DNA of 64,000 nt from the NCBI RefSeq assembly GCF_025947185.1, contig NZ_CP110001.1, forward strand, positions 310,001-374,000, given 5' to 3'. A program made the translations under genes and the position numbers. Origin of the DNA: Flavobacterium sp. N2038. GTDB lineage: Bacteria; Bacteroidota; Bacteroidia; Flavobacteriales; Flavobacteriaceae. This document shows, piece by piece, positions 1 to 64,000 of this stretch. Positions within the stretch are counted from its first letter, which is position 1, and each line of letters opens with the position of its first letter. Under the pieces are notes generated by a model. The model had not been told where the DNA came from, made no database searches, and saw nothing but the letters and a program-made list of their open reading frames with translations.

Positions 1-35
1 TTGGGAGTTAATTTTAATTTATAATTTTTACTTAA

Positions 36-222
36 CCGCAAAGAGCGCAATCCCGATAGCTATCGGGATACGCAAGGTTCGCTAAGTTTTATTTTATAAA
101 ATAACGATTAAAAGAATCTCGCAAAGACACCAAGTCGCAAAGAAATTTTAAAACTTTGCGCCTCCGCGTCTTTGCGAGATTAATTTTGCGTGCTTTGCGT
201 AAACTCTTTGCGTTCTTTGCGG
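36..222. repeat. Nested inverted repeat built from GCAAAG units
   Basis: The 15-mer at 36-50 (CCGCAAAGAGCGCAA) is repeated inverted at 208-222 with one mismatch. Inside it, AATCTCGCAAAGAC at 115-128 is perfectly inverted at 168-181, and CGCAAAG at 136-142 faces CTTTGCG at 154-160. A separate perfect 18-bp palindrome (TCCCGATAGCTATCGGGA) lies at 51-68. The region holds no convincing gene. It resembles the short-word inverted repeats found in other gaps of this window, and its role is unknown. Confidence 0.75.
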
Positions 223-252
223 CTAATAACACAACAATCTCACAGAAAGTGC

Positions 253-260
253 TATTTTTG
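253..260 (+). promoter_or_regulatory. -7 promoter box for the prolyl oligopeptidase gene
   Basis: TATTTTTG matches the Bacteroidota -7 consensus TAnnTTTG and lies 22 nt before the ATG. No good TTG -33 box is seen at the usual distance, so this is tentative. Confidence 0.4.
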
Positions 261-282
261 TTACAACAGATAAAAACTAACT

Positions 283-2391
283 ATGAAAAAAACATTTTTA
301 TTAATGGCCATTACAACTGCAGGAATTTCATTTGGACAAAATAAAATTCAATATCCGGAAACCAAAAAAGGGGAAACTGTCGATGTGTATTTTGATACTA
401 AAGTAAGCGATCCTTACCGCTGGCTGGAAGATGATAAATCTGATGAAACAGGAGCCTGGGTTAAAGCCGAAAACAAAGTAACATATGGTTATTTAGATCA
501 AATTCCGTTTCGCGAAGAACTTAAAAAGCGAATGGAAAAGCTTTGGAATTATGAAAAAATTGGGGCTCCACATACAGAAGGAAAGTTCACTTATTATTCT
601 AAAAATAACGGACTTCAGAATCAATCTGTTGTTTACCGAAAAGATAAAAGCGGCAAAGAGGAAGTTTTTCTTGACCCAAATACATTTTCTAAAGACGGAA
701 CAACCTCTCTTGGTGGTTTAGATTTCTGCAAAGATGGCAGCAAAGCAGCTTACTCTATTTCTGAAGGAGGAAGTGACTGGAGAAAAGTGATTCTTATTGA
801 TGTTGTCTCTAAGAAAGTTTTAGAAGACACTTTGGTTGATATCAAATTCAGTGGCGTTTCATGGCACGGAAATGAAGGTTTTTACTATTCTAGTTACGAT
901 AAACCAAAAGGAAGCGAATTATCTGCAAAGACAGATCAGCACAAATTATATTTTCATAAGTTAGGAACTTCTCAAAAAGAAGATAAAGTTATTTTTGGTG
1001 CCGATCAGAAGAGAAGATATGTTGGCGGCTATGTTACCGAAGACAGTCATTATTTAGTAATTACAGCAGCCAATTCTACTTACGGAAACGAATTGTACAT
1101 TAAAGATCTAACTAAACCAAATAGTCCAATTGTTACCATCGTAGACAACTTTAACAGTTCAAATTCAATTATTGAAACCGAAGGAACAAAATTATTTATC
1201 GAAACTGATTTTAATGCCCCAAACGGACGTGTTGTTTCTGTTGACGCAAACAATCCTAAACCTGAAAACTGGAAAGATTTTATTGCTGAAACACAAAATA
1301 TTTTATCTCCTTCTACCGGTGCCGGCTATTTCTTTGCCAATTATACCAAAGATGCTGTTTCGTTTGTTCAGCAATATGATTACAACGGAAAATTAGTTCG
1401 AGAAATCAAACTTCCTGCTGTTGGTACTGCAGGTGGGTTTGCCGGGAAAAAAGCCGAAAAGATTCTATACTACAGCTTTGCAAATTATACAACTCCGGGA
1501 AGCATTTACTCTCTTGAGCCAAAATCAGGTAAATCTGAAGTGTACCAAAAACCAAAAGTTGATTTCAAAAGTGAGGATTATGAGTCTAAACAAGTATTCT
1601 ACACCTCAAAAGATGGTACTAAAATCCCGATGATTATTACCTATAAAAAAGGAACAAAATTAGACGGTAAAAATCCAACTATACTTTATGGTTATGGCGG
1701 ATTCAATATTAGTTTAACACCAACTTTCAGTATTGCAAATGCGGTTTGGATGGAAAACGGAGGTGTTTATGCGGTTGCCAATTTGAGAGGTGGCGGTGAA
1801 TACGGAAAAAAATGGCATGATGCAGGAACTAAACTTCAAAAACAAAATGTATTTGATGATTTTATCGCTGCAGCGGAATATTTAATTGCACAAAAATATA
1901 CGTCTTCTGATTACCTGGCTATTCGTGGAGGATCTAACGGAGGATTATTAGTTGGTGCAACAATGACACAACGCCCTGATTTAATGAAAGTAGCTTTGCC
2001 TGCTGTTGGTGTTATGGACATGCTTCGTTACCACACTTTTACTGCTGGTGCAGGATGGGCATACGATTACGGAACAGCTCAGGACAACAAAGAAATGTTT
2101 GAATATTTAAAAGGATATTCTCCAGTTCAAAATGTGAAAAAAGGAGCTCATTATCCTGCAACTATGGTTACAACCGGAGATCATGATGATCGTGTTGTTC
2201 CGGCTCACAGTTTTAAATTTGCTGCCGAATTGCAAGATAAACAAACGGGAGAAAACCCTGTTTTAATTAGAATTGATGTTAAAGCCGGTCATGGCGCAGG
2301 AAAATCTGTTGCTGCTACAATTCAGGAAAATGTAGACATTCAGGCATTCACACTTTATAATATGGGTTATAAAGCTTTGCCTAGTAAGTAA
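283..2391 (+). CDS. Secreted prolyl oligopeptidase (S9A family)
   Basis: This is a serine peptidase that cleaves short peptides after proline, probably in the periplasm. The 702-residue length is typical of S9A enzymes plus a signal peptide (residues 1-19, ending SFGQ). The N-terminal half would form the beta-propeller and the C-terminal part the alpha/beta hydrolase domain. The nucleophile Ser551 lies in GGSNGG, the catalytic Asp is Asp635 or Asp636 in DHDDRVVP, and His670 lies in AGHGAGKS. The gene appears monocistronic, followed by a repeat-filled gap. The family call is secure; the physiological substrate is not known from sequence. Confidence 0.95.
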   Translation: MKKTFLLMAITTAGISFGQNKIQYPETKKGETVDVYFDTKVSDPYRWLEDDKSDETGAWVKAENKVTYGYLDQIPFREELKKRMEKLWNYEKIGAPHTEGKFTYYSKNNGLQNQSVVYRKDKSGKEEVFLDPNTFSKDGTTSLGGLDFCKDGSKAAYSISEGGSDWRKVILIDVVSKKVLEDTLVDIKFSGVSWHGNEGFYYSSYDKPKGSELSAKTDQHKLYFHKLGTSQKEDKVIFGADQKRRYVGGYVTEDSHYLVITAANSTYGNELYIKDLTKPNSPIVTIVDNFNSSNSIIETEGTKLFIETDFNAPNGRVVSVDANNPKPENWKDFIAETQNILSPSTGAGYFFANYTKDAVSFVQQYDYNGKLVREIKLPAVGTAGGFAGKKAEKILYYSFANYTTPGSIYSLEPKSGKSEVYQKPKVDFKSEDYESKQVFYTSKDGTKIPMIITYKKGTKLDGKNPTILYGYGGFNISLTPTFSIANAVWMENGGVYAVANLRGGGEYGKKWHDAGTKLQKQNVFDDFIAAAEYLIAQKYTSSDYLAIRGGSNGGLLVGATMTQRPDLMKVALPAVGVMDMLRYHTFTAGAGWAYDYGTAQDNKEMFEYLKGYSPVQNVKKGAHYPATMVTTGDHDDRVVPAHSFKFAAELQDKQTGENPVLIRIDVKAGHGAGKSVAATIQENVDIQAFTLYNMGYKALPSK

Positions 2392-2461
2392 GACTTTAAA
2401 CTGATTTTTTTTTTAGCCACGAATTCACGAATTATTTTCTGAATATCGTGGCTTTTATTTT

Positions 2462-2636
2462 GCCACGAATTACACGAATTTCCACTAATTAAAATTTTGA
2501 AAAATATGCAATAGCAATTGTTGCTGTTTTTACAGATTACAAAGTAAAAGCACAGGGGCTAAAATCATTTTTTATCCTTTTAATCTGTGGCAAACCCTCA
2601 AAAAAATAATTCGTGAAAATTCGTGTAATTCGTGGC
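2462..2636. repeat. Inverted repeat of CACGAATT units
   Basis: GCCACGAATTACACGAATTT at 2462-2481 is perfectly inverted at 2617-2636. Related GCCACGAATTCACGAATT words lie just before it at about 2416-2433. It fills the gap between two same-strand genes, where it could fold as a long stem at the end of the upstream transcript. No gene is supported here. Confidence 0.75.
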
Positions 2637-2674
2637 CAACCTTTTTTAAATTTGAAAAACTTAAAACTTAAACC

Positions 2675-3667
2675 ATGAAAATTATAAAATGGGGAATTAT
2701 AGGCTGTGGCAACGTAACCGAAGTTAAAAGCGGACCAGCATTTCAGAAAGCTCCCAATTCTGCTTTGGTTGCCGTAATGCGACGTGATGCAGCACTTGCC
2801 GAAGATTACGCCAAACGCCATAATGTTCCCAAATGGTATTCGGACGCACAGGATTTGATAAATGATCCTGAGGTTGATGCCGTATATATTGCGACTCCGC
2901 CTTCTTCCCATAAAGAATACACTATTTTATGCGCCAAAGCAGGAAAACCTGTGTACGTAGAAAAACCTATGGCCTTGACTTTTGAAGAATGCAACGAAAT
3001 GATTAGCGCATGTAAAGAGCACAATGTGCCGCTATTTGTAGCATATTACAGAAGAAGTTTGCCAAGATTTTTAAAGATTAAAGAAATAATTGATCAGGGA
3101 AAATTAGGAAACATCAGACATGTAAATTGTGTTTTATACCATCCTTTTGAAGAACGTTACGATGACGAAATCAATCTTCCGTGGACTGTTTTGCCACATA
3201 TTTCAGGAGGAGGAATATTTGTTGATCTGGCCTGCCATACTTTAGATTTTCTGGATTTTGTTTTAGGACCGATTAAATCTGTTCGAGGACATGCAAGTTC
3301 TCAGCTTCTGGCCTATCCGGCGGAAGATTCGGTTTCAATGTCCTTTTTATTTGAAAATGGAATTCACGGTTCAGGCCTATGGAATTTTGCCAGTTTTGAG
3401 CGTTATGATAATACCGAAATTGTGGGCGATAAAGGAAAAATTTCTTTTTCAACATTTGGAAATGACCCGATACATATTCAGTATACCAATGGAGAAAAGG
3501 AAAGCATTACGATAGAAAATCCGCTTCATATCCAACAACCATGTATTGAAGCTATTGTTACTGAACTTTTGAGCAATGGAATTTCTCCATCAAAAGGAAC
3601 TTCCGGAGCCAGAACAACCTGGGTTATTGATCAGGTTTTGAAGGAATTTAGAGAAGCTTCAAAATAA
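2675..3667 (+). CDS. Gfo/Idh/MocA family NAD(P)-dependent oxidoreductase
   Basis: This is a cytoplasmic dehydrogenase of the Gfo/Idh/MocA superfamily, which oxidises or reduces sugars, inositols or related polyols. The N-terminal Rossmann fold begins with GIIGCGNV (residues 7-14). The family motif EKPMA contains Lys97 and Pro98, and the active-site helix carries Asp184 and His188 in DLACHTLDF. The length of 330 residues is usual. It has no signal peptide and stands alone between two inverted-repeat gaps, so the context gives no hint about the substrate. The family is clear; the specific reaction cannot be named. Confidence 0.9.
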   Translation: MKIIKWGIIGCGNVTEVKSGPAFQKAPNSALVAVMRRDAALAEDYAKRHNVPKWYSDAQDLINDPEVDAVYIATPPSSHKEYTILCAKAGKPVYVEKPMALTFEECNEMISACKEHNVPLFVAYYRRSLPRFLKIKEIIDQGKLGNIRHVNCVLYHPFEERYDDEINLPWTVLPHISGGGIFVDLACHTLDFLDFVLGPIKSVRGHASSQLLAYPAEDSVSMSFLFENGIHGSGLWNFASFERYDNTEIVGDKGKISFSTFGNDPIHIQYTNGEKESITIENPLHIQQPCIEAIVTELLSNGISPSKGTSGARTTWVIDQVLKEFREASK

Positions 3668-3714
3668 TATTTAATTGAATTGCCTCCCACTTTAGCTGGA
3701 GGGATACATAAAAA

Positions 3715-3747
3715 ATCTTTGACAAAGTTTAAAACTTTGACAAAGAT
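3715..3747. repeat. Inverted repeat of CTTTGACAAAG units
   Basis: ATCTTTGACAAAGTTT is followed directly by its near-perfect inverse, with one mismatch. A similar word pair recurs at the end of trmN6 (about 19615-19650), so this is a dispersed gene-end element. Confidence 0.6.
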
Positions 3748-3797
3748 AAGACCAAACAGTTTGTCATAGAAATCGAAATGACAAAAAATGGCCTAAA

Positions 3798-3834
3798 AAA
3801 AAAGAGGATATCCCTTCGAATATCCTCTTTTGTA
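3798..3834. terminator. Bidirectional Rho-independent terminator
   Basis: AAAGAGGATAT at 3801-3811 pairs with ATATCCTCTTT at 3820-3830. The stem is flanked by an A-run on the left and a T-run on the right, so it can serve both the upstream plus-strand oxidoreductase and the converging minus-strand outer-membrane gene. Confidence 0.85.
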
Positions 3835-3865
3835 TAAACTATAAACTATAAAAAAAATCGGAAAA

Positions 3866-4795
3866 TTATAGGCTGTACTTAAGACCTAAAGTTAATCCTA
3901 AACCAGAAATTCCAACATAAGAACTTAATTCGTCCATTGGTTTATCTTTATTTACACCATTAGGATTTGTAGCAGCGTTATTTGAATTAACATCTATACC
4001 ATCTCTATAATTTGTGTGAATTTGAGCAGTTGATCTGGTAGCTAAAGCATCATTACCATTAACTGTAAAGTCAGTAGTTTCTTTAGTTTTTCCGTGTACT
4101 GTGAAGTTACGGTATTCTAATTCAGCAAAAGCAGAAATGTGTTTTCCTAATTTATAAGATGTACCTAAAGCAGCAGAAAATCCTAAAGTTGGATTAGGCT
4201 TTACTTTATCAACACTATGAACATTTCCAAAAACCGGAGCTCCTGTACCTGGATTAACTCCTACTGGTGCAACTGCATCTGTAGTGATTTCTAAATCTCC
4301 GTGAATTGGAACTAAAACACCAACTTTAGTATAAGGTTCAAAACCATGAGATTCTCCTAAAAACATAACAAGCGATGGAGCGATATCAAAAGCAGTGATT
4401 TCACCAACTGATTTAAAGTTATAAGTTCCTGATGCTGGAATGTAAGGTACATCTGTTGTTGTTTGCGCCATAGTTTTAGTATTACTAGAGTAGTAATTTG
4501 CTCCTAATTCAACTCCTAAACGAGTAGAAAAACGGTAACCAGCTGTAATTCCAGTTCTAAATCCTTGTCCAAAAGAACCTGTTATACTTTTTTCAGAAAC
4601 TAGTTTACCTCCAACATAAGTTCTGTTCATTGCATCATGTCCTCCAACAGTTGGAAACTCAGTTGAAGCAGTTTGGTTGAAATAAGATCCACCTAATTTA
4701 AAATACCAGCTTTCTGGTTTATCTGCTTTTTCTGTTTGCGCCATTGTGGCCATAGAGCAAACTAATAATCCTAATAAAAATAGGTTCTTTTTCAT
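3866..4795 (-). CDS. Outer-membrane beta-barrel protein
   Basis: This is a predicted outer-membrane barrel of 309 residues. A signal peptide (MKKNLFLLGLLVCSMATMAQ) is followed by alternating hydrophobic/polar segments such as GVELGANYYSSNT, TLGFSAALGTSYKLG and HISAFAELEYRNF. The protein ends in LGLTLGLKYSL, a C-terminal strand that closes with an aromatic-rich end, as in porin-like and OprF/OmpA-N-type proteins. No OmpA peptidoglycan-binding domain is present. It lies convergent to the oxidoreductase and downstream of dnaE, from which it is separated by 177 bp with its own promoter. The transported substrate or function is unknown. Confidence 0.8.
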   Translation of the reverse strand: MKKNLFLLGLLVCSMATMAQTEKADKPESWYFKLGGSYFNQTASTEFPTVGGHDAMNRTYVGGKLVSEKSITGSFGQGFRTGITAGYRFSTRLGVELGANYYSSNTKTMAQTTTDVPYIPASGTYNFKSVGEITAFDIAPSLVMFLGESHGFEPYTKVGVLVPIHGDLEITTDAVAPVGVNPGTGAPVFGNVHSVDKVKPNPTLGFSAALGTSYKLGKHISAFAELEYRNFTVHGKTKETTDFTVNGNDALATRSTAQIHTNYRDGIDVNSNNAATNPNGVNKDKPMDELSSYVGISGLGLTLGLKYSL

Positions 4796-4818
4796 AATTC
4801 TGATTTAATTAATTTATG

Positions 4819-4826
4819 CAAACATA
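4819..4826 (-). promoter_or_regulatory. -7 box for the outer-membrane protein gene
   Basis: On the minus strand this reads TATGTTTG, matching TAnnTTTG, 23 nt before the start codon. A second match (TAACTTTG) lies at 4855-4862. No TTG is seen at the ideal -33 distance for either one. Confidence 0.4.
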
Positions 4827-4910
4827 AAATATTTTAACATATTCTTAAGGTCTGCAAAGTTAGACTTGGTACGAAAACGTTGTAATTTCGGGCAATATTA
4901 CTAAAAAACT

Positions 4911-4926
4911 ATTATGCATGCATAAT
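4911..4926. promoter_or_regulatory. Perfect 16-bp palindrome, possible operator
   Basis: ATTATGCATGCATAAT is a perfect palindrome in the gap upstream of the outer-membrane protein gene and just after the dnaE stop. It has no T-run, so it is not a typical terminator. A dimeric regulator site is possible but unproven. Confidence 0.35.
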
Positions 4927-4972
4927 TTTAACATAAAAATTTTCAATAATTCTAAAATTTAACTGTTAAAAT

Positions 4973-7900
4973 TTAATTCAGCTTAAAGTTAATCTGCATT
5001 TTCTCCAATTCCTGTAATAGCTCAGCCGAAATCCTGACTTTTAATCTACGACTTGGCATTGTTAATTTGGTCACCACTTTTATTTCTTCAACTTCATTTA
5101 CCTCCTGAATCTTAGTGTCTTCCATTGCACTATCTTCATTTTCACCATCAAAAACAGCATCTTCAGCTTCAAAATCTGTTGGAGTCTCTACCTCAACCAA
5201 ACGTTTTATTTTTTCCAATTCCATGATTTCAAACGTCACAGAATTCTCTCCTTTGTTTTCAGCAAATAAATGACTCAATTTATGAATGAACTCCGGATGC
5301 AAATCTTTTATATTCAATAAAACGATTAGCTTTTTAGCGAAAGCTTCCAGAATATCCTGCAATTGGCGAATCTCGACAAACTGCATCCTTGGATCGGTTT
5401 TTTTACCTGTATCATGATTTACCCAGCCATCTTTTATCATTATTTTTAAGAAGGCAAAATTGTTCTGAATTAAGAAGTGACGGAATTTTAAATATTCTTC
5501 ACCAAAAATCTTAAACTCATAACTTTCATCATAGCCCTCTAAATTGAATGCCGCCCAGCCTTTTCCGTTTTTAGCAACACGGTGCTGAACGTTATTAATA
5601 ATTCCAGCAAAGTGTAAATTCTTTCCAACATATTCATTCATACTTTTCAAGGCTTCCAAACGGGCGTTGCAGAAGTATTTCATCTCAAACCTAAAATCAT
5701 CAAGCGGATGCCCAGAAATGTAGATTCCGACAACTTCTTTTTCTTTTGCCAGTTTTTCCATTGTACTCCAATCTTCACATGCAGGAATAATTGGCTCTGC
5801 AATCTGCACTTCGCTTGCCTCTCCAAACAAACTTACTTGAGATGAATTTTCATTTTCCTGAAACTTTGATCCATACCGAATTGCTTTTTCATAAAATGTA
5901 ATTCCGTCGCCATCATCATGAAAATATTGTGCTCTGGTTGTTCCTTCAAAAGAGTCGAAACCACCAGCAAGTACTAAGTTTTCAATCGCTTTTTTATTGG
6001 CTGCACGCAAATCAATTCGCTGTGCCAAATCAAAAATCGATTTATATCTTCCGTCTTTTCTATTTTCCACAATAGTTTCTACTGCTCCCGAACCAACTCC
6101 TTTAATTGCCCCCATTCCAAAACGAACGGCATAATCATCGTTTACGGTAAATTTATAATAAGATTCATTTACGTCTGGTCCAAGAACCTGCAATCCCATA
6201 CGTTTACATTCTTCCATAAAGAACGAAACCTGTTTGATATCGTTCATGTTATTTGAAAGTACCGCCGCCATATATTCAGCAGGATAATGCGCTTTCAAAT
6301 AAGCAGTCTGATACGCAATCCAAGCATAACAAGTCGAGTGCGATTTATTGAAGGCGTAACTCGCAAAAGCTTCCCAGTCTTTCCAGATTTTCTCCAGAAC
6401 CTTGGCATCATGACCTTTTGCAGCCGCTTGTTCAACAAACTTCGGCTTCATTTTATCCAGTACATCTTTTTGTTTCTTACCCATCGCTTTACGCAAAACG
6501 TCGGCCTCACCCTTTGTAAATCCTGCCAAAGACTGAGACAAAAGCATTACCTGCTCTTGGTAAACGGTAATTCCGTACGTTTCAGACAAATATTCGGCAC
6601 AGGCATCTAAGTCGTATTTGATTTCCTCGTCACCGTTTTTTCTTCGAACGAAAGACGGAATATACTCCAAAGGTCCCGGACGATAAAGTGCATTCATGGC
6701 AATTAAATCTCCAAAAACCGTTGGTTTCAGGTCTTTCATGTATTTCTGCATCCCGGGTGACTCATATTGGAAGATTCCAACGGTTTCACCTCTTTGGAAA
6801 AGTGCATACGTTTCTTCATCATCGATTGGGAAAGTATCAGGATCCAGATCAATATTTGTTCTGTATTTTACCAGTTTTACGGTGTCTTTTATCAGTGTAA
6901 GGGTCTTCAGACCCAAGAAATCCATTTTTAGCAATCCCGCACTTTCAGCAACCGAGTTATCAAACTGTGTTACATATAAATCAGAATCTTTTGCAGTCGT
7001 TACAGGAACATAATTCGTAATGTCTGATGGCGTAATAATTACACCACAGGCATGAATCCCTGTATTTCGCATTGATCCTTCAAGAATTTTTGCCTGCTGA
7101 ATGGTTTCTCCTGCCAAATCATCTTCATTGGCAATCGCGATTAGTTCTTTTACATTATCAAATTCGTCAGAACGAAGTGCTTTTTTAACCTCCTCTTCGC
7201 TTTCAGAAATAAAACGCGCCAAATTCCATTTTGACGGCATCATTCCCGGAATCAATTTTGCAATTCTATCGGCTTCAAATAGAGGTAAATCCAGTACACG
7301 AGCTGTATCACGAATTGCTGATTTGGTTGCCATTTTACCATACGTGATAATCTGAGCCACCTGTTTTTGACCGTATTTATTGATTACATAATCCATTACT
7401 CGTCCACGACCCTCGTCATCAAAGTCAATATCAATATCGGGCATCGATACACGGTCAGGATTTAGGAAACGCTCAAAAAGTAAGTCGTATTTAATCGGGT
7501 CAATATTGGTAATTCCGAGACAATATGCAACGGCAGAACCAGCTGCAGATCCACGTCCTGGCCCTACCGATACATCCATTTTTCTAGCCTCGGCAATGAA
7601 ATCCTGTACAATCAAGAAATAACCCGGATATCCTGAATTCGAAATCGTTAATAATTCAAAATCCAAACGTTCCTGAATCGATTCGGTTATTACGCCATAT
7701 CTTCTTTCAGCTCCTCGCATTGTAAGGTCTCGTAAATAAGCATTTTCACCGCGAACACCATTATCCTTTTCATCTTCCGGATCAACAAATTCTTCTGGAA
7801 TATCAAACTTCGGAAGTAATACATCACGGTAAAGCGAATATCCTTCAACTTTATCTATAATTTCCTGAATGTTAATAATCGCTTCGGGCAAATCGGCAAA

Positions 7901-9502
7901 GAGTTTTTTCATCTCTGCTTCCGACTTGAAATAGTATTCCTGATTCGGAAGTCCGTAGCGGTAACCACGTCCACGTCCGATAGGTGTTGCCTGTTTTTCA
8001 CCGTCTTTTACACAAAGTAAAATATCGTGCGCATTGGCATCTTCTTTATTTAAATAATAAGTATTATTAGTCGCAATTAATTTGACATTGTGTTTTTGAG
8101 CAAATTCAATCAGAGTTTTATTCACACGATTTTCATCTTCCTGATTGTGGCGCATTACTTCCAGATAGAAATCTTCGCCAAATTGTTCCTTCCACCAAAC
8201 CAGAGCTTCTTCGGCTTGGTTTTCACCAATATTCAGGATTTTACTCGGAATCTCTCCGTATAAATTCCCAGACAGAACCATGATATCGCCTTTGTATTTT
8301 TCGACGATATTTTTGTCAATTCTCGGCACATAATAAAATCCTTCGGTATACGCAATCGAAGCCATTTTAGCCAAATTATGATACCCTGCTTTATTTTTGG
8401 CCATTAAAACAACCTGATAACCGTTGTCTTTTTTGCTTTTATCTAAGTGATTTTCACAGATGTTAAATTCACAGCCAACAATTGGTTTTACTTCGGTTTC
8501 AGTTGGTTCTTCCCCAGCTTCAACCAAAGCTTTATTTTTTCCAGAAGCCGCTTTATTGTGGTTCATAACGGCGCTCACAAAATGGAAAGCTCCCATCATG
8601 TTTCCGGTATCGGTCATGGCAACGGCTGGCATTCCGTTTTTAGCGGCAGCGGCAACTATATTTCCAATTCCGATAGTCGATTGAAGAACCGAAAACTGTG
8701 TATGATTGTGTAAATGCGCAAATTTTGCTGCTTTAAAATCAGCTTTATCTTCTTCTGAAACAACATTTTGCTGTCCTTCTCCAGCTAAAGCTTTAAGCTG
8801 CTCTCTGATTTTATCCGAAGCTGCTTTTAAATTGATGTGTTTTAAACCAATAAGCTTAAACGGTTCCGGATTTCTTCCTTGAAATTCTTTGAAATATTCC
8901 TTAGGAACGTCCAGTTCTTCTTTGGTAAAAACCTCTCTTCTAACCAATTCAAGAAAACAACGCGTAGTTGCCTCAACGTCGGCAGTTGCGTTGTGCGCTT
9001 CCGCGAAAGGCTTGTCGAATAAATAACTGTGTAATTCTGTTAATGTTGGAAGTTTGAATTTCCCTCCACGACCTCCGGGAAGCTGTAATAACGAAGCCGT
9101 AACTTCTGTACAGGTATCCAAAACAGGCATCGAACTCATCTGAGACTCCACTCCCATTCTATGAAACTCGGCCCCCATAATATTAACGTCGAAACCTAGA
9201 TTCTGACCTACAATAAATTTGGTTTTACTTAATGCAATATTAAATTTTTCCAGAACTTCAGCCAGCGTAATTCCGTCGGCTTCAGCCAATTCTGTCGAAA
9301 TTCCGTGAATACGTTCTGCATCATACGGAATATTAAATCCCTCTGGTTTTACCAAATAATCCTGATGCTCTATAAGCTGCCCCATTTCGTCATGAAGCTG
9401 CCATGCAATCTGAATACAGCGAGGCCAGTTATCAGAATCTGTAATTGGTGCATCCCAACGTTTTGGTAATCCGGTTGTTTCGGTATCGAATATTAAATAC
9501 AT
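4973..9502 (-). CDS. dnaE: DNA polymerase III alpha subunit with N-terminal DEDDh exonuclease
   Basis: This is the replicative polymerase subunit, 1509 residues, longer than the usual 1160 because a proofreading domain is fused in front. Residues 1-190 form a DnaQ-like DEDDh exonuclease with Asp6 and Glu8 (FDTETTG), Asp105 (GFDVN), and His170 and Asp175 (AHNATADVEAT). A PHP domain follows with HLHNH at 263-267. The polymerase catalytic Asp689 and Asp691 lie in PDIDIDFDD, and the third carboxylate is probably Asp861 in KMDFLGLKTL. The C-terminal part contains the helix-hairpin-helix and OB-fold (LHFAGIINNVQHR). The fusion is usual in Bacteroidota and means proofreading need not come from a separate epsilon subunit. 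Confidence 0.97.
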   Translation of the reverse strand: MYLIFDTETTGLPKRWDAPITDSDNWPRCIQIAWQLHDEMGQLIEHQDYLVKPEGFNIPYDAERIHGISTELAEADGITLAEVLEKFNIALSKTKFIVGQNLGFDVNIMGAEFHRMGVESQMSSMPVLDTCTEVTASLLQLPGGRGGKFKLPTLTELHSYLFDKPFAEAHNATADVEATTRCFLELVRREVFTKEELDVPKEYFKEFQGRNPEPFKLIGLKHINLKAASDKIREQLKALAGEGQQNVVSEEDKADFKAAKFAHLHNHTQFSVLQSTIGIGNIVAAAAKNGMPAVAMTDTGNMMGAFHFVSAVMNHNKAASGKNKALVEAGEEPTETEVKPIVGCEFNICENHLDKSKKDNGYQVVLMAKNKAGYHNLAKMASIAYTEGFYYVPRIDKNIVEKYKGDIMVLSGNLYGEIPSKILNIGENQAEEALVWWKEQFGEDFYLEVMRHNQEDENRVNKTLIEFAQKHNVKLIATNNTYYLNKEDANAHDILLCVKDGEKQATPIGRGRGYRYGLPNQEYYFKSEAEMKKLFADLPEAIINIQEIIDKVEGYSLYRDVLLPKFDIPEEFVDPEDEKDNGVRGENAYLRDLTMRGAERRYGVITESIQERLDFELLTISNSGYPGYFLIVQDFIAEARKMDVSVGPGRGSAAGSAVAYCLGITNIDPIKYDLLFERFLNPDRVSMPDIDIDFDDEGRGRVMDYVINKYGQKQVAQIITYGKMATKSAIRDTARVLDLPLFEADRIAKLIPGMMPSKWNLARFISESEEEVKKALRSDEFDNVKELIAIANEDDLAGETIQQAKILEGSMRNTGIHACGVIITPSDITNYVPVTTAKDSDLYVTQFDNSVAESAGLLKMDFLGLKTLTLIKDTVKLVKYRTNIDLDPDTFPIDDEETYALFQRGETVGIFQYESPGMQKYMKDLKPTVFGDLIAMNALYRPGPLEYIPSFVRRKNGDEEIKYDLDACAEYLSETYGITVYQEQVMLLSQSLAGFTKGEADVLRKAMGKKQKDVLDKMKPKFVEQAAAKGHDAKVLEKIWKDWEAFASYAFNKSHSTCYAWIAYQTAYLKAHYPAEYMAAVLSNNMNDIKQVSFFMEECKRMGLQVLGPDVNESYYKFTVNDDYAVRFGMGAIKGVGSGAVETIVENRKDGRYKSIFDLAQRIDLRAANKKAIENLVLAGGFDSFEGTTRAQYFHDDGDGITFYEKAIRYGSKFQENENSSQVSLFGEASEVQIAEPIIPACEDWSTMEKLAKEKEVVGIYISGHPLDDFRFEMKYFCNARLEALKSMNEYVGKNLHFAGIINNVQHRVAKNGKGWAAFNLEGYDESYEFKIFGEEYLKFRHFLIQNNFAFLKIMIKDGWVNHDTGKKTDPRMQFVEIRQLQDILEAFAKKLIVLLNIKDLHPEFIHKLSHLFAENKGENSVTFEIMELEKIKRLVEVETPTDFEAEDAVFDGENEDSAMEDTKIQEVNEVEEIKVVTKLTMPSRRLKVRISAELLQELEKMQINFKLN

Positions 9503-9611
9503 AGAGTTCTAAAAAAACAAGTTTAAAAATTCCAAATCTCAAGCTTTTCATGCCGCAAAACACTGACAACATGAAACATAATAAAATGCGAACTAGAAAA
9601 TGGAAGAAGTT

Positions 9612-9619
9612 CAAATTTA
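9612..9619 (-). promoter_or_regulatory. -7 box upstream of dnaE
   Basis: On the minus strand this is TAAATTTG, a full match to TAnnTTTG, about 110 nt before the dnaE ATG. No TTG is found at 17-23 nt upstream, so the promoter call is tentative. Confidence 0.4.
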
Positions 9620-10073
9620 CGTTTTTTTTGGAGATAGAAAATGGATAATTTCTTAAAACGCCATTCTTATTTATTCATCAGTTTTTATCATAAAAAACAT
9701 AAAATTTCATAAAAATACACTTCTTGGATGTCGTAGTATTTTGATCATTTATTGAATCTAAATAACCGTCTAAAAACGCTATTAAAAGGTTAAAAAAACC
9801 AAAAAAGCAACTGTTTTACCCAGAATTCAAAATTGATAATTATTACTATCTTTATTTAATTTGTTACATTTTTTTAAACAAAACAACACATCTGATGATT
9901 ATTTTAAGATAAATTTGCCAACTATTAAAATTAAAACCAGTGTAACAAATTTTAAATTGAAAAAGAAAATCAAAATCAATTTACGTTTTATTTTTTGATC
10001 AAAATTCAATATACAAAACTGTATTCACAATTTGTATTTTAGTTTGGGTATCGTATATAATGAAATATTGAAA
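9620..10073. other. AT-rich gap between divergent dnaE and leuC
   Basis: About 450 bp with no credible ORF, RNA gene or strong inverted repeat. It contains a further isolated TAAATTTG at 9910-9917 (plus strand) without a -33 partner. It separates the divergent dnaE and leuC transcripts. Confidence 0.6.
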
Positions 10074-10103
10074 TTGACGCTTTTGCATCTTTTTTTACTT
10101 TTG
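10074..10103 (+). promoter_or_regulatory. Promoter of the leu operon
   Basis: TTG at 10074-10076, a 19-nt spacer and TACTTTTG at 10096-10103 reproduce the Bacteroidota housekeeping promoter (TTG-N19-TAnnTTTG). Transcription should start near 10109, giving a leader of about 60 nt before leuC. Confidence 0.75.
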
Positions 10104-10168
10104 TTTTGCTATTATAATGAACAGGAAATTGCTGTGATTATAGAAATTACAATTAAAAAAAAATAAAA

Positions 10169-11563
10169 ATGAGTAAGACATTATTTGACAAAGTATGGGA
10201 TTCACATGTTGTGCGTAAAATTGAAGATGGACCAGATGTGTTTTTTATTGATCGCCATTTCATTCATGAAGTTACGAGTCCTGTTGCTTTTTTAGGATTA
10301 AAAGCCCGAGGCGTTAAGGTTTTATACCCTGAGCGTACTTTTGCAACTGCAGATCACAATACCCCAACTATAAACCAACATTTACCAGTTCAGGATGCTT
10401 TATCGGCAAACCAGCTTAAAGCTCTTGAGGACAATGCAACTGAATACGGAATTTCGCACTGGGGATTAGGTCATCAAAAAAATGGAATTGTACACGTAGT
10501 AGGTCCTGAAAACGGAATTACTTTACCAGGCGCTACAATTGTATGTGGTGATTCGCATACGTCTACTCACGGTGCTTTTGGAGCAATTGCTTTTGGTATC
10601 GGAACTTCTGAGGTTGAAATGGTGCTTTCTACACAATGTATCATGCAGCCTAAACCAAAGAAAATGCGTATTAACGTAAATGGTCAATTAAGCAAAGGTG
10701 TTGGTCCAAAAGACGTCGCACTTTATATTATTGCTCAGTTAACTACTTCTGGAGGAACAGGTTATTTTGTTGAATATGCCGGTGATGTTTTCGAAAACAT
10801 GACTATGGAAGGACGTATGACAGTTTGTAATTTAAGTATCGAAATGGGTGCGCGTGGAGGAATGATCGCTCCTGACCAAACTACTTTCGATTTCCTTGAA
10901 GGAAGATTATACGCTCCAAAAGGAGAAGCCTGGACAAAAGCTATTGAATACTGGAAAACGCTAAAAACGGATGCTGATGCTGTTTTTGATGCTGAATTAA
11001 ACATCAAAGCTTCAGACATTGAACCAATGATTACTTATGGTACTAACCCAGGAATGGGAATTGGTATTACAAAACATATCCCAAGTGCAAAAGAAGTTGA
11101 AGGTGGTGAGGAAACTTACAAAAAATCTTTGGCTTACATGGGCTTCCACGAAGACGACGTAATGATTGGAAAACAAATCGATTATGTTTTCTTGGGAAGT
11201 TGTACAAACGGACGTATTGAAGATTTTAGAGCTTTCGCCGAAATTGTAAAAGGAAGAAAAAAAGCAGATAATGTTACCGCTTGGTTAGTTCCGGGTTCTC
11301 ACGTTGTTGAAGCTCAGATTAAAGAAGAAGGCATCTTGGATATTTTAACTGAAGCTGGTTTCGTATTACGTCAGCCGGGTTGTTCTGCTTGTTTAGCTAT
11401 GAACGATGATAAAGTCCCTGCTGGAAAATACGCAGTAAGTACTTCAAACAGAAACTTTGAAGGTCGTCAGGGCCCTGGTTCAAGAACGCTTTTAGCAAGT
11501 CCAATTATGGCTGCGGCTGCGGCTGTTACCGGAAAACTAACAGATCCTAGAGAATTATTCTAA
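10169..11563 (+). CDS. leuC: 3-isopropylmalate dehydratase large subunit
   Basis: This is the catalytic subunit of isopropylmalate isomerase, which converts 2-isopropylmalate to 3-isopropylmalate in leucine synthesis together with LeuD. The 464 residues match the bacterial LeuC length. The [4Fe-4S] ligands are Cys345 (GSCTNGR), Cys405 and Cys408 (GCSAC). Other aconitase-family motifs are [14 protein letters not shown] and RQGPGSRT. It is the first gene of the leu cluster and is followed 110 bp later by leuD; the gap holds a long inverted repeat. The enzyme assignment is secure. Confidence 0.97.
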
Positions 11564-11568
11564 TTCTC

Positions 11569-11657
11569 GCTGTAAGCTTTAAGCAATAGGCTTTAAGCTA
11601 AAAATTCAATACAAAAACAATGCTGTAGAAAAAAGCCTAAAGCTTAAAGCCTACAGC
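11569..11657. repeat. Intercistronic inverted repeat, GCTGTAGGCTTTAAGC family
   Basis: The 23-mer at 11569-11591 is inverted at 11635-11657 with about three mismatches, and further GCTTTAAGC words lie between them. The same word family occurs between the RND permease and adaptor genes (53701-53772). It sits inside an operon, so it may be a processing or stability element rather than a full terminator. Confidence 0.7.
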
Positions 11658-11673
11658 CTAAAGCAAAACAAAA

Positions 11674-12270
11674 ATGGCATACGATAAATTTAATATACTT
11701 ACCAGCAGTGCAGTGCCACTGCCAATCGAGAACGTCGATACAGATCAAATCATTCCGGCTCGTTTCTTAAAAGCTACAAAACGTGAAGGTTTTGGAGACA
11801 ATCTTTTTAGAGATTGGAGATACAATGGAGACGATACTCCAAAAGCAGATTTCGTTTTAAACAATTCGACTTACTCTGGAAAAATCCTTGTTGGAGGAAA
11901 AAACTTTGGTTCAGGATCTTCAAGAGAGCATGCAGCATGGGCGGTTTATGATTACGGATTCCGCGCCGTAGTTTCTAGTTTCTTTGCAGATATCTTCAAA
12001 GGAAACTGTTTAAATATTGGAGTTTTACCAGTTCAGGTAAGTCCTGAATTTGCTGATACTATTTTCAAGGCAATTGAAGCTGATCCAAAAACAGAATTAG
12101 AAATCAATTTGCCAGAACAAACGATTACTTTATTGTCTACCGGACAGCAAGAATCCTTTGCCATTAATGGATACAAAAAGAACAATATGATTAATGGCTT
12201 TGATGACATTGATTATTTACAAAATATTAAAGAAGATATTGTGGCTTTTGCCGATAAGCTTCCTTACTAA
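11674..12270 (+). CDS. leuD: 3-isopropylmalate dehydratase small subunit
   Basis: This is the swivel-domain partner of LeuC in isopropylmalate isomerisation, 198 residues as usual. The family motifs NVDTDQIIPARF near the N-terminus and GKNFGSGSSREHA in the middle are present; the latter binds substrate carboxylates. It lies directly after leuC in the same direction. A terminator hairpin follows the stop, so the leuA/leuB part of the cluster may be read at a lower level or from another start. Confidence 0.96.
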   Translation: MAYDKFNILTSSAVPLPIENVDTDQIIPARFLKATKREGFGDNLFRDWRYNGDDTPKADFVLNNSTYSGKILVGGKNFGSGSSREHAAWAVYDYGFRAVVSSFFADIFKGNCLNIGVLPVQVSPEFADTIFKAIEADPKTELEINLPEQTITLLSTGQQESFAINGYKKNNMINGFDDIDYLQNIKEDIVAFADKLPY

Positions 12271-12284
12271 CTACCAACCTAAAA

Positions 12285-12337
12285 AAAAGCAGTTACTCAA
12301 GCTTCAACTTTAAAGGTTGATTCTGGTAACTGCTTTT
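12285..12337 (+). terminator. Terminator or attenuator after leuD
   Basis: AAAAGCAGTTAC at 12285-12296 pairs perfectly with GTAACTGCTTTT at 12326-12337. The loop contains a second small hairpin (TCAAC/GTTGA, 12303-12319). It lies in the middle of the leu cluster, before the methyltransferase gene. Confidence 0.8.
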
Positions 12338-12395
12338 ATAATTTAAAAGTGAATTCCATCGAAAATTAATACAATCAATTAAGCACTTACTAAAA

Positions 12396-12968
12396 ATGGA
12401 TGACAATCGTATTGAATTACCTAAATCTTACTCAGACATCAAAATTGATTCTGAAAAAATTTCATTTTCAATGCCTTCAGATCTACAAACAGGAAGTCTT
12501 CTTAGAACATTGGCTACAACAAAAAAAGATGGCAATTTTTTAGAATTAGGAACCGGAACTGGTTTATCACTTTCATGGATAGCTGATGGAATGTGTAAAA
12601 ACTCAAAATTGATTTCGATTGATAATTTATTAGAATATCAAAACATTGCAAAAAAACACATTCAAAATCCAAACATTTCATTTGTTTGTGAAGATGCTGA
12701 AAGATGGATTTTAAATTATACAGATTTAAAGTTTGATTTGATTTTTGCCGATGCATGGCCCGGAAAATATGTGGTTCTGGAAGAAACTTTAGATCTTCTG
12801 AATCCTGGTGGCATTTATTTGATCGACGATATGTTACCTCAATCAAACTGGCCAAAAAACCACGATAAAAATGTAGAAATTCTTATTCAGGATTTAGAAA
12901 AAAGAAATGACATTCAATTAACAAAAATGCGTTGGTCAACTGGTTTAATTCTGATCACTAAAAAATAA
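12396..12968 (+). CDS. Class I SAM-dependent methyltransferase
   Basis: This is a 190-residue Rossmann-fold methyltransferase resembling small O-methyltransferases (COG4122-like). The SAM-binding motif I is FLELGTGTGLS (about residues 48-58), the acidic motif II is SIDN, and the post-motif DLIFADAWPGKY carries the aspartate typical of O-methyltransferases. It is inserted between leuD and the leuA-type gene on the same strand and is followed 42 bp later by the latter. Nothing in the sequence ties it to leucine metabolism, and its substrate is unknown. Confidence 0.8.
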   Translation: MDDNRIELPKSYSDIKIDSEKISFSMPSDLQTGSLLRTLATTKKDGNFLELGTGTGLSLSWIADGMCKNSKLISIDNLLEYQNIAKKHIQNPNISFVCEDAERWILNYTDLKFDLIFADAWPGKYVVLEETLDLLNPGGIYLIDDMLPQSNWPKNHDKNVEILIQDLEKRNDIQLTKMRWSTGLILITKK

Positions 12969-13010
12969 ATATTAATGAACTGATGTATCATTAAAGCTTA
13001 CAATATAATA

Positions 13011-14534
13011 ATGGAAAAAAGAAAAATTGAAATAATGGATACGACGCTTCGTGATGGTGAACAAACCTCTGGAGTTTCATTTTCTGCTGCAGAAAAATTA
13101 ACCATTGCGCAATTATTGTTGGAGGAATTAAATATTGATAGAATCGAAATTGCTTCGGCTCGTGTAAGCGAAGGAGAATTTCAAGCTGTAAAAGGCATTA
13201 CATCCTGGGCTGAAGAGCGAGGATACATTAACAGAATTGAAGTCCTTTCGTTTGTAGACGGCGGTGTTTCAATTGAATGGATGAAAAAGGCCGGTGCCAA
13301 AGTGCAGAACTTATTGACCAAAGGCTCAATGAATCACTTAACGCATCAATTAAAAAAGACTCCCGAACAACATTTTTCCGAAATTGCCCAAATTATTGCA
13401 TCTGCAAAAGAAAATGATATTGAAACCAATGTTTATCTGGAAGACTGGAGCAATGGAATGCGAAATTCTCCTGAATATGTTTTTCAATTTCTGGATTTCC
13501 TGGCCACACAACCCATAAAAAGAATTTTACTCCCGGATACTTTAGGCGTTTTAATTCCGTCTTTGGCTTTTGAATTTATTTCTAAAATCAGAGCCAAATA
13601 TCCAAACATTCATTTTGACTTTCATGCACATAACGATTACGATTTAAGTGTTGCCAATGTCATGGAAGCTATAAAAGCCGGTATAAACGGACTTCACGTA
13701 ACAGTTAACGGAATGGGAGAACGCGCCGGAAACGCACCGCTTGAAAGTACAGTTGCGGTAATTAATGACTATCTGCCAGAAGTAAGCATCAACATCAAAG
13801 AAACTTCTTTATACACTGTAAGCAAATTAGTTGAAACGTTTACCGGATACAGAATTCCTGCTAACAAACCTATTGTGGGCGATAATGTTTTTACACAAAC
13901 AGCCGGAATCCATGCCGACGGAGACAACAAAAACAACTTATATTTTAATGATTTACTTCCGGAGCGTTTTGGAAGAAAAAGAAAATATGCCTTAGGAAAA
14001 ACTTCTGGAAAGGCTAATATCGAGAAAAATCTTCAGGAATTAGGTTTAAAACTAAACAACGAAGATTTGAAATTGGTTACCCAGAGAATTATCGAATTGG
14101 GCGACAAAAAAGAAACCGTTACCAAGGAAGATCTTCCGTACATTATCTCAGATGTTCTGGACAGCCATACTTACCAGGATAAAATTACCATACAGTCTTA
14201 CGTATTAATGCATTCAAAAGGAACGCGCCCATCATCAACATTAAGTTTAAATCTTAACGGAGAAATCATCGAAGAACATGCTCAAGGCGATGGTCAGTTT
14301 GATGCGTTTATGAATGCTTTATCCAAAATTTACAAAAGCAAAAAACTAACGCTTCCTAAATTGATTGATTACGCTGTGAGAATTCCTCCGGGAAGTAGTT
14401 CTGACGCTTTATGCGAAACGATCATCACCTGGACAAACAACGGAAAAGAATTTAAAACAAGAGGATTAGATTCAGATCAAACTGTTGCAGCGATTATTGC
14501 AACGCAGAAAATGTTGAATGTAATTACCGATTAG
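13011..14534 (+). CDS. leuA: 2-isopropylmalate synthase-type enzyme (LeuA/CimA family)
   Basis: This enzyme condenses acetyl-CoA with a 2-oxoacid, here probably 2-oxoisovalerate, at the committed step of leucine synthesis. The 507 residues comprise an HMGL-like TIM barrel with the catalytic and metal motifs DTTLRDGEQT (residues 10-19), HAHNDYDL and VNGMGERAGN, followed by a linker and a C-terminal LeuA allosteric domain from about residue 380. Placement between leuC/leuD and leuB supports isopropylmalate synthase. The sequence resembles a divergent LeuA/citramalate-synthase branch, so citramalate synthase activity cannot be excluded from sequence alone. Confidence 0.85.
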   Translation: MEKRKIEIMDTTLRDGEQTSGVSFSAAEKLTIAQLLLEELNIDRIEIASARVSEGEFQAVKGITSWAEERGYINRIEVLSFVDGGVSIEWMKKAGAKVQNLLTKGSMNHLTHQLKKTPEQHFSEIAQIIASAKENDIETNVYLEDWSNGMRNSPEYVFQFLDFLATQPIKRILLPDTLGVLIPSLAFEFISKIRAKYPNIHFDFHAHNDYDLSVANVMEAIKAGINGLHVTVNGMGERAGNAPLESTVAVINDYLPEVSINIKETSLYTVSKLVETFTGYRIPANKPIVGDNVFTQTAGIHADGDNKNNLYFNDLLPERFGRKRKYALGKTSGKANIEKNLQELGLKLNNEDLKLVTQRIIELGDKKETVTKEDLPYIISDVLDSHTYQDKITIQSYVLMHSKGTRPSSTLSLNLNGEIIEEHAQGDGQFDAFMNALSKIYKSKKLTLPKLIDYAVRIPPGSSSDALCETIITWTNNGKEFKTRGLDSDQTVAAIIATQKMLNVITD

Positions 14535-14540
14535 AGATAC

Positions 14541-14599
14541 AAAGGTTCAAAGGTTTGGAACAGAGCTTAAAAAAACTTGTTCCAAACCTTTGAACCTTT
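14541..14599. repeat. Perfect 22-bp inverted repeat between leuA and leuB
   Basis: The 22 bases at 14541-14562 (AAAGGTTC words ending GGAACA) are perfectly inverted at 14578-14599 with a 15-nt A-rich loop, and extra AACCTTTG words follow to about 14620. There is no clear T-run directly after the stem, so an mRNA processing or stability role is as likely as termination. Confidence 0.8.
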
Positions 14600-14638
14600 G
14601 AACCTTTGCCACTTTGAACCTTAAATAACACACATAGA

Positions 14639-15700
14639 ATGAAATTAAACATAGCCCTTTTAGCCGGAGACGGAATCGGACCAGAAGTAATAAATGAAGC
14701 TGTAAAAGTATCTGATGCTATTGCAAAAAAATTCAATCACGAAATAACCTGGACTCCTGCTTTGACTGGAGCTTGCGCAATTGACGCAGTTGGAGTTCCT
14801 TATCCAGATGAAACGCACGAAGTTTGTATGAAAGCCGATGCGGTTTTATTTGGAGCTATCGGACACCCAAAATATGATAATGACCCAAGCGCGCCAGTTC
14901 GTCCTGAACAAGGTTTATTACTGATGCGTAAAAAATTAGGATTGTTTGCTAACGTACGTCCAACTTTTACTTTCCCTTCTTTAATTGATAATTCTCCTTT
15001 AAAAAGAGAACGAATCGAAGGAACTGATTTAGTTTTCTTAAGAGAATTGACAGGCGGAATTTACTTTGGTGAAAAAGGAAGAAAAGACAACGGAGATACT
15101 GCTTTCGATAATTGTGTTTATACACGTGCAGAAGTTCAGCGTTTAGCTAAAAAAGGGTTTGAATTGGCCATGACTCGTAGCAAAAAATTATGTTGCGTTG
15201 ACAAAGCAAACGTTTTGGAAACTTCACGTTTATGGAGAGAAACAGTTCAGGCTATGGAAAAGGATTATCCGGAAGTTACTGTTTCTTACGAATTTGTTGA
15301 TGCCGTTGCAATGCGTTTGGTTCAATGGCCAAACTCTTATGATGTATTAATCACAGAAAATTTATTCGGAGATATCTTAACTGATGAGGCTTCTGTAATT
15401 TCAGGTTCAATGGGATTAATGCCTTCTGCTTCTGTTGGAGAGCACACTTCATTATACGAACCAATCCACGGATCTTATCCTCAGGCAACTGGATTAAACA
15501 TCGCAAATCCATTAGCAACAATTTTATCTGCAGCCATGATGTTTGAAGATGCATTTGGACTAAAAGCTGAAGCTGAAGCTATTCGCGCTGTTGTAAACAA
15601 ATCTTTAGAGCAAGGTATTGTTACCGAAGATTTAGCTCCAAAAGGATCAAAAGCATACAAAACAAGCGAAGTTGGAGATTGGCTTGTTACGAATTTATAA
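14639..15700 (+). CDS. leuB: 3-isopropylmalate dehydrogenase
   Basis: This enzyme oxidises and decarboxylates 3-isopropylmalate to 2-oxoisocaproate using NAD. The length is 353 residues, and family motifs are LLAGDGIGPEV at the N-terminus, LLMRKKLGLFANVRP, ELTGGIYFGEKGR and the NAD-site region EPIHGSYPQATGLNIANP. Metal-binding aspartates lie in the NLFGDILTDEAS region. It is the last gene of the leu cluster and is followed by a repeat and then a strong bidirectional terminator. Confidence 0.97.
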   Translation: MKLNIALLAGDGIGPEVINEAVKVSDAIAKKFNHEITWTPALTGACAIDAVGVPYPDETHEVCMKADAVLFGAIGHPKYDNDPSAPVRPEQGLLLMRKKLGLFANVRPTFTFPSLIDNSPLKRERIEGTDLVFLRELTGGIYFGEKGRKDNGDTAFDNCVYTRAEVQRLAKKGFELAMTRSKKLCCVDKANVLETSRLWRETVQAMEKDYPEVTVSYEFVDAVAMRLVQWPNSYDVLITENLFGDILTDEASVISGSMGLMPSASVGEHTSLYEPIHGSYPQATGLNIANPLATILSAAMMFEDAFGLKAEAEAIRAVVNKSLEQGIVTEDLAPKGSKAYKTSEVGDWLVTNL

Positions 15701-15711
15701 TGGTTTATTTT

Positions 15712-15757
15712 GTTTCAAGTTTCAGGTTTCAGGTTGTTGGAACTTGAAACTTGAAAC
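15712..15757. repeat. Inverted repeat of GTTTCAAGTTTCA units
   Basis: GTTTCAAGTTTCAGGTT at 15712-15728 is inverted as AACTTGAAACTTGAAAC at 15741-15757 with one mismatch. The same word family lies between sucA and sucB (63912-63953). Confidence 0.7.
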
Positions 15758-15776
15758 AAAAAAATCTGAAACAAAA

Positions 15777-15805
15777 AAAGGGATCAACTTTCGTTGATCC
15801 CTTTT
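15777..15805. terminator. Bidirectional terminator between leuB and the RRM gene
   Basis: GGGATCAAC (15780-15788) and GTTGATCCC (15793-15801) form a perfect stem with a TTTC loop, with A-run and T-run flanks. It can terminate both converging transcripts. Confidence 0.9.
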
Positions 15806-15824
15806 ATATATTTAGAAAAAAATA

Positions 15825-16175
15825 TTAATATCCTCCTCTGTTACCACCACGGTCGTTTCCACCACGGTTGTTTCCGTAACCTCCGCGAGAATCACCTCCA
15901 CGGTTGTTATTGAAGCTTCTTCTTTCACCTTCAGGTTTTGGTTCAGATTTATTAACTACAATTGAACGACCTTGAACAGTAGCTCCGTTCAATTCATCAA
16001 TTGCTTTTTGAGCTTCAGCATCGTTTGGCATCTCAACAAAACCAAAACCTTTGCTTCTTCCAGTAAATTTATCAGTGATAATTTTAACTGAATCTACTGC
16101 TCCATAAGCCTCGAAAGACTCTCTTAAATCTGCTTCCTCAATACTGAATGGAAGGCTTCCAACAAAAATGTTCAT
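15825..16175 (-). CDS. RRM-type RNA-binding protein with RGG tail
   Basis: This is a small cytoplasmic RNA-binding protein of 116 residues. Residues 1-75 form one RNA recognition motif with RNP2 (NIFVGSLPF) at the extreme N-terminus and RNP1 (RSKGFGFVEM) near residues 42-51. The tail from about residue 80 is rich in Gly, Arg and Asn with repeated RGG/NRGG units, as in eukaryotic-like glycine-rich RNA-binding proteins and cyanobacterial/Bacteroidota RRM proteins. These are often thought to act as RNA chaperones. It is transcribed alone, convergent to leuB. Confidence 0.93.
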   Translation of the reverse strand: MNIFVGSLPFSIEEADLRESFEAYGAVDSVKIITDKFTGRSKGFGFVEMPNDAEAQKAIDELNGATVQGRSIVVNKSEPKPEGERRSFNNNRGGDSRGGYGNNRGGNDRGGNRGGY

Positions 16176-16303
16176 ATGTACTTATTTATAATAATGTAGC
16201 AAATGTAGTCTTATTTTTTTCTAATCTACTATATATTAGTTTATTTATGTTTTTATTTTGATTTTAAAAAACATAAATAAAACCCATTAATTATAACAAA
16301 AAC

Positions 16304-16786
16304 TCAAAAATCTTCATTTGGAATAACCGGAATCTTATAAAACACACCTTCGGTAAAATTGCGTGTCTTTTTTTCAACATTATCCGGATCTTCATTTACA
16401 GCAGTAAATTTGAATGTTCCTGAAACAGTGTTTGTTTGCGTATTAAATTCTGTAATTATAATTTGCCCGCTTCCAGTATTTGTACCTGTCGAAAAATTTT
16501 CTTCCTGCTCTGGAAAAATATTAATATAAGATGCTTTTGAAACATCGTCAACTCCTAATAAATAGGTTTTTGGTTCCGGCGAAACCGTTTGCAAAACAAT
16601 TTTCTCATATCCTAAAAAACCTTCAATAACCATATTACCATTTGTTGTCACATGAGCAGTATAACTTGTCGATCTCCAAAAAACATTATCTTTTAAAGTT
16701 TGAAATGCAGGATTATTAAACTTTATTTCATCAACACAGGAGACAACAACAAAAAAAAGGGGTAAAAAAAAGAAGTGTTTTTTCAT
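16304..16786 (-). CDS. DUF6252-like lipoprotein
   Basis: This is a 160-residue predicted lipoprotein. I chose the ATG at 16786 rather than an upstream start because it begins a good lipoprotein signal (MKKHFFFLPLFFVVVSC, lipid-modified Cys17). The mature part consists of beta-strand-like segments and ends with GTFKFTAVN and NFTEGVFYKIPV, which resemble the DUF6252 family of Bacteroidota lipoproteins. It is monocistronic and its function is unknown. Confidence 0.75.
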   Translation of the reverse strand: MKKHFFFLPLFFVVVSCVDEIKFNNPAFQTLKDNVFWRSTSYTAHVTTNGNMVIEGFLGYEKIVLQTVSPEPKTYLLGVDDVSKASYINIFPEQEENFSTGTNTGSGQIIITEFNTQTNTVSGTFKFTAVNEDPDNVEKKTRNFTEGVFYKIPVIPNEDF

Positions 16787-16926
16787 AATAGTATGAATTT
16801 TAATGCAAAAGTACTGCATTTGAGATCATTAAGTAAAAAATTCAGTTTAAATCACCAAAAAAACGGTAAAAAGTTCTTTCGAAAAGATTTAATATGGTTT
16901 GGAACGTGTAATTGATAAAAAAATTA

Positions 16927-16934
16927 TATCTTTG
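16927..16934 (+). promoter_or_regulatory. -7 box for rpsP-rimM
   Basis: TATCTTTG matches TAnnTTTG 50 nt before the rpsP start. The nearest upstream TTTG (16898-16901) lies at a long 25-nt spacing, so only the -7 element is convincing. Confidence 0.5.
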
Positions 16935-16983
16935 CGCCCTTAATTAACGGAGGTCGAGTACCTCAAAATTTAATCATAAGATT

Positions 16984-17544
16984 ATGTCAGTAAAAATTAG
17001 ATTACAAAGACACGGTAAAAAAGGAAAACCTTTTTACTGGGTTGTAGCTGCAGATGCACGCTCAAAAAGAGATGGTAAATACTTAGAGAAAATCGGTACT
17101 TACAATCCAAACACTAACCCAGCAACTGTTGAGTTAAACCTTGACAGCGCAGTTAAATGGTTACACAATGGTGCACAACCAACAGATACTGCTAGAGCAA
17201 TTCTTTCTTACAAAGGTGCTTTATTGAAACACCACCTTGATGGAGGTATCCGTAAAGGAGCTTTAACTCAAGAACAAGCTGATGCAAAATTAGCTGCTTG
17301 GTTAGAGGCAAAAGCTGGAAAAGTTGATGCTAAAAAAGATGGTTTATCAAAAGCGCAAGCTGATGTTAAAGCTAAAGCTTTAAAAGCTGAAAAAGAAGTA
17401 AACGCTAAACGTGTAGCTGCTGCTGCTCAAGCTGAGGCTGAGGCAATTGCTGCTGCTACTGCTACTGAAGAAGTTGCTGAAGTTGAAGCTGCTACTGAAG
17501 AAGCACCTGCTGCTGAAGAGAATAACGAAACAACTGAAGCATAA
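16984..17544 (+). CDS. rpsP: 30S ribosomal protein S16 with long Ala/Glu-rich tail
   Basis: This is ribosomal protein S16, a 30S assembly protein. The conserved core fills about residues 1-85 (VKIRLQRHGKKGKPFYWVVA, then GTYNPNT and GAQPTDTARAIL). The protein is 186 residues, twice the usual 80-90, because of a charged C-terminal extension rich in Ala, Lys and Glu, predicted helical and ending acidic (EEAPAAEENNETTEA). Such tails are usual in Bacteroidota S16. It is followed 15 bp later by rimM in the conserved rpsP-rimM arrangement. Confidence 0.96.
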   Translation: MSVKIRLQRHGKKGKPFYWVVAADARSKRDGKYLEKIGTYNPNTNPATVELNLDSAVKWLHNGAQPTDTARAILSYKGALLKHHLDGGIRKGALTQEQADAKLAAWLEAKAGKVDAKKDGLSKAQADVKAKALKAEKEVNAKRVAAAAQAEAEAIAAATATEEVAEVEAATEEAPAAEENNETTEA

Positions 17545-17559
17545 TTTTACTTAGCGAGA

Positions 17560-18084
17560 ATGCGTAAAGAAGAATGTTTTTATTTAGGTAAAATCGCTAA
17601 AAAATTTAGTTTCAAAGGTGAAGTTCTGATCTATTTAGACACAGACGAACCTGAGTTATACGAAAACCTGGAATCAGTGTTTGTTGAGCACAACAAACAC
17701 TTGGTTCCTTTTTTTATTGAAACAAGCTCCTTACACAAAAACGACTTTTTAAGAGTTCGTTTTGAAGATGTAAGCACAGAAGAAGATGCAGATGCCTTAG
17801 TGGGAAATGCTGTTTATCTTCCTTTAACCATGTTGCCAAAACTTTCCGGCAACAAATTTTATTTTCACGAAGTTATTGGTTTTGAAATCGAAGATCAGCG
17901 TTTAGGCGTTTTCGGAAAAATCACTTCTATTAATGACTCTTCTGCTCAACCTCTTTTTGAAGTTCTAAATGGTGACGTAGAAATTTTAGTTCCAATGATC
18001 GATCATTTCCTTGTGAAAATTGATCGTGAGAACAAAAAAGTTATCATGAATCTTCCTGAAGGTCTTGTGGAAATGTACCTTTAA
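17560..18084 (+). CDS. rimM: Ribosome maturation factor RimM
   Basis: RimM binds S19 and helps mature the 30S head and 16S rRNA 3' region. The protein is 174 residues. It has an N-terminal beta-barrel (CFYLGKIAKKFSFKGEVLI) and a C-terminal PRC-barrel with the hallmark sequence KFYFHEVIGFEI, then LFEVLNG, ILVPMIDHFL and a closing LPEGLVEMYL. It is translationally close to rpsP (15-bp gap), as in most bacteria. The repeat region after it marks the end of the operon. Confidence 0.96.
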   Translation: MRKEECFYLGKIAKKFSFKGEVLIYLDTDEPELYENLESVFVEHNKHLVPFFIETSSLHKNDFLRVRFEDVSTEEDADALVGNAVYLPLTMLPKLSGNKFYFHEVIGFEIEDQRLGVFGKITSINDSSAQPLFEVLNGDVEILVPMIDHFLVKIDRENKKVIMNLPEGLVEMYL

Positions 18085-18114
18085 AAAGAAATTCCAATCC
18101 CGAAGCCTCGGAAT

Positions 18115-18283
18115 AAATTCCAAATTCCAAAGCTGAAAAGGTTAAATCCCAAATTTTAAAATTCCAAAGCCCAAATCTGGAGAGAAATTTCAATAAACAA
18201 AATTCCAAATTCCAAACCTGTAAAGGTTAAATTCCAAGTTTTAAATTCCAAATTCCAAAACTGGGGAGAAATTTCAATAAGAG
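18115..18283. repeat. Two tandem ~85-bp imperfect direct repeats
   Basis: Copy 1 (18115-18199) and copy 2 (18200-18283) both start with AAATTCCAAATTCCAAA, pass through AAAGGTTAAAT and end with GAGAAATTTCAATAA. A third start, AAATTCC, follows at 18284. In addition the 24-mer at 18144-18167 is inverted with one extra base at 18381-18405, directly upstream of the next gene. The 326-bp gap contains nothing else. Confidence 0.85.
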
Positions 18284-18410
18284 AAATTCCAGCATGAATA
18301 ATTATTTTTTAAAATAAATTTGAAAGAAAAAACCTATATTTTAATTATTTTCACTATTTTTAAAACCCAACAATTGGAATTTGGAATTTTAAAATTTTGG
18401 GATTTTATTT

Positions 18411-18761
18411 ATGAGTAAACCATATAACCTAGAAGAAAGAACTTTTCTATTTGCTAAAGAATGTAGAATCTATATTCGAACATTACCAAAAACCATTTCT
18501 AATATTGAAGATGGAAAACAATTAGTTCGTTCCTCTGGATCTGTAGGAGCTAACTATATTGAAGCAAATGAAAAACTTGGAGATAAAGACTTATTGTTTC
18601 GCCTTAAAATTGCAAGGAAAGAAGCCAAAGAATCTAAATTTTGGCTTCAATTATTAAATGATTTAAACCCTGATCAAACTATTTTATCTGAGTCTTTATT
18701 GTATGAAGTAGAAGAACTTCGAAAAATTTTATCAGCAATAATTACCAAAACTTCAAACTAA
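18411..18761 (+). CDS. Four-helix bundle protein (S23/IVP family)
   Basis: This is a 116-residue all-helical protein of the four-helix bundle family first described from intervening sequences in 23S rRNA and related to the Avd accessory protein of diversity-generating retroelements. Family marks are the LEERTFLFAKECR start, the core RSSGSVGANYIEANE (about residues 42-56) and KIARKEAKESKFWLQLL. No rRNA or retroelement is nearby. The gene sits between rimM and trmN6, flanked on both sides by AAATTCC/GGAATTT repeats that are much denser here than elsewhere. The molecular function is unknown. Confidence 0.85.
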   Translation: MSKPYNLEERTFLFAKECRIYIRTLPKTISNIEDGKQLVRSSGSVGANYIEANEKLGDKDLLFRLKIARKEAKESKFWLQLLNDLNPDQTILSESLLYEVEELRKILSAIITKTSN

Positions 18762-18823
18762 TAAATCAATATTTTAATCTTATTTTTGCAGCTTAATCGT
18801 ATTTTTTTTGCCCAGTTTCACAC

Positions 18824-18894
18824 TTGGAATTTGGAATTTCAGATTTGAAACTTCCTTACTAAAGTTGGAATTTGGAATTTAAAATATTGGAATT
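18824..18894. repeat. GGAATTT words flanking the S23-type gene
   Basis: TTGGAATTTGGAATTT occurs at 18824-18839 and again at 18865-18880, followed by ATTGGAATTTTT just before the trmN6 start. The arrangement mirrors the sequence immediately before the S23-type gene (18373-18410). Confidence 0.75.
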
Positions 18895-18902
18895 TTTAAT
18901 TT

Positions 18903-19610
18903 ATGTTTTCATTCAAGCAATTTTCTATTCAACAAGACAAAACCGCTATGAAAGTAGGCACTGATGGTGTTTTATTAGGTTCTTGGGCTCCAATTCATCA
19001 CGATCCATTTAGTGTTTTAGATATTGGTGCAGGAACAGGAATTATTGCTTTGATGCTTGCTCAGCGAACTCATGCTGAACAAATTGATGCTCTGGAAATT
19101 GACGAAGAGGCCTATGAACAAGCAGTAGAAAATTTCGAAAATTCACCTTGGGGAGACCGTTTATTTTGTTTTCATGCTGGTTTAGACGAATTTATCGATG
19201 AACCGGAAGATGAATATGATTTGATTGTTTCAAACCCGCCTTTTTATGCTGAAGATTATAAAACAGAAAATGAACAGCGCGATTTAGCCCGTTTTCAAGA
19301 TGCAATGCCTTTTGAAGAATTAGTTGAAGCTGCCGATTTATTACTTTCTGAAAAAGGAGTATTTGCTGTAATTCTTCCGTTCAAAGAAGAAGAAAAATTT
19401 ATTGCTTTAGCCAAAGAAGCCGAATTATATCCGATAAAAATCACCCGTGTAAAAGGCACACCAAAATCTGAAATCAAACGCAGCTTATTGGCTTTTAGCC
19501 GAAATGAAAACCCTGACATTGAAATAGATGAATTAACTATTGAAATCGACAGACATGTTTATACTCCAGAGTATATTGCGTTGACTAAAGATTTTTATTT
19601 GAAGATGTAA
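18903..19610 (+). CDS. trmN6: tRNA1(Val) (adenine(37)-N6)-methyltransferase
   Basis: This is a 235-residue N6-adenine methyltransferase of the TrmN6/YfiC family that modifies A37 of tRNA1(Val). The SAM site is LDIGAGTGIIALMLAQR (about residues 40-56), the acidic motif is ALEIDEEAYEQA, and the catalytic NPPF motif is in DLIVSNPPFYAEDY. The N-terminal FKQFSIQQDKTAMKVGTDGVLLGSW is characteristic of YfiC. It is read from the plus strand and converges on the S41 protease gene, from which it is separated by a hairpin. Confidence 0.9.
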   Translation: MFSFKQFSIQQDKTAMKVGTDGVLLGSWAPIHHDPFSVLDIGAGTGIIALMLAQRTHAEQIDALEIDEEAYEQAVENFENSPWGDRLFCFHAGLDEFIDEPEDEYDLIVSNPPFYAEDYKTENEQRDLARFQDAMPFEELVEAADLLLSEKGVFAVILPFKEEEKFIALAKEAELYPIKITRVKGTPKSEIKRSLLAFSRNENPDIEIDELTIEIDRHVYTPEYIALTKDFYLKM

Positions 19611-19614
19611 AAAA

Positions 19615-19652
19615 CATCTTTGTCAAAGTTAAGAACCTTGACAAAGATTTAT
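19615..19652. terminator. Bidirectional terminator after trmN6
   Basis: ATCTTTGTCAA is inverted as TTGACAAAGAT with a short loop, and T-rich or A-rich flanks lie on both sides. The words match the repeat at 3715-3747. Confidence 0.65.
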
Positions 19653-19658
19653 AATTTA

Positions 19659-21311
19659 TTATTTTCCGTTTTTTGCAAAAAGAACAGCTCTTTCTAAAAT
19701 CTCGTCGTTTCCTTGCTGAATACCTAAAATAGTCGGTTTTACTTCAATATCAGGAACAATCCCAATACGTTGCACTTCTTTTTTGTTTGGATAAAAAACG
19801 CCATAACAAGTAAACGATGAAGAAAATCCTTTTATAATACCGAATCTATAATTTGCACCATCTGCGCCACCTGTCTGACTGCCAATAACAGTAGTTTTAG
19901 GAGCAGTTTGAAGCGCCATAACATTATGTTCTGCGTGGCTAATCGCATTTTCATCAATTAGAACAATTACTTTTCCTTTGTAATAATCCGGATTGGTTTT
20001 ACCGCATTTATCCTTATCTGTCCTCCATACATAACGTCCCGGAAAACTAATATCCGGGTCAATATATTTAACATATTCAACTGATTCTGGATTAAGCCAC
20101 TCTGCAAGTGCATACAATACATCATGAGGTCTTTTTCTATTGTCAAAAATAATTGCATTGGTATTTTTAAGTGCTTCAATTAAGTTTGGGATATCTATAA
20201 CATCAAGTCCGCCAAAATTTACATAACCAATATTTCCTTCCAGAATTTTCCACTTTTCTTCTTTTGGAAATTGAATTTTTAAATCCTGATATTTATATCT
20301 GTTTATTGATTTTACAGCTGTTTTTCCGTCTCTGACAAATTCAATTTCAAAAGCTGACGTTTTTCCATTAAAGATTGTCCAATAGGCATTTTTTAAGACC
20401 GAAGGCTCGTTTGATCCTTCAACATATTTTAAATTTTCTTTTAGAAGTTCGTCAATTGTTTTCCCTTCTACTTTTGTAATAACATCTCCAATTTTAAGAT
20501 CGCTGACTTTTGCCAGAGAATCATTTTTTAAACCTATAACAACGGCTTTCTGATTAATAATTTTAACCTCAACCGGAATAAATTTATCTCCAAAATAATC
20601 AAACAGCTGGGGCATGTGAGTAGAAGCGTGTGTATCATTTATTTTTATAGAAATTTCACGCATTGCTAAAGCAAAATCTTTTTCTGATTCTGGCGCACTA
20701 ATTCTCGGAAGAAATTCAAGTAATGTCTTATCCCAGTTTTGATCCATTTGATATTTATACGGGAAAAAATATTCGATGTAATTCCAATATCTGAATAAGG
20801 CTAAAAGACGAAGGTTTTTGTCTGTCCATTTAAAATCCTGATATTTTACTTCATTCTTAAATTGTAATGGAGCATTACCACCACCAAACTCATAATCAAC
20901 ATAATACTGTTTTTCCTGAATTCTATTTTCTTCAATAAATTTCAGTTTTTTTGAAAGTGATTTAGAAAACAATTCATTTTTATTGATCCATGATAAATCG
21001 AAATTTTTATCAAAATACTCTTTTTTAGAAACAGGCTTTGCTGATTCATGAGCCTTAACTTCTCCTAGTGAAGCCAGCCAATTTTCGATTACTAATGAAA
21101 ATGCTTCTGCAGTTTGCGCTCCTTCAACTTTTGGCAAAACTTGAAACAATTGTTCGTCCCAATTTTTACTTCCATCGGCGACATTTGGATGATAATATTT
21201 TAGAAATCCCCAAATTTTGCAGGTTGCGCTTAATTTTTGAGTTTCTGTAATGGGTTTTGAAAAAGAAAACTGAAATAGTAAAACAAGAACAATAAGTAAC
21301 GTTTTTTTCAT
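19659..21311 (-). CDS. S41 family peptidase with PDZ domain
   Basis: This is a 550-residue exported serine protease of the C-terminal-processing (S41) family. A signal peptide covers about residues 1-18. A helical N-terminal domain (SATCKIWGFLKYYHP) leads to a PDZ region around KVSDLKIGDVITKVEG and the catalytic domain with Ser458 in ISHAEHNV, followed by IGSQTGGADGANY. It has a paralogue at 45519-47174 with the same order of motifs. It lies 46 bp downstream of the hlyD gene in the same direction without a visible terminator, so it may be co-transcribed with the peptide exporter. A role in peptide processing is only an inference. Confidence 0.88.
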   Translation of the reverse strand: MKKTLLIVLVLLFQFSFSKPITETQKLSATCKIWGFLKYYHPNVADGSKNWDEQLFQVLPKVEGAQTAEAFSLVIENWLASLGEVKAHESAKPVSKKEYFDKNFDLSWINKNELFSKSLSKKLKFIEENRIQEKQYYVDYEFGGGNAPLQFKNEVKYQDFKWTDKNLRLLALFRYWNYIEYFFPYKYQMDQNWDKTLLEFLPRISAPESEKDFALAMREISIKINDTHASTHMPQLFDYFGDKFIPVEVKIINQKAVVIGLKNDSLAKVSDLKIGDVITKVEGKTIDELLKENLKYVEGSNEPSVLKNAYWTIFNGKTSAFEIEFVRDGKTAVKSINRYKYQDLKIQFPKEEKWKILEGNIGYVNFGGLDVIDIPNLIEALKNTNAIIFDNRKRPHDVLYALAEWLNPESVEYVKYIDPDISFPGRYVWRTDKDKCGKTNPDYYKGKVIVLIDENAISHAEHNVMALQTAPKTTVIGSQTGGADGANYRFGIIKGFSSSFTCYGVFYPNKKEVQRIGIVPDIEVKPTILGIQQGNDEILERAVLFAKNGK

Positions 21312-21357
21312 TCTAAGAGATGGTTATTTTTTTTGGTTTATTAGGTTTTGGTTTATT

Positions 21358-22653
21358 TTAAACTTGCTCAAAAATACTTTTAAACTGGTATAAAATTCTT
21401 TCGATCAAACGTAAATCTTCGGTTACGATCTCGGCACTTCCTTTCATTTCCTGTTGAAATATAATTTGTTTTTTATAAGAAGTTTCCAATCCGTTTGGCA
21501 ATGCAACATCCAGCAATAAATTCCCGTCTTTATCGGGCACCAGTGAGATATTCTGAATCTTCCCTTTTAAAACACCAAACTCTCTGTCAGGAAAGTTAGC
21601 CAGGCGAATATTTACTCTTTGCCCTACTTTTATTTTTCCAGAATTTAAAGCTGGTGCTTTTACTTTGCCTATGAACCCATTTTTTGCATCCGGAATAATT
21701 GAAAAAACATTATCCCCTACATTTATGGTTTGATTTTCTGTCCAAACCTGCAAAAAAGTCACCACGCCACTTACAGAAGATTTTAGTGTATAAGCCATTT
21801 CCCAGTCTTTTATCACCTTTTTGAGCTGATAAAAAGATTGCGCCATGTTGCGACCAAGGTTAACTTCTTCTTTGGTGCTGTTTATGTGCGAATTCTGACT
21901 TGATTTTGTATTATCTATTAAAGAGGATCTCAATTGAGAAATTGATGACAAAAGGCTTCTATAATTCTTTTGCGCTTGTAAAAAACTCAACTTCTTAACC
22001 TCCATTTCCTGAGCTGAAATTATACCTTTATTGAATAAAACTTCAAAACGGGCAAGTTCATTTTTTTGAAGCTCCAATTCACCCTCGTTGATTGCTTTTT
22101 GCTGTTGTAAAATATCTAATCGCTCCTGTATCTGAATTTTTTCAGAATACTGCGCGCGGCTCTCTACTTCAAAAGGATGCAAATCCTCATTTAGTTTCTG
22201 TGCCTGATAATCTTTTTGAAAGACCGCATAAGCGCTTTCAATTTCTCCTAATTGCGCATTTTTCAGCTTCGAAAACGGAAAATCACTTTTAGGATCATTA
22301 ATATTATAAGAATCTATTATTCTATTTAATAAAAAAACATCTTTGTAATTAGCTGTATTTTCTATAATTGCAAGTGTAGTATTTTTGGGTACTATCGCTT
22401 TATTTTTTACCAAAATTACTTCGATGCGCCCTGAAGATTTTGCTACGATTTTCTCTGGTGGAATATTCGTTGTAATTAGAATTTCGGTATTTACCACATC
22501 CGGATATTTTACAAACCAGGAAACAAAAAACAACATCAGTATAATGACAAATATTAAAATAGTCCCCCATCGAATCATCCAATGCGGTACTTTGGTGAGA
22601 ATATCCTGAACCTCTTCACTTCTTAACTCAAATGTCGTGTTATCTTCAGCCAT
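21358..22653 (-). CDS. HlyD-family membrane fusion protein for peptide export
   Basis: This is a 431-residue periplasmic adaptor. After a cytoplasmic N-terminus, one membrane segment (about residues 29-47, ILIFVIILMLFFVSWFV) is followed by the first half of a lipoyl domain (KSSGRIEVILVKN), a long alpha-helical coiled coil (about residues 135-265) and the second lipoyl half with a beta-barrel (SSVSGVVTFLQVW, VGQRVNIRLANFPDREFG). Such proteins connect an inner-membrane ABC exporter to an outer-membrane TolC channel. It starts 3 bp after the ABC exporter stop, so the two are translated from one mRNA. No TolC gene lies in this cluster. Confidence 0.93.
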   Translation of the reverse strand: MAEDNTTFELRSEEVQDILTKVPHWMIRWGTILIFVIILMLFFVSWFVKYPDVVNTEILITTNIPPEKIVAKSSGRIEVILVKNKAIVPKNTTLAIIENTANYKDVFLLNRIIDSYNINDPKSDFPFSKLKNAQLGEIESAYAVFQKDYQAQKLNEDLHPFEVESRAQYSEKIQIQERLDILQQQKAINEGELELQKNELARFEVLFNKGIISAQEMEVKKLSFLQAQKNYRSLLSSISQLRSSLIDNTKSSQNSHINSTKEEVNLGRNMAQSFYQLKKVIKDWEMAYTLKSSVSGVVTFLQVWTENQTINVGDNVFSIIPDAKNGFIGKVKAPALNSGKIKVGQRVNIRLANFPDREFGVLKGKIQNISLVPDKDGNLLLDVALPNGLETSYKKQIIFQQEMKGSAEIVTEDLRLIERILYQFKSIFEQV

Positions 22654-22656
22654 ATA

Positions 22657-24849
22657 TTAATTACCTAATTGTAGTTGGTTTTTCACCAGTTCAAAATAAT
22701 TCCCTTTTTGGTTTACTAATGTCGAATGATTTCCTATTTCGATAATTTTCCCTTTATCCAAAACAACAATTTGATCTGCATTCATTACTGTACTTAATCG
22801 GTGTGCAATTACAACAACAGTTTTATTTTTAAAGAACACATCCAATTTTCTCATAATTTCTTTTTCGTTATTGGCATCCAGTGCCGATGTTGCTTCGTCA
22901 AAAAATAGTATTTCAGGATTTTTATAAACAGCTCTTGCGATTAACAATCGTTGTTTTTGCCCGGTACTCATTCCTACTCCTTCAGAACCAATCTTAGTAT
23001 TATAACCGAGTGGCAAACCACTTATATACTCTTTTATATTCGCCACATCTGCAGCATACAATAATCGTTGTTTATCGACTTTATCTACACCAATTGCAAT
23101 GTTATTGGCAATGGTATCACTAAAAATAAACCCTTCCTGCATGACGGCTCCAATAGTAGATCTCCACGCTTTTTGAGAGATATTTGACAGTTGTGCATTG
23201 CCAATGGTTATCTCCCCCTTATCAGGTTCATAAAATTTAAGAAGCAATTTCATTAAAGTCGTTTTTCCGCTTCCACTTACACCAACTATGGCTGTCACCT
23301 TATTTGCCGGAATTATCAGATTTAAATTTTTAAGAATAGGAATATCAGATCCCAAATAGCGATATGACAGGTTTTTTATTTCAATATCTGAATCATACAA
23401 AACATCATTTGTCTGATGAACTTCCTGCTGTGTTTCATCTTCTTTTTCATGAATTTCAGATAACCTCGCCAAAGAAATTTTTGCATCCTGAAGCTCTCTG
23501 ACAAATTCGATAAGCTGAGTAACTGGTCCGTTTAAACTCCCAACAATAGAACTTATGGCAAGCATCATCCCCAATGTAATAGAACCGTCAATTACTAATT
23601 TGGCCGAAAGAAAAATGATAAAGATGTTCTTTAATTCATTAATAACCGACGAGCCAATGGTTTGTGTCTGCTCTAAAATCAATCCTTTTATCGAAACTCT
23701 AAAAAGCCTTGCCTGAACGTATTCCCATCCCCAGCGTTTTTGCTTTTCGGCATTATGGAGCTTGATTTCCTGCATTCCGTTTATAAGTTCCATAACCTTG
23801 CTCTGCTCGTGAGAGACTTCGGCAAATCGCTTATAATCCAGAATTTCTCTTCTTTTTAAAAACAAAGTAATCCAGCCAAAATAAAATAGGCTTCCGACAA
23901 AAAAGACAAAAAATATCTGAAGATTAAAATAGGCCAAAACAGCGCCCATTACAAACATGTTAATAACCGAAAAAAGAACATTTAGAGATGATGTGGTCAG
24001 GATTTTTTCGATTCTGCGATGGTCATTAATTCGCTGCATTATATCTCCTGTCATTCGCACATCAAAAAAGGATATAGGCAGATTCATTAATTTAATAAAG
24101 AAGTCTGAAATCAATGAAATATTTATCCTGGTAGAGAGATGGAGCAAAATCCAGCTTCTAATTAATTCCAGCCCGATTCTTCCTGCAAAAAGAAATAATT
24201 GTGCGAAGAGAATGAGATAAATAAAGTGGATGTTTTGATTTTGTATTCCAATATCAACTATACTTTGGGTCAAAAAAGGAAAAATCAACTGCAATAAACT
24301 GCTCGCCAGTAACCCTATACTTAATTGTATTAAAAATGATTTATATCGAAAAACGTATTGCGACAAAAGCCCAAAACCCAATGTCTTATTATCTTCTTTC
24401 TCAAAATCTGATTGAAAAAATTTTGGTGTAGCTTCGATTAATAATGCAATCCCTTCCTTAGTTTGATCATCTGCATTATTTCCAATCCAAAATTTTAAAA
24501 AATCTTGTTGGTTGTATTCTATTAAACCAAAAGCAGGGTCAGAAATATAATAGATTCCTTTTTTAATTTTATAAAGTACTACATAATGATTTTTATTCCA
24601 ATGCAAAATACAGGGCAAAGGAGCTTCTTCCAGTCTTTCAGCGCTTAATTTTACTCCCAAAGTTCTAAAACCAATTTTCTCCGCAGCATCACTTAAAAAA
24701 AGCAAATTACTTCCTTCACGAGTTGTTTCGCTAATATCTCTTAACTCCTGAATATTGATTGTCTTACCGTAATGTTTTGCAATTATCTTTAAACATGTCG
24801 GGCCACAATCCTTATAATCTGCCTGTTTATAATTGGTGAATTTTTTCAA
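22657..24849 (-). CDS. Peptidase-containing ABC exporter (C39, double-glycine peptides)
   Basis: This is a 730-residue bacteriocin-type exporter that cuts leaders after Gly-Gly and exports the peptide. Residues 1-135 are an intact C39 cysteine peptidase: Gln9, Cys15 (DCGPTC), His88 (NHYVVL) and Asp104 (DPAFG). A six-helix membrane domain covers about 165-450. The nucleotide-binding domain has Walker A GVSGSGKT (523-530), Q-loop Gln571, signature MSTGQ (627-631), Walker B ILFFDE with Asp651/Glu652 and His683. It is adjacent to hlyD and directly downstream of the small double-glycine precursor genes, which are the obvious substrates. Confidence 0.96.
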   Translation of the reverse strand: MKKFTNYKQADYKDCGPTCLKIIAKHYGKTINIQELRDISETTREGSNLLFLSDAAEKIGFRTLGVKLSAERLEEAPLPCILHWNKNHYVVLYKIKKGIYYISDPAFGLIEYNQQDFLKFWIGNNADDQTKEGIALLIEATPKFFQSDFEKEDNKTLGFGLLSQYVFRYKSFLIQLSIGLLASSLLQLIFPFLTQSIVDIGIQNQNIHFIYLILFAQLFLFAGRIGLELIRSWILLHLSTRINISLISDFFIKLMNLPISFFDVRMTGDIMQRINDHRRIEKILTTSSLNVLFSVINMFVMGAVLAYFNLQIFFVFFVGSLFYFGWITLFLKRREILDYKRFAEVSHEQSKVMELINGMQEIKLHNAEKQKRWGWEYVQARLFRVSIKGLILEQTQTIGSSVINELKNIFIIFLSAKLVIDGSITLGMMLAISSIVGSLNGPVTQLIEFVRELQDAKISLARLSEIHEKEDETQQEVHQTNDVLYDSDIEIKNLSYRYLGSDIPILKNLNLIIPANKVTAIVGVSGSGKTTLMKLLLKFYEPDKGEITIGNAQLSNISQKAWRSTIGAVMQEGFIFSDTIANNIAIGVDKVDKQRLLYAADVANIKEYISGLPLGYNTKIGSEGVGMSTGQKQRLLIARAVYKNPEILFFDEATSALDANNEKEIMRKLDVFFKNKTVVVIAHRLSTVMNADQIVVLDKGKIIEIGNHSTLVNQKGNYFELVKNQLQLGN

Positions 24850-24979
24850 CTCTTATTTGGTTTATCTTACAGCAATATTATACAAAAATTCTTAAAAAAA
24901 TAATTCAATAACGAATTTAATTGGTTAAAAAATTAACTTTTCAACTGATTTAAGCACATTCTAAAAAGGAACCTGAAAC

Positions 24980-25007
24980 AAAAAGGCTTTGTCAAAACAA
25001 CAAAGCC
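24980..25007 (-). terminator. Partial terminator between the precursor gene and the exporter
   Basis: On the minus strand, GGCTTTGT and ACAAAGCC form an 8-bp stem (24985-24992 with 25000-25007) followed by a T-run. It could limit read-through from the small peptide genes into the ABC exporter gene. Confidence 0.7.
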
Positions 25008-25034
25008 CCTCTTTATTCAAACTTATCTAAGAAA

Positions 25035-25223
25035 TTAGTGATCCAGTAAACAGCTCTCTTCAATAACAGACTGGCAACTTTCACCTTCGTTTACGTGTAT
25101 AACGCCTGCAAAAGAACCATCAGGACAATAACATGCCTCAATACCGCCTCCACCTCCAAAAATATTTTTCTTTTCAACAACACCTAAAACTTCAACTCCA
25201 AATAAATCTTTTAATTTTTTCAT
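25035..25223 (-). CDS. Double-glycine leader peptide precursor 1 (4 Cys)
   Basis: This is a 62-residue putative secreted peptide precursor. The charged leader (MKKLKDLFGV..., KKNIFGG) ends in five glycines at 23-27, and the mature part contains Cys31, Cys33, Cys50 and Cys58, enough for two disulfides. It lies immediately upstream of the C39 ABC exporter and is preceded by the conserved pseudoknot-like element. The leader resembles other Bacteroidota bacteriocin-like precursors, but the mature sequence is not one I recognise. Whether it is an antibacterial, a signal or something else is unknown. Confidence 0.75.
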   Translation of the reverse strand: MKKLKDLFGVEVLGVVEKKNIFGGGGGIEACYCPDGSFAGVIHVNEGESCQSVIEESCLLDH

Positions 25224-25246
25224 AATTTGTTTTTTGATTTGTTATT

Positions 25247-25281
25247 GCTTCAATCCTTTTATGACAGTTGAAGCCTCTGTC
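25247..25281 (-). promoter_or_regulatory. Pseudoknot-like 5' element, copy 1
   Basis: Read on the minus strand in order: GACAG, 2 nt, GCTTCAA, CTGTC, a 9-nt A-rich linker, TTGAAGC. GACAG pairs with CTGTC and GCTTCAA with TTGAAGC, which is the topology of an H-type pseudoknot. It ends 23 nt before the precursor 1 start codon. It could instead be a protein-binding DNA site. Confidence 0.6.
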
Positions 25282-25309
25282 TTATTATTTTATTATTGCT
25301 TATTTAATA

Positions 25310-25338
25310 AAAAATAGAGAGGAAAAAAATTCCTCTCT
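25310..25338 (-). terminator. Terminator after precursor 2
   Basis: On the minus strand, AGAGAGGAA and TTCCTCTCT (25316-25324, 25330-25338) form a 9-bp stem followed by an uninterrupted T-run. It lies between precursors 2 and 1. Confidence 0.8.
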
Positions 25339-25428
25339 GAGATTTGTAAAACCCTGTCAAAAATTAAAAGTAATATCAAAAAAGATATCTCTATTTACAG
25401 ATTAACCGGTTTATTGTATTTAAAATGT

Positions 25429-25611
25429 TTAGTCGCAAGCCTCACTAGGGTCTGATACACAAATCCAATAAGCTGGTGAGGTTGCAGTTCTTGGACATCT
25501 TTTAGCAATAGTATTGCCTTCGCAAATTGGTGCATTACCACCATTAATTTTTTGTTGCTCTTCTTTACTTAATTCAGCAACTCCATTTAATTCAAAAATT
25601 TTCTTTAACAT
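25429..25611 (-). CDS. Double-glycine leader peptide precursor 2 (4 Cys)
   Basis: This is a 60-residue precursor with a classic leader, MLKKIFELNGVAELSKEEQQ then KINGG (Gly24-Gly25), matching the LSxEExxKIxGG pattern recognised by C39 peptidases. The predicted 35-residue mature peptide has Cys30, Cys39, Cys51 and Cys59. It is preceded by copy 2 of the conserved 5' element and followed by its own terminator, so it may be expressed as a short transcript. The mature peptide is not recognised. Confidence 0.82.
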   Translation of the reverse strand: MLKKIFELNGVAELSKEEQQKINGGNAPICEGNTIAKRCPRTATSPAYWICVSDPSEACD

Positions 25612-25637
25612 AATTTGGTTCTTTTGGGTTTGTTAAT

Positions 25638-25673
25638 GCTTCAATCCTTTTAAGACATTTGAAGCTTCTGTCT
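25638..25673 (-). promoter_or_regulatory. Pseudoknot-like 5' element, copy 2
   Basis: The layout is the same as in copy 1: AGACA pairs with TGTCT and GCTTCAA pairs with TTGAAGC, with the A-rich linker TTAAAAGGA before the last arm. It ends 26 nt before the precursor 2 start codon. Confidence 0.6.
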
Positions 25674-25710
25674 TTTCTGTTAAATCGTATTATAAGTTTA
25701 AAAATAAATT

Positions 25711-25746
25711 AAAAAAGCAGTAAGAAAAACATGCTACTTACTGCTT
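25711..25746 (-). terminator. Terminator in the precursor 3 to precursor 2 gap
   Basis: On the minus strand, AAGCAGTAAG and CTTACTGCTT (25737-25746 and 25715-25724) form a perfect 10-bp stem followed by a T-run. Confidence 0.82.
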
Positions 25747-25784
25747 ATAATTATTTCAATTATTTAATAACTTAATTTCTCTAG

Positions 25785-25905
25785 GATCTGCCACTGGTTA
25801 ACCCTAACCAATTAAAATCAACGCAGCGGCTAACTTCCTGAGAATCCCGACACCAATCATCAATGTGGGGATATTTGCTCAATGTTCCACGATCGAGCGC
25901 CTACA
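25785..25905. other. GC-richer non-coding segment within the peptide cluster
   Basis: About 47% GC over 25801-25900, against roughly 30% around it. A small hairpin TGGTTA/TAACCA lies at its left end (about 25795-25810). On the minus strand a 38-codon open frame runs into it without a start codon. It sits between precursors 3 and 2 and could be a relic of a lost gene or of inserted DNA. Confidence 0.4.
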
Positions 25906-25982
25906 AATTAAAAAAAACATGACTAAATTTTAATAAGGCTTAATATTGTACTTCAAATAAATTATTTCCGTTAAAAAAAAAC

Positions 25983-26174
25983 TTAACAACAAAGACGGTT
26001 TGTTCCACATATCCCCGGGGTTGTCTCTACAGGACAAATTCCACCGGTTGGTATTAAAACACAGCCTGCCTCGATTGCAAAAACCCAGCATTCAGGAATT
26101 CCACCCGACATATTTTTTTGCTCAGCTTTTGTAACTTCCTGAGCGCTTTCCAGATTTAAGATCTTTTTTAACAT
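25983..26174 (-). CDS. Double-glycine leader peptide precursor 3 (6 Cys)
   Basis: This is a 63-residue precursor. The leader MLKKILNLESAQEVTKAEQK then NMSGG (Gly24-Gly25) aligns without gaps to precursors 2 and 4. The mature part of about 38 residues is hydrophobic and carries Cys29, 38, 47, 56, 62 and 63, allowing three disulfides. Unlike the other precursors, I see no copy of the pseudoknot-like element before it. It is the strongest candidate substrate for the neighbouring disulfide-forming protein. Confidence 0.82.
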   Translation of the reverse strand: MLKKILNLESAQEVTKAEQKNMSGGIPECWVFAIEAGCVLIPTGGICPVETTPGICGTNRLCC

Positions 26175-26213
26175 TGTTATTTAATTAAATTTTAATCACA
26201 TTTTGAGTGTTCT

Positions 26214-26285
26214 TTATTCTTTTAGTCTAAAATTCCTACCACCGAATAATCCAGAACAACCATTCATCATATTACTTATAATCAT
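26214..26285 (-). CDS. Possible 23-residue micro-ORF with LFGG
   Basis: An ATG at 26285, 6 nt after the precursor 4 stop, opens a 23-codon frame containing NGCSGLFGG and ending KE. It could be a coupled small peptide or a relic. Length and isolation make it uncertain. Confidence 0.25.
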   Translation of the reverse strand: MIISNMMNGCSGLFGGRNFRLKE

Positions 26286-26291
26286 TCCCAA

Positions 26292-26462
26292 TTAAACTGG
26301 TCTATAGTTAACCGGATAATTCAAACAAATAATTTCACTCGCATACCAAGTCATGTACCCACATACAGGTTCTTCAACAGGGTATTCTTCACTATTAATA
26401 TTTTTTTTCTCATTTATTGTTAATTCATGAGATCCCTCAAGATTTAAAATGTTTTTCAGCAT
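26292..26462 (-). CDS. Precursor 4 with degenerate double-glycine site (2 Cys)
   Basis: This 56-residue gene begins MLKNILNLEGSHELTINEKK and aligns residue for residue with the precursor 3 leader, but the Gly24-Gly25 of that leader is replaced by Ser24-Glu25 (NINSEE). The remainder has Cys34 and Cys46 and is rich in aromatic residues. It retains the conserved 5' element and lies directly after the VKOR gene. Cutting by the C39 peptidase is not expected, so it is either a decaying precursor or a peptide that stays attached to its leader, for example as a regulator. Confidence 0.65.
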   Translation of the reverse strand: MLKNILNLEGSHELTINEKKNINSEEYPVEEPVCGYMTWYASEIICLNYPVNYRPV

Positions 26463-26488
26463 AATAATAGTTTTTTTATTGGGGTATA

Positions 26489-26525
26489 CCTCAAACTTTT
26501 ATAGACATCTGAGGCTTCTGTCTAT
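26489..26525 (-). promoter_or_regulatory. Pseudoknot-like 5' element, copy 3
   Basis: In transcript order: ATAGACA, GAAG, CCTCA, GA, TGTCTAT, AAAAGTT, TGAGG. The first stem extends to 7 bp. In the second stem a T-A pair of copies 1 and 2 is replaced by C-G, a compensatory change. It begins 14 nt after the VKOR stop and ends about 26 nt before the precursor 4 start. Confidence 0.6.
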
Positions 26526-26538
26526 TACTATTTATTCT

Positions 26539-28098
26539 TTATGCAATCTTTTCAAGAATAGTTTCTTTCTCGTCTGTCAAATCGTTCAGAAAATATTTTA
26601 ATTCACTTAATTCATATTCGGCCGGAAACAATTTTTCATTTACAATCCTTACCGGGGTATAATTAAAATTATTCTTAGAACACCATTCATATTGTTTATT
26701 TATTTCCTGGCTCACCATCATGCTAATGTTCTCTACATGCCATTTCTTTAGCCACTTTTTCAGGTTCATTTTTTTAATATGCCAATCAGAAATTGCTTCG
26801 ACTGTTTTTCCCGGAGTTGACCTGTTAATTGTCAACAATCTTTCTACCACAACCTTAAATGGATTTTCGGTATTATCGGGATTTATATTAAATAATATAT
26901 TTAAACTTACTTTATCCGGAAATTTTAAAACCATATCAAAAGCTTCCTGAAATGTTTTATGACAATGTCCGCAGCTTGGGCTTATAATTATGGTTAATTT
27001 CACTGCTGCATTTCTATTACCAAAATTCAGTCCTCTTAAATTTTCAAATCCATTTGAGAATAAAACTTTTTTGGACAAAAAATTCATTAATGAATAATTC
27101 CTTTTAAATTTTTTCAAATCCTTTAAGCTATTTTCGGTCTCTAAAACTCCTTTTAGCATTGATTTTGCGACTAACCATGTTGGCAAGAGAATAGCAAATG
27201 AAAATACAAACGGAAAAATACTTTCAAAGCTAAATGTCAATGTAAAAAGATCAGATGCAAACCATACGATACTTTGCACTAAAATCAAGAACGAAACTGC
27301 CAAACACATCATACACCACTTTTGAATCTCAAACTTCTGAATCCAAATTGAAGATACAATTACAGGAATTGTCAATAAGCTCAAAAAACCAATAAAAACG
27401 GCAGATTCTAATGGCTGTATTAAAACTGCAATAACACTGGAAGCAAAAAACAATAATGGCAAATCTGAAAAGCTAAATAACCTGTTTTTATTTTCCTCTT
27501 TGTAATTTAAAACTGAATTACATGATGAATTTGAAGTTAGATTACAAAACTTTGTAATTATACTATTTTTAAAACCTAATTTTTCCTGTACTATAAATAC
27601 GCTAACTATAAGTCCTGTTATTGATGTTGCTAAAAAAACAAGACTAAACAAATCAAACGGGTTGTAAAAAAAAGCCAAACCTACTATTAGGATAAAAGGA
27701 AAAGAATACTTCAACCAATTATATTCAACTTTAAAGTTCTCTTTTGCTATTGCGTTATTTGGTTCAATTGCCACAATAACTCCATTCCAGTCTAAAAGAA
27801 ATTTTTCGTATGAAATTTTTTTACTTCCTTTTTTTATTGTTGTAATACGAACATCATTTTTAAACTTTTCAACCAACGTAAGTTCCTCTTTAAAATAGGC
27901 AAGGAAATTTGTTGGCAAATCAACTATCTGTTCTTTCGAAACTCTAACAGCTGCATTTTCTATTGCCAATAAATCTAACGAATCTGTTATCGCAAATAAA
28001 CTTGGATAATTAGGATGAGAAAGAAATAAATCTTTAAACTCATTTTTAATTTCCGAGTATCTGTTTATTTGGAGAAATTTTTGAATAAGTTTTAACAT
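26539..28098 (-). CDS. VKOR-thioredoxin fusion with degenerate C39-like N-terminus
   Basis: This is a 519-residue membrane oxidoreductase that should make disulfides in exported proteins. I chose the ATG at 28098; the longer frame would need a TTG start. Residues 1-115 resemble a C39 domain (HPNYPSLFAITDSL, LPTNFLAYF, FLLDWNGVIVAIEP) but lack catalytic Cys and His. Residues 130-310 are a VKOR domain with loop cysteines Cys185/Cys193 and Cys262-x-x-Cys265 (WCMMC). The C-terminus is a thioredoxin fold with CGHC (376-379) and a cis-Pro at 482. It lies directly upstream of the Cys-rich precursor genes. Confidence 0.88.
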   Translation of the reverse strand: MLKLIQKFLQINRYSEIKNEFKDLFLSHPNYPSLFAITDSLDLLAIENAAVRVSKEQIVDLPTNFLAYFKEELTLVEKFKNDVRITTIKKGSKKISYEKFLLDWNGVIVAIEPNNAIAKENFKVEYNWLKYSFPFILIVGLAFFYNPFDLFSLVFLATSITGLIVSVFIVQEKLGFKNSIITKFCNLTSNSSCNSVLNYKEENKNRLFSFSDLPLLFFASSVIAVLIQPLESAVFIGFLSLLTIPVIVSSIWIQKFEIQKWCMMCLAVSFLILVQSIVWFASDLFTLTFSFESIFPFVFSFAILLPTWLVAKSMLKGVLETENSLKDLKKFKRNYSLMNFLSKKVLFSNGFENLRGLNFGNRNAAVKLTIIISPSCGHCHKTFQEAFDMVLKFPDKVSLNILFNINPDNTENPFKVVVERLLTINRSTPGKTVEAISDWHIKKMNLKKWLKKWHVENISMMVSQEINKQYEWCSKNNFNYTPVRIVNEKLFPAEYELSELKYFLNDLTDEKETILEKIA

Positions 28099-28704
28099 CT
28101 TTTTCGAATCGTTTAATTCATAATTACACTGCAAAGATTGCTGTTTTTATTGACAAAAATCTCGTGATAGCAGACATTTTATCAATTATACTACATACAA
28201 TTTATAAATTATACCTATCAAAACAAAGTGTTAATCATCTGAATTATAATACATTACATCGACAAAATCTTCAACAAAACCCGCAAAAGCCAATTCTCGA
28301 CCAAGCGTTTTGCTTTTTATCTAGCTTTGACATATCAGTAATCCAAACAGGGAAAAAGAGGAAAAAATCTAAAATAAAATTGAGATTTCTTTTGATAAAA
28401 AAAGCCTTAGAAAGACAAAAAAATATTTACTGAAACAAGCTTTAGAACCCTGTTTTTTTTTGTAAAAGCTACATAAAAACAAAAGCTTTAAGCTCCAAAA
28501 AAATAAAAACTAACCCCTTTATATCTCAAATTAATAATTAATCAACATGAAAAATTTGAAAAATATGAGGAAAAAAGCAATCAAAACGTAGTTTAAAAAG
28601 GAAGCCTCGGAATTATACCATAGGCTAAAGCCCCCAAAATAGCATGAAAAAACTGCTATTCTATCTTACAATATAAATCAATACATAACTATAATCTATT
28701 TATC
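28099..28704. other. 606-bp gap with a truncated leader-like micro-ORF
   Basis: There is no credible full gene. On the plus strand at 28547-28591 a 14-codon frame (MKNLKNMRKKAIKT) resembles the start of a Bacteroidota bacteriocin-like leader cut short by a stop. At about 28635-28665 AATAGCA and TGCTATT form a hairpin without a T-run. The 89-codon frame at 28164-28433 is judged spurious. Confidence 0.4.
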
Positions 28705-28857
28705 ATGACAACTAACAAAATGAAATTCGACAATTTTCAAGCCGAAAAATTATCTAAAACTCAACAAAAAACCGTGCGCGGTGGAGATACCGTAGGTGTA
28801 GATCCAACAGATCCAAAATACGATCCAACAAAAGGTGGAGGCACTGGAAATGGATAA
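28705..28857 (+). CDS. Orphan double-glycine peptide precursor without Cys
   Basis: This is a 50-residue frame with a leader containing KFDNFQAEKLSKTQQ, then TVRGG (Gly26-Gly27), followed by a short Asp/Pro/Gly-rich part (DPTDPKYDPTKGGG) without cysteines. A second ATG at codon 6 is an alternative start. It lies on the strand opposite the main cluster, is followed by a very strong terminator and faces the TPR-AraC regulator gene. The leader form resembles other Bacteroidota Gly-Gly peptides, so export by the nearby C39 transporter is plausible but not shown. Confidence 0.6.
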   Translation: MTTNKMKFDNFQAEKLSKTQQKTVRGGDTVGVDPTDPKYDPTKGGGTGNG

Positions 28858-28878
28858 AAATAAGCTCCAGATTAAATT

Positions 28879-28930
28879 AAATATTTTCGCAAAAGAATTA
28901 GAAATCCCAATTCTTTTGCGAAATATTTTT
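28879..28930. terminator. Strong bidirectional terminator
   Basis: AATATTTTCGCAAAAGAATT (about 28880-28899) is inverted as AATTCTTTTGCGAAATATT (28909-28927), followed by a T-run. It serves the orphan peptide gene and the converging regulator gene. Confidence 0.92.
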
Positions 28931-28948
28931 TTTATTGATCTTTAAAAA

Positions 28949-30697
28949 CTAAATATTACTTGCAAATTGAGCCGGAGACACACCGGTTCTTTTACGAAAT
29001 GATTTTGCAAACGAAACTGCATTTTTAAATCCGACACTTTCTGCAATTGCCTGAGTCGAATATTTACGATACATATGATTCGTAATCATCTCATTGATTA
29101 CGTAGTTAATTTTAAGCTCATTAGAATATTCTCCAAATGACTTCCCAAATCTTTTATTAACAACGTAGGACAAATAAGTAGTGTTTGTTTTTATTTTTTT
29201 GGCAACATAAGGCAAAGTAAAATCAGCATTTAGATATTCTAATTTACTCTCGAGTGCCAATAGTTTTTCGACAATTTTATTTTCTTTGGCTTCGTCAATA
29301 CTTAAATTAACATTTTCTTTTTTAAGCTGAACATCTTCCAATTCTTCCTTTTCATGCACGACCTCTTCGATAACCTCGTTTTCCTTTTTCTCCAGATTGG
29401 CTTTAAATTCTTCAATTAGAGCATTCATTTTTTTATGCGCTTTATTTTTATCCCGTATGTTTTTTACAAGTAAAAATATTATCCCAACAACAAGCAGGAC
29501 ATAGAATACTCTAAGAGCCTTATTCAGTAAAACTTCATTTTTATATTTCTCCTGAATAGTAACCATTTCGGTTCCCAAATCTTCCAGACCTAATTTATAG
29601 TTTACCTCCAGGGCTTCATCTCTTAATTTTGTTTCAGACTTTTCGTAACTATCCAGGTAAATTTTCGAATGTTTATAGGCCTGCTCAGGCTCATTCATTA
29701 AATTATAAATCTTTGCCTGTAAATAATTTGATTTTAAATAGCTTACATCCAGAGTTTTATTCTTTAACGAAATAGAATCTACTTTTCCAAAACATACCAA
29801 AGCTTTATCATATTTCTTATTCCAAAAATACAAGTCGCCTAAATTATAATTTGCAGCCTGAAACAATTGTTCAGAATTATTTTGTTTCGATAAAAACAAG
29901 ATGTCAAAATATGTTTTTTCGGCATTTACAAGATCATTCTTTATCAAATAAATATTCCCTAAGCTCATTTTTGCAGTAATCTTATTGTTTACAAAATTCT
30001 CTGAATAAGTAACTGCTTTTTTATAAAAGTATTCAGCAGAATCCAGCAAATACATCTTATCGCGATTCTTCATATAATAACTTTCATATGAAGTACCTAA
30101 ATTAATATTGATGTTACTTTTGCTGTTTTGAAACTGCTCTTTTGTATAGACACTTTCGTTTTTATTAATAAAGTCATTGTTTTGTCTCAAATTCTTGATG
30201 GACAATTGGTAATTTCCAATCTCCTCATTAATTAAAGCAATATTACTTTTAAACTTTACCATTTGGATAACATCATTCACTTCGGTAGAAAATTTGATCC
30301 CTTTTTGGTAATTATCTAGTGCTTTACCCAGATTGCCTCTTTTCCACTCTATTAACCCCTTATAATTATAAAGATAGCCTGCAACTTTTGTTTTCTCAGA
30401 AGAAGGAGGCATTTTATCTAAATATTGAAGTGCTGTTTTGTAACTTTGATCAGATTTGGCAACATTACCTTTGAGTTGGTATAAATACGAAGCTGCGCCG
30501 TTGGCAAAAGCCAAATGCTTGTCATTAGTAGATTTCATCAATTCTTTAGTGTATGCAAGACCCTGATCGAAATTTGAATTCATACTGAATCGAATTTTGT
30601 CCTGCAACTCTAAATATTCCTGTTCATTAATTTGAGTTTTTTGTGCAAACCCAATACTGAGAACATGAAAAAGTAAAAAAGAGATGATTAGCCTCAT
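28949..30697 (-). CDS. TPR-containing membrane regulator with AraC-type DNA-binding domain
   Basis: This is a 582-residue hybrid regulator of a type common in Flavobacteria. A signal peptide (about 1-18, ending GFAQ) exports an N-terminal region of tetratricopeptide repeats (about 30-370). One membrane helix follows (FYVLLVVGIIFLLV, about residues 395-408), then a charged coiled-coil linker (about 415-480) and a C-terminal AraC HTH domain containing TNTTYLSYVVNKRFGKSFGEY and AESVGFKNAVSFAKSFRKRTG. It may sense a periplasmic signal and act at the membrane. It neighbours the peptide cluster and could regulate it, but nothing in the sequence proves that. Confidence 0.88.
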   Translation of the reverse strand: MRLIISFLLFHVLSIGFAQKTQINEQEYLELQDKIRFSMNSNFDQGLAYTKELMKSTNDKHLAFANGAASYLYQLKGNVAKSDQSYKTALQYLDKMPPSSEKTKVAGYLYNYKGLIEWKRGNLGKALDNYQKGIKFSTEVNDVIQMVKFKSNIALINEEIGNYQLSIKNLRQNNDFINKNESVYTKEQFQNSKSNININLGTSYESYYMKNRDKMYLLDSAEYFYKKAVTYSENFVNNKITAKMSLGNIYLIKNDLVNAEKTYFDILFLSKQNNSEQLFQAANYNLGDLYFWNKKYDKALVCFGKVDSISLKNKTLDVSYLKSNYLQAKIYNLMNEPEQAYKHSKIYLDSYEKSETKLRDEALEVNYKLGLEDLGTEMVTIQEKYKNEVLLNKALRVFYVLLVVGIIFLLVKNIRDKNKAHKKMNALIEEFKANLEKKENEVIEEVVHEKEELEDVQLKKENVNLSIDEAKENKIVEKLLALESKLEYLNADFTLPYVAKKIKTNTTYLSYVVNKRFGKSFGEYSNELKINYVINEMITNHMYRKYSTQAIAESVGFKNAVSFAKSFRKRTGVSPAQFASNI

Positions 30698-30809
30698 TTA
30701 TCTGTTTTTGGTATTCAAAAATAGTTCTTATATTTTCAATAAACTAAAATTAATTTGCTTATCCATTGTTAATTTTGTTACAAAATTAAAATAATATAAC
30801 AATTTTGAA

Positions 30810-30841
30810 TTGTTTTGTTATATTTATATTACGTAAATTTG
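30810..30841 (+). promoter_or_regulatory. Promoter of gcdH
   Basis: TAAATTTG at 30834-30841 is preceded by TTG at 30810-30812 (21-nt spacer) and another TTG at 30815-30817 (16 nt). It lies 21 nt before the start codon. Confidence 0.65.
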
Positions 30842-30862
30842 TTTTGAAAAATCTTATACAAA

Positions 30863-32044
30863 ATGAAACCAGACTTATTTCAATCTCCAGATTATTACAA
30901 CCTTGACGATTTATTAACAGATGAGCACAAATTGGTTCGCGAGTCTGCACGTGCATGGGTAAAAAGAGAAGTTTCTCCTATTATTGAAGAATACGCTCAA
31001 AAAGCAGAATTCCCAAAACAGATCATAAAAGGTCTGGGAGAAATTGGTGGATTCGGACCTTATATCCCTGTTGAATATGGTGGTGCCGGTTTAGATCAAA
31101 TTTCATATGGTCTAATCATGCAGGAAATTGAGCGTGGTGATTCTGGTGTAAGATCAACCTCATCTGTGCAATCTTCTTTGGTAATGTATCCTATCTGGAA
31201 ATATGGAAACGAAGAACAACGCATGAAATATTTACCAAAACTTGCAACTGGCGAATTTATAGGTTGTTTTGGTTTAACAGAACCTGATCATGGGTCTGAT
31301 CCCGGAAGTATGATTACCAATTTTAAAGATATGGGAGATCATTATCTTTTAAATGGTGCAAAAATGTGGATCTCTAATGCCCCTTTTGCTGATATTGCAG
31401 TAGTTTGGGCAAAAAATGAGGACGGCAGAATTCATGGTTTAATTGTTGAACGTGGCATGGAAGGTTTTACAACTCCGGAAACGCATAACAAATGGTCTCT
31501 TCGTGCATCTGCAACCGGAGAATTAATTTTCGACAATGTAAAAGTTCCCAAAGAGAACCTGTTACCAAATAAATCAGGATTAGGAGCGCCGCTGGGATGC
31601 TTAGATTCTGCCAGATATGGCATAGCCTGGGGAGCAATTGGAGCTGCAATGGACTGTTATGATACTGCTTTAAGATATGCAAAAGAGAGAATCCAGTTTG
31701 GAAAACCAATTGGAGGCACACAATTGCAACAAAAAAAATTGGCCGAAATGATTACCGAAATCACAAAAGCACAATTATTAACCTGGCGCTTGGGCGTATT
31801 AAGAAACGAAGGAAGAGCAACAACAGCTCAGATTTCGATGGCAAAACGTAATAATGTTGATATGGCCATACATATTGCACGTGAAGCAAGACAAATGTTG
31901 GGCGGAATGGGAATTACAGGCGAATATTCGATTATGCGTCATATGATGAATCTGGAAAGTGTAATTACTTACGAAGGAACTCATGATATCCATTTGTTAA
32001 TCACAGGAATGGATGTAACTGGAATTCCAGCTTTTAAATCATAA
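30863..32044 (+). CDS. gcdH: Acyl-CoA dehydrogenase, glutaryl-CoA dehydrogenase type
   Basis: This is an FAD-dependent acyl-CoA dehydrogenase of 393 residues. The sequence follows glutaryl-CoA dehydrogenases rather than short-chain enzymes: the N-terminal DLLTDEHKLVRESARAWV, the FAD/substrate motif CFGLTEPDHGSDPGSM and WISNAP are present. The catalytic base is Glu371 in TYEGTHDIH. The expected role is oxidation and decarboxylation of glutaryl-CoA to crotonyl-CoA in lysine or tryptophan breakdown. No other pathway genes are adjacent. It has its own promoter and a terminator hairpin. Confidence 0.88.
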   Translation: MKPDLFQSPDYYNLDDLLTDEHKLVRESARAWVKREVSPIIEEYAQKAEFPKQIIKGLGEIGGFGPYIPVEYGGAGLDQISYGLIMQEIERGDSGVRSTSSVQSSLVMYPIWKYGNEEQRMKYLPKLATGEFIGCFGLTEPDHGSDPGSMITNFKDMGDHYLLNGAKMWISNAPFADIAVVWAKNEDGRIHGLIVERGMEGFTTPETHNKWSLRASATGELIFDNVKVPKENLLPNKSGLGAPLGCLDSARYGIAWGAIGAAMDCYDTALRYAKERIQFGKPIGGTQLQQKKLAEMITEITKAQLLTWRLGVLRNEGRATTAQISMAKRNNVDMAIHIAREARQMLGGMGITGEYSIMRHMMNLESVITYEGTHDIHLLITGMDVTGIPAFKS

Positions 32045-32075
32045 ATAACTATTAAAATATATACAAAATCAATCT

Positions 32076-32105
32076 AAAAAGCTTCTTCTAAACGAGAAGC
32101 TTTTT
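32076..32105 (+). terminator. Terminator after gcdH
   Basis: AAAAAGCTTCT and AGAAGCTTTTT form an 11-bp stem around an 8-nt loop. Its T-run merges with the -7 box of the next gene. Confidence 0.85.
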
Positions 32106-32112
32106 ATCTTTG
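32105..32112 (+). promoter_or_regulatory. -7 box of the DUF3050 gene
   Basis: TATCTTTG overlaps the end of the gcdH terminator and lies 18 nt before the ATG at 32131, which decides that start over the longer frame beginning at 32110. Confidence 0.6.
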
Positions 32113-32130
32113 CACAAAAATTTCCATTTC

Positions 32131-32913
32131 ATGAATATTGAAACTATACACAATAGCATTCAACCTCAAAAAGAGCAACTTTTAAAACATTCATTATACA
32201 ACAAAATCCAAACTATTGACGATTTACATAGCTTTGTAGAAAATCACGTTTTTGCAGTTTGGGATTTTATGTCACTATTAAAAGCATTACAAGCTAAACT
32301 TACCTGCACAACAACACCATGGTTTGCAACTAAAAACCCTGAAACCAGATATTTAATTAATGAAATTGTTCTTGCCGAAGAAACCGATTTAAGTATTGAC
32401 GGAAGAAGACAAAGTCATTATGAAATGTATCTTGAAGCCATGCAGGATTGTGGCGCCAATACAACAGAAATTGATAAATTCCTAAACGAAGTAAATTCTC
32501 TTCATAATATTTTTGTTGCCATAAAACAAAGCTCATTGCACCCTGAAATAAAAGCTTTTCTGGATTTCACTTTCAGAGTTATTGAAGAAGGAAAACCGCA
32601 TCAGATTGCCGCTGCATTTACTTTTGGAAGAGAAGACCTGATTCCGAGTATGTTTACTGAAATTCTTAAAAACTTTCAAAAAAACCTGCCGGACGTCGAT
32701 TTAAAAAAATTGCTTTATTATTTTGAAAGACATATCGAATTAGACGCAGATGAGCACGGCCCAATGGCAATGCGAATGATTACCGATTTATGTGAAGATG
32801 ATGCGCAAAAATGGAAAGAAGTAGAAGAAGTTTCGATTCTTGCATTAGAAAAACGTATTGGACTCTGGAATGCCATTGAAGAAGAAATTCTTTTAAAAGC
32901 AGAAATGGTCTAA
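32131..32913 (+). CDS. DUF3050 domain protein, heme-oxygenase-like fold
   Basis: This is a 260-residue cytoplasmic protein of the DUF3050 family. The start at 32131 is preferred because the longer frame would begin inside the -7 promoter box. Typical family features are the N-terminal LHSFVENHVFAVWDFMSLLKALQ, NEIVLAEETD and a C-terminal FERHIELDADEHGP. The histidines and acidic residues are spaced as in heme-oxygenase-like helical folds, some of which bind di-iron. The biochemical function is unknown. It is followed by its own terminator. Confidence 0.85.
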   Translation: MNIETIHNSIQPQKEQLLKHSLYNKIQTIDDLHSFVENHVFAVWDFMSLLKALQAKLTCTTTPWFATKNPETRYLINEIVLAEETDLSIDGRRQSHYEMYLEAMQDCGANTTEIDKFLNEVNSLHNIFVAIKQSSLHPEIKAFLDFTFRVIEEGKPHQIAAAFTFGREDLIPSMFTEILKNFQKNLPDVDLKKLLYYFERHIELDADEHGPMAMRMITDLCEDDAQKWKEVEEVSILALEKRIGLWNAIEEEILLKAEMV

Positions 32914-32920
32914 AAATGAT

Positions 32921-32950
32921 AACGAGGTATTTTTTACCTCGTTTTTTATT
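32921..32950 (+). terminator. Terminator after the DUF3050 gene
   Basis: AACGAGGTA and TACCTCGTT form a 9-bp stem with a T-rich loop, followed by a T-run. Confidence 0.88.
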
Positions 32951-32977
32951 TTAAAAACAAACAAAAATTCTTTTCCG

Positions 32978-32985
32978 TATCTTTG
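32978..32985 (+). promoter_or_regulatory. -7 box of the first AraC regulator
   Basis: TATCTTTG, a full match to TAnnTTTG, lies 29 nt before the start codon. No ideal -33 box is seen. Confidence 0.45.
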
Positions 32986-33014
32986 ATATTCATTGATTGT
33001 AAACCAGATACAAA

Positions 33015-33788
33015 ATGAAAATTGCAGATTTCAGTCCAACAGAACCATTAACACCTTTTATAAAGACTTACAGAATTATCGAAAGTCAGGACGAATTGGT
33101 TAACCGCGTTTTGCCTGGCACTTCCCTCTCGATCGCTTTTAGATGCAAAGGAGAAGTCAATTTTATTAAAGAGAATCACCACGATAAATTACCCGTTTCA
33201 ACAATTTCAGGAATTCGTAAATCAGTACGTTTAATTCATTATTCTAAAAATACAACTACTATAGTTGTTTTGTTTAAAGAAGCCGGAGCAACAGCATTTT
33301 TTAAAGAACCTCTTCATGAGTTGTTTGAAGAAAGTGTTTCACTTGATAATTTTATTCCGCAGCAAAAAATAAACCTGATAGAAGAACTTTTAGCCGAGGC
33401 AAAAACAAACGATCAAAAAATTGCCATTATAGAACAATTTCTATTATCAAAATTGTACTCTTACAAACCCGATAAATTAATTTCGGCTGCTATCTCAATC
33501 ATTCAGTCCAAAAAAGGAATTGTCAAAATAAAAGAACTTGCTGACGCTCTTTTTATCAGTCAGGATGCTTTCGAAAAGAGATTCAGAAAAACAATAGGAT
33601 CATCGCCAAAACAATTCTGCAATGTTGTTAGAATAAAAGCAATTATCGATCAAAAACAGCATAATAAAAACCTCATCGATCTGGCAATTGATGCAGGTTA
33701 TTTTGACCAGCCCCATTTTAATAAAGATTTTAAATTATTTACAGGACAAACTCCAACGGAGTTTTTCAGCTTTCCTTCTTTTTGGTAA
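33015..33788 (+). CDS. AraC family transcriptional regulator
   Basis: This is a 257-residue regulator. The N-terminal ~150 residues form a sensor of the type found in Bacteroidota AraC proteins (PFIKTYRIIES, HYSKNTTTIVVLFKEAGATAFF). The C-terminal 100 residues carry two helix-turn-helix units (IKELADALFISQDAFEKRF and LAIDAGYFDQPHFNKDFKLF) ending in TGQTPTEF. It heads a run of plus-strand genes containing a monooxygenase-like protein and a GDSL lipoprotein and resembles the second AraC regulator at 35139. Its ligand is unknown. Confidence 0.9.
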   Translation: MKIADFSPTEPLTPFIKTYRIIESQDELVNRVLPGTSLSIAFRCKGEVNFIKENHHDKLPVSTISGIRKSVRLIHYSKNTTTIVVLFKEAGATAFFKEPLHELFEESVSLDNFIPQQKINLIEELLAEAKTNDQKIAIIEQFLLSKLYSYKPDKLISAAISIIQSKKGIVKIKELADALFISQDAFEKRFRKTIGSSPKQFCNVVRIKAIIDQKQHNKNLIDLAIDAGYFDQPHFNKDFKLFTGQTPTEFFSFPSFW

Positions 33789-33856
33789 ATCAATGATTTT
33801 TTACAATGAATTAGTTTCTACAATTCTCAATTTTACTTCAACAAAAATGGAGAAAT

Positions 33857-34285
33857 ATGAAAACAAATTTTTTAATCGGAATCGTCTGCCTGACATTGTT
33901 TAGTTACAAAGCTAGTGCGCAGACAACAAGTACTAATTTACAAACAGAAACCCAAAAATCAGAAAGCATGAAACAAATCTTTATTGATAAATTTATCGTA
34001 CCCGAAAAATCAAAACAAGAATTTCTAAAAAGAGTAAGCATTAACAGAAATATCATAAAACAACTAAACGGATTTGTAAAAGATGACGCTTACGAACGTA
34101 CAGATGACAAAGGAAATTTAATTTATATGACTATTGCAGTTTGGGAAAACGAAACTGTTTTAAAAAAAGCAAAAGAAATAGTTCAGGCCAACTATAAAAA
34201 AGAAGGGTTTGATATTGCCGAAATGTTTGAAAGATTAAACATCACAATGGAAAGGAATGTTTACAACGAAGCCGGAAAACCATAA
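33857..34285 (+). CDS. Exported antibiotic biosynthesis monooxygenase-like protein
   Basis: This is a 142-residue protein with a signal peptide (MKTNFLIGIVCLTLFSYKAS, then AQ) and one ABM-type ferredoxin-like fold domain. Visible features are IFIDKFIVPEKSKQEFLKRV, NGFVKDDAYERTD and a MTIAVWENE strand, typical of small dimeric monooxygenases and related stress proteins. Export of an ABM domain is less common. It lies 68 bp after the AraC gene and 58 bp before the GDSL lipoprotein, so the three may be co-regulated. Substrate unknown. Confidence 0.7.
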   Translation: MKTNFLIGIVCLTLFSYKASAQTTSTNLQTETQKSESMKQIFIDKFIVPEKSKQEFLKRVSINRNIIKQLNGFVKDDAYERTDDKGNLIYMTIAVWENETVLKKAKEIVQANYKKEGFDIAEMFERLNITMERNVYNEAGKP

Positions 34286-34343
34286 CAAACTATTTAACGT
34301 AACTATTTATTTAAAATGACACCAAACTTAATTTCTTCAGATT

Positions 34344-35090
34344 ATGAAACCGCATTTCAAACAAATCGTTACGTTAATTCTCTCTGTCTTTTTACTGAGC
34401 TGCAGTACAGACGACTCTAATTCAGAGACTTCTATTCCTCCTACAGTTGAGACTCCAACAATTCCTATTGCTAAATCTATAAACTATCTCGCTTTGGGCG
34501 ATAGTTATACTATTGGTCAAAGTGTTTGCGAAACTTGCCGATTTCCGGAACAACTCAAAACCAAATTGAAAGGATTTTATCCTGAAACAGATTTTTCTTT
34601 AAAAATAATTGCAACAACAGGCTGGACAACCTCCGATTTAATTTCGGCAATCAATACCCAAAATCCGGAATCAAATTATGATTTGGTCACACTTTTAATT
34701 GGGGTTAATAATCAATACCAACATTTGGACTTTTCTGTATACAAAAAAGAGTTTCCACAGCTATTAAACAAAGCAATTGCTCTGGCAAAAGGTGAAAGCA
34801 AAAATGTAATTGTACTTTCGATTCCCGACTATACTTATACTCCATTTGCCTCAAATTACAGTGATGCAAACCGAATGAAAATATCAAATGAAATAAATAA
34901 CTACAACTCTTTTGCAGAAAGTTACTGCTCCTCTAAAAACGTTACTTTTATTTCGATCACAGATATTACAAGGCAAGGCCTAAACAATTCAAGTTTAGTC
35001 GCATCAGACGGTCTTCATCCTTCTGAAACTGCTTACAGAATGTTTGTTGAACGTATGTTGCCAATAGTAAAAGTAGCTTTACAAGATTAA
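34344..35090 (+). CDS. SGNH/GDSL hydrolase lipoprotein
   Basis: This is a 248-residue surface or periplasmic esterase. The lipoprotein signal ends in LLSC with Cys20, followed by a Ser/Thr/Pro-rich linker. SGNH hydrolase block I is ALGDSYTIG with nucleophile Ser54; block III is seen in LLIGVNNQY, and the catalytic Asp-x-x-His lies in SDGLHPSETAY near the C-terminus. The substrate could be an acetylated sugar or lipid, but cannot be named. It is flanked by two AraC regulators. Confidence 0.9.
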   Translation: MKPHFKQIVTLILSVFLLSCSTDDSNSETSIPPTVETPTIPIAKSINYLALGDSYTIGQSVCETCRFPEQLKTKLKGFYPETDFSLKIIATTGWTTSDLISAINTQNPESNYDLVTLLIGVNNQYQHLDFSVYKKEFPQLLNKAIALAKGESKNVIVLSIPDYTYTPFASNYSDANRMKISNEINNYNSFAESYCSSKNVTFISITDITRQGLNNSSLVASDGLHPSETAYRMFVERMLPIVKVALQD

Positions 35091-35138
35091 TTTTTTTAAA
35101 TTTGAATATCTCTTTTTAGATTAGCAACAAATCTCTTT

Positions 35139-35963
35139 ATGCAAGTTTCACCTTCAAAAGAATTATTACCTTATATTAAACATTATCTGTTTTTAGATAA
35201 TACAGAAACTGCTTTACAAAAATTTCGCCTCTTTTCTGATGGTAATACCGGTCTTGTATTTTCTATAAAAAGCAAACTCATTTCTGGAATTAATAAATAT
35301 GAAATAAAAGAATATCTGCCCGCTTCCTTTTTATATGGACAGCTTAACGGCTTTAAAGATCTTTATTCAGAGAACGAAATTACCCTTATTATTGTCGTTT
35401 TTCAACCCAGCGGAATAAACCAATTATTAGGAATTCCTGCCAGTGAGTTTCACGATTCTATTATTCCTGTTGAGGATATATTTGACGAAAAAATTACGAT
35501 GCTTCAGGAGAGGTTATTCGAACAAAATAATCAAATTCGTGTTGAACTGCTTAATTGTTTTTTCAGGTCATTAATCTCAAAAAAAACAGCTTCAAATCAG
35601 TTTATAATAGATCATTCTTTAAACTTTATCATTAGTAACAAAGGGCATTTCTCTATAAAACAATTAGTAGAATACACAGGTTATACCGAAAGACATCTGG
35701 AAAGAAAATTCAAAGAATGTGTGGGATTAAATCCTAAGAAATTTGGAAACGTTGTAAGACTACATCATTTTCTAAAATTATTAAAAGGCAGATCTGACGA
35801 TACCAATCTAACCACCATTTGTTATGATGCCGGATTTTCTGACCAGTCGCACTTAATAAAAGAATTTAGAAAGCATACCGGAATAACTCCAACCGAATAC
35901 ATTTACAACAGCGGAAAGTTAACTAACAATCTTATCAAAAGATTTCCTCCTTTGTCATTCTAA
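35139..35963 (+). CDS. AraC family transcriptional regulator
   Basis: This is a 274-residue regulator with an N-terminal sensor domain of the DUF6597 type (LPYIKHYLFLD, GNTGLVFSIKSK, EITLIIVVFQPSGINQLLG) and a C-terminal AraC domain (IKQLVEYTGYTERHLERKF, CYDAGFSDQSHLIKEFRKH, TGITPTEYI). It lies 48 bp after the GDSL lipoprotein gene and has its own TAAATTTG -7 box at 35097-35104. It shares layout but limited sequence with the AraC regulator at 33015. The target genes are unknown. Confidence 0.9.
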   Translation: MQVSPSKELLPYIKHYLFLDNTETALQKFRLFSDGNTGLVFSIKSKLISGINKYEIKEYLPASFLYGQLNGFKDLYSENEITLIIVVFQPSGINQLLGIPASEFHDSIIPVEDIFDEKITMLQERLFEQNNQIRVELLNCFFRSLISKKTASNQFIIDHSLNFIISNKGHFSIKQLVEYTGYTERHLERKFKECVGLNPKKFGNVVRLHHFLKLLKGRSDDTNLTTICYDAGFSDQSHLIKEFRKHTGITPTEYIYNSGKLTNNLIKRFPPLSF

Positions 35964-36032
35964 AATGTCGGTTTTATACAATTTATAAAATGTTGCTGTT
36001 GCTATTTTTGACTAAAATTAATAGCACACAAA

Positions 36033-36998
36033 ATGAAAAATCTAAAAATAGCCACAGCTCAGTTTGAAAACAAAAGCGGCGACAAAAACTATAATTTATC
36101 TGTAATCGAAAATCTTTCTCAAAAAGCAGCTGCCGAAGGTTGCGATGTGATTTCGTTTCACGAATGTTCTATAACCGGATATACCTTTGCAAGGAATTTA
36201 TCAAAAGAACAAATGTTAGACTTGGCAGAACTGATTCCGAGTGGAGAAAGCATTTTAAAATTGATCGAAATTGCCAAAAACAACAACATTGTAATATTAG
36301 CAGGACTCTTTGAAAAAGACGATAACAACAATCTCTTCAAAGCTTATGTTTGTGTAGACAAAAATGGTTTAGTAGCCAAATACCGAAAATTACATCCGTT
36401 TATAAATCCGTACTTAACGCCCGGAGATCGTTATTGTATTTTTGAAATTGAGGGCTGGAAATGTGGCATTCTTATTTGTTACGACAATAATATTATAGAA
36501 AATGTTCGTGCGACAAAACTTCTAGGAGCCGATATTATCTTTATGCCTCACGTAACCATGTGCACGCCTTCTACCCGACCTGGCGCTGGTTTTGTAGCAC
36601 CGCAGCTTTGGGAAAACCGCGAAGCCGACCCAACTTCGTTACGATTAGAATTTGACGGAATGAAAGGCCGCGACTGGTTAATGAAATGGCTTCCGGCAAG
36701 GGCTTATGATAATGCCATTTATGCTGTTTTCTCAAACCCGATTGGCATGGACGATGATCAGTTAAAAAACGGCTGTTCTATGATTATTGATCCTTTTGGA
36801 GATATTCTGGCAGAATGTAGAACTTTTGATGATTCTTTTGCAACGGCAGTACTTACCCCGGAAAAATGTATTCAGGCAGGAGGAAATCGTTATATAAAAG
36901 CTAGAAGACCAGAATTGTACAGCGATATTATTGGTCAAAATCACAAATCTGAGCAAAATGTTGTTTGGTTAAACTCTGATAAAAAAAGCATAAATTAA
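36033..36998 (+). CDS. Nitrilase-family carbon-nitrogen hydrolase
   Basis: This is a 321-residue cytoplasmic enzyme that hydrolyses an amide, carbamoyl or nitrile bond. The nitrilase triad is complete: Glu44 (SFHECSITGY), Lys118 (YRKLHPF) and Cys148 (ILICYDNN). The region GADIIFMPHVTMCTPSTRPG resembles amidase or N-carbamoyl-amine hydrolase branches. A possible -7 box TATTTTTG lies at 36003-36010. The substrate cannot be decided; an amidase is more likely than a true nitrilase because those are rare in this group. Confidence 0.88.
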   Translation: MKNLKIATAQFENKSGDKNYNLSVIENLSQKAAAEGCDVISFHECSITGYTFARNLSKEQMLDLAELIPSGESILKLIEIAKNNNIVILAGLFEKDDNNNLFKAYVCVDKNGLVAKYRKLHPFINPYLTPGDRYCIFEIEGWKCGILICYDNNIIENVRATKLLGADIIFMPHVTMCTPSTRPGAGFVAPQLWENREADPTSLRLEFDGMKGRDWLMKWLPARAYDNAIYAVFSNPIGMDDDQLKNGCSMIIDPFGDILAECRTFDDSFATAVLTPEKCIQAGGNRYIKARRPELYSDIIGQNHKSEQNVVWLNSDKKSIN

Positions 36999-37072
36999 AC
37001 ATTTTTGACTCTCTAAAGCTATTGAAAGATTTACCTTTGAAGATTCATTAATCTACAGAATAAAGCCCAATC

Positions 37073-37579
37073 ATGGATTTTTTTAAAACTACAACTCAGG
37101 ACATTGATGCTGTTTTCGATATTTATAACGAGGCCACATCTTATCAAAAAACAGTAAACAATAAAAGCTGGAGAGGTTTTGAAAGAGCATTAATAGAAAA
37201 AGAAATTGCCGAAAATCGTCATTTTATAATCAAAGAAGAAGATGAAGTTGCCTGTACTTTTGTACTTACTTTTAATGATGAAATTATCTGGAAAGAAGCT
37301 GCAGCAGATCCCGCTGTATATTTACATCGTATCGCTACAAATCCAAAGTTTAGAGGACAATCGTATGTCAGGAAAATTATCGAATGGGTAAAAATATATG
37401 CACATGAAAACGGTAAATCTTATATAAGACTTGATACACACAGCGGTAACGAAAGAATAAACAACTACTACACGAGTTGTGGTTTCGATTATAAAGGAAT
37501 CAGCGTGATTGAATGGACACCAGAATTACCGGAACATTATAAGGAAGGTTCTTTTAGTTTGTTTGAAATTAAGCTTTAA
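37073..37579 (+). CDS. GNAT family N-acetyltransferase
   Basis: This is a 168-residue GCN5-type acetyltransferase. The acetyl-CoA-binding motif A is recognisable in YLHRIATNPKFRGQSYVRKIIEW (R-G-Q-S variant), followed by IRLDTHSGNERINNYYTSCGFDYKG, the usual C-terminal strand and helix. A -7 box TACCTTTG lies at 37032-37039. It could modify a small metabolite or an N-terminal amine; the acceptor is unknown. It follows the nitrilase gene by 74 bp. Confidence 0.88.
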   Translation: MDFFKTTTQDIDAVFDIYNEATSYQKTVNNKSWRGFERALIEKEIAENRHFIIKEEDEVACTFVLTFNDEIIWKEAAADPAVYLHRIATNPKFRGQSYVRKIIEWVKIYAHENGKSYIRLDTHSGNERINNYYTSCGFDYKGISVIEWTPELPEHYKEGSFSLFEIKL

Positions 37580-37675
37580 TTTTGTTATTGGAATTTCGGT
37601 ATCAATAATGAAAGCCGTATCTTACAAAACAAGCCTGTTTTTTACTAAAATCTATTTTTCTCTAAAAATTTTAAA

Positions 37676-37683
37676 TATCTTTG
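37676..37683 (+). promoter_or_regulatory. -7 box almost touching the XRE start codon
   Basis: TATCTTTG ends only 4 nt before the ATG at 37688, so transcription from it would begin at or within the first codon, giving a leaderless mRNA. Confidence 0.4.
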
Positions 37684-37687
37684 ATTT

Positions 37688-38074
37688 ATGAGCGCAACAA
37701 CAAAACCATATCACATAGGGCGAAAAATAAGCCGTATTCGTGAACTTAAAGACATGAAACAAGAAGCTTTGGCACAAGCTTTAGGAATGAGTCAACAGAC
37801 TGTTTCTGCTATGGAAAACAGCGAAACCATAGACGAAGAAAAACTAAAAGAAGTAGCAAAGGCTCTTGGAATGACTGTTGAAGCCATTAAAAACTTTTCG
37901 GAAGAAGCTGTAATTAATTACTTTAATAATATTTATGATAATGCAGCTTTTAACAAGCATTATAATGATTGTACTTTTAATCCTCTAGATAAAGTTGTTG
38001 AGCTTTATGAGCGTTTAGTACAGGCTGAAAAGGATAAAAATGAATATTTGGAGAAATTGTTGAAGGAGAAGTAA
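37688..38074 (+). CDS. XRE-family helix-turn-helix regulator
   Basis: This is a 128-residue DNA-binding protein. Residues 12-66 form a Cro/C1-type HTH (KISRIRELKDMKQEALAQAL, MSQQTVSAMEN, LKEVAKALGMTVEAIKNF). The C-terminal 60 residues are helical and Asn-rich (YFNNIYDNAAFNKHYNDCTF) with a short coiled-coil end, perhaps for dimerisation. No toxin or phage gene is adjacent. A terminator follows. Confidence 0.88.
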   Translation: MSATTKPYHIGRKISRIRELKDMKQEALAQALGMSQQTVSAMENSETIDEEKLKEVAKALGMTVEAIKNFSEEAVINYFNNIYDNAAFNKHYNDCTFNPLDKVVELYERLVQAEKDKNEYLEKLLKEK

Positions 38075-38101
38075 AAGTCTTTTATAAAATATAATTCTAG
38101 T

Positions 38102-38131
38102 AAAGAGATCTTTAAAAGGTCTCTTTTTTGT
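38102..38131 (+). terminator. Terminator after the XRE gene
   Basis: AAAGAGATC and GGTCTCTTT form a stem with one G-T pair around TTTAAAA, followed by a T-run. Confidence 0.8.
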
Positions 38132-38183
38132 TTATATAAATATATTGAAGTGCCAATCTATGATTAATAAAAAAAGTGTGTTT

Positions 38184-38555
38184 TTAATCCGTAATAAGAT
38201 TTTGAGAGCCGAATACGTTTTTTTCAAAATAAACACTCAACTGACTTATTATTTGCGACTTAACCTTTGATGTGTCAATAAAAAAAACATTTTTATCATT
38301 CTTTAAAGTATCAGATGCTGGTTTGTTGAAACAACAAATAGCAAAAGGAATTTTTCTTTCATAAATCTTTAAAAAATCAAGAAATTCTTCTTCTGTATAT
38401 GCAACAATTACTATTGCCTGATAAACATTCGACTGAACATTTGCTTCTTTAAAATCTCTACAAAGGTCAATATTTAAAACATCCTGAAATTTATATTTTA
38501 AAAATCTTGAAAAGCTTTTTTGGTTCCCACATAAAAGTATTTTTTTCTTTGTCAT
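38184..38555 (-). CDS. Hypothetical protein with receiver-like fold, no phospho-Asp
   Basis: This is a 123-residue cytoplasmic protein that I do not recognise. The alternation of short hydrophobic strands and helices (KKILLCGNQ, YQAIVIVAYTEEEFLDFL, IPFAICCFNK, NVFFIDTSKVKSQII) resembles a response-regulator receiver domain, but the second and third strands lack the conserved acidic and phospho-acceptor residues. A -7 box TATCTTTG (minus strand) lies at 38665-38672. It could be a pseudo-receiver or an unrelated alpha/beta protein. It is expressed alone. Confidence 0.6.
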   Translation of the reverse strand: MTKKKILLCGNQKSFSRFLKYKFQDVLNIDLCRDFKEANVQSNVYQAIVIVAYTEEEFLDFLKIYERKIPFAICCFNKPASDTLKNDKNVFFIDTSKVKSQIISQLSVYFEKNVFGSQNLITD

Positions 38556-38768
38556 TGTTGTCTCGTTTTAATTAAACCCCTATAAAAAAAACCAATGGAA
38601 TTAAAAACTTGTATATCTGCCTATTTTTATTTCAACACCTAACTTCTTTCTATATCTCACTTTACAAAGATACCTCAGACAATACTAGTATTTTGTAGCA
38701 TATTAACCACTTTCCTGTAGAATTGTTTCTACAAAAAACAACCCCTGAAGCCAGAAAATCAGACACAA

Positions 38769-38794
38769 AAAAAAGAGATCAAAGTCTCTTTTTT
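38769..38794. terminator. Bidirectional hairpin before the KilA-N gene end
   Basis: AAAAAAGAGA and TCTCTTTTTT form a 10-bp stem with a TCAAAG loop, flanked by A/T runs. It would terminate the KilA-N transcript. Confidence 0.75.
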
Positions 38795-38843
38795 GTTACG
38801 AAAATCCTGCAACTTCAAAAAATGAAATTATATTTTTTTACGG

Positions 38844-39665
38844 TCATGATTTAAGCTTTTCAAGGTTTATATTACCTAATAATGATTTTATTTGTGTTAT
38901 AGCAATAGCGTTCAATTGTTCTAAACGTTGGCTTTGGGCAATCCCTTTGTTTATTAACACGGCATTAATACTTTCGATATTGCTAAGTACAACCAGTTGC
39001 TCTATTGTTGCTTCATCTCTTATATTTCCTGTTGCATTTTGATTCTCGATACGCCATTGCTTTGCTGTTTTTCCAAATAGGGCGACATTTAGTAAATCTG
39101 CCTCATCTGCATATATAAAATTTATTTTTTCCTTAGTAAGCAATTGAGGGATCAAATTCTCTTTTATAGCATCAGTATGTATTTTATAATTTACTTTTGC
39201 CAAAGTTCGCTGTAAATTCCATGTTAGGTTCAGTCTTTCATTTTCTTCTTCTTTAAGTCTTTGAAATTCTTTCACTAACAACAATTGAAACTTAGGACTA
39301 ATCCACATTCCAAAATGAAAGGCTATGTCTTTGTGTCCATAAGTCCCGCCATATCGCCCCGCAGTTGCAGTAAGCCCAATTGCGCCAGTATTCTCAATCC
39401 ACTGCTTTACCGAAAGCACAAAATTATTACTGCCTGCTTCATTTTTAATTATACCGAATTCGGTATAATTAAAATCTGGATTGTACAATGCTTCCCATTC
39501 TCCAAGATATTCTATTGTACTTTTAAGACTTAGCCATTTTATAATTACAACTTCTTGCAATTGGCTACGCGCCATATCAGTTAAGGAAATATATTCATTC
39601 TTACCATCTTTTGATAAAATAGTAATTTGGTTTCCCGCAACATTTATACTTTTTCCTTTTGCCAT
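38844..39665 (-). CDS. KilA-N domain protein (phage-type DNA-binding)
   Basis: This is a 273-residue protein with an N-terminal KilA-N domain (about 1-135), recognised by ISLTDMARSQ, IIKWLSLKSTIEYLGEWE, WIENTGAIGLTATAGRYGGTYGH and HFGMWISPKFQLLLVKEFQRL. The C-terminal half is helical (NLQRTLAKVNYKIHTDAI, QLVVLSNIESINAVLI). KilA-N proteins occur in phages, large DNA viruses and mobile islands, where they probably bind DNA. It lies 99 bp downstream of tRNA-Ser, a usual integration site, but no integrase or other phage gene is nearby, so it is either a remnant or a domesticated gene. Confidence 0.9.
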   Translation of the reverse strand: MAKGKSINVAGNQITILSKDGKNEYISLTDMARSQLQEVVIIKWLSLKSTIEYLGEWEALYNPDFNYTEFGIIKNEAGSNNFVLSVKQWIENTGAIGLTATAGRYGGTYGHKDIAFHFGMWISPKFQLLLVKEFQRLKEEENERLNLTWNLQRTLAKVNYKIHTDAIKENLIPQLLTKEKINFIYADEADLLNVALFGKTAKQWRIENQNATGNIRDEATIEQLVVLSNIESINAVLINKGIAQSQRLEQLNAIAITQIKSLLGNINLEKLKS

Positions 39666-39712
39666 TCTTTTTTTACAAAATCAAATCTAATAACTATAGA
39701 AAGTTAATAAAA

Positions 39713-39740
39713 AAACCTCGAAATACAGATTTCGAGGTTT
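39713..39740. terminator. Terminator after tRNA-Ser
   Basis: AAACCTCGAAAT and ATTTCGAGGTTT form a perfect 12-bp stem with an ACAG loop directly downstream of the tRNA on the minus strand, followed by a T-run there. Confidence 0.9.
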
Positions 39741-39764
39741 GGTATTATTTAAACTAAAATTTTG

Positions 39765-39851
39765 CAGAGAGGAAGGGATTCGAACCCTCGATACAGTTAC
39801 CCATATACTAGCTTTCCAGGCTAGCTCCTTAAACCACTCGGACACCTCTCT
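39765..39851 (-). tRNA. tRNA-Ser (anticodon GGA)
   Basis: The minus strand folds as a class II tRNA of 87 nt. The acceptor arms are AGAGAGG and CCTCTCT with discriminator G. The D-arm starts TCCGAGTGG. The anticodon loop CTGGAAA in the stem GCTAG...CTAGC gives anticodon GGA (reads UCU/UCC). A long variable arm precedes the T-arm GGGTTCGAATCCC. The CCA end is not encoded, and a terminator follows. Confidence 0.96.
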
Positions 39852-39911
39852 ATTTAGGTTTGCAAATAACACAAAAAAAAGTGACTTACAAAAGTAAAAT
39901 CCAATAATCCT

Positions 39912-40781
39912 TTAGATACTTTTTCTGAATTCTTCCATAAACAGTTTTACAGCCTTCTTTTGATACCCTCCCATGGTTAACATAAAAGATTCTCTTCTCG
40001 TTGCAACTCCTGTAATCTGAATAGATTTAAGAGTATCCCAGCCTTTTAATGCTTTTTCGGCTACTATGGTTGCCCAATCGCTGTTTTCTACCATTTGTAA
40101 TAAGGCATGTATCGAATGCAGCTCTATTGAAATTTTAGGTTTCATGTTAAACTTCTGAAATAATTCTTCTACAAACTCTCTTGAATTTGACCCTTTTCCC
40201 GGCAAAATCAAAGGGATTTCTTCTATTTTCTTAAAAGCTATTTTATCTAAATCTGCCAAAGCATGTGTTCTGGAAACTGCCAAAACCATGTGCGAAGTAA
40301 ACAAAGGAACTTTCTGAATTGGCATTTCAATTTCATGCGATGAGATAACCAAAACAACATCTAACTGATTATTTATAAGCTTTTGTTCTAAAACTTCTGT
40401 GGTTCCGTATTCAACAACAATTTTTAAGTGCTGGTATTCTTTAGCAAATGTATTGACAATTGGCAAAATCAATAAACCAAAAATATAAGTAACACCTATT
40501 CGCAGCTCTCCACCAATCATTTCGTTTAAATCTTCGATTGCCTGTTTTCCGTTTTCTACATTTTCTACCACTTTTTTAGCATGAATCAAAAAAACCGAAC
40601 CCGCTTCTGTAAGCTGTACTTTTTTACCAATTCTTTTAAACAAAGGCAATCCGAGTTCTTCCTCCAATTTTTTAATTTGTTGCGAAAGCCCGGATTGTGT
40701 GACAAAACACAATTCTGCCGCTTTAGTAAAATGCAAAACCTCAGCCGTTTTAATAAAATATTCTAATTGATAGATTTCCAT
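39912..40781 (-). CDS. LysR family transcriptional regulator
   Basis: This is a 289-residue regulator with the LysR winged HTH at residues 1-60 (EYFIKTAEVLHFTKAAELCF, SGLSQQIKKLEEELGLPLFKR) and a periplasmic-binding-like sensor domain after residue 90 (LRIGVTYIFGLLILPIV). The protein shows CynR/OxyR-like features in the sensor but no clear cysteine switch. It is divergently transcribed from the MFS exporter gene at 40872 with a 90-bp gap containing a LysR-type palindrome, so it most likely controls that exporter in response to its substrate. Confidence 0.93.
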   Translation of the reverse strand: MEIYQLEYFIKTAEVLHFTKAAELCFVTQSGLSQQIKKLEEELGLPLFKRIGKKVQLTEAGSVFLIHAKKVVENVENGKQAIEDLNEMIGGELRIGVTYIFGLLILPIVNTFAKEYQHLKIVVEYGTTEVLEQKLINNQLDVVLVISSHEIEMPIQKVPLFTSHMVLAVSRTHALADLDKIAFKKIEEIPLILPGKGSNSREFVEELFQKFNMKPKISIELHSIHALLQMVENSDWATIVAEKALKGWDTLKSIQITGVATRRESFMLTMGGYQKKAVKLFMEEFRKSI

Positions 40782-40785
40782 ATTG

Positions 40786-40803
40786 ATAAGTTTTTATACT
40801 TAT
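40786..40803. promoter_or_regulatory. LysR-type operator between the divergent genes
   Basis: ATAAGT at 40786-40791 is inverted as ACTTAT at 40798-40803, within a T-N11-A layout typical of LysR boxes, and the longer form TGATAA/TTATCA extends the symmetry. It lies 4 bp before the lysR start and so could mediate autoregulation. Confidence 0.55.
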
Positions 40804-40871
40804 TATCAGTAAAATTATTAATTTTTCTAATGAAATCATAATCCCGACCTTTGTATTAAATAATTAGGATC

Positions 40872-42113
40872 ATGTTTAAGGCATTAAAATCAAAAAACTT
40901 CAAGTTATTCTTCTATGGGCAATCTGTTTCTGTTATCGGAACCTGGTTGCAGAAAACTGCTGTAAGCTGGATGGTTTACAGTATTACCGGTTCTGTATTT
41001 TTATTGGGTTTAGCCACTTTTTTAAGTATGATTCCATCTTTGTTTCTGGCTCCTTTAGCCGGAAGTATTATTGGACGATATGACCGACACAAAGCCATGA
41101 TTTTATTGCAATCTCTGGCAATGCTTCAGGCCGGAGCTTTGGCTTTGCTGCTTTATCTAAAAATTTACAACATCAATTTTATTCTTGCATTAAGTCTTTT
41201 TCAGGGAATTATAAATTCTTTTGATATGACTTGCAGACAAACCATGATGATTGATATTGTTAATGATAAAGAAGATTTGCCCAATGCAGTAGCACTAAAT
41301 TCTACTCTGAATAATTTTGCCAGAATTGCCGGTCCGGCCCTAGCCGGAATTATTTTGCACAATTATGGAGAAGACATCTGTTTTATAGGAAACTTTTTGA
41401 GTTATATTCCTGTTTTGATTTCGCTTTTCATGATGAAAATCACGCCACATATCAAATCTGAAGATAAATTTAAAATGCTTGATGATTTTCTTGAAGGTTT
41501 AGATTATGTTAAAAAAGAAACCGAAATGGCAAGAATGCTTTTAATGTTAATGTGCAGCAGTTTATTTGTGATCTCATTTAACACTTTGATGCCTGTTTTT
41601 GCAAAAGATATTTTTAGCGGAAATGCACAGACTTTCAGCTGGTTTGAAAGTGCTGCCGGAATTGGTTCAATTCTATCGGCTATCTATCTGGCAAATCTTA
41701 AAAAAGCCGACAATATGAACAAAATTATGATTGCTGCGAGCTTATTATTAGGTTTTAGCATTATCATACTTGCTTATTCAAACAGTTTAACTATAGCCCT
41801 TATTTGTATGGCTTTGAGCGGTGTAGGAATGATGGCTCAAACCTCATCAATAAATATTTTTGTTCAGACTCAAAGTTCTGTAAATATGCGTTCAAGAAGT
41901 ATTAGTTACTATTTAATGGCTTATCAGGGAATGATTCCTGTGGGAAGCTTAATTATTGGATATGTTTCTCATATTATCGGAACCAGAAATACGGTTGCCA
42001 TACAGGGAATAATTTGTATTCTTTCTGTGATTGTGTATGTTTATTATAAAAAACATAAATCTTCAGAAGAATTAGAGACTTGTCCGGTGACTTATAAAAA
42101 TTCCAAATATTAA
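40872..42113 (+). CDS. MFS transporter (MFS_3/EntS type)
   Basis: This is a 413-residue membrane transporter with about 12 helices. The start MFKALKSKNFKLFFYGQSVSVIGTWLQ and the motif GRYDRHKAMI between helices 2 and 3 match the MFS_3 branch, which includes EntS-like exporters. A substrate such as a siderophore or drug is possible. It is divergent from the LysR regulator; a near-match -7 box (GACCTTTG) lies about 30 nt before the start. A perfect terminator follows at 42214-42246. Confidence 0.88.
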   Translation: MFKALKSKNFKLFFYGQSVSVIGTWLQKTAVSWMVYSITGSVFLLGLATFLSMIPSLFLAPLAGSIIGRYDRHKAMILLQSLAMLQAGALALLLYLKIYNINFILALSLFQGIINSFDMTCRQTMMIDIVNDKEDLPNAVALNSTLNNFARIAGPALAGIILHNYGEDICFIGNFLSYIPVLISLFMMKITPHIKSEDKFKMLDDFLEGLDYVKKETEMARMLLMLMCSSLFVISFNTLMPVFAKDIFSGNAQTFSWFESAAGIGSILSAIYLANLKKADNMNKIMIAASLLLGFSIIILAYSNSLTIALICMALSGVGMMAQTSSINIFVQTQSSVNMRSRSISYYLMAYQGMIPVGSLIIGYVSHIIGTRNTVAIQGIICILSVIVYVYYKKHKSSEELETCPVTYKNSKY

Positions 42114-42213
42114 AGAGGAAATTCCAATTTTTTAAATTCCAAATTCCAATTCAATTATCGACAATCTTGTGATTTCGAGTCTCGTTCGAAATGACAAACT
42201 TTGCAGATGTAGT

Positions 42214-42246
42214 AAACCCGACAGGTTTTTAAAACCTGTCGGGTTT
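42214..42246. terminator. Bidirectional terminator
   Basis: AAACCCGACAGGTTTT and AAAACCTGTCGGGTTT form a perfect 16-bp stem with a one-base loop. It separates the converging MFS and asparaginase genes. AAATTCC/GGAATTT words flank it on both sides. Confidence 0.9.
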
Positions 42247-42289
42247 GTTATGTAAACTTTTTGGAATTTAAAAAATTGGAATTTTTTAT

Positions 42290-43321
42290 TTAAAGTGAGA
42301 TTTCCCCGCGCAAAGCTGTTTCAAAAACATCTTTGAATTCGTTTTGCGGAATATTATGTCCCAGCAAATACATTAGTTTTGTAATTGCAGCTTCTGTAGT
42401 AATATCTTTTCCGGAAATAACTCCCAAAGATTTCAGAGCCGTACTGGTTTCATATTGTCCCATGTTCACACTTCCGCCTGAACATTGGGTTACGTTTACG
42501 ATATGCATTCCGGATTGAATTGCTTTTTCGATTAAATTTAAAAACCAATCTTCGGTTGGTGCATTTCCAGATCCGTAGGTTTCTAAAATAATTCCTTTTA
42601 AATCTTTAATAGACAGAATTGAAGCCAAAACAATTTCGCTCATTCCGGGAAACATTTTGATAATCGCAACGTGATTGTCTAAGTTCTTGTGAACTATTAA
42701 TTCTACACCTTCTTTTACAGGAAGAAATAAATGCGAATTTAGTTTTAAATGCACTCCGGATTCTACCAATTCAGGATAATTTGGTGCTGTAAAAGCTCTA
42801 AAATGTTCTGCATTTACTTTTGACGTTCGGTTGCCACGGTATAATTTATATTCAAAATACAAACACACTTCATTGATAACCGGTTTCCCGTTTTCCTGAA
42901 GTGAAGCAATTTGTATCGCTGTAATTAAATTTTCTTTAGCATCGGTACGTAAATCTCCAATTGGTAACTGAGAACCTGTAAATACTACCGGTTTGGCTAA
43001 ATTTTCCAGCATAAAACTCAATGCCGAAGCCGAATACGACATGGTATCTGAACCATGAAGTACCACAAATCCATCATAAGAAACGTAATTTTCTTCGATA
43101 ATTTCTGCAATTTTTGTCCACTCTGCAGGATTCATGTTTGATGAATCTATAGGTTCATCAAATGAAACAGTTTCAATCTCGCAATCTAATTGTTTGATTT
43201 CAGGAATTTTTTGGAGTAATTTTCCAAAATTGAACGCTTTAAGTGCTCCTGTTTCAAAATCTTTGCTCATACCAATGGTTCCACCGGTATATATTAAAAG
43301 TATTTTAGCTTTAGATGACAT
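42290..43321 (-). CDS. ansA: Type I L-asparaginase
   Basis: This is a 343-residue cytoplasmic enzyme that hydrolyses asparagine to aspartate and ammonia. The catalytic threonines lie in YTGGTIGM (near residue 14) and VLHGSDTMSYSASALSFML (near 95). No signal peptide is present, so it is the cytoplasmic type I rather than the periplasmic type II. The start overlaps the acyltransferase gene stop by 11 bp, so the two are translationally coupled. Confidence 0.94.
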   Translation of the reverse strand: MSSKAKILLIYTGGTIGMSKDFETGALKAFNFGKLLQKIPEIKQLDCEIETVSFDEPIDSSNMNPAEWTKIAEIIEENYVSYDGFVVLHGSDTMSYSASALSFMLENLAKPVVFTGSQLPIGDLRTDAKENLITAIQIASLQENGKPVINEVCLYFEYKLYRGNRTSKVNAEHFRAFTAPNYPELVESGVHLKLNSHLFLPVKEGVELIVHKNLDNHVAIIKMFPGMSEIVLASILSIKDLKGIILETYGSGNAPTEDWFLNLIEKAIQSGMHIVNVTQCSGGSVNMGQYETSTALKSLGVISGKDITTEAAITKLMYLLGHNIPQNEFKDVFETALRGEISL

Positions 43322-44447
43322 CCTGATATTTCAATTTATTCACAACCGGATTGGCATACATTGCTAAAAATCCTTGTCTTGTTACTGGATTATCACTTCC
43401 GATGCGCATTTCTAAACGGCGCTCAAAAAGTGATTTTTCGCTCTCTTTGTATTTGTGAGCAAATTTATCTGTGTTGTTTAAGATATCGTAAGCAATAAAA
43501 TTAGTTGGCCACAATTGGTAATTCTTTAAAACCGAATCATCAATAGCTTGTGCTAAAGCCTGAACTTGTTTGTTTACGTTATCATTTTCGGCTACGATCT
43601 GATCGATTTCTGTATCCAGAACGTCTCCAACTGAAATATGTATTCTTTTCTTAGTTCCCATGACACCACTTAAAATGGTCATGAAATCTTCGTTTTTTTC
43701 TTTGATATAAACTTCGTTATTTGCTTCTGCCATTAATTGCGGCATTTTCAGAACATCTGTAGGATCATATTCGTAAGAAATAGAAACCGGAACGATTTTT
43801 AATTTCTTAAAATAATCCATCAAATTAGGTTCATCAGAACCCATTCCGATCATTTTTAAAACGCCTGGATTGGTTTCGTCATTTCCGTCTTTTGTTCTTC
43901 CTTCTCTCTGGGCAATCCAAACCGAACGATTTTCGCGAAGCAATAATTGACCTATATATTCAGAAAGTAATTTAGAACTTTGCAACATTTCACGAGGTGT
44001 TAATCCTCTTAAAACCAAAAAGTTTCTATTTAGTTTTGCTAATGTCGACAAGAAGGCTTTTTTAACCAGATTATCTCCAATTGCTGATGCTGTCATAACT
44101 AAACCATGCTCAAACAAACAAACATTTAGCAAAGTAGTGTCTAAAAGAATATCTCTGTGATTGGATACAAATAAATAAGAAGTGTTTGGCTCCAGTTTTT
44201 CAAAACCAGAAGTTGTTAAACCCTCAGAACTTCTTTCAAGGACTTTCTGAATAGTATTGTAAATAAAGTTACACTGAAAATCACGAATCGAATGTGTTTT
44301 CTTAAGCTGATCCTTCCAAACCTCGTCTTCTACTTCCGGAAAAGTAAAATTCATCATGGCTTTCATCATCGGATGATTAACAACACCATGAAGTGCTTCA
44401 TTTATTTCGGAATCATAAAACGGTCGAATGGCATCAAATCTCTGCAT
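43311..44447 (-). CDS. 1-acylglycerol-3-phosphate acyltransferase-like protein (PlsC/PlsB type)
   Basis: This is a 378-residue membrane-associated acyltransferase. The catalytic HX4D motif is VSNHRDILLD, the substrate-binding motif is WIAQREGRTKDG, and the third motif contains VPVSISYEYDP. It is longer than typical PlsC (about 245), with N- and C-terminal extensions as in the Bacteroidota branch related to PlsB or glycerol-3-phosphate acyltransferases. It is transcribed together with ansA (11-bp overlap). The role in phospholipid synthesis is inferred from the family. Confidence 0.85.
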   Translation of the reverse strand: MQRFDAIRPFYDSEINEALHGVVNHPMMKAMMNFTFPEVEDEVWKDQLKKTHSIRDFQCNFIYNTIQKVLERSSEGLTTSGFEKLEPNTSYLFVSNHRDILLDTTLLNVCLFEHGLVMTASAIGDNLVKKAFLSTLAKLNRNFLVLRGLTPREMLQSSKLLSEYIGQLLLRENRSVWIAQREGRTKDGNDETNPGVLKMIGMGSDEPNLMDYFKKLKIVPVSISYEYDPTDVLKMPQLMAEANNEVYIKEKNEDFMTILSGVMGTKKRIHISVGDVLDTEIDQIVAENDNVNKQVQALAQAIDDSVLKNYQLWPTNFIAYDILNNTDKFAHKYKESEKSLFERRLEMRIGSDNPVTRQGFLAMYANPVVNKLKYQDVI

Positions 44448-44510
44448 TATTTATTTGGGTTTAAGTGGGCAAAAGAACAAAAAAAAAATTAAAGTTTTGT
44501 AAGGTCTTGG

Positions 44511-45290
44511 TTAAATCCCAAAAACGTCTTTTGAGTTTTGAGTTGTAATTGTTGCAACTTCTTCTATAGAAACATCATAAATATCGCTTAACTTGGCAAT
44601 AACATTGACCAAATAACTGCTTTCATTTCGTTTTCCTCTGTAAGGAATTGGCGCTAAATAGGGCGAGTCTGTCTCGAGAACGATGTGTTTTAAATCGATT
44701 TGATTTAAAAACTGATCAATTTTTCCATTCTTAAATGTAACAACACCACCAATTCCTAATTTCATATTATAAGAAATGGCTTGTAATGCCTGATCTAAAG
44801 TTCCGGAAAAACAATGAAAAATCCCAAATAAATCTTCAGATTTTTCTTCTTCAAGCACTTCGAAGATCTCATCAAATGCTTCACGGCAGTGAATTACAAT
44901 GGGCAATTTGTATTGTTTTGCCAACTGAATTTGTCTCTTAAAGGCAATTTGCTGCTCTTTTAGATGTGTTTTATCCCAATACAAATCGATTCCGATTTCA
45001 CCAACAGCATAGAATTTTCGCTTTGACAATTCGGTTTCCACATGTGCAAGTTCTTCCAGATAATTGTCTTTCACGTAAGTGGGATGTAAACCCATCATCA
45101 GAAATATATTATCCGGATAGTTTTTCTCTAAATCGTACATAGACTGGGTTGCTGCCGCATCGATTGCAGGAATAAAAAAACGTGTGATTCCGGCATCTAT
45201 AGCGCGTTGAATCATTTCGTCACGATCCTGATCAAACTCTTCAGAATATAAATGGGTGTGTGTATCGGTAATAATTGGTATTAAATTCAA
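44511..45290 (-). CDS. TatD family metal-dependent hydrolase
   Basis: This is a TIM-barrel DNase or hydrolase of about 259 residues. Metal ligands are seen in DTHTHLYSEEF, GEIGIDLYWDKTHLKEQ, VIHCREAFDEIFEVL, HCFSG and LETDSPYLAP. No ATG precedes the barrel. The longer TTG start at 45314 falls inside the -7 box, so I chose the TTG at 45290, which leaves a 5' leader of about 15 nt. The gene is followed by the acyltransferase-ansA pair on the same strand, 63 bp away. Family certain, start uncertain. Confidence 0.88.
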   Translation of the reverse strand: MNLIPIITDTHTHLYSEEFDQDRDEMIQRAIDAGITRFFIPAIDAAATQSMYDLEKNYPDNIFLMMGLHPTYVKDNYLEELAHVETELSKRKFYAVGEIGIDLYWDKTHLKEQQIAFKRQIQLAKQYKLPIVIHCREAFDEIFEVLEEEKSEDLFGIFHCFSGTLDQALQAISYNMKLGIGGVVTFKNGKIDQFLNQIDLKHIVLETDSPYLAPIPYRGKRNESSYLVNVIAKLSDIYDVSIEEVATITTQNSKDVFGI

Positions 45291-45311
45291 TTGTTTCTGT
45301 TTTATAGTTGT

Positions 45312-45342
45312 CAAAATTACGACAATATTAAAAGAATAGCAA
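45312..45342 (-). promoter_or_regulatory. Promoter of the tatD-type gene
   Basis: On the minus strand, TTG (45340-45342), a 20-nt spacer and TAATTTTG (45312-45319) match the Bacteroidota promoter. Position decides the start codon of the gene. Confidence 0.65.
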
Positions 45343-45425
45343 TTGCGGGTTTATTGGCACACGGATTTTACAGATTCACTTCGCGAAAACGCGGATGAAA
45401 AACGGATTTTTCTGTTTTTGTCGTA

Positions 45426-45504
45426 CTGAGCGAAGCCGAAGTCCAGCTAAAAAAAGTCCCCCGATTCTTTTTTTCTTGCTGATAATGTCTTCGACTTCGC
45501 TCAG
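45426..45504. repeat. Inverted repeat of CTGAGCGAAGCCGAAG
   Basis: CTGAGCGAAGCCGAAG at 45426-45441 is inverted with one mismatch as CTTCGACTTCGCTCAG at 45489-45504. It lies between the two minus-strand genes tatD and S41, and could form a long stem. Confidence 0.75.
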
Positions 45505-45518
45505 ATGACATACTTTAT

Positions 45519-47174
45519 TTATTTCCCTGTTTCTGCAAACAGCAAAGCTCTTTCTAAAATCTCATCTTTTCCTTCCTGAACTCCTTTTACAGTTAATTTT
45601 ACTTCAATATTTGGAACGATTCCTATTCTCTGAGTTTCTTTTTTATTTGGATAAAAAACACCTGAAGAAGTAAAACTGGAATCAAACCCCTTGATAATTG
45701 TAAAAAAATAATTTGATCCGTCTGCTCCTGAAGTTTGCATACCAATAACAGTTGCATTTGGGGCTGTTTGAAGACTCATTACTGTTTGCTCCCCAAAACT
45801 ATGTGTCCCGGGACCTACTAAAACAATTACTTTCCCTTTATAATAATCTGCATTGATTTTTCCGCATTCCTGCATTTCATCATTAAAATAATAGCGGCCG
45901 GGATAACTTAAATCCTGATAAAGTAATCTCAGGATTGGTTTAGGTTCTGAATTTAAGTAGTCACTTACTAAAAAGTCTGTAGAAATCGGTCTTGCTCTAA
46001 CATCAAAAATGATAGATTTTGTGTTTTTTAATTCTTCCATCATGCCCGCAATATCTTCTTTTGGCACTTTACTCATTCTTACCATACCAATATTATTTCC
46101 CAAAATCTCCCATTTTGCAGTACTTTTTGGCGGCGTCCTTTTAATTTTTTCATTCAGATAACGATGTATCTTTTTTGTTGAGATAACATTATCTCGCATA
46201 AACTCAATCTCAAATTCATCATCATTTCCTGTAAACATTACAAAACTAGCATTAGCTGCCGCTGCAGCCTTGTTAGATCCCTGCATGTATCTGGAGAAAT
46301 CTTGTACTTTCTCTTTTATGCTAACTCCGTCAAGTTTAGTAATAATGTCACCAATTTTTAAATCGTCAATCTTGGCCAATGAATCATTGGCTAAACTTAC
46401 AATTACAGATTTGTCATCTACTAATCTGGCAGTGAAAGCTGGATATTTCTCACCTCCTAAATACTTAAACATAGCTGTATTAATCGTCGCGGCATGCGAA
46501 TCATTAAGTTTTATAGAGATTACTCGCATTGCCATTAAAAATTCTTTTTCAGACTTTGAATTCGAAATTTGAGGCAGAATTTCAACTAGTGCATCATCCC
46601 AATTTTGATCCATTACATATTTATACGGAAAAAAATATTCAACATAATTCCAGAAACGGAACAATCCTAAAAGTCGTAAATTCTTATCTGTCCATTTAAA
46701 TTCAGCATATTCCGGTTCATTCACAAACTGAAGCTTAACACCTTCGCCATCTCGGTTTACATAATAATTTGAACCTTGAAATCTATTTTCAGTAATAAAT
46801 TTCAATTTATTTGAAAGGTTTTTAGAAAATATCTTTTCTTTTTGTGTCCACTCTAAATTTAGATTTTTATTAAAATAATCCTTTTTTGAATCATTACTGA
46901 CAAGCTTATTTACCGGAACTTCTCCCAGTTCCTCTATCCATTTTTCTATTACTAATGAATATTCTTCTTTTGTTGAAGCATTTTCCACTTTTGGTAATAC
47001 TTTAAAAAGCTGTTCATCCCAATTTACTTTCCCACCAGCAACAACAGGATGATAATATTTTAAGAAGCCCCAAACTTTGCAGGTCGCAGCAAGTTTTTCG
47101 GTTTCGGTAATTTTTGTAGTACCAAAAAGGGCTTGATAGAATAGAATAAGAAAAAGTAAAATAGCTTTTTGCAT
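45519..47174 (-). CDS. S41 family peptidase with PDZ domain (paralogue)
   Basis: This is a 551-residue exported serine protease, clearly paralogous to 19659-21311, with the same length and motif order. After a signal peptide (about 1-19) comes the helical domain (SATCKVWGFLKYYHP-like), a PDZ region (KIDDLKIGDIITKLDG) and the catalytic part with Ser459 in THSFGEQTVMSL and IGMQTSGADGSNYFF. The C-terminal region RIGIVPNIEVKLTVKG...LFAETGK is nearly identical to the other copy. It stands alone here, whereas the paralogue is next to the peptide exporter. The substrate is unknown. Confidence 0.88.
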   Translation of the reverse strand: MQKAILLFLILFYQALFGTTKITETEKLAATCKVWGFLKYYHPVVAGGKVNWDEQLFKVLPKVENASTKEEYSLVIEKWIEELGEVPVNKLVSNDSKKDYFNKNLNLEWTQKEKIFSKNLSNKLKFITENRFQGSNYYVNRDGEGVKLQFVNEPEYAEFKWTDKNLRLLGLFRFWNYVEYFFPYKYVMDQNWDDALVEILPQISNSKSEKEFLMAMRVISIKLNDSHAATINTAMFKYLGGEKYPAFTARLVDDKSVIVSLANDSLAKIDDLKIGDIITKLDGVSIKEKVQDFSRYMQGSNKAAAAANASFVMFTGNDDEFEIEFMRDNVISTKKIHRYLNEKIKRTPPKSTAKWEILGNNIGMVRMSKVPKEDIAGMMEELKNTKSIIFDVRARPISTDFLVSDYLNSEPKPILRLLYQDLSYPGRYYFNDEMQECGKINADYYKGKVIVLVGPGTHSFGEQTVMSLQTAPNATVIGMQTSGADGSNYFFTIIKGFDSSFTSSGVFYPNKKETQRIGIVPNIEVKLTVKGVQEGKDEILERALLFAETGK

Positions 47175-47337
47175 TTAACAAATTGGTTAAGAATAATAAA
47201 TCGTTTTTGGCTTGTTATTGGTATAAAATAAAAATCGAATTTAGAACTAAAAATCTAAATTCGATTACGGGTTCACGTAAAGCGACTTATAAAAAGTCAA
47301 TTTTTACTATTTTGATTGCAAATTCACTAGAAACAAC

Positions 47338-48291
47338 TTACCCTAAGGCATCCAAAAGATCCTGAACTTCATCATAATCCTGGTAATCCTGAGAAATGGT
47401 TTGCAATAACTTTTTGCAGGATTCGTAGTCTCTTTGTTTTAATTTGGATAATGCCAAATACCAGATTGCTTTTTCTTTATAGGCTGAATTTCCTGATTTT
47501 AATTCATTAAAAACTGCCTCTGCTTTTAGAAACTGACTTTGTTCCAAAAGAGAAATGGCATAGAAATATTGTATTTCGGGTGTTTTTGTTTTTTGCAGAA
47601 TTGCTTCGAAATGCGGAATTGCCAGCGAATATCTTTTACTATTAAATTCTGTTTCGGCTTGTTTTAAAGGGCCGCCTTCGCTTCCTCTTTCAGCAAAAGC
47701 AGCTTGTTCGGGATTATTGTAATCCTCAAAAACCGGGTTCTGATTGTAATTAAAAAAGAACAATCCGAACAAAATTATAATTGATCCTGCAACAGCAAAA
47801 TACCAGGGTTTTAAACCAGTGGCTTTTGGTTTCTTGTTAAAGTGATTTTCTGAAATCTGTTCCAGGTTTTCTTTAAACTCTTCTCTTTCTTGCTCAAAAC
47901 CAGATGTATTTTGTCCCTGAAGTTCAAAATCTTCGGTCTGCGCAATTAATTCCAACGCCGATTCATTTATAGAGGTCACATCTTCGTGAATGGTCACACC
48001 GTCATTAGATATTTTTTTAAACTCCTTGAGCCATTTTCTTTTGCATAATAAAAGAAAGTAAGTATCAAATGGACATTTCAGATTTAATCCCTTTGATTTT
48101 GCCTGATTAAAAAGTAAGAGTAGAACTTCCTCTACTATTCCTTTAGCTTGTTCTTTATCACCGGAATTATTGAGAACAAAAAAAACGACTTTGGGCACAG
48201 ACTTCTGATAAATTGATTCTATAATTTCTGAATCATTTGAAGCGATTCCATCAATATACTTTTGGTCTCGATGTGTCTTAATTTTATCCAT
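47338..48291 (-). CDS. Sigma-region-2-like protein with membrane helix and TPR repeats
   Basis: This is a 317-residue protein. Residues 1-95 resemble sigma-70 region 2 of ECF factors (IIESIYQKSVPKVVFFVL, EVLLLLFNQAK, FDTYFLLLCKRKWLKEFKK), but no region 4 follows. A linker leads to one membrane helix (about residues 164-182, WYFAVAGSIIILFGLFFF), then a C-terminal domain of tetratricopeptide repeats (PLKQAETEFNSKRYSLAIPHF, YFYAISLLEQSQF, ALSKLKQRDYESC). The sigma-like part would be cytoplasmic and the TPR part periplasmic. A membrane-bound regulator is possible, but the family has no known function that I can name. Confidence 0.65.
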   Translation of the reverse strand: MDKIKTHRDQKYIDGIASNDSEIIESIYQKSVPKVVFFVLNNSGDKEQAKGIVEEVLLLLFNQAKSKGLNLKCPFDTYFLLLCKRKWLKEFKKISNDGVTIHEDVTSINESALELIAQTEDFELQGQNTSGFEQEREEFKENLEQISENHFNKKPKATGLKPWYFAVAGSIIILFGLFFFNYNQNPVFEDYNNPEQAAFAERGSEGGPLKQAETEFNSKRYSLAIPHFEAILQKTKTPEIQYFYAISLLEQSQFLKAEAVFNELKSGNSAYKEKAIWYLALSKLKQRDYESCKKLLQTISQDYQDYDEVQDLLDALG

Positions 48292-48411
48292 AAAAAAACT
48301 TTTAATCTTATAAAGTTAAAAAAGAATATTAAATAATTTCAAATATACCTTAACATTTACTAAATCAGACCTATATAAGATTTACAATGCTCTTTTTTTT
48401 ATCTGTTTTTT

Positions 48412-48549
48412 ATGGAGAAAAAATCAGAAAATTATATCTATTATATCGTTAGCTTTTTGTTTGTAATTGGCTTATTTTTGATATTCAATCAGTATTTAAA
48501 ATGGAAAATCTTCATGCCGTTCTCAAAAAAGAGAAATACAAAAAAATAA
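48412..48549 (+). CDS. Small single-pass membrane protein overlapping the retropepsin gene
   Basis: This is a 45-residue frame consisting of a charged start (MEKKSENYIYY), one hydrophobic helix (IVSFLFVIGLFLIFNQY) and a basic tail (KRNTKK). It overlaps the next gene by 49 bp in another frame. Its composition is that of a real membrane protein rather than a chance frame, and it could act as a membrane partner of the protease or regulate its translation. No family is recognised. Confidence 0.5.
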   Translation: MEKKSENYIYYIVSFLFVIGLFLIFNQYLKWKIFMPFSKKRNTKK

Positions 48550-48938
48550 AATTTAAGGTTACCAAAACGCAACACCTTCAAATTAAAGCCAAAATCAACG
48601 GCATATCCGGAAATTTTATTTTAGATACAGGTGCTTCAAATACCTGCATTGGTTTTGAAAGTATTGAGCGTTTTGAACTGGCAGCAAAAAAATCAAAAAC
48701 TAAAGCCTCGGGAGCCGGCGGTACCGGAATGGCAACGCAAATTTCATCTGAAAATAAATTACAACTAGGCAGTTGGAAAAATAAAGATTTCAGCATTGTT
48801 ATTTTTGATCTTTCTCACGTAAATGAAGCTTTGAAATCATTTAAAGCAAAACCGGTACATGGCATTATTGGTGCTGATGTTCTATTGCAGGGAAAAGCGA
48901 TAATTGATTATTTCAACCATTATTTGTATTTAAAATAG
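48501..48938 (+). CDS. Retropepsin-like aspartic protease
   Basis: This is a 145-residue one-domain aspartic protease of the retropepsin/clan AA type. The catalytic motif LDTGASNTCIG has Asp42; the flap region is GAGGTGMATQISSENK, and a second motif VHGIIGADVLLQGKAIIDY matches the usual hydrophobic-GxDxL ending. The start at 48501 is supported by an in-frame stop upstream (48450-48452). Such small enzymes act as dimers. No signal peptide is present; the membrane part may come from the overlapping 48412 frame. Confidence 0.85.
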   Translation: MENLHAVLKKEKYKKIKFKVTKTQHLQIKAKINGISGNFILDTGASNTCIGFESIERFELAAKKSKTKASGAGGTGMATQISSENKLQLGSWKNKDFSIVIFDLSHVNEALKSFKAKPVHGIIGADVLLQGKAIIDYFNHYLYLK

Positions 48939-48940
48939 AA

Positions 48941-48982
48941 AAATTCCAAATTCCAAATTCCAAATTCCAAATTCCAAATTCC
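48941..48982. repeat. Six perfect tandem copies of AAATTCC
   Basis: The heptamer AAATTCC is repeated six times without change directly after the protease gene. A weak hairpin, AAAAAACTTC/GAAGGTTTTTT, follows at about 48976-49012 and may terminate this and the converging MFS gene. The repeat number could vary between strains. Confidence 0.9.
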
Positions 48983-49017
48983 AAACAAAAAACTTCAAAA
49001 TGAAGGTTTTTTGTATA

Positions 49018-50262
49018 TTATTCCTGCTGAATAATTTCTGTTTTTGGAACTGAATGTTTTTTCAATGAAAAATAAGCAACTACCGTACTCAGTAACATTA
49101 AAAAACCACCTAAAATAAATGGTGCTCCGGCAAATTTAAAAGGTGCATCACTGTGGGTAAAAAAATAAAAGGTATTAGCCATCATTGGCGGTCCAATTAT
49201 AGAAGATGCACTCATTAAACTTGTTAGAGTTCCCTGAATTTCTCCTTGTTCACTTGGTGATACTTTACTGGCTACTACAGATTGTAATGCAGGACCGGCG
49301 ATTCCGCCAAGGCAATATGGAATTAAAAACACAAACATCATCCAGCTTTCGCTTGCAAAGGCAAATAATAACATTCCGATGGTATATAAAGCTAAACCAA
49401 TATAAATACTTTTCTCATTTCCAATTTTTGGATTGATATATCGAACTAATCCTCCTTGAACAACTCCAACTAATAATCCAATAATTCCTAATGAGATTCC
49501 GATCATTCGTTCATCCCAGTTAAATTGATAAATGGTGAAGAAACTCCAGTTACTTTGTACGGCATGCGAACCAACATATAAAAGGAATATAGCTGAGATT
49601 AATCCAATTAATTCCTGATGTTTTTTTAAACCTAAAATTGCTCCGACCGGATTGGCACGCCTCCAGTCAAAAGGTCTGCGGTTTTCTTTTTTAAGCGATT
49701 CCGGCAAAATGAAAAATCCGTACAGGAAATTTACCATGCACAATACTGCTGCTGCATAAAAAGGAACTCTTGAACCGTATTGCCCCAATAAACCGCCAAT
49801 AACAGGTCCTATAATAAATCCTAATCCGAAAGCGGCTCCAACCAAACCAAAATTCTTTGCTCTGTTTTCTGCAGTACTAACATCTGCAATATAAGCAGAA
49901 GCAGTTGTAATACTGGCTCCGGTAACTCCTGCTATAATTCTACCAATAAACAACCAAAGAATTGTTGGTGAAAAAGCCAATAAGAGATAATCTAATGAGA
50001 ATCCAAAAAGAGAAATTAAGATAATTGGTCTTCTTCCAAATTTATCACTCAGATTTCCAATAACAGGTGCAAATACAAATTGAGTTATCGCATATGCAAA
50101 AGTTAGCCAGCCACCAATTTTTGCGGCTTCACTAATATCACCGTGAATCAATTCTTCGATTAATTTTGGAATTACAGGGATAATAATTCCCCATCCGGTA
50201 ATGTCTATTAACATGGTTATAAAAATGAAACCAATTGCAGCAGATTTATCTTTTTGTAGCAT
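49018..50262 (-). CDS. TetA-type MFS efflux transporter
   Basis: This is a 414-residue, 12-helix exporter of the TCR/Tet branch. The motif GNLSDKFGRRPIILISL between helices 2 and 3 and GRIIAGVTGASITTASAYIADVS with the antiporter motif C are typical of TetA-like drug:H+ antiporters. Resistance to tetracycline is not implied, as many Bacteroidota homologues have no known substrate. No TetR gene is divergent from it. It precedes the RND operon on the same strand. Confidence 0.88.
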   Translation of the reverse strand: MLQKDKSAAIGFIFITMLIDITGWGIIIPVIPKLIEELIHGDISEAAKIGGWLTFAYAITQFVFAPVIGNLSDKFGRRPIILISLFGFSLDYLLLAFSPTILWLFIGRIIAGVTGASITTASAYIADVSTAENRAKNFGLVGAAFGLGFIIGPVIGGLLGQYGSRVPFYAAAVLCMVNFLYGFFILPESLKKENRRPFDWRRANPVGAILGLKKHQELIGLISAIFLLYVGSHAVQSNWSFFTIYQFNWDERMIGISLGIIGLLVGVVQGGLVRYINPKIGNEKSIYIGLALYTIGMLLFAFASESWMMFVFLIPYCLGGIAGPALQSVVASKVSPSEQGEIQGTLTSLMSASSIIGPPMMANTFYFFTHSDAPFKFAGAPFILGGFLMLLSTVVAYFSLKKHSVPKTEIIQQE

Positions 50263-50335
50263 AGTACTTTTTAGTAAGGTGATACAAATAAACAGATTTT
50301 TCGTTTAACAATAATGAAAACTGTCTATAGTTTTT

Positions 50336-50416
50336 CACGCAGATTTAATAAAAATTTAAGCAGGTAAACGCAGATTTCTTCTAATTTGATCTGCTAAAAT
50401 CTGCTAAATCTGCGTG
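50336..50416. repeat. Inverted repeat of CACGCAGATTTA
   Basis: CACGCAGATTTA at 50336-50347 is perfectly inverted at 50405-50416, with further ATCTGC words in between. It lies between the RND permease end and the MFS gene start. Confidence 0.75.
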
Positions 50417-50454
50417 CGATAATTTTTATTCCCTATTATGAAAAATCAATAAAA

Positions 50455-50490
50455 AAATCCCAAATTCCAATATAAGGAATCTGGGATTTT
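50455..50490 (-). terminator. Terminator of the RND operon
   Basis: AAATCCCA-A-ATTCC pairs with GGAAT-CTGGGATTT, with A- and T-runs at the two ends. It lies directly after the RND permease stop on the minus strand and uses AATTCC words related to the repeats elsewhere. Confidence 0.8.
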
Positions 50491-50510
50491 CAAATCAAAA
50501 ATTAAATCAA

Positions 50511-53500
50511 TTAATGCGTATGTTTTGGATTAAAACCGTCTTCGCTTAATTCTGTATGCACATAATCTGCATGCATTTCAGCTTCGTAGTCGATTTTTTC
50601 TCCTTTAGAGAATTTCTGAATTAATTTCTCCATGATATTGTAAATTACAGGAACCACAATCAAGGTTAGGAATAAAGAAGAAATCAAACCTCCAATAATT
50701 ACCCATGCCAATCCGTTTTTCCATTCAGCTCCAGCTCCTTTTGCTAATGCAATTGGGAACATACCAAATACCATCGCGATTGTTGTCATCAAGATCGGAC
50801 GTAAACGAGCGTGGTTTGCCTGAATTAATGCCGTTCTGATAGATTCTCCGGCTGCTCTTCTTTGATTGGTATAATCGACAAGCATGATCGCATTCTTACA
50901 CACCAGACCAATCAACATGATGATACCTAAAATGGTAAAGATATTCAATGAGTTGTTTGTTAATGCCAATGCTAACATCGCACCGATAAACGAAAGCGGA
51001 ATTGCGAACAATACTACGAATGGATGCGCGAAACTGTCATACAAACTCACCATTACAAGATAAACCAGGATAATAGCAGCTAATAATGCGATTCCTAAAG
51101 TACCAAAACCTTCAGATTGGTTCTCTTGGTCACCACCCCAGATGTAATTTACTCCGGTTGGTTTTTTCAGTTTATCCAATTTCGCCTGCCATTGCTGAAC
51201 AATTGTTCCTGACGGCACCCCAACGTTTTGTCCTTTTACAGTTACGGACGCAGATTTATCTCTACGCTCTAACTGGCTAGGTCCTGAACCTTCTGTAATA
51301 TCAGCAAATTGAGACAGCTTAATTTGTTGTCCTGCCGAGTTTATGAAAATCAAATTACTAACGTCAGTAATACTTTTTCTGTCAAAAGCATTGTATCTAA
51401 TGTTGATATCATATTCATATTCTCCAGCTCTGTATTTACCGTCTGTATTTCCACTAAAAGCAGTTTGCATAGTTAAACCAACTGTTTGAAGTGTTAATCC
51501 TAAAGCAGCCATTTTATCACGATCTACTTTTACGTTGATTTCAGGGTTTCCGTCTTCAACTGTTAATTTAATCTCTGTTGTTCCGGGAATTGTACGTAAT
51601 TCAGCTTCAGCCAATTTAGCAAATGCCATTGCAGCTTCTGTTGAAGGACCTGTTACAATTAATCCTAAAGTTGCATCTTCGGCAGTACCCAAGATACCAA
51701 CCGGAACTGTTTTAACTTTTGCTCCAACTAATACTTTTTCTAACTTACGTTTGATTTTTGCTGCATAAACATTTGCATCATCTGTACGATCTTTTTGTTC
51801 GATCATTTTTACGTCGATCTCTGCTTTGTATGCTGTAGCTTGCGATGCTCCAAAACCTTCAGAAGTTTGCCCTACAGTTGTAATTTGACTGTGAACATAT
51901 TCTTGAGCTTTTAAGAAAGCCTCAGCTTTTTGAGTCATGAAGTTCGTTTGTTCTAACGAAGCATCTTTTGGCATTTCGATCTGAACTAAAAACTCTCCAC
52001 TATCAGATGAAGCAAAGAACTCTCCTCCAATGAAACCTCCACCCATTAATCCAACAGTTGAAGCAAAGAACAATACAATTACAACAATAAAAGTTTTAAC
52101 ATAATGATCTAAACACCAAGTCAATAAATGAGAAACCCAATCCGTGAAACGTGTTAAGTAGTTTTCAAAACCAAGAATGATTCTTCCAAATAAATTCTTT
52201 CCTTCAATATGCTCTAATTTCCCGAAACGAGAAGATAACCATGGAATAATAGTAAACGAAGCCAAAAGTGATAACATCGTTGAGATAATTACCGTAACAC
52301 AAAACTGCGTAATAATATTAGATACCAATCCTGAACTCATCGCGATTGGCAAGAATACCACCACAATTACCAATGTAATAGAGGTTACTGTTCCTCCAAT
52401 TTCAGCTGTTCCGTCATAAGATGCACGAATTCGGCTCTTACCCATTTCCATGTGCCTGTAAATATTCTCCAATACCACAATTGCATCATCCACAAGGATA
52501 CCAACAACAAGAGATAATCCTAATAAACTCATTAAGTTTAATGTATACCCCATTAAATAAATTCCGATGAAAGTTGCAATCAACGATGCAGGAATAGATA
52601 CCATTACGATCAACGAGTTTCTAATACTGTGCAAGAAGAACAACATTACAAATGCAACCAGAATTACCGCAATCAATAAATCGTGAACAACAGAATCTGC
52701 CGCTTCAAGAGTAAAGATTGTACTATCTTTTGCAACTTCAAGTTTTAACTGATTTGCTTTATAATCATTTTCAAGAACTGCAATTGTTTTTAATAAGTGC
52801 TCACTTACTGCAACCGCATTCGCATCAGATTGTTTAACAATTTGTAAAACAATGGCACTTTTTTGATCTACACGTGATATTTTTTCCGCGATTTTTTGAG
52901 TATCCTGAACATCGGCAATATCACTTAAACGAACCTGAATTCCGTTTTGAGAAGAAACTACTAAGTTTCTTAATTCTTCAACACTTTTATATTTACCCGC
53001 TAAACGAATTAATATTTTCTGGTTACGAGTCTGAATGTTTCCTGTTGGGAAATCCAGATTTGAAGTCAATATGTTTTGTTGTACCTGAGGAATCGAAAGT
53101 CCGTAACCTTGCATCTTTACAGCATCAAGATTTACCTGAATTTCACGCTCAGAACCACCAATAATATTTACCTGCGCCACACCCTGTACACGAGACAAAA
53201 TTGGTGCAATTTTTTTATCAATTAAGTCATAAAACTCAGCTTCATCCATTTTTCCGTTGGCACCAAGTGTCATAATTGGTAAATCACTCAACGAGAATTT
53301 AGTTAATGACGGCGGATCAGCATCATCTGGCAAATCACTGATAATAGCATTAATTTTACGCTGTGCATCATTTAAAGAAAAATCGACTTTTGCATTTGAT
53401 GTTAATGTTATCGAAACAATAGACAAACTCTCATAAGACTTAGAGTCAATCTTTTTTACATTCTCTAAGGACGCAATCGCATCTTCAATTTTTTTGGTCA

Positions 53501-53687
53501 CTGTATTTTCTACCTCACTTGGAGAAGCTCCTGGATAAACTGTAGAAATCGTAATAACGTTTTGTTCAAATTTTGGGATCAGCTCGTAGCCCAATTGGCT
53601 GTAGCTGAACAATCCACCAAGAGTCAGAATTGTAAACAATACAATTACTAACGACGGACGTTTTATGGATATTTCGGCTAATTTCAT
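50511..53687 (-). CDS. RND efflux permease (AcrB/MexB family)
   Basis: This is a 1058-residue inner-membrane drug/proton antiporter. It has the expected 12 helices and two large periplasmic loops, starting KRPSLVIVLFTILTLGGL. The proton-relay aspartates lie in helix 4 (LSLVVGILVDDAIVVLENI), and the region VYPGASPSEVENTVTKKIED matches the porter domain. The C-terminus contains LVCKNAIMLVDYTNQ and a His-rich tail. It is the last gene of the tetR-tolC-adaptor-RND operon. A substrate cannot be assigned from sequence. Confidence 0.96.
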   Translation of the reverse strand: MKLAEISIKRPSLVIVLFTILTLGGLFSYSQLGYELIPKFEQNVITISTVYPGASPSEVENTVTKKIEDAIASLENVKKIDSKSYESLSIVSITLTSNAKVDFSLNDAQRKINAIISDLPDDADPPSLTKFSLSDLPIMTLGANGKMDEAEFYDLIDKKIAPILSRVQGVAQVNIIGGSEREIQVNLDAVKMQGYGLSIPQVQQNILTSNLDFPTGNIQTRNQKILIRLAGKYKSVEELRNLVVSSQNGIQVRLSDIADVQDTQKIAEKISRVDQKSAIVLQIVKQSDANAVAVSEHLLKTIAVLENDYKANQLKLEVAKDSTIFTLEAADSVVHDLLIAVILVAFVMLFFLHSIRNSLIVMVSIPASLIATFIGIYLMGYTLNLMSLLGLSLVVGILVDDAIVVLENIYRHMEMGKSRIRASYDGTAEIGGTVTSITLVIVVVFLPIAMSSGLVSNIITQFCVTVIISTMLSLLASFTIIPWLSSRFGKLEHIEGKNLFGRIILGFENYLTRFTDWVSHLLTWCLDHYVKTFIVVIVLFFASTVGLMGGGFIGGEFFASSDSGEFLVQIEMPKDASLEQTNFMTQKAEAFLKAQEYVHSQITTVGQTSEGFGASQATAYKAEIDVKMIEQKDRTDDANVYAAKIKRKLEKVLVGAKVKTVPVGILGTAEDATLGLIVTGPSTEAAMAFAKLAEAELRTIPGTTEIKLTVEDGNPEINVKVDRDKMAALGLTLQTVGLTMQTAFSGNTDGKYRAGEYEYDINIRYNAFDRKSITDVSNLIFINSAGQQIKLSQFADITEGSGPSQLERRDKSASVTVKGQNVGVPSGTIVQQWQAKLDKLKKPTGVNYIWGGDQENQSEGFGTLGIALLAAIILVYLVMVSLYDSFAHPFVVLFAIPLSFIGAMLALALTNNSLNIFTILGIIMLIGLVCKNAIMLVDYTNQRRAAGESIRTALIQANHARLRPILMTTIAMVFGMFPIALAKGAGAEWKNGLAWVIIGGLISSLFLTLIVVPVIYNIMEKLIQKFSKGEKIDYEAEMHADYVHTELSEDGFNPKHTH

Positions 53688-53700
53688 ATGTTTTGTTTTA

Positions 53701-53772
53701 GGCTGTAGGCTATACGCTGTAGGCTTTAGGCTTTTATTAAAGGCTTAAAGCTTATTGCTTACGGCTTAAAGC
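53701..53772. repeat. Intercistronic repeat of GCTGTAGGCTTTAAGC words
   Basis: The 92-bp gap between the adaptor and permease genes is filled with AGGCTTTAGGC/GCTTAAAGCC words that can fold back on themselves. It is the same family as the leuC-leuD repeat and, as there, lies inside an operon. Confidence 0.7.
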
Positions 53773-53779
53773 GGTAAAA

Positions 53780-54847
53780 TTATTTAATAATTTCTACTGT
53801 ATTTCCGTCTTGTAAGTTAATCTGACCTGTCGTAATTACTTTTTCACCATCAGATAATCCGTTGATGATTTCTACCTGATCTCCTAAAATTCTTCCGGCA
53901 GTTACTTTTTTCAATTTAGCAACACCATTTTCAGCAACAAAGATTTCGTTACTGCTTACACTTCCAACAAATGCATTTCTAGGAACAATCATAAGGTTTT
54001 GTTTTTGTTGTTTAGACGCAAAATTTGCTGTTCCGTACATCCCTGCTTTTAAATCGTTGTTTGAATTATTGATGATTTCAATTTCAACCGGGAAGTTTAA
54101 ACTTGCATCAGCTTTTGCAGCGATAAAAGTAATTTTTCCTGAAAATGATTTATCTGGGTAAACACTTGCAGTTACATTGATATGATCACCAACTTTTAAA
54201 CTTGCAACCTGATTTTCATTTACAGTAACAGTTAATTTTAATTTAGAAACATTTACAATATCAAATAAAGCTGTTGCTGGCATTCCAGTAAGGATTGATC
54301 CCGGCTCAATATATTTTTTATTGATAAATCCGTTGATTGGTGCTTTTACTTTTGTATCACCAACATTAATATTAGCTTGTTTTAAGTTAGATTCTGCATT
54401 AGTTAAAGCTAATTTTGCCTGATCTAATTGTTGTCTTGTAACACCACCCGTTTTAAAAGCATTTTCATATCGTGCATAATCAGACTTTGCATTTTGATAA
54501 ACTGCCTGAGCTTGTTGTGCACTTACATTAATGATATCACCTCTCATGGTTAATAAAGTCTGACCAACATGAACATAGTCCCCCTCTTTTGCTAAAACAC
54601 TAATTACTTTACCTGATTTCTCAGCAGAAAAAGTCAATTCCTGAATTGGAGCAAAGTTTCCGTTGGCAACGAAATCTAAAGCAACTTCCTCTGTTTTTAC
54701 AGGAGTAACTTTTACAGAAACTGCAGCATTTTTCTCTGCAACAATATCAGTTTTCGCTTTGTTTTCTTTCTTATTGTTATTTAAGACAAATCCAATCAGA
54801 GCTAGTGCTGCGATTATGATTACGATTGTTATAATAGTTTTCTTCAT
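53780..54847 (-). CDS. RND periplasmic adaptor (membrane fusion protein)
   Basis: This is a 355-residue adaptor. An N-terminal anchor (TIITIVIIIAALALIGFVL) is followed by a lipoyl domain (ELTFSAEKSGKVISVLAKEGDYVHVGQTLL), a short helical hairpin (about 110-165) and a beta-barrel plus membrane-proximal domain (LKVGDHINVTASVYPDKSFSGKI, IINGLSDGEKVITTG). It should connect the RND permease to the TolC protein encoded immediately upstream, whose stop is 9 bp from this start. Confidence 0.94.
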   Translation of the reverse strand: MKKTIITIVIIIAALALIGFVLNNNKKENKAKTDIVAEKNAAVSVKVTPVKTEEVALDFVANGNFAPIQELTFSAEKSGKVISVLAKEGDYVHVGQTLLTMRGDIINVSAQQAQAVYQNAKSDYARYENAFKTGGVTRQQLDQAKLALTNAESNLKQANINVGDTKVKAPINGFINKKYIEPGSILTGMPATALFDIVNVSKLKLTVTVNENQVASLKVGDHINVTASVYPDKSFSGKITFIAAKADASLNFPVEIEIINNSNNDLKAGMYGTANFASKQQKQNLMIVPRNAFVGSVSSNEIFVAENGVAKLKKVTAGRILGDQVEIINGLSDGEKVITTGQINLQDGNTVEIIK

Positions 54848-54856
54848 TGTAATTAG

Positions 54857-56188
54857 TTATTTAATAAGAGTTTTTAGTTCGCCTTTTGATTTGATTAATG
54901 CCACTTCGGCAATTTTATAGTTTAATACAGCTCTTGTATAATTATTCTGAGCTTCCTGATGTGCATTTTCTGCGTCTAATAAATCGGTTAATGATGCTAA
55001 ACCTTGCAGATAATTATTTTTTGTATCGCTCAAAATTTCACGAGCTAAACGCATATTTTCTTGTTGATTTCCAATTGTTACAAGATTATTATCGATTTGC
55101 GCCATTGCATTTCTATAATCCAGATCAAGAGAAAGCTTCGTATCTTTCATATCTTCCTGAAGTGTTCTGATATCTACATCTGCTTGTCTTACTCTTGCAC
55201 GAGTTCCAAAACCAGTAAAGATTGGTACACTTAAATTCAGTCCGATTCCTGAATAATCTGACCAGTAAACTCCTGAAGATGGTTTCGCAAAAAGAGGAAA
55301 CTCAGGTCCCTGACCAATAAAATTGTAACCTGCAGTCAAAGAAAGTTTTGGATAATACTCCGCCTGAACTGCTTTCTTTTGGAATACTAACAATTCTTCT
55401 TGTTTTTTCAAAAGCAAATATTCTGTTCTGTTTTCAACATTTGGAACTTCAGTTAATGCAGCTGGTACAGCTTCAAATTCTTCTTTAGGAATCACAATTT
55501 GAGTTTCTATAGGCATACCCATATAGAATTTTAATGAATTTTCCTGTAGTTCAATTTGATTTTTAACTTGTTGACGGTCTGTATCAATATTTGATAATTT
55601 TACCACGATACGATCTAAATCAATCTTTTTTGCCAGACCATTATCAAATTGCCCTTTTACAACATCGTGAACTTTTGTAGTATTAAAATAAGTACTGTCC
55701 AGTAATATTAATCTTTCACGCTGTACATAAACAGAATAATAGTTATTTGCTACTCTTTCAATAACTTGTTCTTCTGTTAACTGATCGTTTATTTGATAAA
55801 ATTCACGCGTAGATTTTGCAGCTCTCAATCCGGTAAAAACAGATTGATCAAATAAAGCTTGTGTTAAATTTACTCCGGCTCCCGATGTCCATTTTTGACC
55901 AAAAGTTGCCTGAATACTAGTTCCCGGCTGACCAAAAGATCCTCCATCAATTACACTGGTCTGCAAAATTGGATTGTAAGTCAGATTTCCGTTTGCATGA
56001 ATTTGTGGTAAAGCTCTGGAGCGAATTTCCTGAATTTGATATTCACTGTTTTCAACCTGCAGTTTTGCTTTTTTAGCATCGGCTTTATTTTGAAGCGCAT
56101 AATTAAGCGCGTCTTTTAAGGTTAAAGTGACTTGTGCATTGGCTGACAGGCCAAGAGTGCACAAAAGTATTACAATTATTTTTTTCAT
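54857..56188 (-). CDS. TolC family outer-membrane efflux protein
   Basis: This is a 443-residue outer-membrane channel with a signal peptide (MKKIIVILLCTLGLSANAQ). Two repeats of helices and barrel strands are visible, including DALNYALQNKADAKKAKLQVENSEYQIQEIRS and SLTDLLDAENAHQEAQNNYTRAVLNYKIAEVALIKSKG, the TolC hallmark at the C-terminus. It forms the exit duct of the RND pump. It begins 17 bp downstream of the tetR gene and 9 bp upstream of the adaptor gene. The C39 exporter at 22657 has no own TolC and might use this or another channel. Confidence 0.94.
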   Translation of the reverse strand: MKKIIVILLCTLGLSANAQVTLTLKDALNYALQNKADAKKAKLQVENSEYQIQEIRSRALPQIHANGNLTYNPILQTSVIDGGSFGQPGTSIQATFGQKWTSGAGVNLTQALFDQSVFTGLRAAKSTREFYQINDQLTEEQVIERVANNYYSVYVQRERLILLDSTYFNTTKVHDVVKGQFDNGLAKKIDLDRIVVKLSNIDTDRQQVKNQIELQENSLKFYMGMPIETQIVIPKEEFEAVPAALTEVPNVENRTEYLLLKKQEELLVFQKKAVQAEYYPKLSLTAGYNFIGQGPEFPLFAKPSSGVYWSDYSGIGLNLSVPIFTGFGTRARVRQADVDIRTLQEDMKDTKLSLDLDYRNAMAQIDNNLVTIGNQQENMRLAREILSDTKNNYLQGLASLTDLLDAENAHQEAQNNYTRAVLNYKIAEVALIKSKGELKTLIK

Positions 56189-56205
56189 AAATTATAGATT
56201 GACGA

Positions 56206-56805
56206 TTAAGCGGTAATTCTTTTAAGTTGTTTTTCTAATTCTTGTATTCCTTTTTCAGTTGCCATAGCTCTGGTGTGATATTCAAGAGCTTCCAATTCAA
56301 TTTCCTGTGCTTCTTTTTCTGAAATTGTAGTTTCGTTAATATGAAAAATTAGCGTGTAATAAAATTTAACATAGATATCAATATTCAAATCTGCACGATA
56401 TAATCCTTCACGAATTCCCTTCTCTATATTAACTCTAAAATACTGTGTACATTGCTCAATTTCGTACGACAGTACATTTTGATAGATTTCCGGATAATGT
56501 TTTTTAAGCTGATAAATTGGAGAAGTATCTATATTGTTCTTAAACATGTCACGAAACATCTCTCTAATTTCAAAATTCTCCTGAATTGCATTATAATCTT
56601 TTGCGACAATAGTATCGATTATTTGATGTACTTGTCTATGAACCATCGAAGTACTCTCTTCGATTAAAACTTCCTTATTGCAGAAATATTTGTAAATCGT
56701 TTTTTTCGAAATACACATTTCTCCTGCAATATCATCCATTGTAACACTTTTAAAACCGAGCTTTAAAAACAACTCACTCGCTTTTGATATGATTTTATCT
56801 TTCAT
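56206..56805 (-). CDS. TetR family repressor of the RND operon
   Basis: This is a 199-residue regulator. I chose the ATG at 56805, from which the TetR HTH begins at once (KDKIISKASELFLKLGFKSV, MDDIAGEMCISKKTIYKYFCNKEVL). The ligand-binding domain is all helical. It is the first gene of the operon with tolC, the adaptor and the RND permease. An inverted repeat in its own promoter, with the same symmetry as two sites at yceI, is the likely operator, so it should repress itself, the pump and yceI until a ligand binds. The ligand is unknown. Confidence 0.92.
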   Translation of the reverse strand: MKDKIISKASELFLKLGFKSVTMDDIAGEMCISKKTIYKYFCNKEVLIEESTSMVHRQVHQIIDTIVAKDYNAIQENFEIREMFRDMFKNNIDTSPIYQLKKHYPEIYQNVLSYEIEQCTQYFRVNIEKGIREGLYRADLNIDIYVKFYYTLIFHINETTISEKEAQEIELEALEYHTRAMATEKGIQELEKQLKRITA

Positions 56806-56826
56806 TTTGACTTTCCAATTGTATTG

Positions 56827-56867
56827 CAAATATACTTCGGAAACTAAAAGCTAAAAAATAGTTTCCG
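56827..56867 (-). promoter_or_regulatory. tetR promoter with TetR operator
   Basis: The minus strand -7 box TATATTTG lies at 56827-56834. Just upstream, CGGAAACTA (56838-56846) is perfectly inverted as TAGTTTCCG (56859-56867) with a 12-bp spacer, covering the -7/-33 spacer of the promoter. Repression by occlusion fits the position. Confidence 0.75.
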
Positions 56868-56912
56868 CTATATTTGTAATAATTTTACATTAACTTATTC
56901 ATTCTTTAAGAT

Positions 56913-57434
56913 TTATATGCTAAATTCTAAATTTGCAATAAGCTTAATATCTCTTCCAAGCGCCAAACCTCCGTTGTGATTGAATGAATTATAGTCTAAA
57001 CCAAAATCCTGACGTTTAATATCTCCTTTAATTTCAAAAGCAACTTTTCTTTCTCCGTTATAAGTATTTACACCAATAAATTCTGCATCAAGTTCTACTA
57101 CTTTGGTAACGTCTTTGATTGTTAAGTCTCCTTTAAAAAAATTAATATTATTATTGATTTTTTGAAAAGAAGTAGATTTAAAACTAATAATAGGATGCTC
57201 ATTGACATCAAAAAAATCCTGAAGCTGCACATTAGTATCTACTTGCTGAAAACTGTCAATCTTATTATTGATATCTAAAGAAAATTCGACAGATGCATCT
57301 TCGATTTCATTGTCTTCTATATTTACATAACCACCAAATTTATTTGTAGTTCCTCCCATATAGGCAATTATAGAATGTCTCATTTTAATCAAAACATCTG
57401 ATTGGCTAGAATTTAAAGTCCATGTTGTTTTCAT
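56913..57434 (-). CDS. YceI family protein without signal peptide
   Basis: This is a 173-residue lipocalin-like barrel of the YceI family, which binds polyisoprenoid or other amphiphilic lipids. Recognisable parts are WTLNSSQSDVLIKMRHSII, GGYVNIED, FDVNEHPIISFKSTSF and FKGDLTIKDVTKVVELDAEF. Unlike most YceI proteins it starts without a signal peptide and should be cytoplasmic. It lies upstream of tetR on the same strand, separated by 107 bp with the tetR promoter, and its own promoter carries two copies of the TetR operator. Confidence 0.9.
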   Translation of the reverse strand: MKTTWTLNSSQSDVLIKMRHSIIAYMGGTTNKFGGYVNIEDNEIEDASVEFSLDINNKIDSFQQVDTNVQLQDFFDVNEHPIISFKSTSFQKINNNINFFKGDLTIKDVTKVVELDAEFIGVNTYNGERKVAFEIKGDIKRQDFGLDYNSFNHNGGLALGRDIKLIANLEFSI

Positions 57435-57479
57435 AATTACTTGATTTTGTAGAGTTTATAAATTCTCGAAATCTTTCAC

Positions 57480-57558
57480 GGAAACTTCTACAGTGTTTCA
57501 AGTTTCCATTTAACGGTGCAAATATAAACAGGAAACTCAGAATACCAAAAAAGTTTCC
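57480..57558 (-). promoter_or_regulatory. yceI promoter flanked by two TetR operators
   Basis: On the minus strand, TTG (57546-57548), a 19-nt spacer and TATATTTG (57519-57526) form a full promoter. Operator A (57480-57507, GGAAACTT-12-AAGTTTCC) lies downstream of the start site and operator B (57531-57558, GGAAACTC-12-AAGTTTCC) covers the -33 box. The two are 51 bp apart, about five helical turns. Half-sites and spacer match the tetR operator. Confidence 0.8.
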
Positions 57559-57667
57559 AAGTTTTTTTTAAAATATTTCAAACGATTAAAAATGAGGTCC
57601 CTTCAAACAATTTTTAAATCATTATCAGCATTTAACTTTTAAGAAGGAATAATTCATAATTGAATTG

Positions 57668-57675
57668 TATCTTTG
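57668..57675 (+). promoter_or_regulatory. -7 box of the polyprenyl synthase gene
   Basis: TATCTTTG lies 26 nt before the ATG at 57702 and inside the longer frame that starts at 57660, which rules out the longer start. Confidence 0.55.
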
Positions 57676-57701
57676 AGCCTCATAAATCAGAATTTCATTT
57701 T

Positions 57702-58676
57702 ATGCACGATATCAGTCAGTACCAGGATTTTTTTATTACTTATTTAAAGAAACAAAGCATACGAAAAGAACCTAAAAACCTTTACGAACCAATTGAATAC
57801 ATTTTAGGCCTTGGAGGAAAGAGAATGCGTCCGGTACTAACTTTAATGGCAGCAGAGGTTTTTGATACCGATTATAAAACAGCACTTCCGGCAGCAATGG
57901 CTGTTGAAGTTTTTCATAATTTTTCGCTTGTTCACGACGATATTATGGATGATGCACCTTTAAGAAGAGGAGAAGTAACAGTGCATGAAAAATGGAATAT
58001 CAATACGGGAATTTTGTCTGGAGATGCCATGCTCATTCTTGCCTATCAATATTTTGAACAATATGAACCAGCCGTTTTTAGAGATTTAGCCAAATTATTC
58101 AGCAAAACTGCACTTGAAGTTTGCGAAGGTCAGCAATGGGATGTTGATTTTGAAGACAGAAACAACGTTACCATTCCGGAATATCTAAAAATGATCGAGT
58201 ATAAAACAGCTGTTTTAGTTGCGGCTGCTATGAAAATGGGTGCTATTGTAGCTAAAACAACCGAAAAAGAAGCTGATTTAATTTATGATTTTGGACTAAA
58301 TTTAGGATTAGCCTTCCAATTACAGGATGATTATCTGGACGCTTTTGGTGATCCGGAAACTTTTGGAAAACAAGTTGGCGGAGACATTATAGAAAATAAA
58401 AAAACATACTTATATCTAAAAGCATTAAAATTCTCAACTCCTGAAAAAGCTACAGAATTAGAGAAATTATTCCGTTTACAATTAGATGATAACACAGAAA
58501 AAATAGAAACTGCCAAAGCCATTTTTAACGAATCAGGCGCTTCAAAAGCAACACAAGATGCAATCGAAATGTATACTTTTAAGGCTTTTGAAACTTTAGA
58601 AAAAATGGAAATTAATGCTGAGAAAAAAGATATTCTTAGAACATTTGGCGAGAATTTGATGGGAAGAAAAGTTTAG
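57702..58676 (+). CDS. Polyprenyl diphosphate synthase (trans-prenyltransferase)
   Basis: This is a 324-residue all-helical enzyme that elongates allylic diphosphates with isopentenyl diphosphate. The first aspartate-rich motif is VHDDIMDDAPLRRG, and the second is LQDDYLDAFGD. The size and the residues before the first motif (EVFHNFSLVHDD) fit long-chain or geranylgeranyl/octaprenyl synthases rather than IspA. It may supply the side chain of menaquinone. The start is set by the -7 box upstream, and the gene is followed by a small hypothetical gene. Confidence 0.93.
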   Translation: MHDISQYQDFFITYLKKQSIRKEPKNLYEPIEYILGLGGKRMRPVLTLMAAEVFDTDYKTALPAAMAVEVFHNFSLVHDDIMDDAPLRRGEVTVHEKWNINTGILSGDAMLILAYQYFEQYEPAVFRDLAKLFSKTALEVCEGQQWDVDFEDRNNVTIPEYLKMIEYKTAVLVAAAMKMGAIVAKTTEKEADLIYDFGLNLGLAFQLQDDYLDAFGDPETFGKQVGGDIIENKKTYLYLKALKFSTPEKATELEKLFRLQLDDNTEKIETAKAIFNESGASKATQDAIEMYTFKAFETLEKMEINAEKKDILRTFGENLMGRKV

Positions 58677-58825
58677 AAAACAGCAATTGTAATAACAATA
58701 TCAAAAATAAATAACAGTAACAATATCAAATTTTAATATTTAACTTTTGATTTTTAAAACTGTCATTGAGGTTGAAGTTGAAGTTGCCATTGAAATTGAT
58801 TTTTGACATTGTAATTTAAAATAAC

Positions 58826-59179
58826 ATGTTTGTAGCACCCGTAAATACAGAATCTTTATTAGCTCAGGCTCAAGCAGAGACTTTATATTTAAGTCTGATT
58901 GAGCAGATCAATAAAGACTTTAATCTTGCCAATGAAGGAATTGATTTCCCGTTAAGTATTTCACCGGACGAATTAAAAATTCAGCTTCACGAGAAAATCT
59001 ATCGAATGATTCAGTACAAATTTGCTGAATATTTAAACCTTCTCTACATTATTGACGTTCCAGAAAATGACATCAAACAACTCGATGGATCTGATTTAGT
59101 CATCCTTGCCGAACAAGTTGCTTTTTTAATTTTAAGAAGAGAATGGCAAAAGGTTTGGTTTAGGAATTATTACAAGTAA
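58826..59179 (+). CDS. Conserved hypothetical protein
   Basis: This is a 117-residue soluble, mainly helical and acidic protein. I do not recognise a named domain. Features include SLLAQAQAETLYLSLIEQINKDF, a central LQ/KI helix (ELKIQLHEKIYRMIQYKFAEYLNLLYIIDVPE) and a C-terminal basic, Trp-containing segment (RREWQKVWFRNYYK). It lies 149 bp after the polyprenyl synthase on the same strand with a TTGAAGTTGAAGTTG-like repeat in between and may be linked to it. The function is unknown. Confidence 0.7.
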   Translation: MFVAPVNTESLLAQAQAETLYLSLIEQINKDFNLANEGIDFPLSISPDELKIQLHEKIYRMIQYKFAEYLNLLYIIDVPENDIKQLDGSDLVILAEQVAFLILRREWQKVWFRNYYK

Positions 59180-59295
59180 ATATAAAAACAAAACTTTAAT
59201 GATATTTTATGAATATCGTTTTTGGTATCGTTTTCCCCAATTTTCCTGCCCGACCAGTATCAAACAAATTGGCCGTTTTTATCAATAAAACGTTC

Positions 59296-60192
59296 TTATT
59301 TATTAATCTTTTTCAAGTCCAGATAATAATTAAACATTGTGTTTCCTATAAATTCAAATGCAGCAGCATCATAATGTAAATTATCTCCTATAGAAGTTTG
59401 ATTTCCTGAAGTATTTACAGTTTTAAAAAAAGGATCATTTAAATTCAATTCTTTAAAAATCGAATTTACTTTTTTATACTTATTATCTCTATAAAATATT
59501 TCAGAATTAATAAATGGTAATTTATTATTACCTGCTAAATTTCTCAAATAGGACTTAAGTATTAAAAAATTATTTTTATAATCCGCTAGTCTTCTACTAT
59601 GATTTGCATCAGCTTCACCTTGAAGATATAAAATAGCGATAGGAATTAATTTTATATTATTCTTTTTAGCATAATCTTGTGCTTCCTTAATTTTTTGTGC
59701 TAATTCTAAAACCATAACTCGCTCTCCTTTTGGAATCAAATTCACACTTGCTTGCCATCTGGCAATTTGCCCACTACCTTTTTCTGAAATTGGTATTCCG
59801 CCTAAGGTTTGTTTAATACATAAAAGAGGTTTATTAAATTCTTCTATATATCTTTTTGCAAAAAATATATCAAATCCAAATCTTGTATCCGAGTTGAGTT
59901 CCGAACCAACATTCACACCTAACTGAAATTCTTGAAAAATCTTTCTGTCTTTATTCCAAATAGAATAACCATTTAACTCATAATTATTACCTGCCAGCCA
60001 TAAAGGCGCACTACTATATGGTGCATATCCCTCGGCATTGCTTTGACCTACGACAATGATAAAAGGAACCGAAATTTGAGGTTTATCAATATTCGGCTCT
60101 TCTAAGTTGGTTTGTTGGGAATTATCATTTGAGCAAGAATAAGAAATAACTAATATTAAAGTGAAAATGAATTTTATTATTTGTGATTTCAT
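59296..60192 (-). CDS. Sialate O-acetylesterase-like SGNH lipoprotein
   Basis: This is a 298-residue lipoprotein (lipobox SYSC with Cys20) with an SGNH-type carbohydrate esterase domain as in sialate O-acetylesterases (PF03629). The nucleophile Ser51 lies in VVGQSNAEG, block III includes YLQGEADANHSRRL, and the catalytic Asp-His pair probably lies near DNLHYDAAAFEFIG. It should deacetylate surface or diet glycans outside the cytoplasm. No glycan-utilisation genes are adjacent. Confidence 0.88.
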   Translation of the reverse strand: MKSQIIKFIFTLILVISYSCSNDNSQQTNLEEPNIDKPQISVPFIIVVGQSNAEGYAPYSSAPLWLAGNNYELNGYSIWNKDRKIFQEFQLGVNVGSELNSDTRFGFDIFFAKRYIEEFNKPLLCIKQTLGGIPISEKGSGQIARWQASVNLIPKGERVMVLELAQKIKEAQDYAKKNNIKLIPIAILYLQGEADANHSRRLADYKNNFLILKSYLRNLAGNNKLPFINSEIFYRDNKYKKVNSIFKELNLNDPFFKTVNTSGNQTSIGDNLHYDAAAFEFIGNTMFNYYLDLKKINK

Positions 60193-60451
60193 TCTATTTG
60201 ATCTTTTTTATCCAATTTACACACATTAATTGGCCAAATCTAAGTATAAAAACAAATAAAATCACCGATTACTATAAAACTTCTAAAATCATTGTCTTTA
60301 CAATTTGCTTTTAATTCCAATTTAAAATTAATCATCGTTTTGAAGATTTTCTTTTCACATTAAAACAGACAAATTCCAGGTTGAAAGATTTAGAAAATTC
60401 TATAAAGCTTGATTCATCTCAATAACTTTTGAAATTAAAACCTTAGCATCT

Positions 60452-61003
60452 TTAGAAATAAACTCTCACAAAAGGCATAAATCCTGAACCATAAAGACTT
60501 TTATCAGGATTATACAAAACATCGTAACGAGCACCAATGGTCACGTTTCCTGTTCTGTAACCAGCTCCAAGATAGAGAGCTGTATTCCAATAAGCATCTG
60601 AATAACCGGGATGATAATAATTTTCTTCATAATCTGTATCTACCCGTACCTGTTCCAACTCGGCAGATAACTGAACTTGTGGAATCGGATTTACAAGCGT
60701 AATAAAGCTTCCTCCGTAAACAAAAGATTCGTAGTAATTTTTTTGATATAAATAACCAAACTGTAATCCAACTCCCATCGAAACTATCTCATTAACATTA
60801 TAAATAGCACTCGGCATAACCGAGATATTGGTATACCCGGAACCGAAACCTAATCCGAGTCCTCCTCCAAATTGTACTTTGTCCCAAAAATGATTGCTAT
60901 TGTCAATTACATATTTTTGCTGTGCATTTCCAGAGTTGGAAAATAAGAGTAGCGAAATCACAAAAAAAGAATTGAAAACGATTGAAATTTGATTTTTACT
61001 CAT
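60452..61003 (-). CDS. Small outer-membrane barrel protein
   Basis: This is a 183-residue exported protein with a signal peptide (about residues 1-27, ending NAQ) and about eight amphipathic strands (KVQFGGGLGLGFGSGYT, VSMGVGLQFGYLYQ, ALYLGAGYRTGNVTIGARYDVLY), ending FMPFVRVYF. The terminal phenylalanine is a typical outer-membrane barrel signal. It is divergent from sucA. Homologues of proteins in this position are sometimes labelled alpha-ketoglutarate decarboxylase because of the neighbour; the sequence shows no enzyme domain. Confidence 0.8.
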   Translation of the reverse strand: MSKNQISIVFNSFFVISLLLFSNSGNAQQKYVIDNSNHFWDKVQFGGGLGLGFGSGYTNISVMPSAIYNVNEIVSMGVGLQFGYLYQKNYYESFVYGGSFITLVNPIPQVQLSAELEQVRVDTDYEENYYHPGYSDAYWNTALYLGAGYRTGNVTIGARYDVLYNPDKSLYGSGFMPFVRVYF

Positions 61004-61025
61004 AGTTAACGTTTATTTTAACAAA

Positions 61026-61049
61026 TTTTTACGTAAAAGTACGTAAAAA
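61026..61049. promoter_or_regulatory. Perfect palindrome in the sucA intergenic region
   Basis: TTTTTACGTA, 4 bp, TACGTAAAAA: a perfect inverted repeat between the divergent barrel gene and sucA, ending 26 bp before the sucA -7 box. It is well placed to be an operator for one or both genes. Confidence 0.6.
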
Positions 61050-61075
61050 AAGGATTTAAATAAAGGCGATTGTTG

Positions 61076-61083
61076 TACTTTTG
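61076..61083 (+). promoter_or_regulatory. -7 box of sucA
   Basis: TACTTTTG lies 36 nt before the ATG at 61120. It overlaps the start of the longer reading frame, so that longer start is unlikely. Confidence 0.55.
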
Positions 61084-61119
61084 CGATTCTATTTAACAAA
61101 AAGTATATTCACTAATATT

Positions 61120-63894
61120 ATGGATAGGTTTTCATTTTTAAATGCAGCGCATACAGAGTTTTTTGCACAATTATACGATCAATATTTAGTAAACCCAGAC
61201 AGCGTTGAGCCTAGCTGGAGAAGTTTCTTTCAAGGTTTTGACTTTGGACAAACGGTTTATAATGACGAAAATCCGGTGCAGCAAATCGTTGAGTATGTGA
61301 CTAGCCCAAGCGCAGACTACAGTCAGGTTTCAGAAAAACTAAAAAAAGAATTCAACGTTCTAAAATTAATTGACGGATACCGTACTCGCGGGCATTTGTT
61401 TACTAAAACAAACCCTGTTCGTGACCGTAGGCAATCTTCGCCAACTTTAGATATTGAAAATTTTGGATTATCAACAGCTGACCTTTCAACTGTTTTTGAT
61501 GCTGCGCAGACAATCGGAATTCCGCCTTCTTCTTTACAGGATATCGTAAATCGTCTTAAAGCTATTTACTGTCAGCATATCGGTATTGAGTATATGTACA
61601 TCAGGAATCCTGGCGTTGTAAAATGGATTCAGGATAAATTAGCTGTAAATGTTAATCAGCCTAATTTCTCTACAGACGAAAAGAAAACGATCTTAAATAA
61701 ATTAAACGAAGCTGTTTCTTTTGAGAACTTTTTGCACACCAAATATGTGGGACAAAAACGTTTCTCTCTAGAAGGTGGTGAATCTATTATCCCGGCTCTT
61801 GATGCTTTAATTGAACAAGCTGCTGAAAAAGGTGTTGAACAATTCGTAATGGGAATGGCACACCGTGGTCGTTTGAACGTTTTGGCAAACATCTTCGGAA
61901 AATCTACTCAGGATATCTTTGGTGAATTTGATGGTAAAGACTACGATCAGGAATATTTTGATGGTGACGTAAAATACCATTTAGGTCTTACGGCTGACAA
62001 AAAAACAAGATCTGGAAAAAGCATCAACATCAATTTAGCACCAAACCCTTCTCACTTAGAAACTGTTGGAGCTGTAATTGAAGGAATCACCAGAGCAAAA
62101 CAAGATAAATATTACAATGACGATTTCTCTAAAGTATTGCCAATCGCAGTACACGGAGATGCTGCAATCGCAGGTCAGGGTATTTTATATGAAATCATTC
62201 AAATGGCTCAGCTTGATGGTTACAAAACTGGAGGAACTATCCATATTGTAATCAACAATCAGGTTGGATTCACAACAAACTACTTAGACGCTCGTTCATC
62301 AACTTACTGTACAGACGTTGCTAAAGTAACTTTATCACCAGTATTACACGTAAATGCTGATGATGCTGAAGCTGTTGTACACGCTGTATCTTTTGCATTA
62401 GATTACAGAATGCAATTTGGACGTGATGTATTTATCGATTTATTAGGATACAGAAAATACGGTCATAACGAAGGTGACGAACCTCGTTTTACTCAACCGG
62501 TTTTATATAAAATCATTGCTAAACATAAAAACCCAAGAGACATCTATGCTGAGAAATTATTATCTGACGGCGTAATCGATGCATCTTATGTTAATGCTTT
62601 AGAAAAAGAATACAAATCTGCTTTAGAACAAAATCTAGAGGCTTCTCGTAAAAAAGATTTAACAATCATTACTCCATTCATGAAAAACGAATGGGAAGGA
62701 TTTGTTCAGGTTACTGATAAACAAATGTTGGAGAAAGTTGATACTACTTTTGACAAAAAAGGATTGGACTCTATCATCAGTACAATCTCAACATTACCAG
62801 CAGACAAAAAATTCATCAGTAAAATAAGCAAAATTGTTACGGATAGAAAAACTGGATACGACAACAATACGCTGGATTGGGGAACTGCAGAAGCACTTGC
62901 TTACGGATCGCTTTTAACAGAAGGATTTGATGTTCGTATTTCAGGTCAGGACGTTGAGCGTGGAACTTTCTCTCACCGTCACGCGGTAGTTAAAGTGGAA
63001 GATTCTGAAGAAGAAGTAATTCTTTTGAATGGTATTGAAAACAAAAAAGGTAAATTCGGCGTATTCAATTCGCTTTTATCTGAATATGGAGTTTTAGGTT
63101 TTGATTATGGATATGCATTAGCAAACCCTAAAGCCTTAACGATTTGGGAAGCACAATTTGGAGATTTCTCTAACGGAGCTCAAATTATGATTGACCAATA
63201 CATTTCATGTGGTGAAGATAAATGGAACAACCAAAACGGTATCGTTTTATTATTGCCTCATGGATATGAAGGACAAGGTGCAGAACACTCTTCTGCAAGA
63301 ATGGAGCGTTACTTACAACTTTGCGCAAGACAAAATATGTATGTTGCAGATTGTACAACGCCAGCCAACTTCTTCCACTTGCTAAGAAGACAAATGAAAA
63401 CAAATTTCCGTAAACCTTTGGTGGTTTTCTCTCCAAAAAGTTTACTACGTGATCCTAGATGTGTATCAACAGTTGAGGAATTGGCAACTGGAAGTTTCCA
63501 GGAAACAATTGATGATAATACAGTAGATAAAAAAGGTGTAAAAACGTTAGTTTTTGTTACTGGTAAATTCTACTATGACATCGTTGCAGAAAGAGAAAAC
63601 AACGGAAGAAATGACGTTGCAGTTGTTCGTATCGAACAATTATTTCCTTTACCTGTAGAGCAATTAAAAGCAATTATCGCACAATATCCAAATGCTGATG
63701 ATTATGTTTGGGCTCAGGAAGAACCTAAAAACATGGGGGCTTACAGCTTTATGTTGATGAACTTTGATCTTGTAAAATGGAGATTAGCGTCATTAAAAGC
63801 TTATGCTGCACCTGCATCTGGAAGTTATACACGTGCAAAACGTCGTCATGCAGATGCAATTAGAATGGTATTCGATAAAAATTTATTCAGATAA
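61120..63894 (+). CDS. sucA: 2-oxoglutarate dehydrogenase E1 component
   Basis: This is the thiamine-diphosphate-dependent E1 subunit of the 2-oxoglutarate dehydrogenase complex in the TCA cycle. The start at 61120 gives 924 residues beginning MDRFSFLNAAHTEFF, the usual E1o N-terminus that binds E2. Family motifs are IGIEYMYI, MGMAHRGRLNVLANIFGKS, NPSHLETVGAV, HGDAAIAGQGILYE (thiamine site) and LPHGYEGQGAEHSSAR. The C-terminal region includes LLRRQMKTNFRKPLVVFSPKSLLR. It is followed directly by sucB, as in most bacteria. Confidence 0.97.
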   Translation: MDRFSFLNAAHTEFFAQLYDQYLVNPDSVEPSWRSFFQGFDFGQTVYNDENPVQQIVEYVTSPSADYSQVSEKLKKEFNVLKLIDGYRTRGHLFTKTNPVRDRRQSSPTLDIENFGLSTADLSTVFDAAQTIGIPPSSLQDIVNRLKAIYCQHIGIEYMYIRNPGVVKWIQDKLAVNVNQPNFSTDEKKTILNKLNEAVSFENFLHTKYVGQKRFSLEGGESIIPALDALIEQAAEKGVEQFVMGMAHRGRLNVLANIFGKSTQDIFGEFDGKDYDQEYFDGDVKYHLGLTADKKTRSGKSININLAPNPSHLETVGAVIEGITRAKQDKYYNDDFSKVLPIAVHGDAAIAGQGILYEIIQMAQLDGYKTGGTIHIVINNQVGFTTNYLDARSSTYCTDVAKVTLSPVLHVNADDAEAVVHAVSFALDYRMQFGRDVFIDLLGYRKYGHNEGDEPRFTQPVLYKIIAKHKNPRDIYAEKLLSDGVIDASYVNALEKEYKSALEQNLEASRKKDLTIITPFMKNEWEGFVQVTDKQMLEKVDTTFDKKGLDSIISTISTLPADKKFISKISKIVTDRKTGYDNNTLDWGTAEALAYGSLLTEGFDVRISGQDVERGTFSHRHAVVKVEDSEEEVILLNGIENKKGKFGVFNSLLSEYGVLGFDYGYALANPKALTIWEAQFGDFSNGAQIMIDQYISCGEDKWNNQNGIVLLLPHGYEGQGAEHSSARMERYLQLCARQNMYVADCTTPANFFHLLRRQMKTNFRKPLVVFSPKSLLRDPRCVSTVEELATGSFQETIDDNTVDKKGVKTLVFVTGKFYYDIVAERENNGRNDVAVVRIEQLFPLPVEQLKAIIAQYPNADDYVWAQEEPKNMGAYSFMLMNFDLVKWRLASLKAYAAPASGSYTRAKRRHADAIRMVFDKNLFR

Positions 63895-63904
63895 TAAAAA
63901 AATT

Positions 63905-63953
63905 GTTTCACGTTTCAAGTTTCACGTTTTATAATAAACCTGAAACTTGAAAC
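63905..63953. repeat. Intercistronic inverted repeat, GTTTCAAGTTTCA family
   Basis: GTTTCAAGTTTCA at 63912-63924 is inverted as TGAAACTTGAAAC at 63941-63953, with extra TTTCACG words. It lies inside the sucA-sucB operon and shares its words with the repeat after leuB (15712-15757). Confidence 0.7.
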
Positions 63954-63980
63954 TAACTAAACTTTAAACAAAGAAATAAG

Positions 63981-64000
63981 ATGATTTTAGAAATGAAAGT
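63981..64000 (+). CDS. sucB: 2-oxoglutarate dehydrogenase E2 component, start only
   Basis: Only the first six codons and part of the seventh lie in the window (MILEMK, then V). This is the start typical of flavobacterial dihydrolipoyl succinyltransferases, whose next residues form the lipoyl domain. The position 86 bp after sucA on the same strand agrees. Confidence 0.7.

Follow-up and report, generated by a model that had tools for sequence, protein, structure and literature searches.

The preQ1-I and SAM-II riboswitches have an H-type pseudoknot architecture and act by translational control, and the Downstream-peptide motif (RF01704), later named the glutamine-II riboswitch, also has a pseudoknot fold. 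A further class of RNA structures stabilises or insulates parts of a message between cistrons that are expected to need different output. The Downstream-peptide motif is described as a small cis RNA in potential 5′ UTRs of open-reading frames (ORFs) typically of 17-100 aa, and STAXI as a repeated pseudoknot found as tandem repeats near DNA-handling genes (PMC2864571). The element described here, ~35 letters long, resembles each of these in part. Like RF01704 it lies in potential 5′ UTRs or leaders of short ORFs, but RF01704 is cyanobacterial and marine whilst our element occurs in the Bacteroidota, before predicted exported peptides with a GG leader, its end lying ~26 nt from the AUG. With preQ1-I, SAM-II and (as its abstract describes it) SAM-V it shares a compact H-type pseudoknot, yet it has no Rfam match, does not lie before preQ1 or SAM genes and shows no visible sequestration of the start site. 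It stands, like the intercistronic structures, between cistrons expected to need different output, but forms a conserved, covarying pseudoknot family common to many genera, and in contrast to the STAXI repeats it occurs once before a peptide gene.

The locus lies in a 64,000 nt stretch of Flavobacterium sp. N2038 (contig NZ_CP110001.1, positions 310,001 to 374,000), which we refer to as the window. A minus-strand cluster in it encodes an oxidoreductase (VKOR-C39), four short peptides with similar leaders, a C39-ABC exporter and an HlyD adaptor, with the following features in the direction of transcription:

26539-28134, minus strand: VKOR protein that also has C39-like and thioredoxin-like regions (match to PF07884 above cutoff; those to PF03412 and PF13462 narrowly below)
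~26488-26525, minus strand: pseudoknot copy 3, stem 1 ATAGACA/TGTCTAT (7 bp), stem 2 GCCTCAG/TTGAGGT
26292-26462, minus strand: precursor 4, 56 aa, element-bearing, start of leader similar but without GG
25983-26174, minus strand: precursor 3, 63 aa, GG leader, without element, downstream of precursor 4
25715-25746, minus strand: putative terminator-like hairpin and T-run 5′ of copy 2, read by eye
~25638-25672, minus strand: pseudoknot copy 2, stem 1 AAGACA/TGTCTT, stem 2 GCTTCAA/TTGAAGC
25429-25611, minus strand: precursor 2, 60 aa, GG leader, element-bearing, NCBIfam CTB bacteriocin match below cutoff
25311-25338, minus strand: putative terminator-like hairpin and T-run in the gap between precursor 2 and copy 1, read by eye
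25247-25281, minus strand: pseudoknot copy 1, stem 1 GACAG/CTGTC, stem 2 GCTTCAA/TTGAAGC, third loop (L3) ATAAAAGGA
25035-25223, minus strand: precursor 1, 62 aa, GG leader, element-bearing
22657-24849, minus strand: C39 peptidase ABC exporter
21358-22653, minus strand: HlyD-family adaptor

The preliminary description of this DNA had proposed three minus-strand copies of a pseudoknot-like element, and we recovered all three with the described pairing at the claimed positions, 23, 26 and 26 nt before the ATG of precursors 1, 2 and 4, respectively. A covariance model, in whose training set the three copies were included, matched them at 25245-25284, 25636-25675 and 26486-26525. Copy 3, with 16 nt between the oxidoreductase stop codon and GACA, precedes the first peptide gene downstream of the oxidoreductase gene (531 aa if the listed TTG start is used); its 7-bp stem 1 and the compensatory change in its stem 2, C-G where copies 1 and 2 have T-A, were as reported. 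The stem lengths needed revision: both pairings stand, but stem 1, GACA/TGTC together with the pairs that flank it, is better given as 5-7 bp, and stem 2 as 6 bp with an optional seventh. Precursor 3 (ATG at 26174) indeed lacks the element, no copy being found upstream by sequence or by covariance model. Copies 1 and 2 are both downstream of putative terminator-like hairpins and so are probably not simply internal to one RNA. Elsewhere in the 4.67 Mb genome, a pattern allowing three mismatches found the three window copies and one match judged unrelated (L004), with no match to the reversed-pattern control at the same tolerance, and the covariance model located a genuine fourth copy outside the window (267676-267715, ~68 kb from the cluster), upstream of a lone 62-aa GG-leader peptide gene that is followed by a terminator-like hairpin.

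The earlier remark that the element belongs to no recognised riboswitch class was borne out. When the window was searched with Rfam 15 (4227 families) at gathering score only a tRNA matched, and a loose search of three copy-bearing stretches returned 12 matches, all far below gathering scores, none of which spans the whole element in sense. The best of these, ncr952 (E 6e-5, 32 of 100 bits), lies beside the element, and the RF01704 model matched it neither in the window at gathering score nor loosely in the three stretches. Our literature search, whose scope excluded most subscription papers and all preprints, found no description of the element. The family seems not to have been described before, and the comparative support for it as an RNA is clean.

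The element is almost certainly a cis-acting H-type RNA pseudoknot, and its structure and position are well supported by comparison of homologous sequences. By model position, the consensus reads AGACA (3-7), any letter (8), A (9), the first arm of stem 2 (12-17), any letter (18), TGTCTT (19-24), A or T (25), AAA (26-28), TGA (29-31) and the second arm of stem 2 (32-37); stem 1 comprises pairs 3-23, 4-22, 5-21, 6-20, 7-19 and 8-18, and stem 2 pairs 12-37 through 17-32 with an optional 11-38. Judged from lengths and letters only, L1 is ~3 nt, 0 nt separate the helices and the A-rich, near-invariant L3 is 8-9 nt, with A26-A28 at 98-100%. Stem 1 is nearly fixed (GACA/UGUC), whilst the sequence of stem 2 varies freely yet remains paired. 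In 161 distinct copies, those exactly 40 nt long, the stem-2 arms occur in 45 combinations (for example CTTCAA/TTGAAG, CCTTGA/TCAAGG, CTGTGA/TCACAG, TTCCAA/TTGGAA, CTGCAA/TTGCAG and TGGTGA/TCACCA) and, of the 966 core cells of stem 2, 960 hold a Watson-Crick or G.U pair; positions 5, 6, 9 and 26 are essentially invariant in this set and positions 4, 7, 17, 19-24, 27, 28, 30 and 32 are 95-99% conserved.

Of the alignments, A1 left out two of the 26 genus copies (L014, with a one-base insertion, and L020, with stem 2 broken), A2 omitted L040 and L047, which were judged chance, as well as five family copies that differ in length, and A3 and A4, being fitted to a stem-2 model, lean towards stem 2. 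The core six stem-2 pairs form in all 40 distinct rows of A2, where stem 2 holds 59 double-change cells against 23.6 when shuffled, and across 135 distinct rows 94.2% of 1754 cells were paired, compared with at most 52.9% with slid partners. Under a tree-based null of 200 simulations, the best six of 780 column pairs were all pseudoknot pairs, five of them at E<0.05: 13-36, 14-35 and 15-34 (E=0 of 200 nulls) and 16-33 (E 0.005) in stem 2, and 8-18 (E 0.035), the sole stem-1 pair among the six; the column pairs ranked after these lie within stem 2. A smaller run (135 rows, 40 nulls) placed the same five pairs on top with three at E<0.05, both nulls being an in-house imitation of R-scape. The other stem-1 pairs hardly vary and hence carry no covariation information. 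Pair 8-18 reads UG in 53 copies, CG in 46, UA in 19, GC in 15 and AU and GU in one each, with GA in 20 and other combinations in six unpaired by the usual rule. The two interleaved helices of the proposed H-type fold are thus both present, with covariation in each.

Homologues are concentrated in one bacterial family. The genome searches scored 16 to 44 candidates per genome, so that the tallies from them are lower bounds. A degenerate pattern with up to two mismatches matched at least 23 of 249 genomes of the genus, our own included, against five reversed-control matches in five genomes; among the loci fetched, five of the genus (L005, L006, L016, L017 and L025) were judged chance by context, and in 26 genus copies, the window's three included, the element starts 52-65 nt before the ATG of short peptide ORFs. 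A stem-2 covariance model (R1, 24 sequences) found copies with quite different stem-2 sequences in at least 15 of 397 genomes of the family (13 of 237 genera), where the matches L040 and L047 were the two judged chance. R2, a second model built on 41 sequences, matched at least 20 of 150 genomes in a genus sample and 14 of 346 in the order, as well as 10 of 395 in a draw from the phylum at E≤0.001, these all belonging to the window's genus or to one other genus of the family. One genome (G826, genus g131) carries 18 copies at E≤0.01 over several contigs. When one genome per species was scanned with an exact pattern (84,980 species), 96 stretches matched, an undercount because the pattern misses the window's own copies, in which L3 differs; 91 are from Flavobacteriaceae (36 Flavobacterium, 27 Tenacibaculum and 28 others) and two from Bacteroidales MAGs, with the copies upstream of GG-leader peptides. 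Three outside the Bacteroidota were judged chance: two lack both an R2 match and a paired stem 2, and in the third a weak match falls within an apparent gene. The same exact pattern, which undercounts here too, had no match in viral contigs. A copy was also seen in another family of the order (L162:938-977), where the gene that follows it encodes a secreted 114-aa protein lacking a GG leader.

The genes downstream were examined in 192 unique copies, obtained by merging the best 150 of 211 matches (A3) with the 71 copies of A4, removing duplicates and dropping copies with less than 90 nt downstream. An ATG ORF of at least 25 aa lies within reach of 188, and in 184 it begins 24-34 nt from model position 38, with a peak at 26-29 nt. 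The expectation that homologues would precede small peptide genes held well: 186 copies are followed by an ORF of ≤130 aa, and 173 of the 192 downstream peptides have GG in residues 11-35, compared with 266 of the 2614 remaining short ORFs in the copy-bearing stretches, a control that contains true element-free peptide genes. A stricter leader pattern was found in 164 of the 192 and in 190 of the 2614; a looser rule (G then G, A or S) admits 183 downstream peptides, but 469 of the 2614 other ORFs also pass. The exceptions are four copies without such an ATG ORF, the L162 protein, a lipoprotein-like ORF of 246 aa (L177:2247), a membrane protein of 482 aa that begins at 54 nt (L053) and several peptides that lack GG, of which the window has one. 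Overall, most downstream genes encode a GG leader, and in the window a C39-ABC exporter and an HlyD adaptor lie nearby; they are predicted GG-leader exported peptides, bacteriocin-like by leader and exporter context, although the four in the window all scored below the cutoffs of curated families. The element goes with a single kind of gene, that for exported peptide precursors, mainly in one bacterial family, and offers a bioinformatic handle for finding small, poorly annotated peptide genes.

On the upstream side, 96 of 178 copies have a same-strand ORF stop within 60 nt and therefore lie inside a polycistronic RNA, unless a promoter is located in the upstream gene. Forty of the 60 nearest stops are at 19-23 nt, many of them ending HlyD-, ABC- or VKOR-C39-like proteins; the upstream ORFs were called mechanically; a few are doubtful, and among the short ones some read peptide genes out of frame. 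Two other interpretations of the region were rejected. An upstream ORF starting at an ATG inside L3 fails as the ATG is absent in the window copies and in others, and a promoter reading found few, scattered TAnnTTTG boxes (raw counts over 300 nt of 8 for the 62 copies without a near upstream ORF and 11 for the 96 with one) and little conservation farther than ~24 nt upstream, and for these reasons no start sites were placed.

The position of the element within peptide arrays was counted over 310 peptide genes in the named stretches and the window, with peptide genes recognised by regular expressions and the element by a relaxed detector. Of the 66 peptide genes that come directly behind a long gene, 56 carry the element, as do 57 of the 173 located behind another peptide gene and 37 of the 71 with no gene within 250 nt. 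Because these loci, the window apart, were found through holding an element, labels were permuted within each locus (2000 permutations), which gave a mean of 41.4 and a maximum of 51 against the 56 observed. Element-free genes that follow a peptide gene stand a median of 29 nt behind it, as expected of coupled genes. The element is thus enriched on the first peptide cistron after a long gene, yet it is neither obligatory nor confined to heads of arrays, since 57 of the 173 after-peptide genes carry it and 34 of the 71 stand-alone genes lack it.

Ribosomes of Bacteroidota do not use Shine-Dalgarno pairing, and the end of the element, ~26-29 nt before the AUG, falls just outside the ribosome footprint. 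The spacer from the pseudoknot to the AUG contains hardly any G and has A at -13 to -11 (0.77, 0.90 and 0.82) and at -3 (0.86). In comparison with 110 element-free peptide genes separated from the preceding gene by 25 nt or more, A at -3 was found in 136 of 150 element-bearing against 82 of 110 element-free genes and absence of G from -20 to -4 in 121 of 150 against 67 of 110, whilst for A at -13 to -11 the difference was not significant (87/150 versus 50/110, P=0.06). The frequency of A at -6 is 0.23 with the element, lower than the 0.49 of element-free genes as a whole. In Flavobacterium johnsoniae, whose mRNAs are devoid of Shine-Dalgarno sequences, initiation is favoured by A at -3, -6, -12 and -13, and bS1 is predicted to be close to the region around -12 (PMC6847099).

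The element probably helps the cell to make the peptides independently of the preceding genes. The mechanism that we favour, tentatively but as a quite plausible one, is that a pseudoknot in the 5′ leader or the intercistronic gap directly upstream of the exported-peptide genes would give the peptide cistron an initiation site of its own, decoupled from the upstream genes. The stacked pseudoknot would form a boundary just 5′ of the ribosome-bound region, leaving the nearly G-free spacer open and separating the initiation site from upstream RNA and ribosomes, and the peptide cistron would so acquire a strong initiation site free of Shine-Dalgarno pairing. Ribosomes could then load on it independently of the upstream cistrons, and peptide output could exceed that of the exporter and oxidoreductase from the same RNA. 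The element also offers a small and readily mutated model for asking how Bacteroidota, whose ribosomes do not rely on Shine-Dalgarno pairing, assign different levels of translation to the cistrons of one mRNA.

Many copies outside the window (L051 among them) have a palindrome ~4-20 nt 5′ of the element, centred ~9 nt from GACA and often right behind the stop codon of the upstream gene. The commonest forms are TTCGCGAA (35 copies), CTTGCAAG (10), CTCGCGAG (9) and CTGCGCAG (5), and the core varies but stays self-complementary (TCGCGA, TTGCAA, TGCGCA). Any perfect 8-nt palindrome within 30 nt upstream occurs in 73 of 192 copies, compared with 8 in a control stretch; it was not seen in the window copies and is absent from many others. 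A hairpin whose loop is palindromic, a kissing loop and a DNA site would each fit; as a hairpin loop, the core (UCGCGA, UUGCAA, UGCGCA) could pair copies with each other.

This palindrome excess, and an AraC-type gene nearby, are what might be expected if the element were a DNA operator with dyad symmetry, bound for instance by the TPR-AraC-type protein at 28949-30697, and a DNA-bound regulator had been among the options in the preliminary description. The pattern of substitution disfavours that option. In a DNA dyad, one-sided transitions should leave G.T and A.C equally often, but the one-sided departures in stem 2 comprise 45 G.U, 4 A.C and 2 others of the 966 cells (P 4e-10 for G.U against A.C, a figure that ignores relatedness and so is too strong), and when each of the 45 distinct stems is counted once, the fairer comparison, there are 26 G.U and 4 A.C (P 3e-5). 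Because G.U so far exceeds A.C, the pairing is that of an RNA rather than of a DNA dyad, and with an unconserved stem-2 sequence and the low conservation upstream noted above, an operator is very improbable. No better placed is a single-strand DNA recombination site that would shuffle peptide cassettes by analogy with integrons, in which folded attC sites do so: it would suit such a site that different peptides stand in tandem and that several of them have an element each, but the constant orientation, the narrow distance to the AUG, the lack of exact-pattern matches in viral contigs and the presence of the element on lone genes make it highly improbable.

Among RNA functions, the near-invariance of stem 1 and of the loop residues exceeds what a barrier needs and hints at contact with a ligand, a protein or the ribosome. 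A switch whose ligand is a metabolite, an ion, a regulator or some part of the peptide machinery, and which on binding it sets peptide translation on or off, would account for the conservation of positions 5, 6, 9 and 26 and of those at 95-99% beyond the needs of base pairing, and the copies of one genome, as many as 18 over several contigs, would form a regulon; such a switch is possible, if on the unlikely side, as no Rfam riboswitch matched, stem 2 ends too far (~26-29 nt) from the AUG to cover the start itself and no systematic alternative pairing was found. Complements of the stem-2 arms occur in none of 164 spacers. Those of the 5′ arm were present in 7 of 164 start regions (shuffled maximum 6) and 6 of 164 upstream regions (shuffled maximum 5), those of the 3′ arm in none of the 164 of either; the 5′-arm counts are slightly above the shuffles, but no systematic signal of an expression platform built on these arms was seen. 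Rather unlikely is a role in mRNA stability or processing, by which the element would protect the downstream, peptide part of a polycistronic RNA from decay, so that peptide mRNA builds up relative to exporter mRNA; its frequent position close behind the stop of a VKOR-C39, ABC or HlyD gene, its enrichment at the head of peptide arrays and the palindrome, possibly a hairpin, just 5′ of many copies fit this, but protection does not need a narrow distance to the AUG, and stand-alone genes such as that of the fourth own-genome copy also carry the element. It is unlikely, too, that the pseudoknot loads ribosomes throughout the lineage, with the fixed stem 1 and A-rich loop contacting the 30S platform or bS1 to recruit ribosomes to an internal cistron, which would make it a bacterial counterpart of an internal entry site. 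Insulation, ribosome recruitment, RNA protection and sensing would all fit the present sequence data alike, insulation of the peptide cistron being the function in the mechanism that we favour.

Other genes at the locus touch on the same system. A further GG-leader peptide of 50 aa is encoded on the opposite strand (28705-28857, plus strand; TIGR04149 match below cutoff), with no copy of the element upstream at E≤0.1, and the TPR and AraC-type helix-turn-helix protein (28949-30697, minus strand) that adjoins the peptide cluster is a possible candidate for its transcriptional regulator. Relatives of the VKOR-C39 protein are encoded in 44 of 150 genus genomes, comprising 19 of the 20 element-bearing and 25 of the 130 element-free genomes (Fisher 4e-11, kinship and genome size being ignored), and the element lies directly 3′ of the VKOR-C39 gene in several genomes, including G107, G120 and G004. 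The VKOR-C39 protein may serve disulfide formation in Cys-containing peptides.
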